Below are positions 1 to 47,857 of a DNA stretch of 47,857 nucleotides, piece by piece (within the stretch, counting starts at the first letter, position 1; each line of letters opens with the position of its first letter). Source of the DNA: Deltaproteobacteria bacterium (lineage in GTDB: Bacteria; Myxococcota_A; Polyangia; Polyangiales; JADJMO01); NCBI GenBank assembly GCA_025363655.1, contig JANYDK010000046.1:1-47857 (forward strand), read 5' to 3'. The position numbers were made by a program, and so were the translations under genes. Below the pieces are notes generated by a model. It did no database searches, was not told the DNA's origin, and saw nothing but the letters and a program-made list of their open reading frames with translations.

Positions 1-513
1 CCACGTTCGCTCTTGCGACAGGCCTCGCGTGCATCCCGCGACGAACAGCGACACGCGCGGACGATGCGCGCGCTCTCTCGACGTGCCGGCGTCATGCCCG
101 AGGCGGTGAACGTCGCTCTACCGCAGGCTCGTTCGCTCGAAGCGTTGGCGATCGAAAACGCCATCGAAGGATGCGTCCGCGAGACGTTCGCTGCGCTGCT
201 CGCGCATCGTCAGGCGTCCGCCGCCGAAGATCGTCACGTCCGCGCAGCGATGACCAAGATCGCCGTCGACGAGACGCGTCACGCGGCCTTCGCCTGGTCA
301 CTCGATGCCTGGGCGAAGAAGCGCCTCGATCGACCGGCTCGTGCGAGGGTCGACGCCGCGCGGGCCCGCGCTGCCGCCGAGCTGACGGGCGGGTCGCGTG
401 CATGTCTCGCCGACGCTCGGCTCGGCCTCCCCGACGGAGCGGAAGCATGCGCGCTCGCTCGCCGCATGATGTCGCTCCTCGTCCGCGAGAAGTCTGACAT
501 CCTGAGGACATGA
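1..513 (+). CDS. Ferritin-like domain protein, 5' end outside the window
   Basis: The reading frame is open from base 1, so the gene begins upstream of the window and 170 codons remain. Two E-x-x-H type pairs are visible, RDEQRH near the start and VDETRH in the middle, which is the pattern of di-iron ferritin-like four-helix proteins. The family binds iron and may be oxidase-, rubrerythrin- or storage-like, but the substrate cannot be read from this part. The stop overlaps the next start (ATGA at 510-513), so the two genes are probably translationally coupled. A TTG at 13 could be taken as a start, but it would cut the first helix. Ferritin-like fold is fairly likely; exact function unknown. 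Confidence 0.6.
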   Translation, partial: PRSLLRQASRASRDEQRHARTMRALSRRAGVMPEAVNVALPQARSLEALAIENAIEGCVRETFAALLAHRQASAAEDRHVRAAMTKIAVDETRHAAFAWSLDAWAKKRLDRPARARVDAARARAAAELTGGSRACLADARLGLPDGAEACALARRMMSLLVREKSDILRT

Positions 514-1106
514 AGGCCCTCGTCGTCGTCTTCGCGCTGCTCGGAATCTTCGCGACCGTCATCATCGGCGTCGCCTTTACCGCGGTGCTCAAAGAGGACG
601 CGTCCAAAGGCGAGAGCCCGACCGCGATGAACCAAAGTCTCGACGAGCAGGTGACGATCATCGAGTCGATCGACGGCACGAGCGACCAGGAAAAGAAGGA
701 CTTCAAGACTGCGGTCGGCGATTTGAAGAAGTCGATCACCGACCTCTCGCGGATCCCCATTCCGCTCTTCGCCGCCGCCGGGCTCGGGCTCTTGGCGATG
801 ATCTTGGTGCTGGTCGGAGCCGGACCGAACGCGCTCCATGGCGGCGTCTTCTTCGTCGCCACCCTGCTGCCAGTTGCGTACGTCTACATCGCGATCAAGA
901 TCCCGCTCGACAAAGCGATCACCATCCTCAACAAGTACGACACCTTCAGCAAGTCAGGCATGGACCCGGCGAAGGCGACCCAGCCGCTCCTCTTGATGGT
1001 CCTCGGCTGCGCTTCGCCGTTCGTGCTCGCCGCCCTCTTCGCGTTCCTCGTGAAGAAGAAGACGCCGGCAGTCGTCGCACCGCCCGCGCTGGCTCCGGCT
1101 GCTTGA
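510..1106 (+). CDS. Small four-helix membrane protein, unknown function
   Basis: The protein has 198 residues. A hydrophobic helix spans about residues 3-26, followed by a charged Glu/Lys/Asp segment (27-80) that is probably a short extracytoplasmic helical domain. Three more hydrophobic helices follow (about 82-107, 112-131, 160-184) and a Lys/Ala/Pro-rich tail. I do not recognise a family. The ATG overlaps the stop of the upstream ferritin-like gene by four bases, pointing to joint expression. It converges on the ATPase gene, with only 22 bases between the stops. Confidence 0.6.
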   Translation: MKALVVVFALLGIFATVIIGVAFTAVLKEDASKGESPTAMNQSLDEQVTIIESIDGTSDQEKKDFKTAVGDLKKSITDLSRIPIPLFAAAGLGLLAMILVLVGAGPNALHGGVFFVATLLPVAYVYIAIKIPLDKAITILNKYDTFSKSGMDPAKATQPLLLMVLGCASPFVLAALFAFLVKKKTPAVVAPPALAPAA

Positions 1107-1128
1107 ATCACACGTTTTTTCCAGGCTT

Positions 1129-2319
1129 TCAGGTGGTGACGCGCACCACCTCGTCGACGGTGGTCAGGCCCTGCTGCACTTTCTCGAAGCCGGCGCGGCG
1201 GAGCGAGGCGATTTTTCTTCGCTTGAGAATCTCGCGGTACGGACGCGCCGACGACTTGCCCTTGATGAGCTCGCGCAGCTCGTCGTCCATCTCGAGGAAC
1301 TCGAAGATGCCGGTGCGACCTTTGTAGCCCGTGCGCATGCACTGCCCGCAGCCCTTCGGGCGCACGACTTCGGAGCCTGACGGCAAGAGCACTTCGTCGT
1401 CGTCCCAGAGATCGATCTCCAGCTTGGCGGTCTCGGCGCAGTGCGGGCAGACGATGCGCACGAGGCGTTGGGCGAGGACGGCCGAGAGCGCATTGGCGAT
1501 GATCCACGGCTCGACGCCGAGGTCGACGAGGCGGACGACCGTCTCGACCGTGTCGCTGGTGTGGAGCGTCGACATCACGAGGTGACCGGTGAGCGCGGCT
1601 TGCAAGGCGATGCCAGCGGTCTCGGCGTCACGAATCTCGCCGACGAGGATGACGTCGGGATCTTGCCGAAGAATCGCGCGGAGCCCGGCAGCGAAGGTGA
1701 ATCCGGTTCGTGGATTGGTCTGCCCCTGGGTGATGCCAGGGATCTCGACCTCGATCGGATCTTCCAAGGTGACGACGTTCACCTCGGTGGTGTCGAGGTG
1801 ACGGAGGATTGCATAAAGAGTCGAAGTTTTTCCCGAGCCGGTGGGACCACAGGTGACGATGAAGCCCTGCGGACCGCTGGAGATCTCCCGCACGCGCGAC
1901 TGCGTGTGATCGTTCATGCCGAGGTGACCGAAGTCGAGCACGCTCTGCGCGAAGAGCAGTCGCAGCACGACCTTCTCGCCCTGCGTCGTCGGGAAGGTCG
2001 AGGCGCGGAGGTGTATTCGCTGGGGAAGCCCGATTTCCAGCGCCAACTGCCCATCTTGGGGAATGCGCCGCTCGGAGATGTCCATCCGCGCGAGCACCTT
2101 CACGCGAGAGACGACCTGCGGCGCGATCACGGTGGCGATGCTTCGGTGCTCGACCATCGCCCCGTCGACACGGAAACGGACCCGCATGTGATCGAGCTTC
2201 GGCTCGAGGTGGATGTCGCTCGCTCCGTGGTTGGCGGCGTGACGGACGATCTCGTCGAGGACGAGGACGGCGTCTTCCGAGTAGGGCTCACGCAACGCAG
2301 CGAAGGGGTTCTGGCTCAT
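1129..2319 (-). CDS. Type II secretion / type IV pilus ATPase (GspE/PilB-like), short form
   Basis: This is a secretion-superfamily ATPase of 396 residues. Walker A is GPTGSGKT at about 158-165; the Asp box and Walker B run over DPDVILVGEIRD (220-231), and the His box is TGHLVMSTLHT (244-254). A tetracysteine zinc site (C291, C294, C324, C327) is typical of GspE/PilB and is absent from PilT. The N2 domain starts immediately (GASDIHLEP at 32-40), so the N-terminal N1 domain of usual 500-570-residue PilB/GspE proteins, which docks on the inner-membrane platform, is missing. The next gene upstream on this strand encodes a GYF-domain membrane protein, which might supply a docking partner (inference). 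It may power a pilus, a secretion system or a motility-related machine. Confidence 0.9.
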   Translation of the reverse strand: MSQNPFAALREPYSEDAVLVLDEIVRHAANHGASDIHLEPKLDHMRVRFRVDGAMVEHRSIATVIAPQVVSRVKVLARMDISERRIPQDGQLALEIGLPQRIHLRASTFPTTQGEKVVLRLLFAQSVLDFGHLGMNDHTQSRVREISSGPQGFIVTCGPTGSGKTSTLYAILRHLDTTEVNVVTLEDPIEVEIPGITQGQTNPRTGFTFAAGLRAILRQDPDVILVGEIRDAETAGIALQAALTGHLVMSTLHTSDTVETVVRLVDLGVEPWIIANALSAVLAQRLVRIVCPHCAETAKLEIDLWDDDEVLLPSGSEVVRPKGCGQCMRTGYKGRTGIFEFLEMDDELRELIKGKSSARPYREILKRRKIASLRRAGFEKVQQGLTTVDEVVRVTT

Positions 2320-2328
2320 GTGACTCTC

Positions 2329-2370
2329 TTACGAACCGAGGATTACGAACCGAGGACTACGAACCGAGGA
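2329..2370. repeat. Three tandem copies of a 14-bp unit containing a stop codon
   Basis: The unit (plus strand) is TTACGAACCGAGGA at 2329-2342 and 2343-2356, then CTACGAACCGAGGA at 2357-2370. On the minus strand each unit ends in a stop (TAG, TAA, TAA). Because 14 is not a multiple of three, the stops fall in all three frames. The first one read is the real stop of the GYF-domain gene. The array fills most of the gap before the ATPase start. Confidence 0.95.
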
Positions 2371-3337
2371 TGGCGGTGGGTGAACCGGCGAGGTGGAGCG
2401 CGGCGAAGACGGCGTAAACGAGGAGCACGATCGCCAATGTCAGGAATGTCAGGATCGTGCCGTCGCCGGCGAGACCGGGCGCATCGCCGTCATCGGGATG
2501 GAGGCCTCGAACGACGACCAGGCAGGCGACGAGGACGACCGGGCCGCCGATGATCGTCGCCGCCACGGTCGCCTTCGCGACGACGGTCTGCCACGCCGGG
2601 CTGCGCACGACCCCGAAGAGCGCGAGCCCGCCGAAGAGCGTGTGGAGGATGATGCCGAGCTGCGCGCCGCCACGAACGAGCGCGCGACCGAACGGCGCGC
2701 GCACGCGTCTCCCGCGCAAGACGCCGACGAAGAGCGCTGGATAGACGACGACGGAGACCGCACCGTCGAGCGCCGCGTGCGTCGCGAGCAGCGGAAAGAC
2801 CGAGACGAGGGACGACCAACCGATCGGCGGCGACGCGAGCGAGCCGACTCGCACCGACGCCCAGACGATGCCGACCGCAGCGACGAGCGCGCTGATCGTG
2901 CGGTGAGGCACCGGAATCACCGTCGATTCTGCGACGAGCGGCGCAGTGCGCGCTGGCCTCGCGCTCGGCACGATCGGACCCGACCCCGCCGGCGGCGCGA
3001 GCCCACGTTGCGCGGGAGTCGCCGGCAACGTCGGTGTCGTCCCCGACGCCGGCGCACGGCTCGCGCTGCTCGTGCGACTGCCATGTCGCTCCGATCCACT
3101 GGCCCACGCCGGCCCCGCCACCGGCGCGAGCCGCTCCGGATCGACCTCACCGACCGCAGGCAGGAACTCGACGAACTCGGGCACCGCGCTCAGCGGCAAC
3201 CACGCGGTCGACGAGACCTCACGCGCGAGCGAGTCACGCGGGATCTGTGCTTTGCGCAGACCTTCGAGGATCTGCTCGGAGGAGAAGGGGCCGAGGGGAT
3301 CGCCGCGACCGCGCTGCAGGTACCAGGTGCCGGCCAC
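2357..3337 (-). CDS. GYF-domain multi-pass membrane protein
   Basis: Residues 1-60 form a GYF_2-type domain: WYLQRGRGDPLGPFSSEQI followed by a W-L-P motif at 46-48. Such domains bind proline-rich peptides and are often tethered to membranes in bacteria. A Pro/Ala/Ser/Thr-rich linker (about 61-145) leads to five or so hydrophobic helices (about 148-165, 175-205, 224-245, 253-278, 293-316). The start is GTG at 3337; a TACGCT hexamer lies about 10 bases before it. The last codons are duplicated by the 14-bp repeat behind the gene. It lies 37 bases upstream of the ATPase gene on the same strand. Function unknown; it could be a membrane adaptor for that ATPase. Confidence 0.7.
   Translation of the reverse strand: MAGTWYLQRGRGDPLGPFSSEQILEGLRKAQIPRDSLAREVSSTAWLPLSAVPEFVEFLPAVGEVDPERLAPVAGPAWASGSERHGSRTSSASRAPASGTTPTLPATPAQRGLAPPAGSGPIVPSARPARTAPLVAESTVIPVPHRTISALVAAVGIVWASVRVGSLASPPIGWSSLVSVFPLLATHAALDGAVSVVVYPALFVGVLRGRRVRAPFGRALVRGGAQLGIILHTLFGGLALFGVVRSPAWQTVVAKATVAATIIGGPVVLVACLVVVRGLHPDDGDAPGLAGDGTILTFLTLAIVLLVYAVFAALHLAGSPTAILGS
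2436..2453. repeat. Two tandem copies of a 9-bp unit (AATGTCAGG)
   Basis: A perfect in-frame duplication inside the last membrane helix of the GYF-domain protein (it encodes the TILTFLTLA region on the minus strand). The array is followed by ATCG. Almost the same unit recurs in argC at 17452-17478. Confidence 0.9.
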
Positions 3338-3453
3338 GGGTGAAGGGAGCGTAGCGTATCGGGCGGCATCCTACCCCGCAGACCTCGCTCGCCTCGCGGC
3401 GGGCACGCAAGTGCTCGAGCTCATCGTCGGCACCACCACCGTGGGCTCGTCGG

Positions 3454-5730
3454 TCATGCGCGCGCCAATCTCTTCATCGGCGCGTCGATCAACTCGCGGA
3501 GCTTGCGCGTGAGCGAATCGGGCGTGATTGGCTTCTGTATGAACGAGACGTCCGAATCGAGCACGCCGTGTCGCACCACGGCGTCGTCGGTGTAGCCCGA
3601 CATGTAAAGCACTTTCATTTCCGGGCGCAAGACGGCGAGACGTTCGGCGAGGATGCGACCGCTCATGCGTGGCATCACCACGTCGGTGAGCAGCACGTGA
3701 ATCGTCGCGGTGTGTTGTTCGCAGATGAGGAGCGCGTCGCCGCCGCTCTGCGCTTCGAGCACGAGATAGCCGGATCGTTCGAGAATGGTGCGGACGAGGG
3801 TACGCACCGATGCCTCGTCCTCGACCAGCAGCACCGTCTCGGAAGAGCGTCGTGGCGCCGGCAGGGAGATCGATGGCGTCACCGCGGGCGACTCGCCCTG
3901 CGCGCGCGGAAGATGAACTTTGATGGTCGTGCCGAGGCCGAGCTCGCTGTAGACCCAGATATTTCCGCCGCTCTGTTGGACGATGCCGAACACCGTCGAG
4001 AGCCCGAGCCCGGTGCCTTGGCCTCGTTCTTTGGTGGTGAAGAAGGGCTCGAAGATGCGTGCGCGCGTGGCGGCGTCCATCCCCGAGCCAGTGTCGGTGA
4101 CTGCGAGCATCACGTAGTCGCCCGGCTCGACCTCCGTATGCAAAGCGACGTAGTCGGCATCGAGCGTGACGTTGGCCAGCTCGATGTTCAGCTTTCCCCC
4201 GTGGCGCATGGCATCGCGCGCATTGACCACGAGGTTCATCAACACTTGCTCCACCTGTCCCGGGTCGGCGAGCACCTTGCCGAGATGAGGCGCGGTCATC
4301 ACGTTCAATTCGATGTCTTCGCCCACCAATCGTCCGAGCATCTTCACCACGCCATCGATGACCTCGCCCAGATCGAGCATGCACGGCTGGAGAATTTGTT
4401 GTCGACTGAAGGCGAGCAGCTGCCTCGTCAAATCGGCGGCGCGCCGGCCCGCGCTCGAGATTTCCACGAGATCTTCGCGCATCGGGTCGCCCGGTCGCAG
4501 CCCATCGATGAGCAACTGGCTGTAGCTCAAGATGACCGAGAGCAGATTGTTGAAGTCGTGCGCCACGCCGCCGGCGAGACTGCCAATCGCCTCCATCTTC
4601 TGCGCTTGGCGGAGCTGATCTTCCATCCGAATTCGATCGGTGACGTCGAGCGCGACCGAGAGCCCGAAGGGACGACCGTCGAAGAAGAAGCGATGCACCG
4701 TGACGTCGACGTCGATGGGGGTGCCATCCTTCTTCACGTGACGATGAACCCCGGCGTGCGACGTGCCTGCCACGAATGCGCCGAAGCTCGCCAAGAACGC
4801 CGGCCGATCGTGCACGGGGCGGAGGTCAGCGAGCGTCATCACGAGAAACTCTTCGCGCGTGTATCCGTAGCTGCCAATCGCTGCTTCGTTGACGGTCCGT
4901 AGCCTGAGGGTCTCGTAGTCGTAAAGGAACTTGGGGAAAGGCGATTGCTCGAAGAGCATTCGATACTGCGCTTCCGACGCTCGCAAAGCCTCTTCCGTCT
5001 GCTTGCGTTCGGTGATGTCGGTGACGTAGCTGATGCACTCGGCGGTCCCCTCGAGCGCCGCCGAGCCGACCAGGGCGGAGATGTGCCGGCCGTCTTTGTG
5101 CAGGTATTCACGTTCGCGCAAGGGAAGAAAGCCGGTGGCTTGGAGCTGCGCGCGCGCCTCGCTGTCGGCGACCAGCCGCTCGAAGGGCGTGATCGTCTCC
5201 CAGTTGACTTTGCCGGCTATCATCTCTTCGCGCGAATATCCGAGCATGTCGAGGAATGCCGCGTTGGCCTCCTTGAAATTGCCGTCCTGATCCCAAATGG
5301 TCACTCCTGCGACGCCGGAGTCGAAGAGCCGCCGAAAGCGCACTTCACGATCTCGCAATTGAGCGTGCTTCGCCACCAGCTGCTCGGCGATGAGCACCCG
5401 TGTCTGGAGCGCCGCCGGCCCGAGCGACGTCGTGTAGAGGTCGGTCGCGCCCGCTTCGAGAATCGCCGAGAGCTCGGTGTCGTGCGTGGTGAGCACGAGA
5501 ATCACGGAGTCCACGCCCCCACGACAGGCGCGCGTCCGACGACACAGGTCCGTAGCCGACATGTCGATCAGCGGATCCTCGACCAGAACCAGCTCTGGCG
5601 ACTCGCGCTCGATCATCTCCAGCGCTCGCGCACCGTCGACCACGGTCGTCTGCACGTGCCCACGCACGCCGAGCACCGCCTCGACGATGCTCCTCGTCGA
5701 GTCGCCGATCCCAACGAGCAACACTTTCAT
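3454..5730 (-). CDS. PAS-domain hybrid sensor histidine kinase with N-terminal pseudo-receiver
   Basis: The protein has 758 residues from the ATG at 5730, which has a GGGGAG Shine-Dalgarno four bases upstream; the frame extends further but that part looks non-coding. Order: degenerate receiver (1-115), PAS (about 128-242, ending in DITERK), second PAS (about 252-368), HisKA with phospho-acceptor H391 (GGVAHDFNN), HATPase with N-box N503, G1 box DTGSGM and G2 box GQGTGLGL, then a C-terminal receiver (632-750) with E637/D638, phospho-acceptor D683 and K733. The first receiver has Glu51 where the phosphorylatable Asp should be and lacks both the acidic pocket and the conserved Lys. No membrane segment or signal peptide, so it is a cytoplasmic sensor. 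Its final partner is unknown. It is encoded upstream of the GYF/ATPase genes on the same strand. Confidence 0.92.
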   Translation of the reverse strand: MKVLLVGIGDSTRSIVEAVLGVRGHVQTTVVDGARALEMIERESPELVLVEDPLIDMSATDLCRRTRACRGGVDSVILVLTTHDTELSAILEAGATDLYTTSLGPAALQTRVLIAEQLVAKHAQLRDREVRFRRLFDSGVAGVTIWDQDGNFKEANAAFLDMLGYSREEMIAGKVNWETITPFERLVADSEARAQLQATGFLPLREREYLHKDGRHISALVGSAALEGTAECISYVTDITERKQTEEALRASEAQYRMLFEQSPFPKFLYDYETLRLRTVNEAAIGSYGYTREEFLVMTLADLRPVHDRPAFLASFGAFVAGTSHAGVHRHVKKDGTPIDVDVTVHRFFFDGRPFGLSVALDVTDRIRMEDQLRQAQKMEAIGSLAGGVAHDFNNLLSVILSYSQLLIDGLRPGDPMREDLVEISSAGRRAADLTRQLLAFSRQQILQPCMLDLGEVIDGVVKMLGRLVGEDIELNVMTAPHLGKVLADPGQVEQVLMNLVVNARDAMRHGGKLNIELANVTLDADYVALHTEVEPGDYVMLAVTDTGSGMDAATRARIFEPFFTTKERGQGTGLGLSTVFGIVQQSGGNIWVYSELGLGTTIKVHLPRAQGESPAVTPSISLPAPRRSSETVLLVEDEASVRTLVRTILERSGYLVLEAQSGGDALLICEQHTATIHVLLTDVVMPRMSGRILAERLAVLRPEMKVLYMSGYTDDAVVRHGVLDSDVSFIQKPITPDSLTRKLRELIDAPMKRLARA

Positions 5731-5784
5731 CTGACTCCCCGCCGCGATGGTACCCCAGCCGCGGCGCGCTCGGCACGACGAAGT

Positions 5785-5811
5785 GCGCACCACGCGCACC
5801 ACGCGCACCAC
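5785..5811. repeat. Three perfect tandem copies of a 9-bp unit (GCGCACCAC)
   Basis: Copies at 5785-5793, 5794-5802 and 5803-5811, outside any confident gene, 55-80 bp upstream of the histidine kinase start. Followed by GATCG. It belongs to a set of 9-bp tandem repeats seen across the window. Confidence 0.95.
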
Positions 5812-5834
5812 GATCGGGCTGCTAGACTTTCCTC

Positions 5835-6050
5835 TTGCCTCTCGTCTCCAAGGTCCGGACCGTCTCCTCTTGGAGACCCGAGTGGGAGTGCTCGACGTGC
5901 TCCGGACGATCGAAGAGACGACCACCTATGACGATGTGCTGGCAGACACGAGGCAAGTATCAAGACGGGAATCGAACTTCGAGCAAACGCACGATTTTCA
6001 GCTGTTCCGCTTTCGCTTCGGCTGATCCGGACGCCACCGAAACAGGATGA
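5835..6050 (+). CDS. Doubtful small Cys-containing protein, possible leaderless gene
   Basis: A 71-residue frame starting with TTG. The case for it is positional: TAGACT (5823-5828) ends exactly six bases before the TTG, the same arrangement and the same GCTAGACT octamer as before the gene at 23967. The product would contain a C-x-x-C (ECSTC) and two further cysteines and be Arg/Ser-rich. Against it: TTG start, modest third-position GC, no recognisable family and an alternative overlapping frame ending at 6025. Treat as a candidate only. Confidence 0.2.
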   Translation: MPLVSKVRTVSSWRPEWECSTCSGRSKRRPPMTMCWQTRGKYQDGNRTSSKRTIFSCSAFASADPDATETG

Positions 6051-6060
6051 GGGCGGCGTC

Positions 6061-7170
6061 TCACGAACGTTGGCAGAGTTGGGCCACGCGCGCCTCGAAT
6101 CCCCCGGCTCCCATGCGTTCGCGCACCTCTGCGCACGACGCACTCGAAGACGACGCGAGCACGCCCTCGAGCGCACGGGCGAGGTTCTCCGGCGAAGCAC
6201 GCTCTTGCAACAACTCGGGAAATGCAGCCCTTCCGAGCACCACGTTGGGGAGCGCGAAGTAGGGCGTTCGTACGACGCGCCTCGCCACCGCCATCGTCCA
6301 GGGACTCATCGCGTAGGCGATGACTGGAGGAACGCCGGCGAACGCACACTCGAGCGACACCGTTCCCGAAGCGACGAGCGCGGCGTCGAACGCCGGCAAC
6401 AGGCATAGCGCGCCGGCCTCGGCGGTCGCGGAGACGACTTCGATGCCCGCCGCGCGCGCCGTCGCCCGCAGAAACTTCGCGCTCGCGATCGGAATCGACG
6501 GAGCCTCGATGACCCGCGCGCGAACGCCGAGCAGCGTGATTGCATCGAGAAAACGAGGCAAAAGACGCTGCAGCTCGCTCGGACGACTACCTGGAAGAAC
6601 GGCAATCGCGCGTTCGTCATCCGCGAGCTCGCAACGCCGCCTCGCCTCTTCACGCGAAGGCTGCACGACGTCGAGCGAAGGGTGACCGACATAGACCGCG
6701 TGCGCACCCGCCTCGCGCCACATCGCTTCTTCGAAGGGCAACGTCACCGCGAAGACGTCGGCGGCTCTCGCGAGACGCGGCGCACGAAAGGCGCCCCAGG
6801 CCCAAATCTCGGGCGGCGAGATCCAGACGACCCGCACGCCCTTCTTTCGCAACCACGCACCGATGCGACCGTTGGCCGAGCTCCATGAAGCGAGGACCGC
6901 GATATCGGGGAGCGCACGCGCCACCTCGCGACGAAGCGACGAGAGCGCCGAAGCGATGGCCGGCAGCCGCGTCGAAAGTTCGAAAATGCCCATTCCGCTC
7001 AAATCACGGACGTGCGCGAAGAGACGAACGCCTTCCGCAGCGAGCGCATCGCCACCGATGCCGAAGACGTCGAGCTCGTGAAAAGCACTCGTCCGTCGAA
7101 GACCGCGCAACGCCGCTGCCGCCGCGCGATCGCCCGATGGCTCGCCGACGACGACGAGGACGCGGCGCAT
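6061..7170 (-). CDS. lpxB: Lipid-A-disaccharide synthase
   Basis: LpxB is the GT19 glycosyltransferase that joins UDP-2,3-diacylglucosamine and lipid X into the lipid A disaccharide on the cytoplasmic face of the inner membrane. Family landmarks in this 369-residue protein are GEPSGD near the start, GIGGDAL, SGMGIFELSTRLP, ISPPEIWAWGAFR, VGHPSLD, the UDP-binding LPGSRPSEL and the C-terminal SGTVSLECAFAGVP followed by LPNVVLGR. Length is normal. The ATG directly abuts the ligA stop (TGAATG at 7168-7173), so translation is probably coupled to ligA. No other lpx gene is adjacent, unlike the usual lpxD-fabZ-lpxA-lpxB order. Confidence 0.95.
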   Translation of the reverse strand: MRRVLVVVGEPSGDRAAAAALRGLRRTSAFHELDVFGIGGDALAAEGVRLFAHVRDLSGMGIFELSTRLPAIASALSSLRREVARALPDIAVLASWSSANGRIGAWLRKKGVRVVWISPPEIWAWGAFRAPRLARAADVFAVTLPFEEAMWREAGAHAVYVGHPSLDVVQPSREEARRRCELADDERAIAVLPGSRPSELQRLLPRFLDAITLLGVRARVIEAPSIPIASAKFLRATARAAGIEVVSATAEAGALCLLPAFDAALVASGTVSLECAFAGVPPVIAYAMSPWTMAVARRVVRTPYFALPNVVLGRAAFPELLQERASPENLARALEGVLASSSSASCAEVRERMGAGGFEARVAQLCQRS

Positions 7171-10966
<3,796 letters not shown>

Positions 10967-10997
10967 GTTGCGGAGCAAACTTCGGCGAACGAGAAGC

Positions 10998-11909
10998 TCA
11001 GCCGCGCTCGATGAGCCAGCACATGAGCGCCTTCTGCACGTGCAGACGGTTCTCTGCCTGATCCCACACTCGTGAGCGCGGGCCTTCGATCGTCGCGTCG
11101 TCGATCTCTTCGCCACGATGCGCCGGCAAACAATGGAGCACGATCGCGTCGGCCTTCGAGCCTTCGAGGAGGGAGCTGGTGAGCGTGTAGCCGTCGAAGG
11201 CGAGGAGGCGCTTCTGCGCTTCGTCCTCCTGACCCATGCTCGTCCACACGTCGGTGTTGACGACGTCGGCGCCGGCGATGGCGACGCGCGGATCGCCGGT
11301 GACGCTGACGTGCGCTCCGGCGGCGGCGAGCTCGGCGACAGGTGGGCGAAACTCGGTCGGCGCGGCGATGGCGAGGTGGAAGTCGAAGAGCGAAGCCGCT
11401 TCGAGCCAGGAGCGCGCCATGTTGCTCGAGCCGTCACCGACCCAGGCCACGCGCATGCCGGCGATCGATCGACCGAGCGCCTCCTCGACGGTGAAGACGT
11501 CGCACAGCACCTGCACCGGATGACCGTCGTCGGTGAGGGCGTTGATCACCGGCACCGTCGCCGCGTGCGCCATCTCGAGGAGCTTCTTGGTGCCGAACGT
11601 ACGGTAGGCGATGGCGTCGCAATATCGAGAGAGCACGCGCGCGGTGTCTTTGATCGGCTCGCCGCGTCCGAGCTGGCTTCCCTCGATGCCGAGGATGACC
11701 GACTGCGCGCCGAGCTGACCGATGCCGACCTCGAACGAGACGCGCGTGCGGGTGCTCGCCTTCTCGAAGACGACGGCGACGGCGCGACCGCGCAAGCGAT
11801 CGACGTGGCTCCCCTTGGGCGCAGCTTTGAGCGCGCGCGCGAGCGTCAGCACCTCGCGGGCCTCGGCCAGCGAGAGATCGGAAATCTTCAGAAAATCACG
11901 CTTGTTCAT
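10998..11909 (-). CDS. argF: Ornithine carbamoyltransferase
   Basis: ArgF condenses ornithine and carbamoyl phosphate to citrulline, the sixth step of arginine synthesis, in the cytoplasm. The 303-residue protein has the carbamoyl-phosphate loop STRTR (52-56), RTF, DDGHPVQVL (family HPxQ), WVGDGSSNMARSW and VNTDVWTSMGQE, and the ornithine-site motif HCLPAHRGEE. Length matches anabolic OTCases. It is the last gene of the minus-strand arginine cluster, 34 bp behind argH, with no clear Shine-Dalgarno. It converges on the lipoprotein gene. Confidence 0.97.
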   Translation of the reverse strand: MNKRDFLKISDLSLAEAREVLTLARALKAAPKGSHVDRLRGRAVAVVFEKASTRTRVSFEVGIGQLGAQSVILGIEGSQLGRGEPIKDTARVLSRYCDAIAYRTFGTKKLLEMAHAATVPVINALTDDGHPVQVLCDVFTVEEALGRSIAGMRVAWVGDGSSNMARSWLEAASLFDFHLAIAAPTEFRPPVAELAAAGAHVSVTGDPRVAIAGADVVNTDVWTSMGQEDEAQKRLLAFDGYTLTSSLLEGSKADAIVLHCLPAHRGEEIDDATIEGPRSRVWDQAENRLHVQKALMCWLIERG

Positions 11910-11943
11910 CGGACGGCGGACATGACCTTGCGAGTCTCGGGGC

Positions 11944-13401
11944 TCAAGGCTCGAGCGGCTCGGAGGCGATCGTCTGCGCGAGCGAGCTCAGCGTCGGGGC
12001 TGCACTCGCTTGGCCCGCGAGGACCTCGGCGTGTGCGCGGAGCTGTTCGAGCTGGGCCGCCACCGACTTCGGCCCGGTGCCGCCGAGGCTCTCCTTCGCT
12101 TGCATGGCGAGCATCGGATCGAGCACCGCGAGCGCCGCCGCGTCGATCGCGGGATGGATCTTCGCCGCCACCTCGGGCTCGATCGACGAGAGCCAGACGC
12201 CATCGTCGGTCGCCTTGCGGACGAGCGCGCCGACCGCTTGGTAAGCCTCGCGAAAGGCCACGCCCTTGCGCACGAGCGCTTCTGCGAGATCGGTGGCCTG
12301 GGTCGAGCCGTCGACGAGCGCGCCGGCGCCGCGCGCACCATCGAAGTGCACGTGCGGCATCGCCTGACGAACGGCGGAGAGCGCGCCGCGCGCGAACGGA
12401 CCGCTCTCGAGGAGCGCGCGTCGATCTTCCTGGAGGTCGCGGTTGTAGCCGGTGGGCAACCCCTTCACGAGCACCATCAACGCGGAAACGTTGCCGATGG
12501 CGCGACCCGACTGCCCGCGGACGAGCTCGAAGACGTCCGGGTTCTTCTTCTGCGGCATCATGCTCGAGCCGGCGGCGATGCTGCCATCGAGCGCGACGAG
12601 CCCGAACTCGGCGCTCGCGTAGTCGATGACGTCGGTCGCGAGCCGCGAGAGCGCGAGCAGGGTGCGCGCCACCGCCCAGGTGAAATCGAGGGCAAAATCA
12701 CGATCACCGACGGTGTCGAGCGCGTTCTGGGTGACGCCCGGGAAGCCGAGGAGGCGCGCGGTGAGCAGGCGATCGATCGGCAGCGAGGTGCCCGAGCAAG
12801 CGCCGGAGCCGAGCGGCAGCTCCTGACAGCGCGAGAGCGCGAAGGCCATCACGTCTCCCGCGCGCGAGAGCTGCGAAGCCCACGCCGCCACGAGAAAGGC
12901 AGCGGAAATCGGCTGGGCGCGTTGTCGATGGGTGTAGGCGGGAATGAGCTTGTCGCCTTCACGACTGGCGCGCTCGGCGAGCTCTTTCACCAATGCAGCG
13001 ATCTCGGCGAGCGTCGCCGAAGCCTGTCCGCGAACGTGGAGCCGCAAATCGGTGGCGACCTGATCGTTGCGTGAGCGCGCGGTGTGCAATCGTCCGGCGA
13101 CGGCGGGGCTGAGGCGCTTGTGGAGGAGCGCTTCGACGGCCATGTGGATGTCCTCTTCGCCGTCGGGAATGGCCAGTTTTCCCGTGTCGACCTCGAGGAG
13201 CATGCGCATCAGCGCCTCGCGAATGGCGCGCGCGTCGGTGACGGTCACGAGCTTCGTCCGCGCCAGCATCGTCACGTGCGCCGCGCTGCCGAGCAGATCT
13301 TCGCGCACCATTTGCCGATCGAGCGAGAGGGAGGACGACCAGGCGAGGAGCTCGGGGAGCATTCCGCCGGCTCCGGTGGCGTTGGTGCGCGCGATGCTCA
13401 T
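11944..13401 (-). CDS. argH: Argininosuccinate lyase
   Basis: ArgH splits argininosuccinate into arginine and fumarate, the last step of the pathway. 485 residues with the fumarase/aspartase superfamily signature GSSMMPQKKNPD (278-289), the TARSRNDQVATD segment and AYTHRQRAQP with H158. The usual N-terminal LWGGRF motif is missing: the protein begins almost at the LDRQMVREDLLGSAAH helix, so the extreme N-terminus is divergent or shortened. It sits 31 bp behind the receiver gene and 34 bp before argF. argG, which makes its substrate, is not in the window. Confidence 0.95.
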   Translation of the reverse strand: MSIARTNATGAGGMLPELLAWSSSLSLDRQMVREDLLGSAAHVTMLARTKLVTVTDARAIREALMRMLLEVDTGKLAIPDGEEDIHMAVEALLHKRLSPAVAGRLHTARSRNDQVATDLRLHVRGQASATLAEIAALVKELAERASREGDKLIPAYTHRQRAQPISAAFLVAAWASQLSRAGDVMAFALSRCQELPLGSGACSGTSLPIDRLLTARLLGFPGVTQNALDTVGDRDFALDFTWAVARTLLALSRLATDVIDYASAEFGLVALDGSIAAGSSMMPQKKNPDVFELVRGQSGRAIGNVSALMVLVKGLPTGYNRDLQEDRRALLESGPFARGALSAVRQAMPHVHFDGARGAGALVDGSTQATDLAEALVRKGVAFREAYQAVGALVRKATDDGVWLSSIEPEVAAKIHPAIDAAALAVLDPMLAMQAKESLGGTGPKSVAAQLEQLRAHAEVLAGQASAAPTLSSLAQTIASEPLEP

Positions 13402-13432
13402 GCCGCGAGAGAGCCACGTCCCTCGCCTCGGA

Positions 13433-13897
13433 TCAATGCAGCGCGGCGTCGACCGCTGCAGTGAGCAAATCGAGCGAGAACGGTTTGGCGAGCACCGCTG
13501 CCTTCAGCTCTTCGGCGCGACGTCGCAGCTCTGCGCTGGGAAACGTGGTCAAAAGAAGGGTCGCGCCCTTCCAACCGGCAGCGCGCAACCGACGAACCGC
13601 CTCCAGCCCGGCGAGCCCGCGCAGCTCGTGATCGAGAATGAGGAGATGGAAGCTCTCCATCGCCGAGCCACGACCGAGCACCTCGATGGCGTGGGCGAGA
13701 TCGTCGATCGCCTGCGGATGATGCACGTCGTATCCCGCTTCGACGAGGCGCGTGGAGACGAGACCGCGCACGACCCAGTCGTCCTCGACGAGGAGCACCC
13801 GAATGCTCCCGCTCGGTCGCGCGTCGGGCAGCGTGTCTTCGAAGTCGTCGAATTTGGGGAGCGGGTAGGTGTCGACGGCAGCGGCAGCGCGAGGCAT
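13433..13897 (-). CDS. Single-domain response regulator (receiver only)
   Basis: 154 residues: a roughly 30-residue Ala/Asp/Pro-rich lead, then one complete receiver domain. The acidic pocket is E38-D39-D40 (LLVEDD), the phospho-acceptor D89 (LLILDHEL), the switch Thr T117 (LLLTTF) and the conserved K138 (LAKPF). All catalytic residues are present, so it should be phosphorylatable, with no DNA-binding output domain. The ATG has a good AGGAG Shine-Dalgarno. It lies between a flippase-like gene and argH, an odd place for a signalling protein; the cognate kinase is unknown. Confidence 0.88.
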   Translation of the reverse strand: MPRAAAAVDTYPLPKFDDFEDTLPDARPSGSIRVLLVEDDWVVRGLVSTRLVEAGYDVHHPQAIDDLAHAIEVLGRGSAMESFHLLILDHELRGLAGLEAVRRLRAAGWKGATLLLTTFPSAELRRRAEELKAAVLAKPFSLDLLTAAVDAALH

Positions 13898-13930
13898 CGG
13901 ATCTCCTCTTGGGCGGGTTTCGGAAGCTCG

Positions 13931-15022
13931 TCAGGGAGGCGTGGAAGGTCTCGTCGGGACCGGTACCCAACTGCGGGAGGGCGCGAGCACTCGTCGCACC
14001 AGCGCGAACGAGGCGAATCCAGCGCCGATCCAGACGAGCTCCTTACCGCGCTTGAGGACGATGAAGGCGGCGCCGATCGTCGAAGGGTCGGCGACGCCGA
14101 AGGCTGCGAGCATCCCGACGTAGGCGGCATCGGTCACGCCGAGCCCGCTCGGGAGCATGAAGGCGAACGAGCGCAGGAGCGAGACGCTGGCATCGATGGC
14201 GGCGACCTCGAGAAAACCGATGGGAACGCCGAGCAGCCGGAGAATGACGAACGACTCGAGCGCCTCGCAAAACCAGCTCGCCAAGTAGGGAGCGGCGGCG
14301 CGCACGAGCGACGATGGTGGGCTGCGAAAGAGGCTGACGAGGTGACGATCGGTCGAGAGAAAAGCCTCGCGCCGCGCCTCGAGGTACGTACGAAGCCGAG
14401 GGTTTCGCAGCGTGGAGAGCTTGCGAAACGCCCTCTCTGCGAGCTCGGCGCGGGTGACGACGAGGACGAACGCCGCAGCGACCACGGCGAGGAGCACCGA
14501 CGCGAAGGCGAAGAGCCGCGGCAACGCGCCGCCGACGCCGAGACGATGACCGGCGATGGCGAGGCTCGGGGAGGCGCCGAGGACGACGATCGAGAGGTAG
14601 ACCGCCTGCGTCGACATCAACATCGCTTTGCAGCCCGCGAGCGTCGCCGTCGTCTTCGCCTTCGGCACGCCGGCGACGTGCTCGAGGAGCAGCGGCTTCA
14701 CCCCTTCGACCGCGAGCGCTCCGCCTGGCAGACAAGCAGCGACGCCCGTGCTGCACGAGCGCACCGCGAGGAGATGGAGAAATCGGACAGGCGCACGGAG
14801 GAGGGTGAAGAGCCGCTGCCATCCGAGCGTCTCGCAGACGAGGAGCGCGGCGTACGGCACGAGGACGAGGAACGCGCGCCCACCGAGCGTGTGAAGGTGA
14901 GACGCGACCCCGTGCAGGTTGGCGGCGAGCAGCGTTCGAACGAGCAAGAGCGACGCGAGCGCGACGAGCGCGACACGTATCATCCGCTTCACCCGCGTGG
15001 AGCTCGTCGACGAATGCGGCAC
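13931..15022 (-). CDS. Flippase-like / LPG-synthase-TM family membrane protein
   Basis: 363 residues, mostly hydrophobic with about eight membrane helices, and the typical end motif of the YbhN/MprF-TM (UPF0104) group: SFAFMLPSGLGVTDAAYVGML, where relatives have PGGLG-x-R/T-E/D-A. Relatives move or modify lipid-linked molecules across the inner membrane; the substrate here is unknown. The start is either GTG at 15022 or ATG at 14983; neither has a strong ribosome site. The gene is inserted between argJB and the receiver gene in the arginine cluster. A 146-bp gap upstream means it may have its own promoter. Confidence 0.75.
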   Translation of the reverse strand: MPHSSTSSTRVKRMIRVALVALASLLLVRTLLAANLHGVASHLHTLGGRAFLVLVPYAALLVCETLGWQRLFTLLRAPVRFLHLLAVRSCSTGVAACLPGGALAVEGVKPLLLEHVAGVPKAKTTATLAGCKAMLMSTQAVYLSIVVLGASPSLAIAGHRLGVGGALPRLFAFASVLLAVVAAAFVLVVTRAELAERAFRKLSTLRNPRLRTYLEARREAFLSTDRHLVSLFRSPPSSLVRAAAPYLASWFCEALESFVILRLLGVPIGFLEVAAIDASVSLLRSFAFMLPSGLGVTDAAYVGMLAAFGVADPSTIGAAFIVLKRGKELVWIGAGFASFALVRRVLAPSRSWVPVPTRPSTPP

Positions 15023-15168
15023 ACATTCGGTTTGCCGCTGCGCCGGTCGATCCAGCTTGAAGAAGCGCTAAGCCAACGTTGCGCTTCGCATGAACGTGCG
15101 TGTTCGCCCGACGAATCGAGCTGTTTTGCCTCACCGTGGCGATCGCGGGTGCTCTGCGATCGTTTCTC

Positions 15169-17304
15169 TCAGCAGGTCACGAGCGTGCCGACGCCCTTGT
15201 CGGTGAAGAGCTCGGCCACCAGCCCGTGCGGCGTGCGCCCGTCGACGATGTGCACGCTCTTCACTCCACCTTCGATGGCGCGAAGGACGCTCTTCGCCTT
15301 CGCCACCATCCCGCCACGGACGACGCCGCTGGCGATCTTCGATCGCAGCTCGGCGGCGCTGATCTCACTGATCAGCTCGTCGTTCTCGAGGATGCCGGCG
15401 ACGTCGGTGAGGTAGATGAGCTTCTCGGCCTTGAGCGCCACGGCGACCTCGGCCGCGGCGGCGTCGGCGTTGATGTTGTAACCCTCGCCATCGTCGCCGA
15501 GCCCGACCGGCGAGATCACCGGCACGTACGACTTCTGCAAAAGCAGATCGAGGAGCTCGACGTTGACGTGGGTGACCTCGCCGACGCGACCGAGATCGCG
15601 CCCGTCGTCGGCGAGGAGCTTCTTCGCGCGAAGGAGCCCGCCGTCTTTGCCGGAGACGCCGACCGCGTGCGCGTGCCCATGCTGCCCCTTCGCCATCGCC
15701 ATCGTGTCGGCGTTGAGCAAGGAGACGAGCTCGGTGTTGATCTTCCCGGTGAGCACCATCTCGACCACCTTGAGGTCGGCCATGTCGGTGACGCGGATGC
15801 CGTCGATGAACTCGCTGCGCTTCTCGGGGGCGAGTTTTTCCAGGGTCCTGGTGATCTCGGGGCCGCCACCGTGGACGACGATGGGGAGGAGTCCGGCTGA
15901 GCGCAGGAGGTTGATGTCGCCGGCGAAGCTCGCCTTCAGCGAATCTTTCACCATCGCTGCGCCGCCGTATTTCACGACCGCGCGCTTGCCGGTGAACTTC
16001 GAGATGTAGGAGAGCGCCTCGACGAGGAGAGCGCGCTTGAAGCCGGGCGTGTAGTTGGTGAGACGATCGTCCTTGGAGACGACGCCCTCCGGGGAGCTGC
16101 TGGTGAGCGAGGTGTAGTCGGCGTTGATCTTCACGTAGTCGTACGAAAGATCGCAGCCCCAAGCGGTGGCGTGCGCGTCACCCTCGGCGAGCAGGACCTC
16201 GATTTCGATCTGCGGCAGGCGCATCTTCGCCCGGAGCGACATCGGATCGTGGGACGTCGGCGCGCCGTTCTCGAAGACGGTGACCTCTTGGATGCGCACC
16301 GTCGCGGCCATCGGATCGACCGGGAGACGCTGCGAGCCGGCGCGCGCACCGATGGTCGACAGCACCCGGCCCCAGTTCGGATCGGCGCCAAAAATGGCGG
16401 CTTTCACCAAGCTGGAGCCTGCCACCGACTTCGCGAGATCGCGCGCGATCGCCTCGTCGGGCGCGCCGCTGACCTTGACCTCGACGAGCTTGGTCGCGCC
16501 CTCGCCATCTTCGGCGATGGCCCGCGCGAGCTCGACGCAGATTTCGGCGATCGCCGTTTCGAACTCGGCGAAGCCGGGCACGTCTTCGTCGAGGGAGGCG
16601 TTTCCAGCCAGGCCGTTGGCGAGGGCGAAGACGGCGTCGTTGGTGCTCATGTCGCCGTCGACGACCAAGTTGTCGAAGCTTCGTCCGGTCGCGCGCAAGA
16701 GCACCGCTTGCAGCGCCGACGGACTGATCGCCGCGTCGGTGACGATGAACGCGAGCATGGTCGCGAGCTGCGGGGCGATCATTCCCGAGCCCTTGGCGCA
16801 CGCTGCGACGGTGATTTCCACCGGGCCGTTCGCGCCGTCGAAGGAGATCACCCGACCCGACAGCTTCACGCGCGTGTCGGTGGTCATGATCGCCTCGGCC
16901 GCCGCTTCGATGGTCGGGCCGAGCGCATCACGGAGCCGCGGCGCCGCGTCGGTGAGCTTCTTCAGCGGCAGCCGCACGCCGATGACGCCTGTCGACGCCG
17001 AGAGCACCGCGGAGGGCGGGCAACCGATCGCCTGACCGAACGCCGCGTGCACCTCGCGCACGTCGGCCTCGCCGTCGGGACCGGTGAGCGCATTGGCGTT
17101 GCCGCTGTTGACGACGATGGCGCGGATGCCCCGTCCAGGGAGACGAGCCTCGGCGTCACGCGCCGGCGCGGCCTTCGCCTTGTTGATGGTGAAGCAACCC
17201 GCGGCCACGCACGGAACCTCGCTGACGATCAGCGCCATGTCCTTGCGCGTCGCCTTGATGCCGACGTTGAGCCCAGCGAACGAAAAGCCACGCGGCGTCT
17301 TCAT
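15169..17304 (-). CDS. argJ-argB: Fused glutamate N-acetyltransferase (ArgJ) and N-acetylglutamate kinase (ArgB)
   Basis: One uninterrupted 711-residue frame. Residues 1-400 are ArgJ: VVNSGNANA, ASTGVIG, the self-cleavage region KGSGMIAPQLATML with nucleophile T182, and the C-terminal INADYTSLT. ArgJ recycles acetyl groups from N-acetylornithine to glutamate. A 15-residue Ser/Asp-rich linker leads to ArgB (about 416-711): helix RALLVEALSYISKF, KYGGAAM with K445, VVHGGGPE, DGIRVTD, NADAAAAEVA and the tail DGRTPHGLVAE / TDKGVGTLV. The N-terminal helix and tail match arginine-sensitive kinases, so the kinase half is probably the feedback point. Self-cleavage would leave the kinase attached to the ArgJ beta chain. 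The ATG overlaps the argC stop (ATGA). Confidence 0.95.
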   Translation of the reverse strand: MKTPRGFSFAGLNVGIKATRKDMALIVSEVPCVAAGCFTINKAKAAPARDAEARLPGRGIRAIVVNSGNANALTGPDGEADVREVHAAFGQAIGCPPSAVLSASTGVIGVRLPLKKLTDAAPRLRDALGPTIEAAAEAIMTTDTRVKLSGRVISFDGANGPVEITVAACAKGSGMIAPQLATMLAFIVTDAAISPSALQAVLLRATGRSFDNLVVDGDMSTNDAVFALANGLAGNASLDEDVPGFAEFETAIAEICVELARAIAEDGEGATKLVEVKVSGAPDEAIARDLAKSVAGSSLVKAAIFGADPNWGRVLSTIGARAGSQRLPVDPMAATVRIQEVTVFENGAPTSHDPMSLRAKMRLPQIEIEVLLAEGDAHATAWGCDLSYDYVKINADYTSLTSSSPEGVVSKDDRLTNYTPGFKRALLVEALSYISKFTGKRAVVKYGGAAMVKDSLKASFAGDINLLRSAGLLPIVVHGGGPEITRTLEKLAPEKRSEFIDGIRVTDMADLKVVEMVLTGKINTELVSLLNADTMAMAKGQHGHAHAVGVSGKDGGLLRAKKLLADDGRDLGRVGEVTHVNVELLDLLLQKSYVPVISPVGLGDDGEGYNINADAAAAEVAVALKAEKLIYLTDVAGILENDELISEISAAELRSKIASGVVRGGMVAKAKSVLRAIEGGVKSVHIVDGRTPHGLVAELFTDKGVGTLVTC

Positions 17305-18377
17305 GGAGTGCTCCGAAAGAGGCGATCGAGCCCAGTGGATTCGGCGAAGCCGAGGAGACGATTGAGGTTCTGCACGGCCTGCCCGGCCGCACCTTTGATC
17401 AAGTTGTCGAGCGCCGCGACCACCACCACCACCGGCGCGTCGTTCGACGAACTGTCATGAATGTCAGGAATGGCAAGATCGGGCGCGAGCACGCCGACCC
17501 GACAGACGTTGGTGCCGACGACGCTCGCCAGCCTCACCTCGTGCGGGTGCACGACCTCGACGAAGGGCGCATCGCGATAGGCCTCCTCGAGACAGGTACG
17601 CAGCGCCGCGGTCGTCACGCCGACACGCGGGCGCACGTAGGAAGTGCAGAGGAGCCCGCGACGAACGGGGATGAGGTGCGCGGCGAACGTGAGCGACACC
17701 CCGCGACCCGCCACGTCGCCGATCGCCTGCGACATCTCGGGCGTGTGTTGGTGGGCGTGGAGCTTGTACGCGCGGACGTCGTCGTCGACTTCGACGAAGG
17801 AGTACTCGTCCTTCGCCTGCCGCCCGGCGCCGGTAACGCCCGATTTTCCGTCGACGATCAGCGGCGCGTCGAGATCGAGGAGCCCCGCGCGGGCGAGGGG
17901 CGCGAGCGAGAGAATCGCCGCCGTCGCATAGCAACCGGGATTGGCGACGAGCGCGTCGACCTTCCCGGGGAAGAGCTCGGGCAACCCATAATGCGACTTC
18001 GAAAGCAGCTCCGGCGCCGCGTGATCGAAGCGGTACCAGCGCGGATAGGCCTGCGCATCACGCAAACGGAAGGCGCCGGAGAGATCGACCACCTTCACCC
18101 CTTGCGCGAGAAAACGAGGCGCGAGCGTGATCGAGACCTCCGCCGAGGTGGCGAGGAGCACCGCATCGAGACCCGCCGCGAACGCTTCTTCGTGCGTGAC
18201 GAACGTCAGCGTGGTGTCGGCCCCTGCCCGCGCCCGCACGCTCTCGCCCGCCCAACGGTCCGAGGTCGCGCAGGCGAGCTCGCACGACGGATGCGCCGCC
18301 AGAATGCGCGCGGCGAGGATCCCCGAGTACCCGGAGGCGCCGACAATCCCGATGCGAGGGCCGATGCGAGGGCTCAC
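17301..18377 (-). CDS. argC: N-acetyl-gamma-glutamyl-phosphate reductase
   Basis: ArgC reduces N-acetylglutamyl phosphate to the semialdehyde with NADPH. 358 residues: Rossmann GASGYSG (13-19), catalytic C149 in NPGCYATA, DGKSGVTGAGR, HQHTPEM and C-terminal ALDNLIKGAAGQAVQN. Start is GTG at 18377, exactly six bases behind a TATAGC hexamer, so the message may be leaderless. Two tandem repeats lie in the gene: a 12-bp duplication giving PRIGPRIG at the N-terminus and a degenerate 9-bp array giving IPDIHDSSS in a loop. First gene of the minus-strand arginine cluster; overlaps argJB by four bases. Confidence 0.96.
   Translation of the reverse strand: MSPRIGPRIGIVGASGYSGILAARILAAHPSCELACATSDRWAGESVRARAGADTTLTFVTHEEAFAAGLDAVLLATSAEVSITLAPRFLAQGVKVVDLSGAFRLRDAQAYPRWYRFDHAAPELLSKSHYGLPELFPGKVDALVANPGCYATAAILSLAPLARAGLLDLDAPLIVDGKSGVTGAGRQAKDEYSFVEVDDDVRAYKLHAHQHTPEMSQAIGDVAGRGVSLTFAAHLIPVRRGLLCTSYVRPRVGVTTAALRTCLEEAYRDAPFVEVVHPHEVRLASVVGTNVCRVGVLAPDLAIPDIHDSSSNDAPVVVVVAALDNLIKGAAGQAVQNLNRLLGFAESTGLDRLFRSTP
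17452..17478. repeat. Three degenerate tandem copies of a 9-bp unit (ATGTCAGGA-like)
   Basis: CTGTCATGA, ATGTCAGGA, ATGGCAAGA, followed by TCG; in frame inside argC (loop residues around IPDIHDSSS). The central unit is identical to that of the pair at 2436-2453. Confidence 0.8.
18350..18373. repeat. Two perfect tandem copies of a 12-bp unit at the 5' end of argC
   Basis: CGATGCGAGGGC at 18350-18361 and 18362-18373. On the minus strand it encodes the doubled PRIG at the ArgC N-terminus, just before the Rossmann glycine loop. Confidence 0.9.
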
Positions 18378-18383
18378 CCGCGC

Positions 18384-18389
18384 GCTATA
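18384..18389 (-). promoter_or_regulatory. Putative -10 hexamer of argC (leaderless arrangement)
   Basis: TATAGC on the minus strand, followed by six bases (GCGCGG) and the GTG start at 18377. If this is a sigma-70-type -10, transcription should start at the start codon itself. Confidence 0.6.
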
Positions 18390-18455
18390 CGGGCGAGGGC
18401 CCGCGATGTCGACGGCAAGCTCGCGCCCAAGGGCAAATCATGATGACCTCGGACC

Positions 18456-19709
18456 ATGATCGAATGGTCCGAAATGCACCTCGCCATCCGCGAGCAGATC
18501 CGCAAATTCGTCGAGCAGGAGATCGCGCCGCGCCGCGAGGAGCTGGAGTACGGCGACACGCCGCCCTACGAAATCCTGCGCAAATTGGTGAGCACGTTCG
18601 GGCTCCGCGACATGGCGACTGCACAATTCGAGGCTCGCATCGCCAAGGAGAAGGCGCGCGCCGCCGCCGGTGAGCCTCCGCGCGAAGCCCGCGCCGCGAA
18701 GGCCGGCCCAGAGGCACTCAACGAAGCAGCGATGCGCGCGATCCCGATCATCGAGCTGTGCCGCTACAGCCCGGGAATGGTCACCGCCCTCGGCGTCTCC
18801 ATCGGACTGACCGCCAACGCGGTGATGTCGCGCGGCACCATCGCGCAGAAAGAGCGCTGGGGACTGCCGCTGCTCACGCTCGACGCCATCGGCGCCTGGG
18901 CGATCACCGAGCCGGGCTCCGGCTCCGACGCGTTCGGCTCGATGAAGTCGACGGCCAAGCGCGACGGCGACGGCTACGTGCTCAACGGTCAGAAGACGTT
19001 CATCACCAATGGCCCTTACGCGGACACCATCGTCTTCATCTGCAAGCTCGTTCCCGACGGACCCGACGGAGACGAGGGCAACGAGCCGGCCGCGCGCAAG
19101 ATCGTCAGCTTCATCCTCGACAAGGGAATGCCCGGCCTCACGCAGAGCAAACCACTGCGAAAAATGGGCCTTCACGCGTCACCGACGGGCGAGCTGTTCC
19201 TCGAGGACGTGCGCGTGGGACGCGATCGCTTGATCGGCGAGACCGAAGACGCACCGGCGCGTGGGGCCGCCAAAGAGACCTTCACCGCCGAGCGCACCGG
19301 CGTCGCCGCGATGGCCCTCGGTATCGTCTCGCGCTGCCTCGAGCTCAGCGTCGACTACGCCAAGACGCGCGTGCAGTTCGGGAGGCCCATCGGCGAGTTC
19401 CAGCTCATCCAGCTGAAGCTGGCGAAGATGGAGGTCGCGCGGATGAACATCCAGAACCTCGTCTTCCGTCAGATCGAGATGGCCGGCGAAGGGAAGTCGA
19501 TGTCGCTCGCCGAAGCCTCGGCGTGCAAGCTCTACGCGGCGCAGTCGGCGATGGAGGTGACGCTCGAGGCGGTGCAGCTCTTCGGCGGCAACGGCTACAT
19601 GGCCGAGTATCAAGTCGAGCAGCTCTGCCGCGACGCCAAGGTGCTGCAGATCTACGGCGGCACCGACGAGATCCAAATCTCGCAAATCGCCCGCGATTTG
19701 CTGAAGTGA
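18456..19709 (+). CDS. Acyl-CoA dehydrogenase, LCAD/IVD-like active site
   Basis: A flavoenzyme that introduces the alpha-beta double bond in acyl-CoA, feeding electrons to ETF. 417 residues with AITEPGSGSDA (149-159), KTFITNG, the C-terminal QLFGGNGYM and VLQIYGGTDEIQ. The usual catalytic Glu of medium- and short-chain enzymes (the E in YEGT) is Gly here (about G401). A Glu sits at E279 in TAERTGVAAMALG, matching the helix-G catalytic base of long-chain and isovaleryl-CoA dehydrogenases, so that class of substrate is plausible. Residues 55-90 carry an Ala/Arg/Glu-rich insertion near the N-terminal helices. Divergent from argC and monocistronic by spacing. Confidence 0.93.
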   Translation: MIEWSEMHLAIREQIRKFVEQEIAPRREELEYGDTPPYEILRKLVSTFGLRDMATAQFEARIAKEKARAAAGEPPREARAAKAGPEALNEAAMRAIPIIELCRYSPGMVTALGVSIGLTANAVMSRGTIAQKERWGLPLLTLDAIGAWAITEPGSGSDAFGSMKSTAKRDGDGYVLNGQKTFITNGPYADTIVFICKLVPDGPDGDEGNEPAARKIVSFILDKGMPGLTQSKPLRKMGLHASPTGELFLEDVRVGRDRLIGETEDAPARGAAKETFTAERTGVAAMALGIVSRCLELSVDYAKTRVQFGRPIGEFQLIQLKLAKMEVARMNIQNLVFRQIEMAGEGKSMSLAEASACKLYAAQSAMEVTLEAVQLFGGNGYMAEYQVEQLCRDAKVLQIYGGTDEIQISQIARDLLK

Positions 19710-19731
19710 TCGTCGGATACTCTGAGCGAGC

Positions 19732-21750
19732 ATGACCTCGCCGCGCCGGCCCGAGCACGCCTCCGCCACCCTCACCTCCGATCTCGGCTCGGCGCCGACG
19801 ATCGCCAGCGGCAGCAGCCCTGGGCAAGAGACGCTCGCTTCTCCAGCGCCGCGTTGGGAGCCGGTGACCCACGCGCAACGCGATTCGACGGCGCCGACGG
19901 TGCACACCGAAGTGCTCGACATCTCGGCCACCGCGGGCGGCGATCGCTACGAGCGCGTCGACATGCTCGGCTCGGGCGGGATGGGCGAGGTGTGGCTCCA
20001 TCGCGATCGACGCATCGGTCGCCGCGTCGCGGTGAAGACGCTCAAGGGCGACGGCGACGGCGAGGTCGGCCGCGAACGATTCCTCCGCGAGGTCCGCGTG
20101 CAGGGACAGCTCGAGCATCCTTCGATCGTCCCCGTCTACGATCTCGACGTCGATCCCGAAGGCCGCGTCTTCTTCACGATGAAGCGCGTCCGCGGTGACA
20201 CCCTCGAGCGGATCATCGGCGCGGTCGCCTCGGAGAACCCGAAGTACACGAAGAAATACGGCCAACGGAAGCTGCTCCAGGCCTTCGCGCAAGTCTGCCT
20301 GACCATCGACTATGCGCACACGCGCGGCGTCCTCCATCGCGACTTGAAGCCGGGAAACGTGATGCTCGGCGACTTCGGCGAGGTCTACGTGCTCGATTGG
20401 GGGCTCGCCAAATTGATGGGAGAGCCCGACCTCCTCGCCAGCTCGGCCGAGCTGAAGGAGCAGCTCGAGGGGCTCACCGGCGTGAGCGACGATGCGCCTC
20501 CGCTCTCGACGCGCACGCGCGAAGCGACGCCGGTCCTCGACAGCTCTGGCTCGCTCACCATCAACGGCGTCCTCCTCGGGACCCCGGCGTACATGTCCCC
20601 CGAGCAGCTCGCCGACGTCGGCGAGAACCTCGACGCGCGAAGCGACATCTACTCGCTCGGCGTCATCCTCTTCGAGATCCTCACGCATACGCGGCTGCGC
20701 TCCGAGGTCAACTTCGGACAGCTCCTCCTGGCGGTGTCGGAAGGGCGTAAAATGCGGCCTTCCGAGCGCACCAAGGACGTGCCCCCGGAGCTCGACGAGC
20801 TCTGCGTGCGGGCCCTCGATCGCGATCCCGACGCGAGGCCGAAGAGCGCGCGCGAGCTCGCCGAGACGGTCGAGCGCTACCTCGACGGCGATCGCGATCT
20901 CCTCCTCCGACGAGAGCTCGCGGCACGTCACGTCGCCTCGGCCGAGAAGCGCAAGGACCTGCCGACGACGGCCGACCGCACGCCCCGTCTGGAGGCGATG
21001 CGCGAGGTGATGAAGGCGCTCGCGCTCGACGCCGACAACGCTGCCGCGCAGCGATTGATCGTCGAGCTGGTGGTCGGCGCCTCCGACGAGGTCCCCGTCG
21101 CCGCGAGGCCCGAGCTCGCCCAAGCCGACGATGCGCAACGCGCCGACGGCGCCAAGTGGGGCGCTTTCGGCCTCATTTCGTGGCTGATGATGTTCCCCGT
21201 CGCGATCGTCATCGGCGTTCGAAGCTGGCCGCAGGTGCTCGTCACCGCTGCCTCGACGATCTTCGGCGCGCTCTACTGCTACCTGCTCTGGCGTCGTAAA
21301 CGCTACGGCATCCCGGCCACCACGACCGTCACCGCCATCTGCGCGATCGTCACCGCCAGCGTCAGTTGCTATCTCGGGCCCTTCGCGCTCGTCTCGACGG
21401 TCGCGGCGACGACCTCGCTCCTCACGGCGATGCACTTCACCAAGAGAGAACGCGTCATCGGCGTGGTGCTCACGGTGCTCGGTGCGGCCGCGCCCTTCGC
21501 CATCGAGGCGCTCGCGCTCTTGCCCGGCGCCTACGTCTTCGAAGCCGGTCGCATCATCGTCCCCGAGCGCGCGATCGCCCTCCCCCGCGGCGCGACCATG
21601 TTCGTGATGTTCTACGCGACGGTCACCTTCGCGATCATGACGTCGGTGGTCATCGGCCGCGTGCGCGACTCGTTGCGCGCCTCCGAGCGGCGACTCTTCC
21701 TCCAGGCTTGGCACCTGCGGCAGCTCTTTCCCGGCGCCGCATCGGGTTGA
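19732..21750 (+). CDS. Membrane Ser/Thr protein kinase with DWG motif
   Basis: 672 residues. A 70-residue Ser/Thr/Pro-rich lead is followed by a PknB-type kinase domain: glycine loop GSGGMGEVW (81-88), ATP Lys K102, HRDLKPGNV with D204, DWG at 222-224 in place of DFG, and GTPAYMSPEQ (283-292). About 58 residues separate DWG from GTPAY, an unusually long Ser/Thr-rich activation segment. After a short alpha-helical region come about six hydrophobic helices (roughly 480-655), so the kinase hangs from a polytopic membrane domain instead of one helix plus sensor. Short leader: TACTCT ends eight bases before the ATG. Its signal and targets are unknown. Confidence 0.92.
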   Translation: MTSPRRPEHASATLTSDLGSAPTIASGSSPGQETLASPAPRWEPVTHAQRDSTAPTVHTEVLDISATAGGDRYERVDMLGSGGMGEVWLHRDRRIGRRVAVKTLKGDGDGEVGRERFLREVRVQGQLEHPSIVPVYDLDVDPEGRVFFTMKRVRGDTLERIIGAVASENPKYTKKYGQRKLLQAFAQVCLTIDYAHTRGVLHRDLKPGNVMLGDFGEVYVLDWGLAKLMGEPDLLASSAELKEQLEGLTGVSDDAPPLSTRTREATPVLDSSGSLTINGVLLGTPAYMSPEQLADVGENLDARSDIYSLGVILFEILTHTRLRSEVNFGQLLLAVSEGRKMRPSERTKDVPPELDELCVRALDRDPDARPKSARELAETVERYLDGDRDLLLRRELAARHVASAEKRKDLPTTADRTPRLEAMREVMKALALDADNAAAQRLIVELVVGASDEVPVAARPELAQADDAQRADGAKWGAFGLISWLMMFPVAIVIGVRSWPQVLVTAASTIFGALYCYLLWRRKRYGIPATTTVTAICAIVTASVSCYLGPFALVSTVAATTSLLTAMHFTKRERVIGVVLTVLGAAAPFAIEALALLPGAYVFEAGRIIVPERAIALPRGATMFVMFYATVTFAIMTSVVIGRVRDSLRASERRLFLQAWHLRQLFPGAASG

Positions 21751-21778
21751 AACCTCTCGAAAACGAGGCTCACCGACG

Positions 21779-22390
21779 TCAGGGACACGAGACCTTGCTG
21801 CCGCACGTGTCGAGCGCGTCGAAGAGGCTCGAGCCGGTCGGCCACTTGGTGCGGCAGGCCTTGAAGCACGGCTTGCTCGGATCGCACGCCGACTCGTCGA
21901 TGCACATGTAGATGAGCGCGAGACACTCGTCGCTCTTGGCGCACGCCGTCAGCTCGGCGCAACACGAGGCGCGCGTCGCGTCGGTGCAGCTCACCGGATC
22001 GGGAATGATGTCGCCGCACGTCGGGGCCGACAGGGCGCACTCCGTCGCACAGGAATTCTCGCGACAAATCTTCGCCGCCGAGCAGCTCCACTTCGACTTG
22101 GTGGTCGCGCAGTCGGAGGCGACGATGCAACAGTTCGCGTCCTGACACGCCTGACACGCGGGCGTCGGCTGGGTGAGCCCGCTGTTGCAAGTCGCCGCTT
22201 CCGCAGGCACGTCGCCGACGTCGCTCGCATCCGCGATGTCGGGTTCGGCATCGGGCGCGGCGACCTCGAAGCCGACGTCGATCGAGGCATCGGTCGGACT
22301 GGTGGTGCTGCTGGTCGAGCTGCAAGCGAGAGCTCCAAACGACCCAAGCGACCCAACCGATCCAAGCAGGAAGAAGTGTGAGATGCGCAT
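21779..22390 (-). CDS. Cys-rich lipoprotein
   Basis: 203 residues. The signal peptide contains a tandem-repeat-derived LGSVGSLGSFG and ends in lipobox ALAC. An Asp/Ala/Ser/Thr tether precedes about 130 residues with close to twenty cysteines, arranged as C-x2-C, CC and C-x3/4-C spacings, likely all in disulfides. No enzyme motif is visible. Such small disulfide-rich lipoproteins are common in myxobacteria and are mostly uncharacterised. A GAAGG ribosome site precedes the ATG. Converges on the kinase gene with 28 bp between stops. Confidence 0.7.
   Translation of the reverse strand: MRISHFFLLGSVGSLGSFGALACSSTSSTTSPTDASIDVGFEVAAPDAEPDIADASDVGDVPAEAATCNSGLTQPTPACQACQDANCCIVASDCATTKSKWSCSAAKICRENSCATECALSAPTCGDIIPDPVSCTDATRASCCAELTACAKSDECLALIYMCIDESACDPSKPCFKACRTKWPTGSSLFDALDTCGSKVSCP
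22338..22364. repeat. Three degenerate copies of a 9-bp unit in a signal peptide
   Basis: AACGACCCA, AGCGACCCA, ACCGATCCA (plus strand), in frame in the hydrophobic core of the lipoprotein signal peptide (LGSVGSLGSFG). Confidence 0.75.
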
Positions 22391-22509
22391 GGCGCGACCT
22401 TCAGCAACCGACGTGCCGAGATTCGTGGCAAAAATAGCCGAGAATCGACGTCTCCCGTGCGCGGGCTGCCGGGATCCACGGCCGAAGGTGTCAACCTACG
22501 CACGCGTAG

Positions 22510-23631
22510 CTACACGTGCAGCACGGCCCCGCCGATGACGTCGCCGCGCCACTTCGCGCGCATCGCCTCTTTGTATTCGGCGAGCGGAAACACGTGGGAG
22601 ACGTGGGGAACGACCTTCCCTTCCTCGGCCCACGACAGCACCTGCGCGAGCCGCGGCGGGCGAATCGACGGATCCATCACCGTCGAGATCACCGTCGGAC
22701 AACCGAGCACGTCGATGCCCTTCATCATCAGCAAATTCGTCGGCAGCACGTTGGCGTTGGGCGCGCCGCGACGGCCTCCTCCTTGCGCCACGAACGGCGT
22801 CGCCGCCCAACCGACGATGAGAAATCGTGCGCCGAAACGCATGCAGCGGAGCGACTCGACCGAGATGTCGCCACCGACGCCGTCGTAGACCACGTCGACG
22901 CCCTTGCCGCCCGTGAGCGCCTTCACCTCTTCACGGAAGCTGCGTACGCCCGTCTCCCCGTCGACCGCGCGCGTGTTGATGACGTGATCGGCGCCTTGCG
23001 CCTTCACCGCCGCCAGCTTCTCGTCCGAGCGACCGGTGGCGATGACCCGCGCACCCGTCAATTTGGCGACGTGCACCGCGGCCAGCCCCGTCGAGCCCGA
23101 GGCGCCGTGAATCAAGACCGTCTCACCCGCCTGCAAGCGGCCACGCGCGATGAGGCAGTGATACGCCGTCTCGTAGTTGCCGAGGAGGTTGCACGCCTGA
23201 TCGAGCGTGAGCTTCCCCGGCACGCGCTTCACCGCCTCGTACGGCGCCACCGCCCACGATGCATAACCACCATATGCTTGGTAGGCGCCGAGCGATCGCG
23301 GACCGGCGAGGAGCCCGTCGACCAGCACTTGGTCACCGACGCCGACGTGCGCAGAGGCTTCTTTTCCTGCCCATTCGACGACCCCGGCGTACTCCAGACC
23401 TGGCGTGTAGGGCGGCTTCGGCATGTGCTGGTACTGCCCGCTGGTCATCAAGAGATCGACCCAGCCGACGGCCGCACTCTTCACCGCGATGACCACGTCG
23501 CGCGGCCCGAGCTGCGCTTCGTCGGGGCGCGACATCGGCACCAGCGACATGTGCTTCTCGACGGCCTCGAGCGGGCTCTCCGCGAAGGCGGCGACGACGA
23601 CACGAACTCCTTCGGAGACGGCGCTGGTCAT
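22510..23631 (-). CDS. Zinc-free MDR oxidoreductase (quinone oxidoreductase-like)
   Basis: About 373 residues from the ATG at 23631; the open frame further upstream overlaps the plus-strand VF530 gene and looks non-coding. GroES-like N-terminal half with YTPGLEYAGVV, and a Rossmann half with LIHGASGSTGLAAVHVAKL (about 174-191) and GRSDEKL, which suits NADPH. The catalytic Cys/His zinc ligands of alcohol dehydrogenases and the structural four-Cys lobe are absent, as in the quinone oxidoreductase/enoyl reductase branch. Substrate unknown. No Shine-Dalgarno; TACAAC lies seven bases upstream of the start. Confidence 0.88.
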   Translation of the reverse strand: MTSAVSEGVRVVVAAFAESPLEAVEKHMSLVPMSRPDEAQLGPRDVVIAVKSAAVGWVDLLMTSGQYQHMPKPPYTPGLEYAGVVEWAGKEASAHVGVGDQVLVDGLLAGPRSLGAYQAYGGYASWAVAPYEAVKRVPGKLTLDQACNLLGNYETAYHCLIARGRLQAGETVLIHGASGSTGLAAVHVAKLTGARVIATGRSDEKLAAVKAQGADHVINTRAVDGETGVRSFREEVKALTGGKGVDVVYDGVGGDISVESLRCMRFGARFLIVGWAATPFVAQGGGRRGAPNANVLPTNLLMMKGIDVLGCPTVISTVMDPSIRPPRLAQVLSWAEEGKVVPHVSHVFPLAEYKEAMRAKWRGDVIGGAVLHV

Positions 23632-23638
23632 GTCCGGA

Positions 23639-23644
23639 GTTGTA
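23639..23644 (-). promoter_or_regulatory. Putative -10 hexamer of the MDR gene
   Basis: TACAAC on the minus strand, then seven bases to the ATG at 23631. Fits the leaderless pattern seen at several other genes. Confidence 0.45.
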
Positions 23645-23715
23645 TCCGATCTTCGGCGAGACGAGGCCTCCGGGTCTTGCTCGACACCCACCGTCCGCGC
23701 TGCCACGTTCTCCGA

Positions 23716-23949
23716 GTGGCGACGCAGCAGAACAACCCGTTGCACGGCGTGACCCTCGCCACGATCCTCACCGAGCTGGTCGCGCACTACGGTTTTCCCG
23801 GCCTCGCCGAGCGCATCGACCTCCGCTGCTTCTCCAACGAGCCCACCTTCGTCTCGAGCCTGAAGATGCTCCGGCGAACGCCGTGGGCACGCGAGAAGGT
23901 CGAGTCGCTCTACCTCGCCTTGCTCGAGGAGCGCGCCGAAGGGCGTTGA
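23716..23949 (+). CDS. VF530-type (DUF2132) small conserved protein
   Basis: 77 residues from a GTG at 23716; no ATG is available in this frame. Family landmarks are very clear: NPLHGVTLATIL, LRCFSNEPTFVSSLKMLRR and TPWAREKVESLY. The family comprises small all-helical proteins related to Vibrio fischeri VF530; DNA binding has been suggested from structure, but no firm role is known to me. The gene is easy to miss because of the GTG start and the open frame upstream. It ends 17 bp before the next gene and starts 84 bp from the divergent MDR gene. Confidence 0.85.
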   Translation: MATQQNNPLHGVTLATILTELVAHYGFPGLAERIDLRCFSNEPTFVSSLKMLRRTPWAREKVESLYLALLEERAEGR

Positions 23950-23954
23950 TTCGC

Positions 23955-23960
23955 TAGACT
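23955..23960 (+). promoter_or_regulatory. Putative -10 hexamer before the gene at 23967
   Basis: TAGACT, then exactly six bases (CGCCGG), then ATG. The octamer GCTAGACT also occurs at 5821-5828 in the same relation to a TTG. Confidence 0.55.
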
Positions 23961-23966
23961 CGCCGG

Positions 23967-25085
23967 ATGTGGATCGTCGACGTCGAGCGCGCGTGGGGAG
24001 AGACCGCGAGCGCGCTCGGCCTCGGACTGTGGAAGCCTCGCGCGGTCGCCGGCCCGGTCGACGACTTCGACGCGATGGTCGAATCGCTCGAGCCAGCGGC
24101 CGCCGCGCCGAGCACCTCGCATTGGATCGCCGGTCGTCATCACGGTCACGACGTCCTCGCCTGCATCGTCGCCCAATCGCACAGCGATCATCACGGATTC
24201 GGCACGCACACCACGTATGCCACCTACGCGATGGCGCGCCTCGATCCGCCGCTTCTCGTGGGTCTCAAGTTCGACTCGCGGCGGGTCATCACCCTCGGCG
24301 ACATCTTCTCGTCATCGCCCGTCCCCGACCGTGGACCGCAAATCAAGACGCTCGATCCCGCGCGCACGCACCAGCTGCTCGACCCGCGTGACCCTGACGG
24401 ATTCCAACCGATCGAGTACGCGCGCGCCTTCGCCGGAGAGCGCTGCGCCGTCGAGATCACCGACAACATCGTCACCGTCTCGGCGCATGATCGCGTCTAC
24501 GAGTTGCAAACGCTGACGGCCTGGCTCGACGCTGCCATCTTTCTCTCGAATCGCCTCGCCGAAAGACGCAAGGCCCTCGCGTTCTCCGCCCATCCCGAGT
24601 GGCCCGCCTTCGCCGCCGAGGTCGGACTGACGTTCGACCCGCAAAGGCACGCGCTCACCGGAAGTTACCGAGACGTAACCATTCGGCTCGAGCTCGCGAC
24701 CGAAGGCGGGGCGCCCTTCACCCACCTGCGCGTCTTCTTCCCGCGCCCGCTCGGCATCGGCCTCTCGCTGCGCAAGCAAGGGGCGCTCGATTCGATCGTG
24801 AAGTTCTTCGGCGGCCAAGACATAGAGGTCGGCGATCCCGTCTTCGACGCGGCGTTCGTCGTCCAGGGCGGGCCCGTCGAGGCGATTCGCCGTCTCCTTT
24901 GGGAGCCCGAGGCGCGCGCTCGGCTCGTCACCATCCTCGGCCGGGCCGCCCGTCTCACCGTCTCCGATCGCGCGCTCGACGTGCGCGTCGTCGGCTTCCA
25001 GACCGCCGCCTCGACCCTCCGCGCGATGCTCGACGACGCCACCGCGGCGGTGCGCGCGATGTTGGCGCACTCCCGCGGAACGTGA
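23967..25085 (+). CDS. Hypothetical cytoplasmic protein (two related halves possible)
   Basis: 372 residues, no signal peptide or membrane helix. The N-terminal half has VLACIVAQSHSDHHGFG and a TTYATYAMARLDPPLLVGL strand pattern; the C-terminal half has VTIRLELATEGGAPFTHLRVFF and DIEVGDPVFDAAFVVQGGPVEAIRRLL. That last pattern (a 'GDPxFDxxFxVQG' turn followed by a helix) recalls DUF3137-like proteins of unknown function, but the match is by eye. The start is set by the ATG six bases behind TAGACT. The downstream hypothetical at 26375 has similar composition and layout. Confidence 0.65.
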   Translation: MWIVDVERAWGETASALGLGLWKPRAVAGPVDDFDAMVESLEPAAAAPSTSHWIAGRHHGHDVLACIVAQSHSDHHGFGTHTTYATYAMARLDPPLLVGLKFDSRRVITLGDIFSSSPVPDRGPQIKTLDPARTHQLLDPRDPDGFQPIEYARAFAGERCAVEITDNIVTVSAHDRVYELQTLTAWLDAAIFLSNRLAERRKALAFSAHPEWPAFAAEVGLTFDPQRHALTGSYRDVTIRLELATEGGAPFTHLRVFFPRPLGIGLSLRKQGALDSIVKFFGGQDIEVGDPVFDAAFVVQGGPVEAIRRLLWEPEARARLVTILGRAARLTVSDRALDVRVVGFQTAASTLRAMLDDATAAVRAMLAHSRGT

Positions 25086-25181
25086 CGACGAAACCTTGCT
25101 CGTGCTCCCTTCGCCGTGACCGTGTCGTGACCGGGGAATGAGGCGCCGGCGGCGTCGCGGGCGCATAGTGTGCTCGCCTGC

Positions 25182-26321
25182 ATGCAGACGCACCCGCACG
25201 ACAATGGCTTCGCCTCCGAAGACGACCGCCTGCGCCGCTTCGGCGAGGACATCGACGCGCTGAAGAAGCGCACTTTCGCCCGCGTCGGCGCCGAAGACGT
25301 GGCGTACGTGAAGCGCGTCGATCGCATCTCGCACGGTCTCGAGTGGACTGGGCGTGCGCTCATCCACTTCAGCCTCGATCCGCTCACGTACTTCGGCGGC
25401 GTCTTCGCGCTCGCGTTGCACAAGCAGCTGCAGACGGCGGAGATCGGCCACAGCGCGCTCCACGGCGCGTGGGACGGCCTCGCCGGCGCCGAGCGCTACG
25501 ACTCGAAGACGTTCCGCTGGGACGCGCCGATCGACGAGGCGTCGTGGAAGTCCGGCCACAACGTGAAGCACCACGGCAACACCAACGTCGCCGGTCGTGA
25601 CCCCGACATCCGCTTCGGCCCCGCGCGCCTCACGGGCGACACGCCGCCGTCCATGCTCGATCGCTGGGCGCTCCCGTTCACGCTCGGCATCCTCGCGCCC
25701 AACTTCCGCTTCATCATCAATACCCACGTCACCGGCTTCAACGACCTCTACAAGGACAACGGCTTCGCCGAGCACTACGACGTGCTGCCCGATCGATCGC
25801 TGAAGAGCGCGGCGCTCGCCTTGCGTCGCATGCTTCGCAAAATCGTCCCCTACTACGCGCGCGAATACCTCTTCTATCCCGCGCTCGCAGGCCCCTTCTT
25901 TCTCAAGGTGCTGCTCGGCAATCGGCTGGCCGAAACGGCGAGCAATTTCTACACGGCGGCGACAATCCTCTGCGGCCACGTCGGAGAAGACGTGAAGAGC
26001 TGGCCCGTGGGCACGCGCGCGCGCAGCAGGGGCGAGTGGTACGCGATGCAGGTCGAGGGCTCGTGCGACTACGAGGTGAGCTTGCCCTTCTCGATCCTCT
26101 GCGGCGGGCTCGATCGCCAAATCGAGCATCATCTCTTTCCCAACCTGCCGCCCCCGCGCCTCCGCGAAATCGCGCCCGAAGTGAAAGAGATTTGTCGTCG
26201 CCACGGCGTCACCTACCGAACCGACGGCTGGGGAAGGTCGCTGGCGAAGGTGTGGAAGCGCATCGGCGACTTCGCGCGCGAAGGGCGAATGCGTGATGCG
26301 CTTCGAGCGATGACCGAGTGA
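25182..26321 (+). CDS. Membrane fatty-acid (acyl-lipid/acyl-CoA) desaturase
   Basis: 379 residues of the FADS-type di-iron desaturase family. Three histidine boxes are complete: GHSALHG (89-95), HNVKHH (126-131) and QIEHHLFP (313-320), which ligate the two irons. Hydrophobic stretches lie between boxes, as expected for an inner-membrane enzyme using O2 and ferredoxin-type electrons. The Gln in QIEHH is typical of front-end and related desaturases, but no cytochrome b5 domain is fused. It is a paralogue of the desaturase at 30530. ATG at 25182 is chosen; GTG at 25170 is possible, and TAGTGT lies at 25166-25171. It has no adjacent reductase, so it may share the one at 29343. Confidence 0.92.
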   Translation: MQTHPHDNGFASEDDRLRRFGEDIDALKKRTFARVGAEDVAYVKRVDRISHGLEWTGRALIHFSLDPLTYFGGVFALALHKQLQTAEIGHSALHGAWDGLAGAERYDSKTFRWDAPIDEASWKSGHNVKHHGNTNVAGRDPDIRFGPARLTGDTPPSMLDRWALPFTLGILAPNFRFIINTHVTGFNDLYKDNGFAEHYDVLPDRSLKSAALALRRMLRKIVPYYAREYLFYPALAGPFFLKVLLGNRLAETASNFYTAATILCGHVGEDVKSWPVGTRARSRGEWYAMQVEGSCDYEVSLPFSILCGGLDRQIEHHLFPNLPPPRLREIAPEVKEICRRHGVTYRTDGWGRSLAKVWKRIGDFAREGRMRDALRAMTE

Positions 26322-26330
26322 GGTGACACT

Positions 26331-26350
26331 CAGCGATGTCGACATCGCTG
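26331..26350. promoter_or_regulatory. 20-bp perfect palindrome, likely operator
   Basis: CAGCGATGTCGACATCGCTG is identical to its reverse complement. It begins nine bases after the desaturase stop. It covers a TCGACA hexamer (26339-26344) that would be the -35 of the next gene (18-base spacer to GACAAT). No loop and no T-run, so an operator is more likely than a terminator. Confidence 0.65.
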
Positions 26351-26362
26351 GCGGGCTCCGGC

Positions 26363-26368
26363 GACAAT
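26363..26368 (+). promoter_or_regulatory. Putative -10 hexamer before the gene at 26375
   Basis: GACAAT, then exactly six bases (GCGCCG), then ATG. Supports the start at 26375 over the ATG at 26336, which lies inside the palindrome. Confidence 0.5.
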
Positions 26369-26374
26369 GCGCCG

Positions 26375-27271
26375 ATGGCGTTCTCGGACACCTACGAGCG
26401 CGCGCGCGCGCATGCGACCGAGCGTGGGAGCTTCGCCTTCTACGTCCCCGCACCGCTGCCACCTCCATGGTCGGCGCTGAGCGCTGCGCTCGGGAGCCAA
26501 ATCAGCTGCGCCGAGGGCGCGCCGGCGGGCCAATGGGAGGACGGGTTTCACTATCACTTCTACCTCGCCGGACGATCGACCCGCGGCGTCGAGGTGGTGT
26601 GGGAGCGGGCCCGCTTCGTCGTCCGTGTCTTCTCCGGAGCCGACCTGCACGATCACGCGCTTGCGGTCACCCTCGCGGAGACGGTCGCGCGGAGGGTCGA
26701 TGCGCGCGTCGAACCCGACGATGGCAACGACTTCGCGCCGGGTGAGGCGGCGGGCGCCGGCTTCGGCGTCGACTGGATCCAAGCGATGGCGGCCACCGGC
26801 GCGGCTCGGCTGATCGCCCTCACGGCCGAGCATGGCAGCGCGGAAATCCCCTGCGCGCTGCGCCCGTTCTACTTCGGCGCGCGCACGCTCGCGCGGCTTG
26901 GTCCGCTCGCGGATCCGGTCGCCGCGCTCCATGCTTCGATGCGACGCGTGCAGTTCCCGGATGAAGACCTCTTCGTCGCGCCGCCTCTCCTCGTCACTCC
27001 CGAACCCGGCGCGCCGCCCCCGCTCGGCGCCTCCGACCAGCCGTTCACGATGTCCCCCATCGGCTCGGGCGTGAGCTACTTCTTCGCGCCCGTCGATCGC
27101 CTCTCCTTCGTCGGCGGCTCCACCGTGCTGGTTCCCTACCTGACCGGGCTCGAGCTCCTCGGGTCTCACGTCGAGTGGCTCGACGACAAGCACGTGCGGG
27201 TGAACGCGGTCCCGGAGGACGAGTGGGACGACGTCCTCTTGCGCGCGCGCGTTCTGCTGCATGGCGCGTGA
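26375..27271 (+). CDS. Hypothetical protein
   Basis: About 298 residues, no signal peptide or membrane segment. Start taken as the ATG at 26375 because a -10-like hexamer ends six bases upstream; an in-frame ATG at 26336 would add 13 residues. Notable stretches are HYHFYLAGRSTRGVEVVWE, RFVVRVFSGADLHDHALA and a C-terminal SYFFAPVDRLSFVGGSTVL; a paired beta-rich layout is likely. I recognise no family. Position between the stand-alone desaturase and a propeller gene, behind a 20-bp palindrome, suggests separate regulation. Confidence 0.6.
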   Translation: MAFSDTYERARAHATERGSFAFYVPAPLPPPWSALSAALGSQISCAEGAPAGQWEDGFHYHFYLAGRSTRGVEVVWERARFVVRVFSGADLHDHALAVTLAETVARRVDARVEPDDGNDFAPGEAAGAGFGVDWIQAMAATGAARLIALTAEHGSAEIPCALRPFYFGARTLARLGPLADPVAALHASMRRVQFPDEDLFVAPPLLVTPEPGAPPPLGASDQPFTMSPIGSGVSYFFAPVDRLSFVGGSTVLVPYLTGLELLGSHVEWLDDKHVRVNAVPEDEWDDVLLRARVLLHGA

Positions 27272-27306
27272 GATCTGCGGTCCTCGTCGAATCGCGGCGA
27301 GCTCAG

Positions 27307-27322
27307 GGGCCAGAACTGGCCC
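27307..27322. promoter_or_regulatory. 7-bp inverted repeat upstream of the propeller gene
   Basis: GGGCCAG-AA-CTGGCCC, 18 bases before the TATAAC hexamer, so over the expected -35. The following GTCGTTTTC is weakly T-rich, so a terminator for the gene at 26375 is the alternative. Confidence 0.45.
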
Positions 27323-27340
27323 TCCGGGTCGTTTTCTTCC

Positions 27341-27346
27341 TATAAC
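27341..27346 (+). promoter_or_regulatory. Putative -10 hexamer of the propeller gene
   Basis: TATAAC, then seven bases (GCCGGCC), then the ATG at 27354; close match to consensus and a near-leaderless arrangement. Confidence 0.6.
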
Positions 27347-27353
27347 GCCGGCC

Positions 27354-28556
27354 ATGGGAGCCACCACCCTCACCGCGCGCCTCGTCCGAGGCTTCTCGTC
27401 CGCCCAAGATCGCTTCGCAACTTTGGCCGCTTCGGTCAATCTCGCTCCGCTCGGTTGCCGAAGCATTGCCCTCGCCTGCTTTGCCGCCGTCGCCGCGGTC
27501 TCCGTGGCTGGCGGTGCCTCCGCCGAGGCACCCAAATTGGCGGTCACGCAGATGGCCGACACCGGCTCGATGCCCAAGGCGGTCACCGTCAGCCCCGACG
27601 GCAAGAAGCTCGTCGTCACCAACTTCGGTCAGTGGGGCAAGCACAACCTCTGGTGGTACGACCCGGTGACGCTCAAGCGCATCGGGGAGACCAACTTCAA
27701 CCCCACCGTGAAGAAGGCGACCGAAGGCGGCAACGCCGTCGAGTCGGTCTTCAGCCCCGACAGCAAGGTCGTCTACGTCTCGAACTTCGTCGAGAACAAG
27801 CTGATGGTCGTCGACGCCGAGACCTTCGCGGTCGTCAAATCGATCGACGTCGGCCTCCGTCCGAAGATCGTCGTCCTCTCGCAGGACGGCTCGAAGATCG
27901 TCGTCGCCAACTGGGACAGCTTCGCCGCCACCATCTACGACACCAAGGATTTGAAGCTCCTCTACAAGCTCAAGGTCAACGAGCACCCGCGCGGCATGGC
28001 GCTCACCAAAGACGGCAAGCTCTACGTCGCCGGCTTCGAGGGCGACGACCTCGACATCTACGATGGCGAGGGCTACACGCAGCACAAGAAAATCAAGGCC
28101 TGCAAGCACGTGCGCCACATGGTGCTCTCGCCCGATCACAAGACGCTCTATCTCTCTTGCTACTACCTCGGTCAGCTCGGCGTCTGGGACGTCGCCACCG
28201 ACAAGATGAAGAAGCTCGTGCAAATCGGGCAAGAGCCGAAGTCGTCGGCGGTGAGCGACGACGGTCGCTACGTCTTCATCGCCAACTGGGGCGCGGGCGA
28301 GAACACCGTCAGCGTCGTCGACACCACCGATTGGAAGCAGCGGTTCGTGAAGATCCCCAAGATCGATCAGCCCTGCGGCCTCGCGCTCTCGCCCGATCAG
28401 CAAAAAGTGTGGGTCACCGGCTGGACGAGCAAGACGGTGCACACCATCGACCTCGGCCCGCTCGGCCTCAAGCCGACCCCGCCGCCGCCGAAGCCTTTGC
28501 CGGTGAGCTGGGAGTCACCGCTGGTGTTGGAAAAGCCGGCCGAAGCCGCGAAGTGA
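27354..28556 (+). CDS. Secreted YVTN-type beta-propeller protein
   Basis: About 400 residues. A long N-region and hydrophobic stretch end in an AXA site (GGASAEAPK), so it is exported to the periplasm. The mature part is a seven-blade-like propeller with repeated P-D-G-K/S-D-G-x-x-(V)-V-x-N motifs: SPDGKKLVVTNFGQWG, SPDSKVVYVSNF, SQDGSKIVVANWD, TKDGKLYVAGFEG, SPDHKTLYLSCYY, SDDGRYVFIANWG, SPDQQKVWVTGW. YVTN propellers serve in binding or as surface scaffolds; no catalytic residues are evident. A Pro-rich tail follows. Converges tightly (5 bp) with the TetR gene. Confidence 0.85.
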   Translation: MGATTLTARLVRGFSSAQDRFATLAASVNLAPLGCRSIALACFAAVAAVSVAGGASAEAPKLAVTQMADTGSMPKAVTVSPDGKKLVVTNFGQWGKHNLWWYDPVTLKRIGETNFNPTVKKATEGGNAVESVFSPDSKVVYVSNFVENKLMVVDAETFAVVKSIDVGLRPKIVVLSQDGSKIVVANWDSFAATIYDTKDLKLLYKLKVNEHPRGMALTKDGKLYVAGFEGDDLDIYDGEGYTQHKKIKACKHVRHMVLSPDHKTLYLSCYYLGQLGVWDVATDKMKKLVQIGQEPKSSAVSDDGRYVFIANWGAGENTVSVVDTTDWKQRFVKIPKIDQPCGLALSPDQQKVWVTGWTSKTVHTIDLGPLGLKPTPPPPKPLPVSWESPLVLEKPAEAAK

Positions 28557-28561
28557 TCGGC

Positions 28562-29185
28562 TCAGCCCGGCCTGCTCTTGAGCGTCGGCTTCTTCGGCAG
28601 ATGCCGTAGGCCCATCCAAGCCAGCGCGCCGATGTGCTTCGCCACGTCTTCCACGGCGGGCTTGCGCACGTCGGTCCACCACTTGCCGACGAAGGTGACC
28701 ATGCCGACGAGGCCGTGGGCGTAGATCGGCGCGGCCTTGGGGTCGAAGCCGGCCTCTTTGAACGCGGTGGCGAAGACATGGCCGACACGCTCGGCGAGAT
28801 CGTTGAGCAAGCTCGCGAGGCGGCCGCGTGAAGAGGCCACCGGTGAGTCCTGCGAGAGCACCGCGAAGCCGTCGGGCTCGTCGCGCACGTACGTGAGGAA
28901 GGCGAGCGACGCCTGTTCGACGCGTTCTCGTGGCGAGCCGGTGGCGATGGCCTCGACGATGCGGCGGACGACGTAGTCCATCTCGCGATCGACGACGACC
29001 GCGTAGAGCCCCTCTTTGCCACCGAAGTGCTCGTAGAGGATGGGCTTCGAGACCTTCGCGCGATCGGCGAGCTCCTCCATCGAGGTCGCCTCGTAGCCAT
29101 GCTTGGCGAACGTCGCCCGCCCGACGTCGATGAGCTGGGCGCGCCGCTCGGTCGCGGGGAGCCGCCGGGTCCGGCCGACCTTCAT
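28562..29185 (-). CDS. TetR-family regulator, probably of the adjacent desaturase operon
   Basis: About 207 residues from the ATG at 29185 (the frame upstream lacks homology). N-terminal helix-turn-helix: RAQLIDVGRATFAKHGYEATS, then MEELADRAKVSKPILYEHFG and KEGLYAVVVDREM. The C-terminal ligand domain has VGHVFATAFKEAGFDP and ends in a basic tail. It is divergent from a ferredoxin reductase-desaturase operon, like DesT and desCB in Pseudomonas; acyl-CoA sensing is therefore inferred, not seen. TAGCTT lies seven bases before the ATG, and TACG-CAAT-CGTA at 29215-29226 resembles a weaker copy of the operator at 29300. Confidence 0.88.
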   Translation of the reverse strand: MKVGRTRRLPATERRAQLIDVGRATFAKHGYEATSMEELADRAKVSKPILYEHFGGKEGLYAVVVDREMDYVVRRIVEAIATGSPRERVEQASLAFLTYVRDEPDGFAVLSQDSPVASSRGRLASLLNDLAERVGHVFATAFKEAGFDPKAAPIYAHGLVGMVTFVGKWWTDVRKPAVEDVAKHIGALAWMGLRHLPKKPTLKSRPG

Positions 29186-29192
29186 GAGAGCC

Positions 29193-29198
29193 AAGCTA
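29193..29198 (-). promoter_or_regulatory. Putative -10 hexamer of the TetR gene
   Basis: TAGCTT on the minus strand followed by seven bases and the ATG at 29185; no Shine-Dalgarno is visible. Confidence 0.4.
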
Positions 29199-29299
29199 GA
29201 ACACGACACTAGGATACGCAATCGTAACAACGGCACCGGAATCCCATGTTTCTACGGTCAAGCTTCGGTCATTTTGTCATGACGCACCTTGCCATCAAC

Positions 29300-29328
29300 C
29301 TACCGTGTCGTAAGTTACGGTTCGGTAG
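29300..29328. promoter_or_regulatory. 29-bp TetR-type operator overlapping the reductase-desaturase promoter
   Basis: Outer arms CTACCG (29300-29305) and CGGTAG (29323-29328), inner perfect palindrome CGTAA-G-TTACG (29309-29319); 11 of 14 positions pair around the central G at 29314. A promoter TTGCCA (29289-29294), 16-base spacer and TAAGTT (29311-29316) puts the -10 at the operator centre. Repression by the neighbouring TetR protein is the simplest reading. Confidence 0.7.
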
Positions 29329-29342
29329 CAACGGAGGCCCTC

Positions 29343-30488
29343 ATGACCAACACCAGCTCTCTCTCCTCGACCGGGACGCACGGAACGCACGCGAGCCCGG
29401 TCATTTCGCGACGCCGGCTCGTTCCGCGCATGGCCCGCGGGCTCTTCCTCGACCGTCAGCTCGCCTTCTGGCGCAAGGAGCTGGGCCTCGCTCCCGCTGG
29501 GCTCACTCGCGCACGGGTCGTCGCGGTGGTGAAGGAGACGGCCGACGTGCGCACGTTCCTCCTCCGCCCAGGCGCCGGTTGGAGGCGCCACCAAGCTGGG
29601 CAATGGGTGAGCCTCGAGGTCGAGGTCGACGGCGTGCGCTTGCGTCGCTGCTACTCGCTCTCCTCGGGCCCCTCCGATCTCTTCGTCTCGATCACCGTCA
29701 AGCGCGTGCCGGGCGGTCGCGTGTCGGGCTGGCTCCACGACAACGTCCGCGTCGGCGACATGCTGAGCATCGGTCCCGCGATGGGCGAGTTCGTCCTTCC
29801 CGAGACGGGGCGCTCGAAGCCGACCCCACCAACTGGGCTTCTTCTCCTGAGCGGCGGCAGCGGCGTCACGCCGGTGATGTCGATCCTTCGCGAGCTCGAG
29901 GTGCGCGGACCGATCGAGGACGTCGTCTTCGTGCATCACGCGCGCAGCCGCGCCGATGTGCCGTTCGCCGCCGATTTGGCCTGGATCGCTCGTCGAAATC
30001 CGGGTCTTCGCGTGATCATCCATTGCGACGACGAGGGTGTGCGTGGCTTCGACGAGGCGCGCTTCACGGAGGCAGTGCCCGATTTCGCCAGGCGCGAGAC
30101 GTACCTCTGCGGGCCGGCGCCGATGATGGTGCGCGTCGAGGAGACCTGGCTGCGCGCCGGTGCCACCGCCAAGTTGCGTCGCGAGCGCTTCGCAGCGCCG
30201 ATCGTCACGCGCACGCAAGGTGACGACGAGAAGCTCGTGCAGGTGCGCCTCTCCGCTGCGGGTCGCACCGTGACCGCCGGTGGAGAGGGCAACCTCCTCG
30301 AGCAGCTCGAGCGCGCCGGTCTGACGCCGAAGTTCGGATGCCGCATCGGCATCTGTCAGACGTGCAAGTGTCGGAAGACCTCCGGCACCGTCCTCGACCT
30401 CATCAGCGGCGCGATCTCGAGCGAGCCCGACGAAGACATCCGCCTCTGCACCTCGGTCGCCCGCTCCGACCTCGAGCTCGGGCTGTGA
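29343..30488 (+). CDS. Ferredoxin reductase with fused plant-type 2Fe-2S domain
   Basis: 381 residues from the ATG at 29343, which has GGAGG seven bases upstream. FAD-binding RRCYSLSS (101-108), NAD(P) glycine loop LLLSGGSGVTPVMS (167-180), YLCGPAP (254-260), then a C-terminal 2Fe-2S domain with C333, C338, C341 and C369 (C-x4-C-x2-C ... LCTS). It carries electrons from NAD(P)H through FAD to the iron-sulfur cluster and on to a desaturase, as DesC and similar oxidoreductases do. The desaturase gene follows 41 bp downstream, so the pair is probably an operon under the TetR operator. Also possible: donor for the desaturase at 25182. Confidence 0.93.
   Translation: MTNTSSLSSTGTHGTHASPVISRRRLVPRMARGLFLDRQLAFWRKELGLAPAGLTRARVVAVVKETADVRTFLLRPGAGWRRHQAGQWVSLEVEVDGVRLRRCYSLSSGPSDLFVSITVKRVPGGRVSGWLHDNVRVGDMLSIGPAMGEFVLPETGRSKPTPPTGLLLLSGGSGVTPVMSILRELEVRGPIEDVVFVHHARSRADVPFAADLAWIARRNPGLRVIIHCDDEGVRGFDEARFTEAVPDFARRETYLCGPAPMMVRVEETWLRAGATAKLRRERFAAPIVTRTQGDDEKLVQVRLSAAGRTVTAGGEGNLLEQLERAGLTPKFGCRIGICQTCKCRKTSGTVLDLISGAISSEPDEDIRLCTSVARSDLELGL
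29373..29390. repeat. Two near-identical copies of a 9-bp unit
   Basis: GGGACGCAC and GGAACGCAC, in frame in the N-terminal Ser/Thr/His-rich lead of the reductase (GTHGTH). Confidence 0.8.
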
Positions 30489-30497
30489 GCTTTCAGA

Positions 30498-30515
30498 CCC
30501 CGCGAGCCCCGCGAG
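30498..30515. repeat. Two perfect tandem copies of a 9-bp unit (CCCCGCGAG) in an operon gap
   Basis: It fills the middle of the 41-bp gap between the reductase stop and the desaturase Shine-Dalgarno; followed by ATCAAGGA. As it is non-coding, frame preservation does not explain the 9-bp unit length. Confidence 0.9.
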
Positions 30516-30529
30516 ATCAAGGAATTGCC

Positions 30530-31702
30530 ATGACCACCAGCACCACGATCACCACCAGCAGCAAGACCCTCACCCGTGAAGAAGCCGACGCCTTCGGACG
30601 CGAGCTCGACGAACTACGCCGCGAGGTCGCCGAAGATCTCGGGCAGCGCGACGTCGATCACATCCGCGCGGTGATCAAAGCGGCAAACTACGCCGAGACG
30701 GCGGGAAGGCTGCTCCTCGCCTTTGGTTTCGGTCCGGTAACCTTCGCCCTCGGCGCGGGCGCGCTCGGGGTTTCGAAGATCCTCGAGAACATGGAGATCG
30801 GTCACAACGTCATGCACGGCCAATACGACTTCGCGCGCGATCCGGCGCTGAGCGGTCGGGCCTACGAATGGGACAACGTCTGCGACGGCGGCGACTGGCG
30901 GCACTCGCACAACTACGAGCACCACACCTTCACCAACATCCTCGGCAAGGATCGCGACGTCGGCTACGGCTTCCTCCGCGTCAGCGAAGAGCAGCGCTGG
31001 CATCCGTCGCACCTCGCGCAGCCGTTCACCGCCTCGCTCCTCGCGATCAACTTCCAATGGGGCGTCGCCACGCACGACCTTCGTCTCGACGAGCTGAAGC
31101 GCGATCCGGAGGCGCGCGCCACGATCGGAACGCGGGCGCGACCGTTCCTCGAGAAGGCCGGCTGGCAGCTCTTCAAGGACTACGCATTCTACCCGGCGCT
31201 CTCGCTGTGGAACGCGCCGCGGGTCCTCGCAGGCAACCTCCTCGCCAACCTCGGTCGCAACCTCTGGACCTTCGCCGTCATCTTCTGCGGCCATTTCCCC
31301 GAAGGCGTGCGCGTCTTCCACGCCGACGAAGCCGCGAACGAGAGCCGTGGGCAGTGGTATCTGCGACAGATCGCCGGCTCGGCGAACATCGAGGGCGGCA
31401 AATGGCTGCACCTGCTCACTGGGCACCTCAGCCATCAAATCGAGCACCACCTCTTCCCCGAGCTGCCGGCCGCGCGCTATCCAGAGATGGCCCCGCGCGT
31501 ACGCGAAATCTGCGAGCGTCACGGACAAGCGTACAACACCGGGAGCTTCGCCAAACAGCTCGGGAGCGTGGCGAAGAGGCTGGTGAAGCTCGCCCTTCCG
31601 AGCCCGCGTGCGTCACGTGCATCACGTGCATCACGTTCGGCGAAGGTCGTAGCGCCCGAGACGGCGACGACATCGACCTCGACGAGCCGCGCCGCAGCCT
31701 GA
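30530..31702 (+). CDS. Membrane fatty-acid desaturase, partner of the reductase
   Basis: 390 residues from the ATG at 30530 (AAGGA eight bases upstream). Histidine boxes GHNVMHG (91-97), HNYEHH (127-132) and QIEHHLFP (303-310). It shares box layout, length and several segments with the desaturase at 25182 (for example the C-terminal boxes PRVREICERHG / PEVKEICRRHG), so they are paralogues. Second gene of the TetR-controlled operon. The C-terminal tail after about residue 360 is low-complexity (RASRASRASR, then Thr/Ser/Ala) and derives partly from a 9-bp repeat. Substrate position of the double bond cannot be told from sequence. Confidence 0.94.
   Translation: MTTSTTITTSSKTLTREEADAFGRELDELRREVAEDLGQRDVDHIRAVIKAANYAETAGRLLLAFGFGPVTFALGAGALGVSKILENMEIGHNVMHGQYDFARDPALSGRAYEWDNVCDGGDWRHSHNYEHHTFTNILGKDRDVGYGFLRVSEEQRWHPSHLAQPFTASLLAINFQWGVATHDLRLDELKRDPEARATIGTRARPFLEKAGWQLFKDYAFYPALSLWNAPRVLAGNLLANLGRNLWTFAVIFCGHFPEGVRVFHADEAANESRGQWYLRQIAGSANIEGGKWLHLLTGHLSHQIEHHLFPELPAARYPEMAPRVREICERHGQAYNTGSFAKQLGSVAKRLVKLALPSPRASRASRASRSAKVVAPETATTSTSTSRAAA
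31609..31635. repeat. Three 9-bp tandem units (TGCATCACG-like)
   Basis: TGCGTCACG, TGCATCACG, TGCATCACG; in frame in the desaturase tail (RASRASRAS). Confidence 0.9.
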
Positions 31703-31726
31703 CGGACACGAAAGGCGCATTCTCGC

Positions 31727-31732
31727 TACCAT
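31727..31732 (+). promoter_or_regulatory. Putative -10 hexamer before the gene at 31739
   Basis: TACCAT, six bases, then ATG at 31739; no Shine-Dalgarno. Weak match to consensus, but position agrees with the other leaderless candidates. Confidence 0.35.
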
Positions 31733-31738
31733 GCGTGG

Positions 31739-32518
31739 ATGAAGCGCAGTCTCCCTGCTCTCTCTAGCCTCAGCCTCAGCCTCAGCCTCGGCCTCGCGCT
31801 CGTGCTCGAAGGCCGCGATGCATCGGCGTGTGGTCGCGGCATGAGCTTCATGCCGTCGGGCGACGAGTTCCTCATCGTCTTCGGCGCGACGCTCGCGGGC
31901 ACGGGGATCATCGCCGGTGAGGTCGTCTTCACCGCGCACGATGCGTCGCGCGCCGGACTCGACAAGGAACACGATCCGAAATGGTCGAAGGCCGAGACCT
32001 ACTTCACCATCCCACAAGTCGTGCTCGGGGCGACGATTGGGTACGCGGTCAACGAGCCGTCGGCGATGTTGTCGTACATGGCGTGGCCGACCTCCTTGAT
32101 GGTGCACGGCTTCTACGCGACGAATGGCGACTATGGCCAGAAGTGGCAACTGCCGCTCGGCATCCTCGGGACGATGGACGCCGGGCTCATCGGCTATGTC
32201 CACCTCGCGAGCGCGCTCGGGCAGCCGGTTTCGCCCTTCTACGGCGCGGGCGAGTTCCTCACCGGTCTCGCGCAGCTCTCGTTCGGGCTCAGTTATGCGG
32301 CGCAGAGCGACTCACGGACGGCGCGCGACGCCTTGCTCGTCGACCTCGTGCCGCTCGCGCTGATGGTGCACGGATACTTCGTCGCCGATCACACGCCGTC
32401 GGACGACGCGGTCAAGACAGCGAAGCCGGTGTCGCGCGGGCCGAGGGTGATCCCCTCGACGATGGTGCAGGGAATGTACGGTCCGACGCCGGGACTATCG
32501 CTCAACGGTTGGTTCTGA
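31739..32518 (+). CDS. Exported or membrane hypothetical protein
   Basis: 259 residues. The N-terminal signal region (SSLSLSLSLGLALVL) is built on a 6-bp tandem repeat and ends near DASACG. Three or four further hydrophobic stretches (about residues 43-62, 98-115, 140-160, 185-215), rich in Gly/Ala/Tyr, suggest an integral membrane or barrel-like protein. No family recognised. Ends nine bases from the convergent DUF1624 gene. Confidence 0.6.
   Translation: MKRSLPALSSLSLSLSLGLALVLEGRDASACGRGMSFMPSGDEFLIVFGATLAGTGIIAGEVVFTAHDASRAGLDKEHDPKWSKAETYFTIPQVVLGATIGYAVNEPSAMLSYMAWPTSLMVHGFYATNGDYGQKWQLPLGILGTMDAGLIGYVHLASALGQPVSPFYGAGEFLTGLAQLSFGLSYAAQSDSRTARDALLVDLVPLALMVHGYFVADHTPSDDAVKTAKPVSRGPRVIPSTMVQGMYGPTPGLSLNGWF
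31766..31795. repeat. Five 6-bp tandem units (AGCCTC) in a signal peptide
   Basis: Four perfect copies and one GGCCTC, encoding the LSLSLSLGL hydrophobic core. Copy-number change would alter signal-peptide length by two residues per unit. Confidence 0.9.
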
Positions 32519-32527
32519 GCACGAATT

Positions 32528-33655
32528 CTAGATGAAACGCGTCCACCCGTCGGGGTGAGCGGCCTTGTAAGCACGATATCGAACGCACAGCGGATAGAGG
32601 ACGACGAGCGCGAAGAGTGCGCCGCCGTACGTCTTCGCGAGGCCGTAGGTCTGGTGATCGACGCGAAGCACGAGGTCGACGACGTCGAGCAAGTGCACGT
32701 GCAGCAGGTAGTAGAAGAACGCCGTGCTCCCGAAGAGCGAGAGCACCGCGAGCGGCCTCGCCAGTCCCTTCGGCGGGCTCTCGTCGAGCGCGAAGAAGCC
32801 CGCGAGGAGCACGAAGCCGATCCCCAGCTCGAGGGTCATGAAGGCGATGCTCGGCGGATACTTGGCGACGTGCAGCCACTGCAGCGGCGCGAGCGAGTCG
32901 CGGTGCAGACCCCAGTTGCCGTAGCCATCGAGGCCGCGAACGACGGCAAAACCCGCGAGGAGCGCGACGCCGATGCCGAGGAGCGCTCGCGCTCGTGACG
33001 CGCGTTCACTTCGAAGCAGCCATCGACCGAGGATCCAACCGAAGATCATGATCGAGAGCCACGGCAGCACGGGATACGCCGAAACGGTACGTGCGAAAGG
33101 GCGACCGCCGACGAAGAGCAATCGCCACACTGCCGACAGTGGCTGCGACGACGGCTGCACGCGCATCGAGAGCTCGCCGAGAACGGCGACGAGCACTCCA
33201 ACGACGGCGAGCGTGCCCGTGCCGAGTCGCCGAAGGCCGGCCATGCAGACCATCGAGAGACCGATGGCGGAGAGCACCTGCAAGACGAACACGTGGTACG
33301 CGGCGAACCCGAGCGACATCCACAAGGGATCGAGCGCCGCGATGAAGAGCCCGCGCTGGACGAGGAAGGCCGTTTGCCCCGGCTGATCGCGCCTCTTTTC
33401 CGCCGAGAGCGCGAGCGAGCCGCCGGCGAGGAGCACGAAGACGGGCGCGCAGAGATGGGTGATCCAACGCGTGAGGAACTCGCCTGGCGGAAGTGGCGAA
33501 CCGACCACCCAGCTTCCGGCGCTGTCGCCGTGCATGTGCCGACCGTCGAAGACGCTGCCCGCGTGATCGATCGTCATCAGGATCATGACGAGACCGCGCA
33601 TCCAGTCGATGGCCTGAATTCGGCCAGTTTTGGGCGGTTTCGAGGGCTCCGTCAT
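32528..33655 (-). CDS. DUF1624 / HGSNAT-like membrane acyltransferase
   Basis: About 375 residues from the ATG at 33655, with about ten membrane helices. The N-terminal signature RIQAIDWMRGLVMILMTIDH is the hallmark of the DUF1624 / heparan-alpha-glucosaminide N-acetyltransferase-like group, where the Arg-Gly and Asp-His are conserved. HLCAPVFVLLAGGSL also fits. Such proteins are thought to transfer acyl groups across the inner membrane to glycans; the acceptor is unknown here. The start is preceded by 70 bp shared with the divergent cstA gene. Confidence 0.85.
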   Translation of the reverse strand: MTEPSKPPKTGRIQAIDWMRGLVMILMTIDHAGSVFDGRHMHGDSAGSWVVGSPLPPGEFLTRWITHLCAPVFVLLAGGSLALSAEKRRDQPGQTAFLVQRGLFIAALDPLWMSLGFAAYHVFVLQVLSAIGLSMVCMAGLRRLGTGTLAVVGVLVAVLGELSMRVQPSSQPLSAVWRLLFVGGRPFARTVSAYPVLPWLSIMIFGWILGRWLLRSERASRARALLGIGVALLAGFAVVRGLDGYGNWGLHRDSLAPLQWLHVAKYPPSIAFMTLELGIGFVLLAGFFALDESPPKGLARPLAVLSLFGSTAFFYYLLHVHLLDVVDLVLRVDHQTYGLAKTYGGALFALVVLYPLCVRYRAYKAAHPDGWTRFI

Positions 33656-33738
33656 GAAGGCGAAGCAGCCTACCTCCGATCTCGGCGCGCCCGACGCCGA
33701 TCCCCGACCCCTCACTTCCGTCGCGCCGCGCGTGCGGC

Positions 33739-33744
33739 TACGTC
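33739..33744 (+). promoter_or_regulatory. Putative -10 hexamer of cstA
   Basis: TACGTC, exactly six bases (CTGCCG), then the ATG at 33751. Weak hexamer but matching spacing. Confidence 0.35.
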
Positions 33745-33750
33745 CTGCCG

Positions 33751-35559
<1,809 letters not shown>

Positions 35560-35625
35560 TCGTGTAGAAAACGTTTACAATCGTCGCGAATTGACCGGCG
35601 CGCGGCAAACTGTCACACCATCGAG

Positions 35626-36279
35626 ATGGCCGACAACAGCTCGCGTGCGGGCACGACCTACGCAGCCACCGAAGTCATCGAGTACCTCCACCGCACGCAC
35701 ACGGCGCACGATGCGGCGCTGCAGCGCGCCTTCGATTCGCCTGGGCACAACGACATGCCGGCGATCCAGGTCGGCACGGCCGAGGGGAAGACGCTGCTGC
35801 TTCTCCTCCAGATGATCGGCGCCAAGAAGGTGGTCGAGGTCGGCACGCTCGCCGGCTACTCGACCATCCAGATGGCGCGCGGGCTCCCCGAAGACGGCCA
35901 CGTCTGGTCGGTCGAGTTCGACGCCAAGCACGCCCGCGTCGCGCGCGAGAACTTCGCCGCCGCCGGCCTCTCGTCGCGCATCACCGTGCTCGAAGGCCCC
36001 GGCGCCGACGTCCTCCCGACGCTCGACGCCCAGGGCCCCTTCGACGCCGTCTTCATCGACGCCGACAAGGCGAACTACGACATCTACGGACGCTGGGCCG
36101 CGAAGAACGTGCGCAAGGGAGGCCTCCTCCTCGGCGACAACGCCTTCTTCTTCGGCAAGCTCCTGGAAGACTCGGCGCCCGCCGCGGCGATGCGACGCTT
36201 CCACGAAGAAGCGCGCGCCGCCTTCGACACCGTCTGCGTCCCGACGCCGGACGGGCTCCTTCTCGGCATCAAGAAGTAG
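35626..36279 (+). CDS. O-methyltransferase, SAM-dependent (catechol/caffeoyl-CoA type)
   Basis: 217 residues of the class I O-methyltransferase family 3. SAM motif VVEVGTLAGYSTIQMARGLP, acidic SVEFD, metal-binding FIDADKANY and LLGDNAFFFG, where the Asp and Asn usually hold a divalent cation. Relatives methylate catechol-like hydroxyls or caffeoyl-CoA; the substrate is unknown. The upstream 66 bp contain GAAAACGTTTAC (35569-35580), an imperfect inverted repeat around AAACGTTT, and a TTGACC at 35591-35596 that might be part of the promoter. Confidence 0.92.
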   Translation: MADNSSRAGTTYAATEVIEYLHRTHTAHDAALQRAFDSPGHNDMPAIQVGTAEGKTLLLLLQMIGAKKVVEVGTLAGYSTIQMARGLPEDGHVWSVEFDAKHARVARENFAAAGLSSRITVLEGPGADVLPTLDAQGPFDAVFIDADKANYDIYGRWAAKNVRKGGLLLGDNAFFFGKLLEDSAPAAAMRRFHEEARAAFDTVCVPTPDGLLLGIKK

Positions 36280-36309
36280 GCACCCGTACCTTCGCGCCGC
36301 ATCTCATTT

Positions 36310-37416
36310 TCACGGCGCGTCGTGCAGCTTGGCCTTCTGCCACTTCCACTTCCACGAGCCGTCCCACGTCGCGCCGCGAAAGGTGACCTCGCTCGACGCG
36401 ATCGTCGTCGTCGCGAAATCGAATTCGACGTTTGGCGCTCCGCCCGGTCCGGAAGGCGTGGCGAGGCGCGCCCACTTGCGTGCGTTCGGTGGCCGAGTGT
36501 CGAACAGCGTGACGTCGAAGTTGCCGTATGCCTCGTATTCGCGGGTCACCCAGATCACCTCTGGGTCGGCATCGAGCACGCCGAACGACCAGCGGATGTA
36601 GTCGATCGACGCAGCGTGATGATTGTGGACGCCGGCGTCGAGGTACACGAGCAGCTTGCCCGCGTCGTCGAAGAGACAGACGTAGGCGTGCGGGACGAAG
36701 GGCGCGTCGAAGGTCCAGCCCCCAGTGACGAGCTTCTTGCCACCGTCGACGAAGTGCCGCTCGCTCGTGCAATTCATGCTCGGCAAGGCGGTCGTAGTGC
36801 CCGACGCGAGCTCGACGATCTCGTCAGCGGGCACCCATTTTCCGGTGTGCGCCGGGTCGCGACGCATGTGCGAGATCGCCAGATGCGCGTGGGTCTCGTC
36901 GAGCGAAAAGACGTCGACGAAGTCGAAGGTGAGGACGATGACGCCGGAGCGGACGACGACGAGGAACGTCTGCATGTCGCTCGCGCCGGGGAATTCGAAC
37001 GAGCGGAGCTCGGCGCCGTCGGCGAGACGCCAAGTATGCGCCGGCTTCTCCTTCAACCGATCGAAACCCGGCGGCATGAGGCTCGACACGCCGACGGGCT
37101 TACGCAGGAAGGCATCGGCCGGGATCACCGCCGGCAAGATCGAGACGAAGGGAACGAGCTTGGGCTTCGGCTCCGGCGCAGCATCGGCGATCGCGGGAGG
37201 CTCTTCCGGCGTCTCGACGACGGTGTCGGACGGGACTGGAGCTGCAGACGCAGACGCCTTCGCCGACGTGCTCGCAGAGGGCGTCGACTTCGCGGTGACG
37301 TCCGCGTGCACCGCCGGCGCACTCCGATCGCATCCAAAGGCCGCGAGCGCCACGACCGAAGCCCATGGGAAGCCGGAAATCCAGGCCGAGCGACGCATTT
37401 CGAGAGAACGCTCCAT
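36310..37416 (-). CDS. Lipoprotein of unknown function
   Basis: About 368 residues from an ATG at 37416; a GTG at 37449 overlaps the TetR stop by four bases and ATGs at 37425, 37422 and 37398 are also possible, so the start is uncertain. Lipobox LAAFGC followed by Asp at +2, which in enterobacteria signals inner-membrane retention (rule untested here). A Ser/Ala/Thr/Pro tether precedes a globular domain rich in aromatics: RSFEFPGASDMQTFLVVV, DPEVIWVTREYEAYGNFDVTLFD and a C-terminal WDGSWKWKWQK. No family recognised. Probably expressed with the TetR gene immediately upstream. Confidence 0.65.
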   Translation of the reverse strand: MERSLEMRRSAWISGFPWASVVALAAFGCDRSAPAVHADVTAKSTPSASTSAKASASAAPVPSDTVVETPEEPPAIADAAPEPKPKLVPFVSILPAVIPADAFLRKPVGVSSLMPPGFDRLKEKPAHTWRLADGAELRSFEFPGASDMQTFLVVVRSGVIVLTFDFVDVFSLDETHAHLAISHMRRDPAHTGKWVPADEIVELASGTTTALPSMNCTSERHFVDGGKKLVTGGWTFDAPFVPHAYVCLFDDAGKLLVYLDAGVHNHHAASIDYIRWSFGVLDADPEVIWVTREYEAYGNFDVTLFDTRPPNARKWARLATPSGPGGAPNVEFDFATTTIASSEVTFRGATWDGSWKWKWQKAKLHDAP

Positions 37417-37445
37417 CGCCATCATCTCTTTCAGGTGCCCTGCGC

Positions 37446-38051
37446 TCACGTCACCGACCTCGCCAGCGCGACCGCAGCTCCTCGCGCATGCTCTCGGAGC
37501 TTCACCTTCGATTCACCAATTCTCGCCCGAAGCGAGATGTCGTGAATGACTCCATTGCACAGCTGCGAGAGCACCATCGCCGAAACCGCGCTCCCCTCCC
37601 TGACGTACGGCACCATCCACTTCGCCATCACCTTGTCGCAGAGCGCGAAGAGCTCGCGGCTGAACTGCGCCATCCCTTCGTCGACGATGGCCTCGGTGGC
37701 CGACCCGCTGACGACGAGGCACCCCGCCGGCGCGTCGCTGCTCGAATAGATGTCGACCGCCTCGAGGAACATCTCGCGGAGGGAGCTCTCGAGAGAGTCG
37801 CCGCGCTCGAAGGCGAGCCGGCAGCGACGACCGATCTTCGTCGCCAACTCTTCGAGGGCGCGGAAGAAGAGGCGGCGCTTGTCGCCGAAAGTGGCGTAGA
37901 GGCTCGGCTTGTTGACCCCCATCGCGGTCGTGAGCGCCTCGAGCGACGCACCGGCATAGCCGAAGCGGAGGAAGGTGTCGGTGGCCCGGTCGAGCGCCAA
38001 CGACGGGTCGAAGGCGCGCGGTCGACCGCGTTTTTTCGGAGGTTCCGTCAT
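37446..38051 (-). CDS. TetR-family regulator of the adjacent GST gene
   Basis: 201 residues from the ATG at 38051. Basic N-terminus KKRGRPRAFDPS, then a TetR helix-turn-helix: ALDRATDTFLRFGYAGASL, ALTTAMGVNKPSLYATFGDK. The C-terminal part (AGCLVVSGSATEAIVDEG) matches the AcrR/NemR-like TetR_C group that often responds to electrophiles. It is divergent from a GST gene, and two matching operator-like sites lie in the gap, one over its own -10 (ATAGAA on the plus strand, 38063-38068; -35 TTGGGC, 17-base spacer). Autoregulation and GST repression are inferred. Confidence 0.9.
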   Translation of the reverse strand: MTEPPKKRGRPRAFDPSLALDRATDTFLRFGYAGASLEALTTAMGVNKPSLYATFGDKRRLFFRALEELATKIGRRCRLAFERGDSLESSLREMFLEAVDIYSSSDAPAGCLVVSGSATEAIVDEGMAQFSRELFALCDKVMAKWMVPYVREGSAVSAMVLSQLCNGVIHDISLRARIGESKVKLREHARGAAVALARSVT

Positions 38052-38054
38052 TTT

Positions 38055-38070
38055 TGTACCGAATAGAACA
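38055..38070. promoter_or_regulatory. Operator copy 1, over the TetR gene promoter
   Basis: TGTACCGAATAGAACA. Half sites TGTNC and GNACA, 6-base spacer. Overlaps the likely -10 of the TetR gene. Confidence 0.6.
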
Positions 38071-38106
38071 AAATGCCTGGACGGCGCCCAAGGTTCTCGG
38101 CATTTA

Positions 38107-38122
38107 TGTACCGAGTCGGACA
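38107..38122. promoter_or_regulatory. Operator copy 2, over the GST promoter
   Basis: TGTACCGAGTCGGACA, matching copy 1 at 13 of 16 positions and sharing the TGTNC-N6-GNACA form. It sits directly upstream of TATAAC (38125-38130), the likely -10 of the GST gene. Centres of the two copies are 52 bp apart, about five helical turns. Confidence 0.6.
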
Positions 38123-38150
38123 AATATAACACCGACCCGGAGGTTTCACC

Positions 38151-38780
38151 ATGAAGCTCTATTACTCGCCGTTCGCTTGTTCGCTCGCTGCCCACATCGC
38201 CTGTCGTGAGGCCGGGCTCGACGTCACGCTGCAACGGACCGAGCTCTCGAGCAAGCGCGTCGAGGGTGGCGGCGATCTCTTCGCCGTCAACCCGATGGGA
38301 CAGGTGCCGACCCTCGTCACCGACGACGGCCGGACGTTGCTCGAGAACGCCGCCGTGCTCACCTACCTCGCCGATCGGTCCACCCAGGAGAAGCTCGCTC
38401 CTGCGCGCGACGAGTTCGCCCGCTACGAGCTCACGCGCTGGCTCAGCTTCGTCGCCACCGAGATCCACAAGAAGGGTCTGGCGCTCGTCTTCGGGCCCGA
38501 CAGCCCCGACGCGGTGAAGGAGTTCGCGCGAGCGTCGCTGGCGAAGCCGCTCGGCGTGGTGAATGCGCACCTCGCAAAGCGCGAGGTCTTGGTCGGTGAG
38601 AGCTTCACCGTCGCCGACGCCTACCTCTTCTGGGCGCTGACGATCGCGCCGTTCGGGGGCGTCTCGCTGGAGCCGTTCGCCGCGCTGCGCGCCTACCAAG
38701 AGCGTCTGCTCGCGCGTCCGGCGGTGCAGGCCGCGGTGCTCTTCGAGCGCGAGCAACGCGAGAAACCGTTCGCCGCCTGA
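38151..38780 (+). CDS. Glutathione S-transferase
   Basis: 209 residues with the thioredoxin-like N-domain and all-helical C-domain of cytosolic GSTs. MKLYYSPFACSLAAHIAC places Ser/Cys residues at the beta-class active-site position (C10); NPMGQVPTLV carries the cis-Pro and LLENAAVLTYLAD the glutathione-binding Glu-Asn. The C-domain has FTVADAYLFWAL, the N-capping box. It would conjugate electrophiles to glutathione. GGAGG lies seven bases upstream of the ATG. Controlled, by layout, by the divergent TetR through twin operators. Confidence 0.94.
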   Translation: MKLYYSPFACSLAAHIACREAGLDVTLQRTELSSKRVEGGGDLFAVNPMGQVPTLVTDDGRTLLENAAVLTYLADRSTQEKLAPARDEFARYELTRWLSFVATEIHKKGLALVFGPDSPDAVKEFARASLAKPLGVVNAHLAKREVLVGESFTVADAYLFWALTIAPFGGVSLEPFAALRAYQERLLARPAVQAAVLFEREQREKPFAA

Positions 38781-38814
38781 GGCGAATCGCCGTCGAAAAT
38801 GGTACAAAAACGAG

Positions 38815-38848
38815 CGTGCCCGCTCCGGCCGAAGCCGAGGCGGGCACG
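38815..38848 (-). terminator. Strong hairpin terminator between convergent GST and protease genes
   Basis: 15-nt arms with one mismatch and one G-U pair around a CGAA tetraloop: CGTGCCCGC / GCGGGCACG outer stem and CGGC / GCCG inner stem. On the minus strand the hairpin is followed after four bases by TTTTTGTACC, so it is a good intrinsic terminator for the metalloprotease gene; it may also slow plus-strand readthrough from GST. Confidence 0.75.
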
Positions 38849-38873
38849 TCCTCGTCGGTCTCGTCTCCGAGAG

Positions 38874-41138
38874 TTACTTCGCGAAGTACGGATGAATCGC
38901 GACGTCGATGCGTGCGAGGAGGTCGTCGGTGTTGCCCGCTTCCACCCCACTGAGCGACGGACGAATCGCGACGATGGCGTCACGCGCACCGAGGAGCGCT
39001 TGATAGGCCTCGGGGGTTTGCATCTTCTTCAGGACGTCGACCGCGACGCGGCGCGAGGCGAACGTACGAACGTGATCGGTGTTGCCGAGCACGTTGCCGA
39101 GCTCGGAGGTGATGCTCGGCACCGCCGAGAGGTACGCGAACGGATCCATCTTGAAGGGCCCGCGGTTCTCCGGCTTCTCGAGGTAGAGCCGCGTGAAGAG
39201 GAGCCGTTCGATGGAGTCGGCGGCCGCCTGGTGCTGCGTCGTCGACGCGGGATCGAGTGGAGTGGCGATGCCGCCCGTCGCGATCGACCACGCGTTTCCG
39301 CTCTGCAGGTAGCTCGCGCGCACGTACTGGAGCACCGGATCGACGTAGTACGGCACGTAATACGGGGGGATGCCGCCCATCCCATCGGCGTAGCTGAGGA
39401 GGTCCTTGTAGCTCGGCCCCCAGTAGTCGTTGAGCGGATCGTTGCCTTGGTCGAAGCGCGTGCAGTCCGGGTCCTGCGACGTCTGCTCGTCGGTGCAGAA
39501 GCGCGCCGTCGGGGTCGGACCGGCCTGGTAGAGCATCTTGAGCGCGGCGATGTCGTAGCTACCCGGCGTCGGCATCGCGATGCCGTCGTCGTCGAGCAGG
39601 TAGTCCATGACCGACGTCGAGGGCTCGACTGCGCTCTTGCCGAGCGAACCGGCGAAGTTGTGACGGAGGCCGAGCGTGTGACCGACCTCGTGGAGGATGG
39701 TGTGCTGGACGAGACGCTCGAGCTTCTGCTGTCCGGTGAGCTTGTCGTCGCCGTGCTTGCCGAGCTGTTGCCCGTGGTACGCGGGGGCGGGAAAGGCGCA
39801 GAGCGTGCTCGAGGGCATGCCGTCCCAGACGATCGAGGCCGACTTCGGGGCCGCCTTGGGCGCGCGCGGCGCCTTCGGAGCTCCGCCGGCGGGCGCCGGA
39901 TCGTCGGTGAACCACGACGGGTCGAGCCAGACGGCGTTGAAGTAGATGCTGGTGCCGCGGATCTCACCGGTGTTCGGGTTCGTACGCCAGTTGGCGAACG
40001 CGTAGCCGACCGAGGGATCTTCGTCGAAATAGAGGTAGTTGACGTCGTCGTCCGGTCCGTCGCCGGCGGTGCCGACGTGCGCTTCGAGCACCTTGTAGCC
40101 GAAGACGCCGTTCCAACCTTCGATGCCGCGCTGGACGGCGCCGACGATGTCGCTGCCGGGGAAGTGCGCATCGACGTAGGTCTTCAGCTTGTCGGAGATG
40201 ACCCACTGGATCGGCTTCATGCCGGGGTGGATGTTCCACTTGATGGGAAAGTCGGTGACCCTGCCGGTGTTCTTGACCAGCTGCGAGCCGTTGCGGAAGA
40301 AGTACTCGCCGCCCCAGGGGAGCGTCGCCTTCGTGAAGCCGGTGCCTTCGACGTAGCGACGAAGAGCGATGCCGAGCGTGCCCGCGCCGTGGAACTGGTT
40401 TCCCTCGGTGAAGGACCCCGCGCCCGAATCGGCGGTGTCGGAGTAGCCGGTGAAGACCTGCTCGAAGGTGACGCCGTCGGCGATCGAACGGTAATTCTGC
40501 AGGAACGAGAGCTCGACCGAGAAGCGCGAGGGCGCGGTGTTGTCGGGCGTGGCGAAGGCATCGCTGACGACGCCGAAGTGGTTGAGACCGGCGGCCGGAT
40601 CGAAGAGGACGAAGCCATCGGCGCCGGGGCGCTTGCCGAAAGAGGCATCGGCGACGATCGGGTAGGCGTCGATGATCAGCTCCGGATCGAACGTGTCGCT
40701 CGACGCGTGGCCGTCGCTGGCGTCGAAGACGAAGAGCTTGCCGTTCTGCACACGGAAGGTGACGACCTTGGTGCCGAGCGAGCTGGCGGCGCCGTAGTTC
40801 ACCGCGCCGGGGAAGTACTGCTTGAGGAACGCGGAGAGGAACCAGCGCTTGCCGAGCTCCTTGCGGTTGATCGCGATGTAGAAGCTCTCGTCGGCGCCCG
40901 CGGTGGGGACGGCCTTGGAATGAAGCGCTTTCGTCGTCGCGAGGCTCGCCGCGGTCGCCGGGCGTGGCACCGAGACGAAGGCTTGATCGGCGGAGAGCGG
41001 CTCGCCCTGCCCACCGGTTTCGCCTTGTGCGGCGCAGCCACCGAGGGCGGATGCGGCAGCGACGCCGAAGACGACCGAAGAACCGACGGCGAACTTCATC
41101 AGGAGGGCGCTGAGCGTGCGCATGCGAAGACGAGACAT
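38874..41138 (-). CDS. Secreted zinc metalloprotease lipoprotein (metzincin-like)
   Basis: 754 residues from the ATG at 41138 (AAAGGGAA ribosome site). Signal peptide with lipobox LGGC (C35). The zinc site is HEVGHTLGLRH at 483-493 (H483, H487, H493, catalytic E484), with a likely Met-turn in TSVMDYL near 511. The N-terminal 350 residues resemble the lead domain of zinc-dependent metalloproteases in the DUF4953/DUF5117 group (RSIADGVTFEQ, GMKPIQWVISDKLKTYVDAHFPG). A Pro/Ala/Lys insertion (about 415-435) lies just before the active site. Probably a surface-tethered protease. The hairpin at 38815 ends its transcript. Confidence 0.88.
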   Translation of the reverse strand: MSRLRMRTLSALLMKFAVGSSVVFGVAAASALGGCAAQGETGGQGEPLSADQAFVSVPRPATAASLATTKALHSKAVPTAGADESFYIAINRKELGKRWFLSAFLKQYFPGAVNYGAASSLGTKVVTFRVQNGKLFVFDASDGHASSDTFDPELIIDAYPIVADASFGKRPGADGFVLFDPAAGLNHFGVVSDAFATPDNTAPSRFSVELSFLQNYRSIADGVTFEQVFTGYSDTADSGAGSFTEGNQFHGAGTLGIALRRYVEGTGFTKATLPWGGEYFFRNGSQLVKNTGRVTDFPIKWNIHPGMKPIQWVISDKLKTYVDAHFPGSDIVGAVQRGIEGWNGVFGYKVLEAHVGTAGDGPDDDVNYLYFDEDPSVGYAFANWRTNPNTGEIRGTSIYFNAVWLDPSWFTDDPAPAGGAPKAPRAPKAAPKSASIVWDGMPSSTLCAFPAPAYHGQQLGKHGDDKLTGQQKLERLVQHTILHEVGHTLGLRHNFAGSLGKSAVEPSTSVMDYLLDDDGIAMPTPGSYDIAALKMLYQAGPTPTARFCTDEQTSQDPDCTRFDQGNDPLNDYWGPSYKDLLSYADGMGGIPPYYVPYYVDPVLQYVRASYLQSGNAWSIATGGIATPLDPASTTQHQAAADSIERLLFTRLYLEKPENRGPFKMDPFAYLSAVPSITSELGNVLGNTDHVRTFASRRVAVDVLKKMQTPEAYQALLGARDAIVAIRPSLSGVEAGNTDDLLARIDVAIHPYFAK

Positions 41139-41420
41139 GTGTTGCGTTCCCTTTCGAGCAACCCTCTCCACGGCGAGGGGTGCCGGGCCGTTAGGAACAT
41201 TCGTGCCGCAGCCCGAGCATCCTTGCGCACGATCGATCGCAATTTTCGCCACGCTTCCGCCGCGCCACACATGAAAAGGCCAACCATTTTCGATCGATGC
41301 GGAAGACCAACGTCGCTGCCGAAGCGCGCCATGAACTTCACGATCAGCGTGACGACGAGATCATGCCGTCGCGCACAACGTTGCGCGCCCGCATCGACGC
41401 AGATCGACGAGTTTTGAGGG
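41139..41420. other. 282-bp gap upstream of the metalloprotease
   Basis: No gene is evident. On the minus strand it should hold the protease promoter; CCTAAC around 41210 is a possible -10, and a short GC stem (CCCTC ... GAGGG, about 41163-41180) would lie in the leader. Confidence 0.4.
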
Positions 41421-43148
41421 CTATTCGCAGCGCACGAGCGGCGTCAGCGGCGCGAAGACGTTGCTGGTGATCTTGAGCGCGTCGTAGTCGGTGAGGGCCT
41501 TGCCGAGCGAGCTGGTGATTTCGGCGAACGTCTGGCCGAGCTTGTCGATGGTGGTGCCGCCCGACTTGGCGACGCAGACGAACTTGCTCGCGCAGCAGAC
41601 GTCGATGATTTCGCATGCAGGGCCCGCCGGAGCGAGCGCCACGAGCGACGGATCGCCCGAGAGCGCGACGCCGCCGACCATGACGAGACGGACGTCGCGG
41701 GGACGAGCCGCCAGCACCGAGTCGTAGGGCGCGCTCGGGGCGCCCGAGATGACGAAGAGGTCGGCCTTCTTGCCGACGGTGATGGAGCCGATGAGCGCGC
41801 TGAGGCCGAGATTTTTCGCGGCGTTCGTCGTCACCATCTGCACGAGCATCTTCGGCGAGAGGATGTTCCCCCAGCTCGTGTTGTCGACCTTGTCGGCGAA
41901 GCGGAGCTCGTCGAGGAGGTTCTGGCTGCCGCCCATCGACCAATCGGGTGCGATGGCGATGTTGATGCCTTTGGCGACCGCGACCGGAATGTTGGTCGTC
42001 TTCGTCAGGTCGATGCCGGCGCCGTAGAGAAAGACGTTCGAGCGCGGCGACCAGGTGAGGCCCATCGACTTGGCGCCCATGATCGTGAGCTCGGCGTCCC
42101 CCAGCGCGGTGCCATGGACGATCGTCGTCTTCGGCGCGTAGAGGCAGTCGTCGGTGGTGGTGATGGTCCCGAGCTTGGCGAACTCGCCGAGCGCGCTTGC
42201 GTCGATGCCTTCGGCGATGTGGATGAGATACGCGTCGGTCTTGCCGGTGGTGAAGTTGCTGCAGACGCCGTCGGCCGCCGTCGCGGCGGGGAAGAGCGTG
42301 GCCACTTGCATCTTGTCGACGCCGAGCCCGTTGGGCGTCTGATCGATGGTGCGCGCGAGCGAGCCGTAGCACACGCGGTTGGTCGGATTGGCCGCGCCGA
42401 GGATCGACGTGGTGCCGGCGACGAGCCCCTTGAGCTCGCCGAATTTGTCCATTTCACAGCCGAAATCCCAGGTCGAACCTTCGCCGTTGAGATACTGCTT
42501 GGCGTCGACCATCGCCGAGTAGCGCGGCTCGGCCGTCCATTGGTTGTGGTTGCCGTACGACTTGATCGGCGCCCAGTCGGTCTCGTCGAAGATGTCGAAG
42601 AGGATGTGGTTGTGGGTGTCGATGAGGCCTGGGAGGATGATCCCGTTGGTCTCGACGATCGACGCGGTGGCCGCGCCGGCCATCGCTGCGCAGCTCGCGG
42701 CCGCGCAGGTGATGGTGTCGCCCTCGACGAGGACCTCGCCGGCGAAGGCGACGTCGGGCGTGACGACCATGCCGCGCAGGAGCACTTTTCCCGCGACGCC
42801 GGTCTTCGTCAGCACGGGGCCGGTGCCGGGGCCTGCGTCACTGGCGGCGGCATCGACCCCGCCTTCGCAGACGAAGGGCGCCGTGTCGACCACGACGTCC
42901 GAGGCGACGTCGGTTGCCACGTCGCTGACGTCGGCGCCAACGCGTGTGTCGGCGCCACTGGAGTCACCGCCGCCCGTGTCGACGAGCGTCGTGTCGCCGC
43001 CGGTATCGACCGACGTGCTGTCGACGGGCTCACTTCGGGTGTCGCTCCCGCCGGTGTCGCCCCCGCCGGTGTCGACGGCGTCTCCATCGGTGGTGCTGCA
43101 GCCGAGGACTGCGGTCGTGACCAAGAGCCCGAGACAGCGTCGAAGCAT
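41421..43148 (-). CDS. Lipoprotein amidohydrolase with long Asp/Thr/Gly tether
   Basis: 575 residues. Lipobox AVLGC (C17), then about 75 residues of VDTGG-type repeats rich in Asp, Thr, Gly, Ser and Val, a flexible acidic spacer. The catalytic part is an amidohydrolase TIM barrel with metal ligands H179 and H181 (GLIDTHNH), H310 (YLIHIAEG), H345 (TIVHGTALG) and D402 (IAPDWSMGG), so the metal centre looks intact. A C-terminal Cys-containing appendage follows the composite beta domain. The substrate is unknown; relatives include cytosine deaminase, imidazolonepropionase and dipeptidases. TACGCT lies seven bases before the ATG, with no ribosome site. Confidence 0.88.
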   Translation of the reverse strand: MLRRCLGLLVTTAVLGCSTTDGDAVDTGGGDTGGSDTRSEPVDSTSVDTGGDTTLVDTGGGDSSGADTRVGADVSDVATDVASDVVVDTAPFVCEGGVDAAASDAGPGTGPVLTKTGVAGKVLLRGMVVTPDVAFAGEVLVEGDTITCAAASCAAMAGAATASIVETNGIILPGLIDTHNHILFDIFDETDWAPIKSYGNHNQWTAEPRYSAMVDAKQYLNGEGSTWDFGCEMDKFGELKGLVAGTTSILGAANPTNRVCYGSLARTIDQTPNGLGVDKMQVATLFPAATAADGVCSNFTTGKTDAYLIHIAEGIDASALGEFAKLGTITTTDDCLYAPKTTIVHGTALGDAELTIMGAKSMGLTWSPRSNVFLYGAGIDLTKTTNIPVAVAKGINIAIAPDWSMGGSQNLLDELRFADKVDNTSWGNILSPKMLVQMVTTNAAKNLGLSALIGSITVGKKADLFVISGAPSAPYDSVLAARPRDVRLVMVGGVALSGDPSLVALAPAGPACEIIDVCCASKFVCVAKSGGTTIDKLGQTFAEITSSLGKALTDYDALKITSNVFAPLTPLVRCE

Positions 43149-43155
43149 GACGCTC

Positions 43156-43161
43156 AGCGTA
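43156..43161 (-). promoter_or_regulatory. Putative -10 hexamer of the amidohydrolase gene
   Basis: TACGCT on the minus strand, then seven bases, then ATG at 43148; leaderless pattern. Confidence 0.4.
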
Positions 43162-43223
43162 GCTGAATGGCGGCACCGCGCGGCCCGTCGCCGATTCGTG
43201 CGACACCAAGTCGCACAGAGAAA

Positions 43224-44561
43224 TCAGCGAGAAAATACGGTGTAGGCGACGTCGAGCGGAGCGACAGCGGTGCCGAAGGTGCGAGCGTGATCGTCCCACG
43301 CCGCGAGAAGGTGGACGCCGTCGGCGAGCGGCACCGCGAGGAGCTCCGGAAGTCTCTGCGCACCGAGACGATGGGCTGCTGCCTGTGGAATCGACGTCGG
43401 CGCAGCGATGCAACGTGCATGTGGCTCGTCGACCCGCTCGTCGATCGCCAGCGCGCAACGAAGCACGTCGTCGGCGGTGCCGAAGGCGAGGTGAAGGACG
43501 GCGCCGACACGTGCGAGCGACGGATCGCGGGGATCGACGACCCCCTCGAGCTCGAGCGCGCGACTCTCGACGAGCCCCGGCTGGCGAGGATCGAGCACCA
43601 CGGCACGGAGCTCGTGCCCGAGCACGTCGTCGTCCTCGTCGGTGCGCGCGACCACGAAGACGGCGAGCCATCGCGAGTGCTCATCGGTATCGAGCGCGAG
43701 CAACGCCGGCCTAGACGTCGTCGGACCATCGACGAACGCATCGGTGCGCCATTCGACGTCTCCGTCACGAACGACGAGCCGCGTGCGGTCGAGGGTGCGC
43801 TCGGTCCAGGCCATCGCGCGATCGGCCAAAATTGGGTTCGATTCTGCTCCTTCGGCGTCGGCGATGATGCGCAACGGCGCTCGCGCGATCCACCCGTCTT
43901 CCGCACCTTCCGCATCGGAACTGGCCGTGAACGACGCGAGGCCGACGTCGGGACCGGTGGGTGCGAGGTCGTCGACGAAGAGCAGGTCGACGTCCGAACC
44001 CCTCACCCACAGATCCGCGTCGCGAGCTTCGCCTTCTGCGCCGACGCGGAGACGCGAGACCACGCGCCCTTCGACGACGAGCCCGAGCATGAGGCTCGCG
44101 CCTTCGCCGTCACGTTCGTTCCAGGCGACGACGACGCGTCCATCCGGGAGCACGCCGACGACCGGGTTGGCTGCGAGCGCCGCGTCTTCCGAGACGAGCG
44201 TGGAAACGGCTGATTTCGTCGCCCCGCGAAGATCGACGTCGACGAGCGTCAGTCGCGCGCGTGCATTCGTCGGATCGCCCGAGGTGAGCGCGAAGACGGC
44301 CCCGTGCGCCGTCGCTGCGAGCGGATGTCGACCGAAGCCGAGACGTCGCTCGACACTGGGGGAGGCGAAGGGGACGATCGCTTCGATCGGCTCGAACGGC
44401 TCGGGTGGGCTCGTCGAGGCGTCACCAGCGCCACCAGCGTCACCAGCGTCACCCGCGTATGCCGACTCCGGCACGTCTGGCACGTCTTCGCTCCGCGCGC
44501 CTCCGCACGACAACGAGAGAGCGCACGCCCACAGCGAGAATTTAGCCTTCACACGCATCAT
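43224..44561 (-). CDS. Lipoprotein, likely beta-propeller, unknown function
   Basis: About 445 residues. ATG at 44561 is chosen because GGAGG lies five bases upstream; GTG 44564 and ATG 44558 are equally near. Lipobox CALSLSC, then an acidic tether containing EDVPDVPE and AGDAGDAGGAGDA, both derived from 9-bp repeats. The rest alternates short strands with Asp/Gly turns (GVLPDGRVVVAWNERDGEG, DVDLLFVDDLAPTGPDVGLA), typical of propeller proteins. No enzyme motif recognised. Divergent from the BNR-repeat lipoprotein. Confidence 0.65.
   Translation of the reverse strand: MMRVKAKFSLWACALSLSCGGARSEDVPDVPESAYAGDAGDAGGAGDASTSPPEPFEPIEAIVPFASPSVERRLGFGRHPLAATAHGAVFALTSGDPTNARARLTLVDVDLRGATKSAVSTLVSEDAALAANPVVGVLPDGRVVVAWNERDGEGASLMLGLVVEGRVVSRLRVGAEGEARDADLWVRGSDVDLLFVDDLAPTGPDVGLASFTASSDAEGAEDGWIARAPLRIIADAEGAESNPILADRAMAWTERTLDRTRLVVRDGDVEWRTDAFVDGPTTSRPALLALDTDEHSRWLAVFVVARTDEDDDVLGHELRAVVLDPRQPGLVESRALELEGVVDPRDPSLARVGAVLHLAFGTADDVLRCALAIDERVDEPHARCIAAPTSIPQAAAHRLGAQRLPELLAVPLADGVHLLAAWDDHARTFGTAVAPLDVAYTVFSR
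44419..44454. repeat. Four 9-bp tandem units (GCGTCACCA-like)
   Basis: GCGTCACCA, GCGCCACCA, GCGTCACCA, GCGTCACCC; in frame, encoding the AGDAGGAGDA tether on the minus strand. Confidence 0.9.
44470..44487. repeat. Two perfect 9-bp tandem units (GGCACGTCT)
   Basis: In frame in the same lipoprotein (EDVPDVPE), 15 bp from the four-copy array and made of a different unit. Confidence 0.9.
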
Positions 44562-44634
44562 CACGACCTCCGAGCAGGTTTTTTCGCCTCGGCGGAGGTT
44601 CGACAGAGAGACACCGCCCGGTTGCGTGCGCGCG

Positions 44635-44651
44635 CTTTAACCAACTTTAAC
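44635..44651. promoter_or_regulatory. Direct repeat CTTTAAC spaced one helical turn
   Basis: CTTTAAC-CAA-CTTTAAC, start-to-start 10 bp, 38 bp before the ATG at 44689 in the divergent gap. It could bind an activator on one DNA face or contain overlapping -10 elements (TTTAAC). Confidence 0.4.
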
Positions 44652-44688
44652 GTGCCGGGCCTCCCTCCAAGGGCCAGCTTGGCAGCCC

Positions 44689-45918
44689 ATGAAACTCGGC
44701 CCGCGCCCCTTGCACTTCTGGCTTCCCTTCTTCGGTCCGGCGCTCCTCGCCGCGTGCAGCAGCAGCAGTTCGGCCCCGGCGACGACGGGCGACACCGGCG
44801 CGCAAGCCGACGCCGTCGTCGCCGACACGACCCCGGCCGGTGACGACGCCGATGCGAGCGACGGCGAAATCGATCTCAACACTCCTTACGAGCACGCGGT
44901 GATGGCGGCGAAGTGGACGGTCCTCGGGGCCGGTCCGAAGGTCGCCGGCGGTGCCAAGCAGGACGACGTCTTCTTCACCTCGGCGAGCGTCGGCTACGCG
45001 GCGAGCGGTCCCAAGTCGGCCATCTTCCAGACGCTCGACGGGGGCGCGACGTGGAAGAACGTCTTCAGCCACGCCGGTACTTTTTTTCGGGCGGTGCACT
45101 TCCTCGACGACAAGCATGGCTTCGCCGGCAACCTCGGGACGGGGCTGACGTCGAGCATCGACGACCCGACGATCATCTACGAGACGCTCGATGCCGGCGC
45201 GACCTGGAAGGGCGTCGACAACACGAAAATCACAGGATTTCCCGCAGATCCGGCCGTCGGCGTGTGCAACTTCGCTGCCGTCGACGAGAAGCACGTCTTC
45301 GCCGTCGGACGCGCGAACGGCCCGGCCTACGTCTTCGCCTCGAGCGACGCCGGCGCCTCGTGGACGACTTGGGATCTCACGGCGCAAATGGGCATGCTCA
45401 TCGACGCGCACTTCACGTCACCGACCGAGGGCATCGTCGCCGGTCAGAACAACGGCACGCCCGCCGTCTGCACCATCGTCCACACCGCCGACGGTGGAAA
45501 GACTTGGGACAAGGTCTTCTCGTCGAAGACGCGCAACAGCCTCTGCTGGAAGCTCAGCTTCCCCTCGGACAAGGTCGGCTACGTCTCGGTGCAAGACGAA
45601 GCGGTCGGCCCGCCGACCTTCGGCAAGACCACCGACGGCGGGAAAACCTGGGTCGAGCTGCCCCTCCCGCTCGTCGCCGACAACCCGAAGAAAGGCTACG
45701 GCGCGATCGGCATCGGCTTCGTCACCGACAGCGTCGGTTGGGTCGCCGCCGAGGACGCGACGTTGCCTGCCTATCGCACGATCGACGGCGGCCTCACCTG
45801 GACCGTCGACGACGCGCTCGAGGCGCCGATCAACCGCTTCCGCTTCGTCGACAAGAAGACCGCCTATGCGATCGGCGCCTCGGTCTGGAAGCTGACCGTC
45901 GATTGGCCGACGCCGTGA
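44689..45918 (+). CDS. BNR/YCF48-type propeller lipoprotein
   Basis: 409 residues. Lipobox ALLAAC, then an acidic Asp/Ala/Thr tether. Six Asp-box (BNR) motifs are visible: TLDGGATWK, TLDAGATWK, SSDAGASWT, TADGGKTWD, TTDGGKTWV, TIDGGLTWT, each one propeller blade. The arrangement resembles YCF48/HCF136-like and photosystem-stability-factor-like proteins, which bind partner proteins; sialidase activity is unlikely as the catalytic residues are not evident. The stop overlaps the start of the peroxidase gene (GTGA at 45915-45918), so the two are translationally coupled and may act together. Confidence 0.88.
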   Translation: MKLGPRPLHFWLPFFGPALLAACSSSSSAPATTGDTGAQADAVVADTTPAGDDADASDGEIDLNTPYEHAVMAAKWTVLGAGPKVAGGAKQDDVFFTSASVGYAASGPKSAIFQTLDGGATWKNVFSHAGTFFRAVHFLDDKHGFAGNLGTGLTSSIDDPTIIYETLDAGATWKGVDNTKITGFPADPAVGVCNFAAVDEKHVFAVGRANGPAYVFASSDAGASWTTWDLTAQMGMLIDAHFTSPTEGIVAGQNNGTPAVCTIVHTADGGKTWDKVFSSKTRNSLCWKLSFPSDKVGYVSVQDEAVGPPTFGKTTDGGKTWVELPLPLVADNPKKGYGAIGIGFVTDSVGWVAAEDATLPAYRTIDGGLTWTVDDALEAPINRFRFVDKKTAYAIGASVWKLTVDWPTP

Positions 45919-47720
45919 GCGCGCTCCGGCTCTTCGTCACGTCACTCGCGTGCCTGATCTTGCTCGGCGCCTTCGGCTGCGGCGGCACGAGTACGCGCGA
46001 AGAGCTGAAAAACGCAGGCCCGCCGTCTCCGCCCTATCCAGCCGGTCCCTATGGCGCGGCAACCTTTGCGACGCTCGCCGACACCTCCTTCGACGGGGTC
46101 TCGCCCGATGGGTCGCCGTCGACGTTGCACCTTCGCGACTACTACGAGCCTGACGCGACGCACCCGCATCTCCTCGTGATTCGCGTTCATGGCGGCGCCT
46201 GGTGTGGGACGTGCCGTTGGCATGCTGGGCACACCGGAGAGCTGGTCGCGATCGCGCCTTCACGTCTGCGAGTGCTCGATCTGCTCCTCACCGACGCCGA
46301 CGGCAACGCGCCCCGGCCACGCGATGCAGCCTCGTTTCGTACGCTGGTCGACGCACCGGACGAGGTCGCGATCGGCGTCGATCCACGCTTCGTCCTCCGC
46401 GCGGCGGGCGGCGCGACGGGGCTGCAAGTGCCGCTCTTCCTCTTCGTCGACACGCGCACGATGACCGTGCGAGGCGTCGCCGAGAATCCGGATCCGACGG
46501 AGCTGCGCGGACACGTCGAGCGTCACCTTTCGGCCATCGATGGCACGAAGGTGCCGTTGCTGCCGGAAGAGACGCTCGTCGACTCGCTCTTTCATCGCAA
46601 CGAATGGGACATGATCCGCGATGTCGTCCTTCCCGCTGCGCCGCCGCCCGATGAGACCAACGCCGTGGCTGACGCGCCGGCCGCTGCTGCGCTCGGAGGC
46701 GTGCTCTTTTTCGATGCGGAGCTCGCCGACCATGGCAAGGTGGCTTGCGCGAGTTGCCACGATCCGAAGCAGCAACTCTCCGACGGCAAGCCACGCGCGG
46801 AGGGCCTCGCGCTCGGAGATCGGAAGACGCCGCGCATCACCTTCGCGGCCTTCTCGCGCTGGCAGTTTTGGGATGGGCGCGCCGACACGCTCTGGTCACA
46901 GGCGCTCGGTCCACTCGAGAACGCGGTGGAGATGGGGAGTGATCGACTCTACGTCGCGCGTCACGTGATCGCCGAGCACCGAGACGCGTTCGTCGCCGCG
47001 TTTCCCGACGCGACCTTGCCGGACTTCTCGCGGCTCCCTCTCCACGGCAAGCCGGGCGAGCCTACGTGGGACGCGCTCGACGCTGCCGATCGTGAGTTGG
47101 TGACCCGCCTCTTCGTCGACGTCGGCAAGGCGATCGCCGCCTACGAGCGAACGTTCCGCGCCAAGCCGAACGCGCTCGACGCCTACGCGGCTGGAGACCT
47201 CGGGGCGCTCGGATCGGCTCAAAAACAAGGCCTCTCCGTCTTCATCCAGCTCGGATGCATGCAATGCCACCACGGTCCGCGCCTCACCGACGATGCCTTC
47301 CACGTCACACGCATGGCCACCGGACGACTGGACGGCTTGGCCGATCGAGGACGCATCGATGGCATCGAGAAGCTCCTCGCTGCCGAGTTCGGCGCTGCGA
47401 GTCGCTACAGCGATGCGCCGTTCGCAATCGACGCCGCGAGCAACCTCGTCTCTGCACCGAACACGCTCGGTGCCTTCAAGACACCGGCGTTGCGAGGCGT
47501 CGGCAGTGGAGGTCCGTTCGGCCACGGAGGACAGTCGGCGACGCTCGTCGCGGTCACCGAGTCGTACGGTCAGAACGGCCTCCCCGAAGGCGATCCGCGT
47601 GCGTTCGGAACGGCCGAGCCTTGGCTCGAACCCTTCGATGTCACAGCGCAATGGGCCTTGGCACCGTTCTTGGTGTCGCTGACGGCAGAGCCGAGGGTCC
47701 CCATTGCCGGGGCGCCCTAG
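45915..47720 (+). CDS. Lipoprotein fusion of a thioredoxin-like domain and di-heme cytochrome c peroxidase
   Basis: 601 residues from the GTG at 45915. Lipobox LGAFGC (C22). Residues about 45-210 form a thioredoxin-like domain with W96-C97-G-T-C100 and a probable cis-Pro at P173 (LQVPLFLFVD). Residues 250-601 are a MauG/CcpA-type di-heme peroxidase: heme sites C278-A-S-C-H282 and C448-M-Q-C-H452, with FWDGRADTLWSQALGPLEN and LGAFKTPALRGV as in cytochrome c peroxidases. Natural family length is about 320-350, so the extra N-terminal domain is a real addition. Predicted periplasmic or surface peroxide reduction or disulfide work. Coupled to the BNR lipoprotein. Confidence 0.92.
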   Translation: MSALRLFVTSLACLILLGAFGCGGTSTREELKNAGPPSPPYPAGPYGAATFATLADTSFDGVSPDGSPSTLHLRDYYEPDATHPHLLVIRVHGGAWCGTCRWHAGHTGELVAIAPSRLRVLDLLLTDADGNAPRPRDAASFRTLVDAPDEVAIGVDPRFVLRAAGGATGLQVPLFLFVDTRTMTVRGVAENPDPTELRGHVERHLSAIDGTKVPLLPEETLVDSLFHRNEWDMIRDVVLPAAPPPDETNAVADAPAAAALGGVLFFDAELADHGKVACASCHDPKQQLSDGKPRAEGLALGDRKTPRITFAAFSRWQFWDGRADTLWSQALGPLENAVEMGSDRLYVARHVIAEHRDAFVAAFPDATLPDFSRLPLHGKPGEPTWDALDAADRELVTRLFVDVGKAIAAYERTFRAKPNALDAYAAGDLGALGSAQKQGLSVFIQLGCMQCHHGPRLTDDAFHVTRMATGRLDGLADRGRIDGIEKLLAAEFGAASRYSDAPFAIDAASNLVSAPNTLGAFKTPALRGVGSGGPFGHGGQSATLVAVTESYGQNGLPEGDPRAFGTAEPWLEPFDVTAQWALAPFLVSLTAEPRVPIAGAP

Positions 47721-47727
47721 TAGTTCG

Positions 47728-47857
47728 TCAACCGAGCCTCGATGGGTACAGGCGAGCGAGCTTGATCCGAGCGTCGCCAGTCGTGAAGCGCCAGCGAATC
47801 GGCGCGGGGTCAGCGTTGTGTCGCGCGGCCCACGCGGCGACCTCGGACGCCAGCTCC
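47728..47857 (-). mobile_element. IS630-family transposase, C-terminal end only
   Basis: 42 codons read on the minus strand from the window edge to TGA at 47728-47730. The end WRFTTGDARIKLARLYP is the typical C-terminus of IS630-family (DDE) transposases. The catalytic part lies outside the window, so intactness is unknown. Only seven bases separate it from the peroxidase stop, so the element's end lies at or very near that stop; IS630 elements insert at TA, and CTAGTAG is present there. Confidence 0.8.

Follow-up and report, generated by a model that had tools for sequence, protein, structure and literature searches.

The stretch of DNA analysed here (the window; 47,857 nucleotides from a Myxococcota genome) carries arginine biosynthesis genes on its minus strand, and argJ and argB are joined there in a single open reading frame, argJB. 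This frame runs from position 17304 down to 15169 over 711 codons with zero internal stops, and the plus-strand frame over the same positions is interrupted by a stop. The arginine cluster also includes two unrelated minus-strand genes, located between argJB and argH. The features to which we refer below are the following:

10998..11909, minus strand: argF, same orientation, downstream of argJB
11944..13401, minus strand: argH, same orientation, downstream of argJB
13433-13897, minus strand: single-domain response regulator, between argJB and argH
13931-15022, minus strand: HpnL/flippase-like membrane protein, between argJB and argH
15169..17304, minus strand: argJB fusion frame, ATG start, 711 amino acids, TGA stop codon at 15169-15171
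17301..18377, minus strand: argC, overlapping the start of argJB by 4 nt
16105..17304, minus strand: ArgJ domain, residues 1-400 (Pfam PF01960, NCBIfam PRK05388)
16759..16764, minus strand: A181-T182, predicted self-cleavage site and nucleophile (KGSGMIAPQLA/T), from alignment to 1vra
16051..16101, minus strand: linker, residues 402-418 (17 residues), conserved as (D/E)G-x-V-x-(K/R)DDRL-x-NY(S/T)P
15991..16050, minus strand: N-helix of the kinase, residues 419-438 (L427, L431, Y433), which in arginine-sensitive NAG kinases contributes to the arginine site (PMC3329491, PMC4490483)
15172..15987, minus strand: NAG kinase domain, residues 440-711 (Pfam, NCBIfam and residue table)
15421..15423, minus strand: K628, by residue alignment the counterpart of the beta-sheet lysine that is key to the arginine site
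15184..15213, minus strand: E698-LFTDKGVGT-707, a sequence match to the arginine-binding motif E-(L/I)-(F/M)-(T/S)-x-x-G-x-G-T of PMC4490483

The first-pass annotation had read this gene as a fusion of 711 residues with both halves complete, and the single minus-strand frame, the 17-residue linker and the family matches bear this out. Pfam assigns residues 9-399 to ArgJ with 446 bits (cut-off 32), and NCBIfam gives a full-length ArgJ match to PRK05388 with 443 bits (curated cut-off 351). The cleavage threonine T182 is in place as annotated, since chain B of the solved ArgJ structure 1vra aligns starting at residue 182 of the window protein, and the threonine is present in every fusion that covers the position, except for G306, which has a serine. 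The conditional claim made on this basis also holds: if ArgJ cleaves itself, the beta chain has the kinase as its C-terminal domain. As for this kinase half, Pfam places AA_kinase at residues 440-688 with 143 bits, and the argB equivalog TIGR00761 is matched with 224 bits (cut-off 151.3). All ten catalytic positions are occupied as expected (K445, G447, G448, G479, G480, R504, N610, N612, D614 and K669), and by alignment K445, D614 and K669 correspond to K8, D162 and K217 of E. coli. Because every tested catalytic residue is present, the window kinase is probably active. Three elements make up the arginine site in NAG kinase and NAG synthase: the last part of the N-terminal helix, a central-sheet lysine and the E-(L/I)-(F/M)-(T/S)-x-x-G-x-G-T motif (PMC4490483). 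The N-terminal helix is found in arginine-sensitive NAG kinases and not in arginine-insensitive ones (PMC4490483, PMC3329491), and it links NAG kinase dimers into hexamers (PMC3329491). Judged by its sequence, the window kinase carries the helix, the sheet lysine and the motif, and it probably still phosphorylates NAG and is inhibited by arginine. The linker part 406-418 (13 residues) has the same length in most relatives. An AlphaFold monomer model of the whole window fusion, built from an alignment of 7 rows, reached a mean pLDDT of 70 and a pTM of 0.52; both domains are visible, their relative placement is unusable, and the linker region 386-423 is poorly predicted (pLDDT below 50).

To find related fusions, the window protein was searched against GTDB genomes, 38 relatives and 284 Myxococcota genomes, followed by checks of the reading frames. 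ArgJ with an ArgB-derived tail in one open frame was found in 38 distinct genomes, all Myxococcota. Archangium violaceum (L032) and Anaeromyxobacter soli (L035) are among them, as are many metagenome-assembled genomes. The first-pass annotation had named a stop or frameshift at the junction, or an existing description of the fusion as common, as what would undo its reading. The former was not seen, the identical junction being in frame in 37 other genomes, and a sequencing artefact was rejected on the same ground. The fusion is clade-wide and not unique to the window genome. In the Myxococcota genome G150, argJ and argB abut with a stop codon between them. Among 199 genomes of the phylum chosen via the Lachnospiraceae genome L047 no fusion was found; matches spanning both argJ and argB occurred in 34 of them, all 34 with stop codons. 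The remaining non-Myxococcota loci from the GTDB search likewise contained no fusion, showing stops or separate frames, even though argJ and argB often lie next to each other in the genomes checked outside Myxococcota. The open-access literature yielded no account of an ArgJ-ArgB fusion, and although subscription journals or database annotation may mention one, argJB is apparently undescribed, in agreement with the first-pass annotation, which did not count it among the arginine fusions that it could name.

When placed on a tree, 31 fused ArgJs all fell into one clade (SH-aLRT 100), which also contains one ArgJ without a tail (G197). Downstream of this tail-less gene (L135, 1492-2670) comes a GNAT-like open reading frame, and the three forward frames read there hold no trace of a sensor. 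A single clade (support 100) likewise unites the fused kinases; its one stand-alone member comes from G286. This arginine-type ArgB (L142) directly follows argC, there is no ArgJ match in the 1.5 kb flanks that were read, and it is probably the product of a secondary loss of the ArgJ part. The simplest reading is that the fusion arose once. In nearly all relatives for which the flank was read, argC is the upstream neighbour of the fusion. The window fusion is the sole ArgJ found in its assembly (completeness 96%); many fusion genomes contain a second, unfused ArgJ from other clades (L230-L235, L184, L186, L026-L030).

The two functions of the kinase half have fared differently among the 36 fusions in which the C-terminus was covered. 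The arginine-site positions Y433, K628, H685, E698-L-F-T, G704 and G706 are kept in 36 of 36, and K445, D614 and K669 together in 12 (the window and 11 others), catalytic residues having been lost in 24. All ten catalytic positions are intact in six fusions, one of which is the window, and on the ArgJ tree the catalytic state (intact versus lost) changes at least 8 times. For a less hand-picked test, 52 stand-alone NAG kinases with both the N-helix tyrosine and the motif glutamate were used to define 50 columns with at least 95% conservation; Y433 and E698 define this reference set and are thus conserved there by construction, which does not apply to the other columns. Of these columns, L427, L431, Y433, D463, G637, E698, T701, G704 and G706 are kept in all 24 catalytically broken fusions, and the catalytic columns K445, N612, K669, R504 and D614 are retained in 4%, 0%, 12%, 17% and 25% of them, respectively. 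The reverse pattern was observed in 15 other stand-alone NAG kinases without the tyrosine/glutamate pair, with catalytic columns at 100% and site columns mostly at 0-40% (G637 100%). A rank test of the five arginine-site columns in the 50-column set gave p = 0.0005, with kinship ignored. In ten pairs the tail and the ArgJ part had similarly low dN/dS, and the fused tail is under purifying selection. The many catalytic losses, and the deletions described below, are what one would see if the fused kinase were a redundant relic that drifts and whose leftover conservation is due to chance. We consider this very improbable, as all frames are open, the dN/dS of the tail is as low as that of ArgJ, and the arginine site is invariant across the clade.

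Two lineages have gone further. In f16 (five genomes), the kinase lacks the greater part of the stretch between the start of the N-lobe and the C-lobe, and in f25 (nine genomes) the tail measures about 150 residues and consists of the N-helix (QTLTPVLKKGVLREALRYL) and a C-lobe ending in HVLNGQVHAALIEELFTDRGIGSMV. In both cases an internal deletion has removed the catalytic middle and has left the N-helix and the C-lobe with the arginine site. A profile of the f25 tail matched the arginine-sensitive NAG kinase 2bty in the PDB (E 9e-13) in two pieces, covering chain residues 7-62 and 184-278. AlphaFold predicted a fairly confident fold for this tail (mean pLDDT 80), bearing in mind that the input alignment, which contained longer kinase relatives, biases the prediction toward a kinase fold. 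The best structural matches of the model were arginine-type NAG kinases (residues 19/28-168, helix included, Z 15-17), with lower scores for LysZ and other helix-less kinases (Z 14 and less), and the top Foldseek match was the arginine complex 2bty. The f25 tails (L202 tail 1508-2011 and relatives) score under the Pfam threshold, so public annotation would show a plain ArgJ.

These deletions bear on what the fusion is for. The first-pass annotation had envisaged a complex that would bring the acetyl recycler and the kinase together if ArgJ still cleaves, and one could suppose that the fusion exists so that ArgJ passes NAG to an active, arginine-inhibited kinase within one complex, given that ArgB acts on what ArgJ produces and that K445, D614 and K669 are intact in the window and 11 others. 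Such channelling is unlikely to be the purpose of the fusion, since catalysis is gone from 24 of the 36 complete fusions, across several lineages, and two lineages have had the core deleted, while the tail is still under purifying selection and the arginine site is kept in all complete fusions; a partner for channelling would not retain the inhibitor site alone. Another conceivable explanation is that N-helix and C-lobe are kept as a ring that organises ArgJ, with arginine being irrelevant. The helix that joins NAG kinase dimers into hexamers (PMC3329491) is indeed among the best-kept parts, but in the cited structures arginine is contacted by E698, K628 and the LFT-xxG-xG loop, and these same contacts are kept in every complete fusion, including f25, which lacks much of the kinase. 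A role as mere assembly scaffold is therefore quite unlikely.

The window genome contains a second argB (argB2) elsewhere:

G000:C82:9468-10196 (L112/L236; 5424-6275 in L236): argB2, beside its own argC
4387-5457 in L236 (G000:C82:4000-16000): argC2, overlapping argB2

Neighbours of this pair are genes for LuxC/LuxE-like acyl reductases and for a divergent M20 peptidase. In argB2 all catalytic residues are present, and the N-helix and the arginine motif are absent. The catalytic lysine, aspartate and lysine are found in every stand-alone ArgB of the fusion genomes, and among 32 fusion genomes whose ArgB sequences were checked, 26 have no stand-alone ArgB with an arginine site (the genomes are related, so the counts are not independent). 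An arginine-type stand-alone ArgB was found in the other 6 (G001, G002, G003, G032, G168 and G302/G090). The window copy is expected to combine ArgJ with an arginine-inhibited NAG kinase, and the stand-alone ArgB to be an uninhibited kinase. In unfused Myxococcota, ArgB exceeds 200 bits in 36 of 38 genomes, and the whole arginine site was kept in 30 of 30 best-scoring ArgBs that were read, again from related genomes, so that these counts are not independent either. A second ArgB, scoring about 190 bits, occurs in some of these unfused genomes; by score it falls in the same range as the site-less ArgBs, and the site-less paralogue is therefore probably not a response to the fusion. The site-less ArgBs constitute an old separate clade (support 100), on which ground a degraded copy of the fused kinase was rejected as their source. 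LysZ was rejected as well, because the LysZ score is well under its own cut-off and there is no LysW gene: the stand-alone ArgB at L236:5424-6275 reached 192 bits for argB (over the cut-off) and 141 bits for LysZ (under 223), and LysW was found in none of the 7 genomes searched, with a positive control. Of the stand-alone ArgBs scored, 4 of 5 passed the argB cut-off, the one from f25 being at or just below it. In f16 and f25 no other intact kinase of this family was found, so the site-less ArgB would have to be the NAG kinase there. The age of the site-less clade and the ArgBs of similar score in unfused genomes suggest a likely order of events, in which two kinases existed, the arginine-sensitive one was fused to ArgJ, and its catalysis was then free to decay.

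Taken together, the loss of catalysis in several lineages, an arginine site that persists in all C-terminally complete fusions and the second, site-less argB in this genome indicate that an arginine sensor for ArgJ is the better reading of the fused kinase. We propose that argJB probably encodes an ArgJ whose C-terminal domain senses arginine and descends from an arginine-sensitive NAG kinase, the binding of arginine and its effect on ArgJ being deduced from sequence. Kinase activity would then be a second, dispensable role of the fused domain, which accounts for the data better than a metabolon. We also lean towards the broader view that arginine feedback has physically moved from NAG kinase to ArgJ, that several lineages have pared the fused kinase down to a minimal arginine receptor, and that the arginine-regulated ArgJ resembles ArgA in design by convergence. 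ArgJ forms NAG out of acetylornithine and glutamate; bifunctional forms can also start from acetyl-CoA (PMC4490483). In the proposed mechanism, ArgJ, an ornithine acetyltransferase that is likely also a NAG synthase, would carry the sensor at its C-terminus, and self-cleavage at A181-T182 would leave the sensor on the beta chain. Arginine would clamp the N-helix and the C-lobe, and the movement would pass via the 13-residue linker that adjoins the C-terminus of ArgJ. A linker that transmits movement should be short and conserved, as this one is; ArgA is no longer inhibited when its AAK-NAT linker is made longer (PMC4490483). Arginine control of ArgJ would provide feedback at the first step of the pathway. 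An ArgA-type NAG synthase above the cut-off was found in 0 of 12 fusion genomes, a search whose scope does not extend to short or atypical synthases and other NAG synthase types, and ArgJ may therefore well be the entry enzyme in these genomes. Most relatives would have given up kinase activity to the separate site-less ArgB and kept the sensor alone, down to about 150 residues.

The arginine-sensor reading is supported by the retention of the site, the deletions in f16 and f25, the low dN/dS of the tail, the mirror-image ArgBs, the single clades, the kept argC-argJ(B) neighbourhood and the lack of an ArgA above the cut-off in the 12 fusion genomes searched. Several observations count against it. 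In the six fusion genomes with an arginine-type stand-alone ArgB the sensor has not been fully relocated, the ArgJ of G197 has lost its tail within the fused clade, the second ArgB of some unfused genomes makes the site-less paralogue an unlikely response to the fusion, the window model gives no usable contact between sensor and ArgJ, and, as the N-helix also builds the NAG kinase hexamer, its conservation could partly reflect assembly. ArgJ is usually seen as an unregulated recycler of the cyclic pathway. If the sensor proposal is true, ArgJ can be the controlled step, and a second, independent enzyme of the arginine pathway would have gained feedback control by capturing a NAG kinase domain. 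The fusion clade would moreover preserve the stages of this process, from an active-looking fused kinase via a pseudokinase to a minimal sensor, which makes the long-standing question of how an enzyme becomes a regulatory domain directly testable.

The closest parallel is classical ArgA (AAK and NAT domains, Neisseria gonorrhoeae type), for which an origin by fusion has been argued (PMC1382215). There, an amino-acid-kinase domain attached to a NAG-making enzyme acts as its arginine sensor, with the same E-(L/I)-(F/M)-(T/S)-xx-G-x-G-T motif and N-helix. However, the catalytic partner in argJB is ArgJ, which has an unrelated fold, and the putative sensor is C-terminal instead of N-terminal and can shrink to about 150 residues. 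A NAT (GNAT) domain at the C-terminus is absent in the window protein, and the NAGS models cover the kinase part alone, with 133-136 bits against cut-offs of 203-344. With the arginine-sensitive NAG kinases (ArgB of Thermotoga maritima and Pseudomonas aeruginosa) the window protein shares the tested catalytic residues, the N-helix and the arginine motif, but it is fused behind ArgJ, and most fused relatives have lost the catalytic residues. Like the ArgJ ornithine acetyltransferases/glutamate N-acetyltransferases, it has a full-length domain above the family cut-offs and the cleavage threonine, whereas known ArgJ proteins end at about residue 400 and the fusions continue for 150 to 310 further residues. 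The bifunctional NAGS/NAGK of Maricaulis and Xanthomonas and yeast Arg5,6 are likewise arginine-pathway fusions with NAG kinase, yet their partners are a NAT domain or ArgC, and here the partner is ArgJ.
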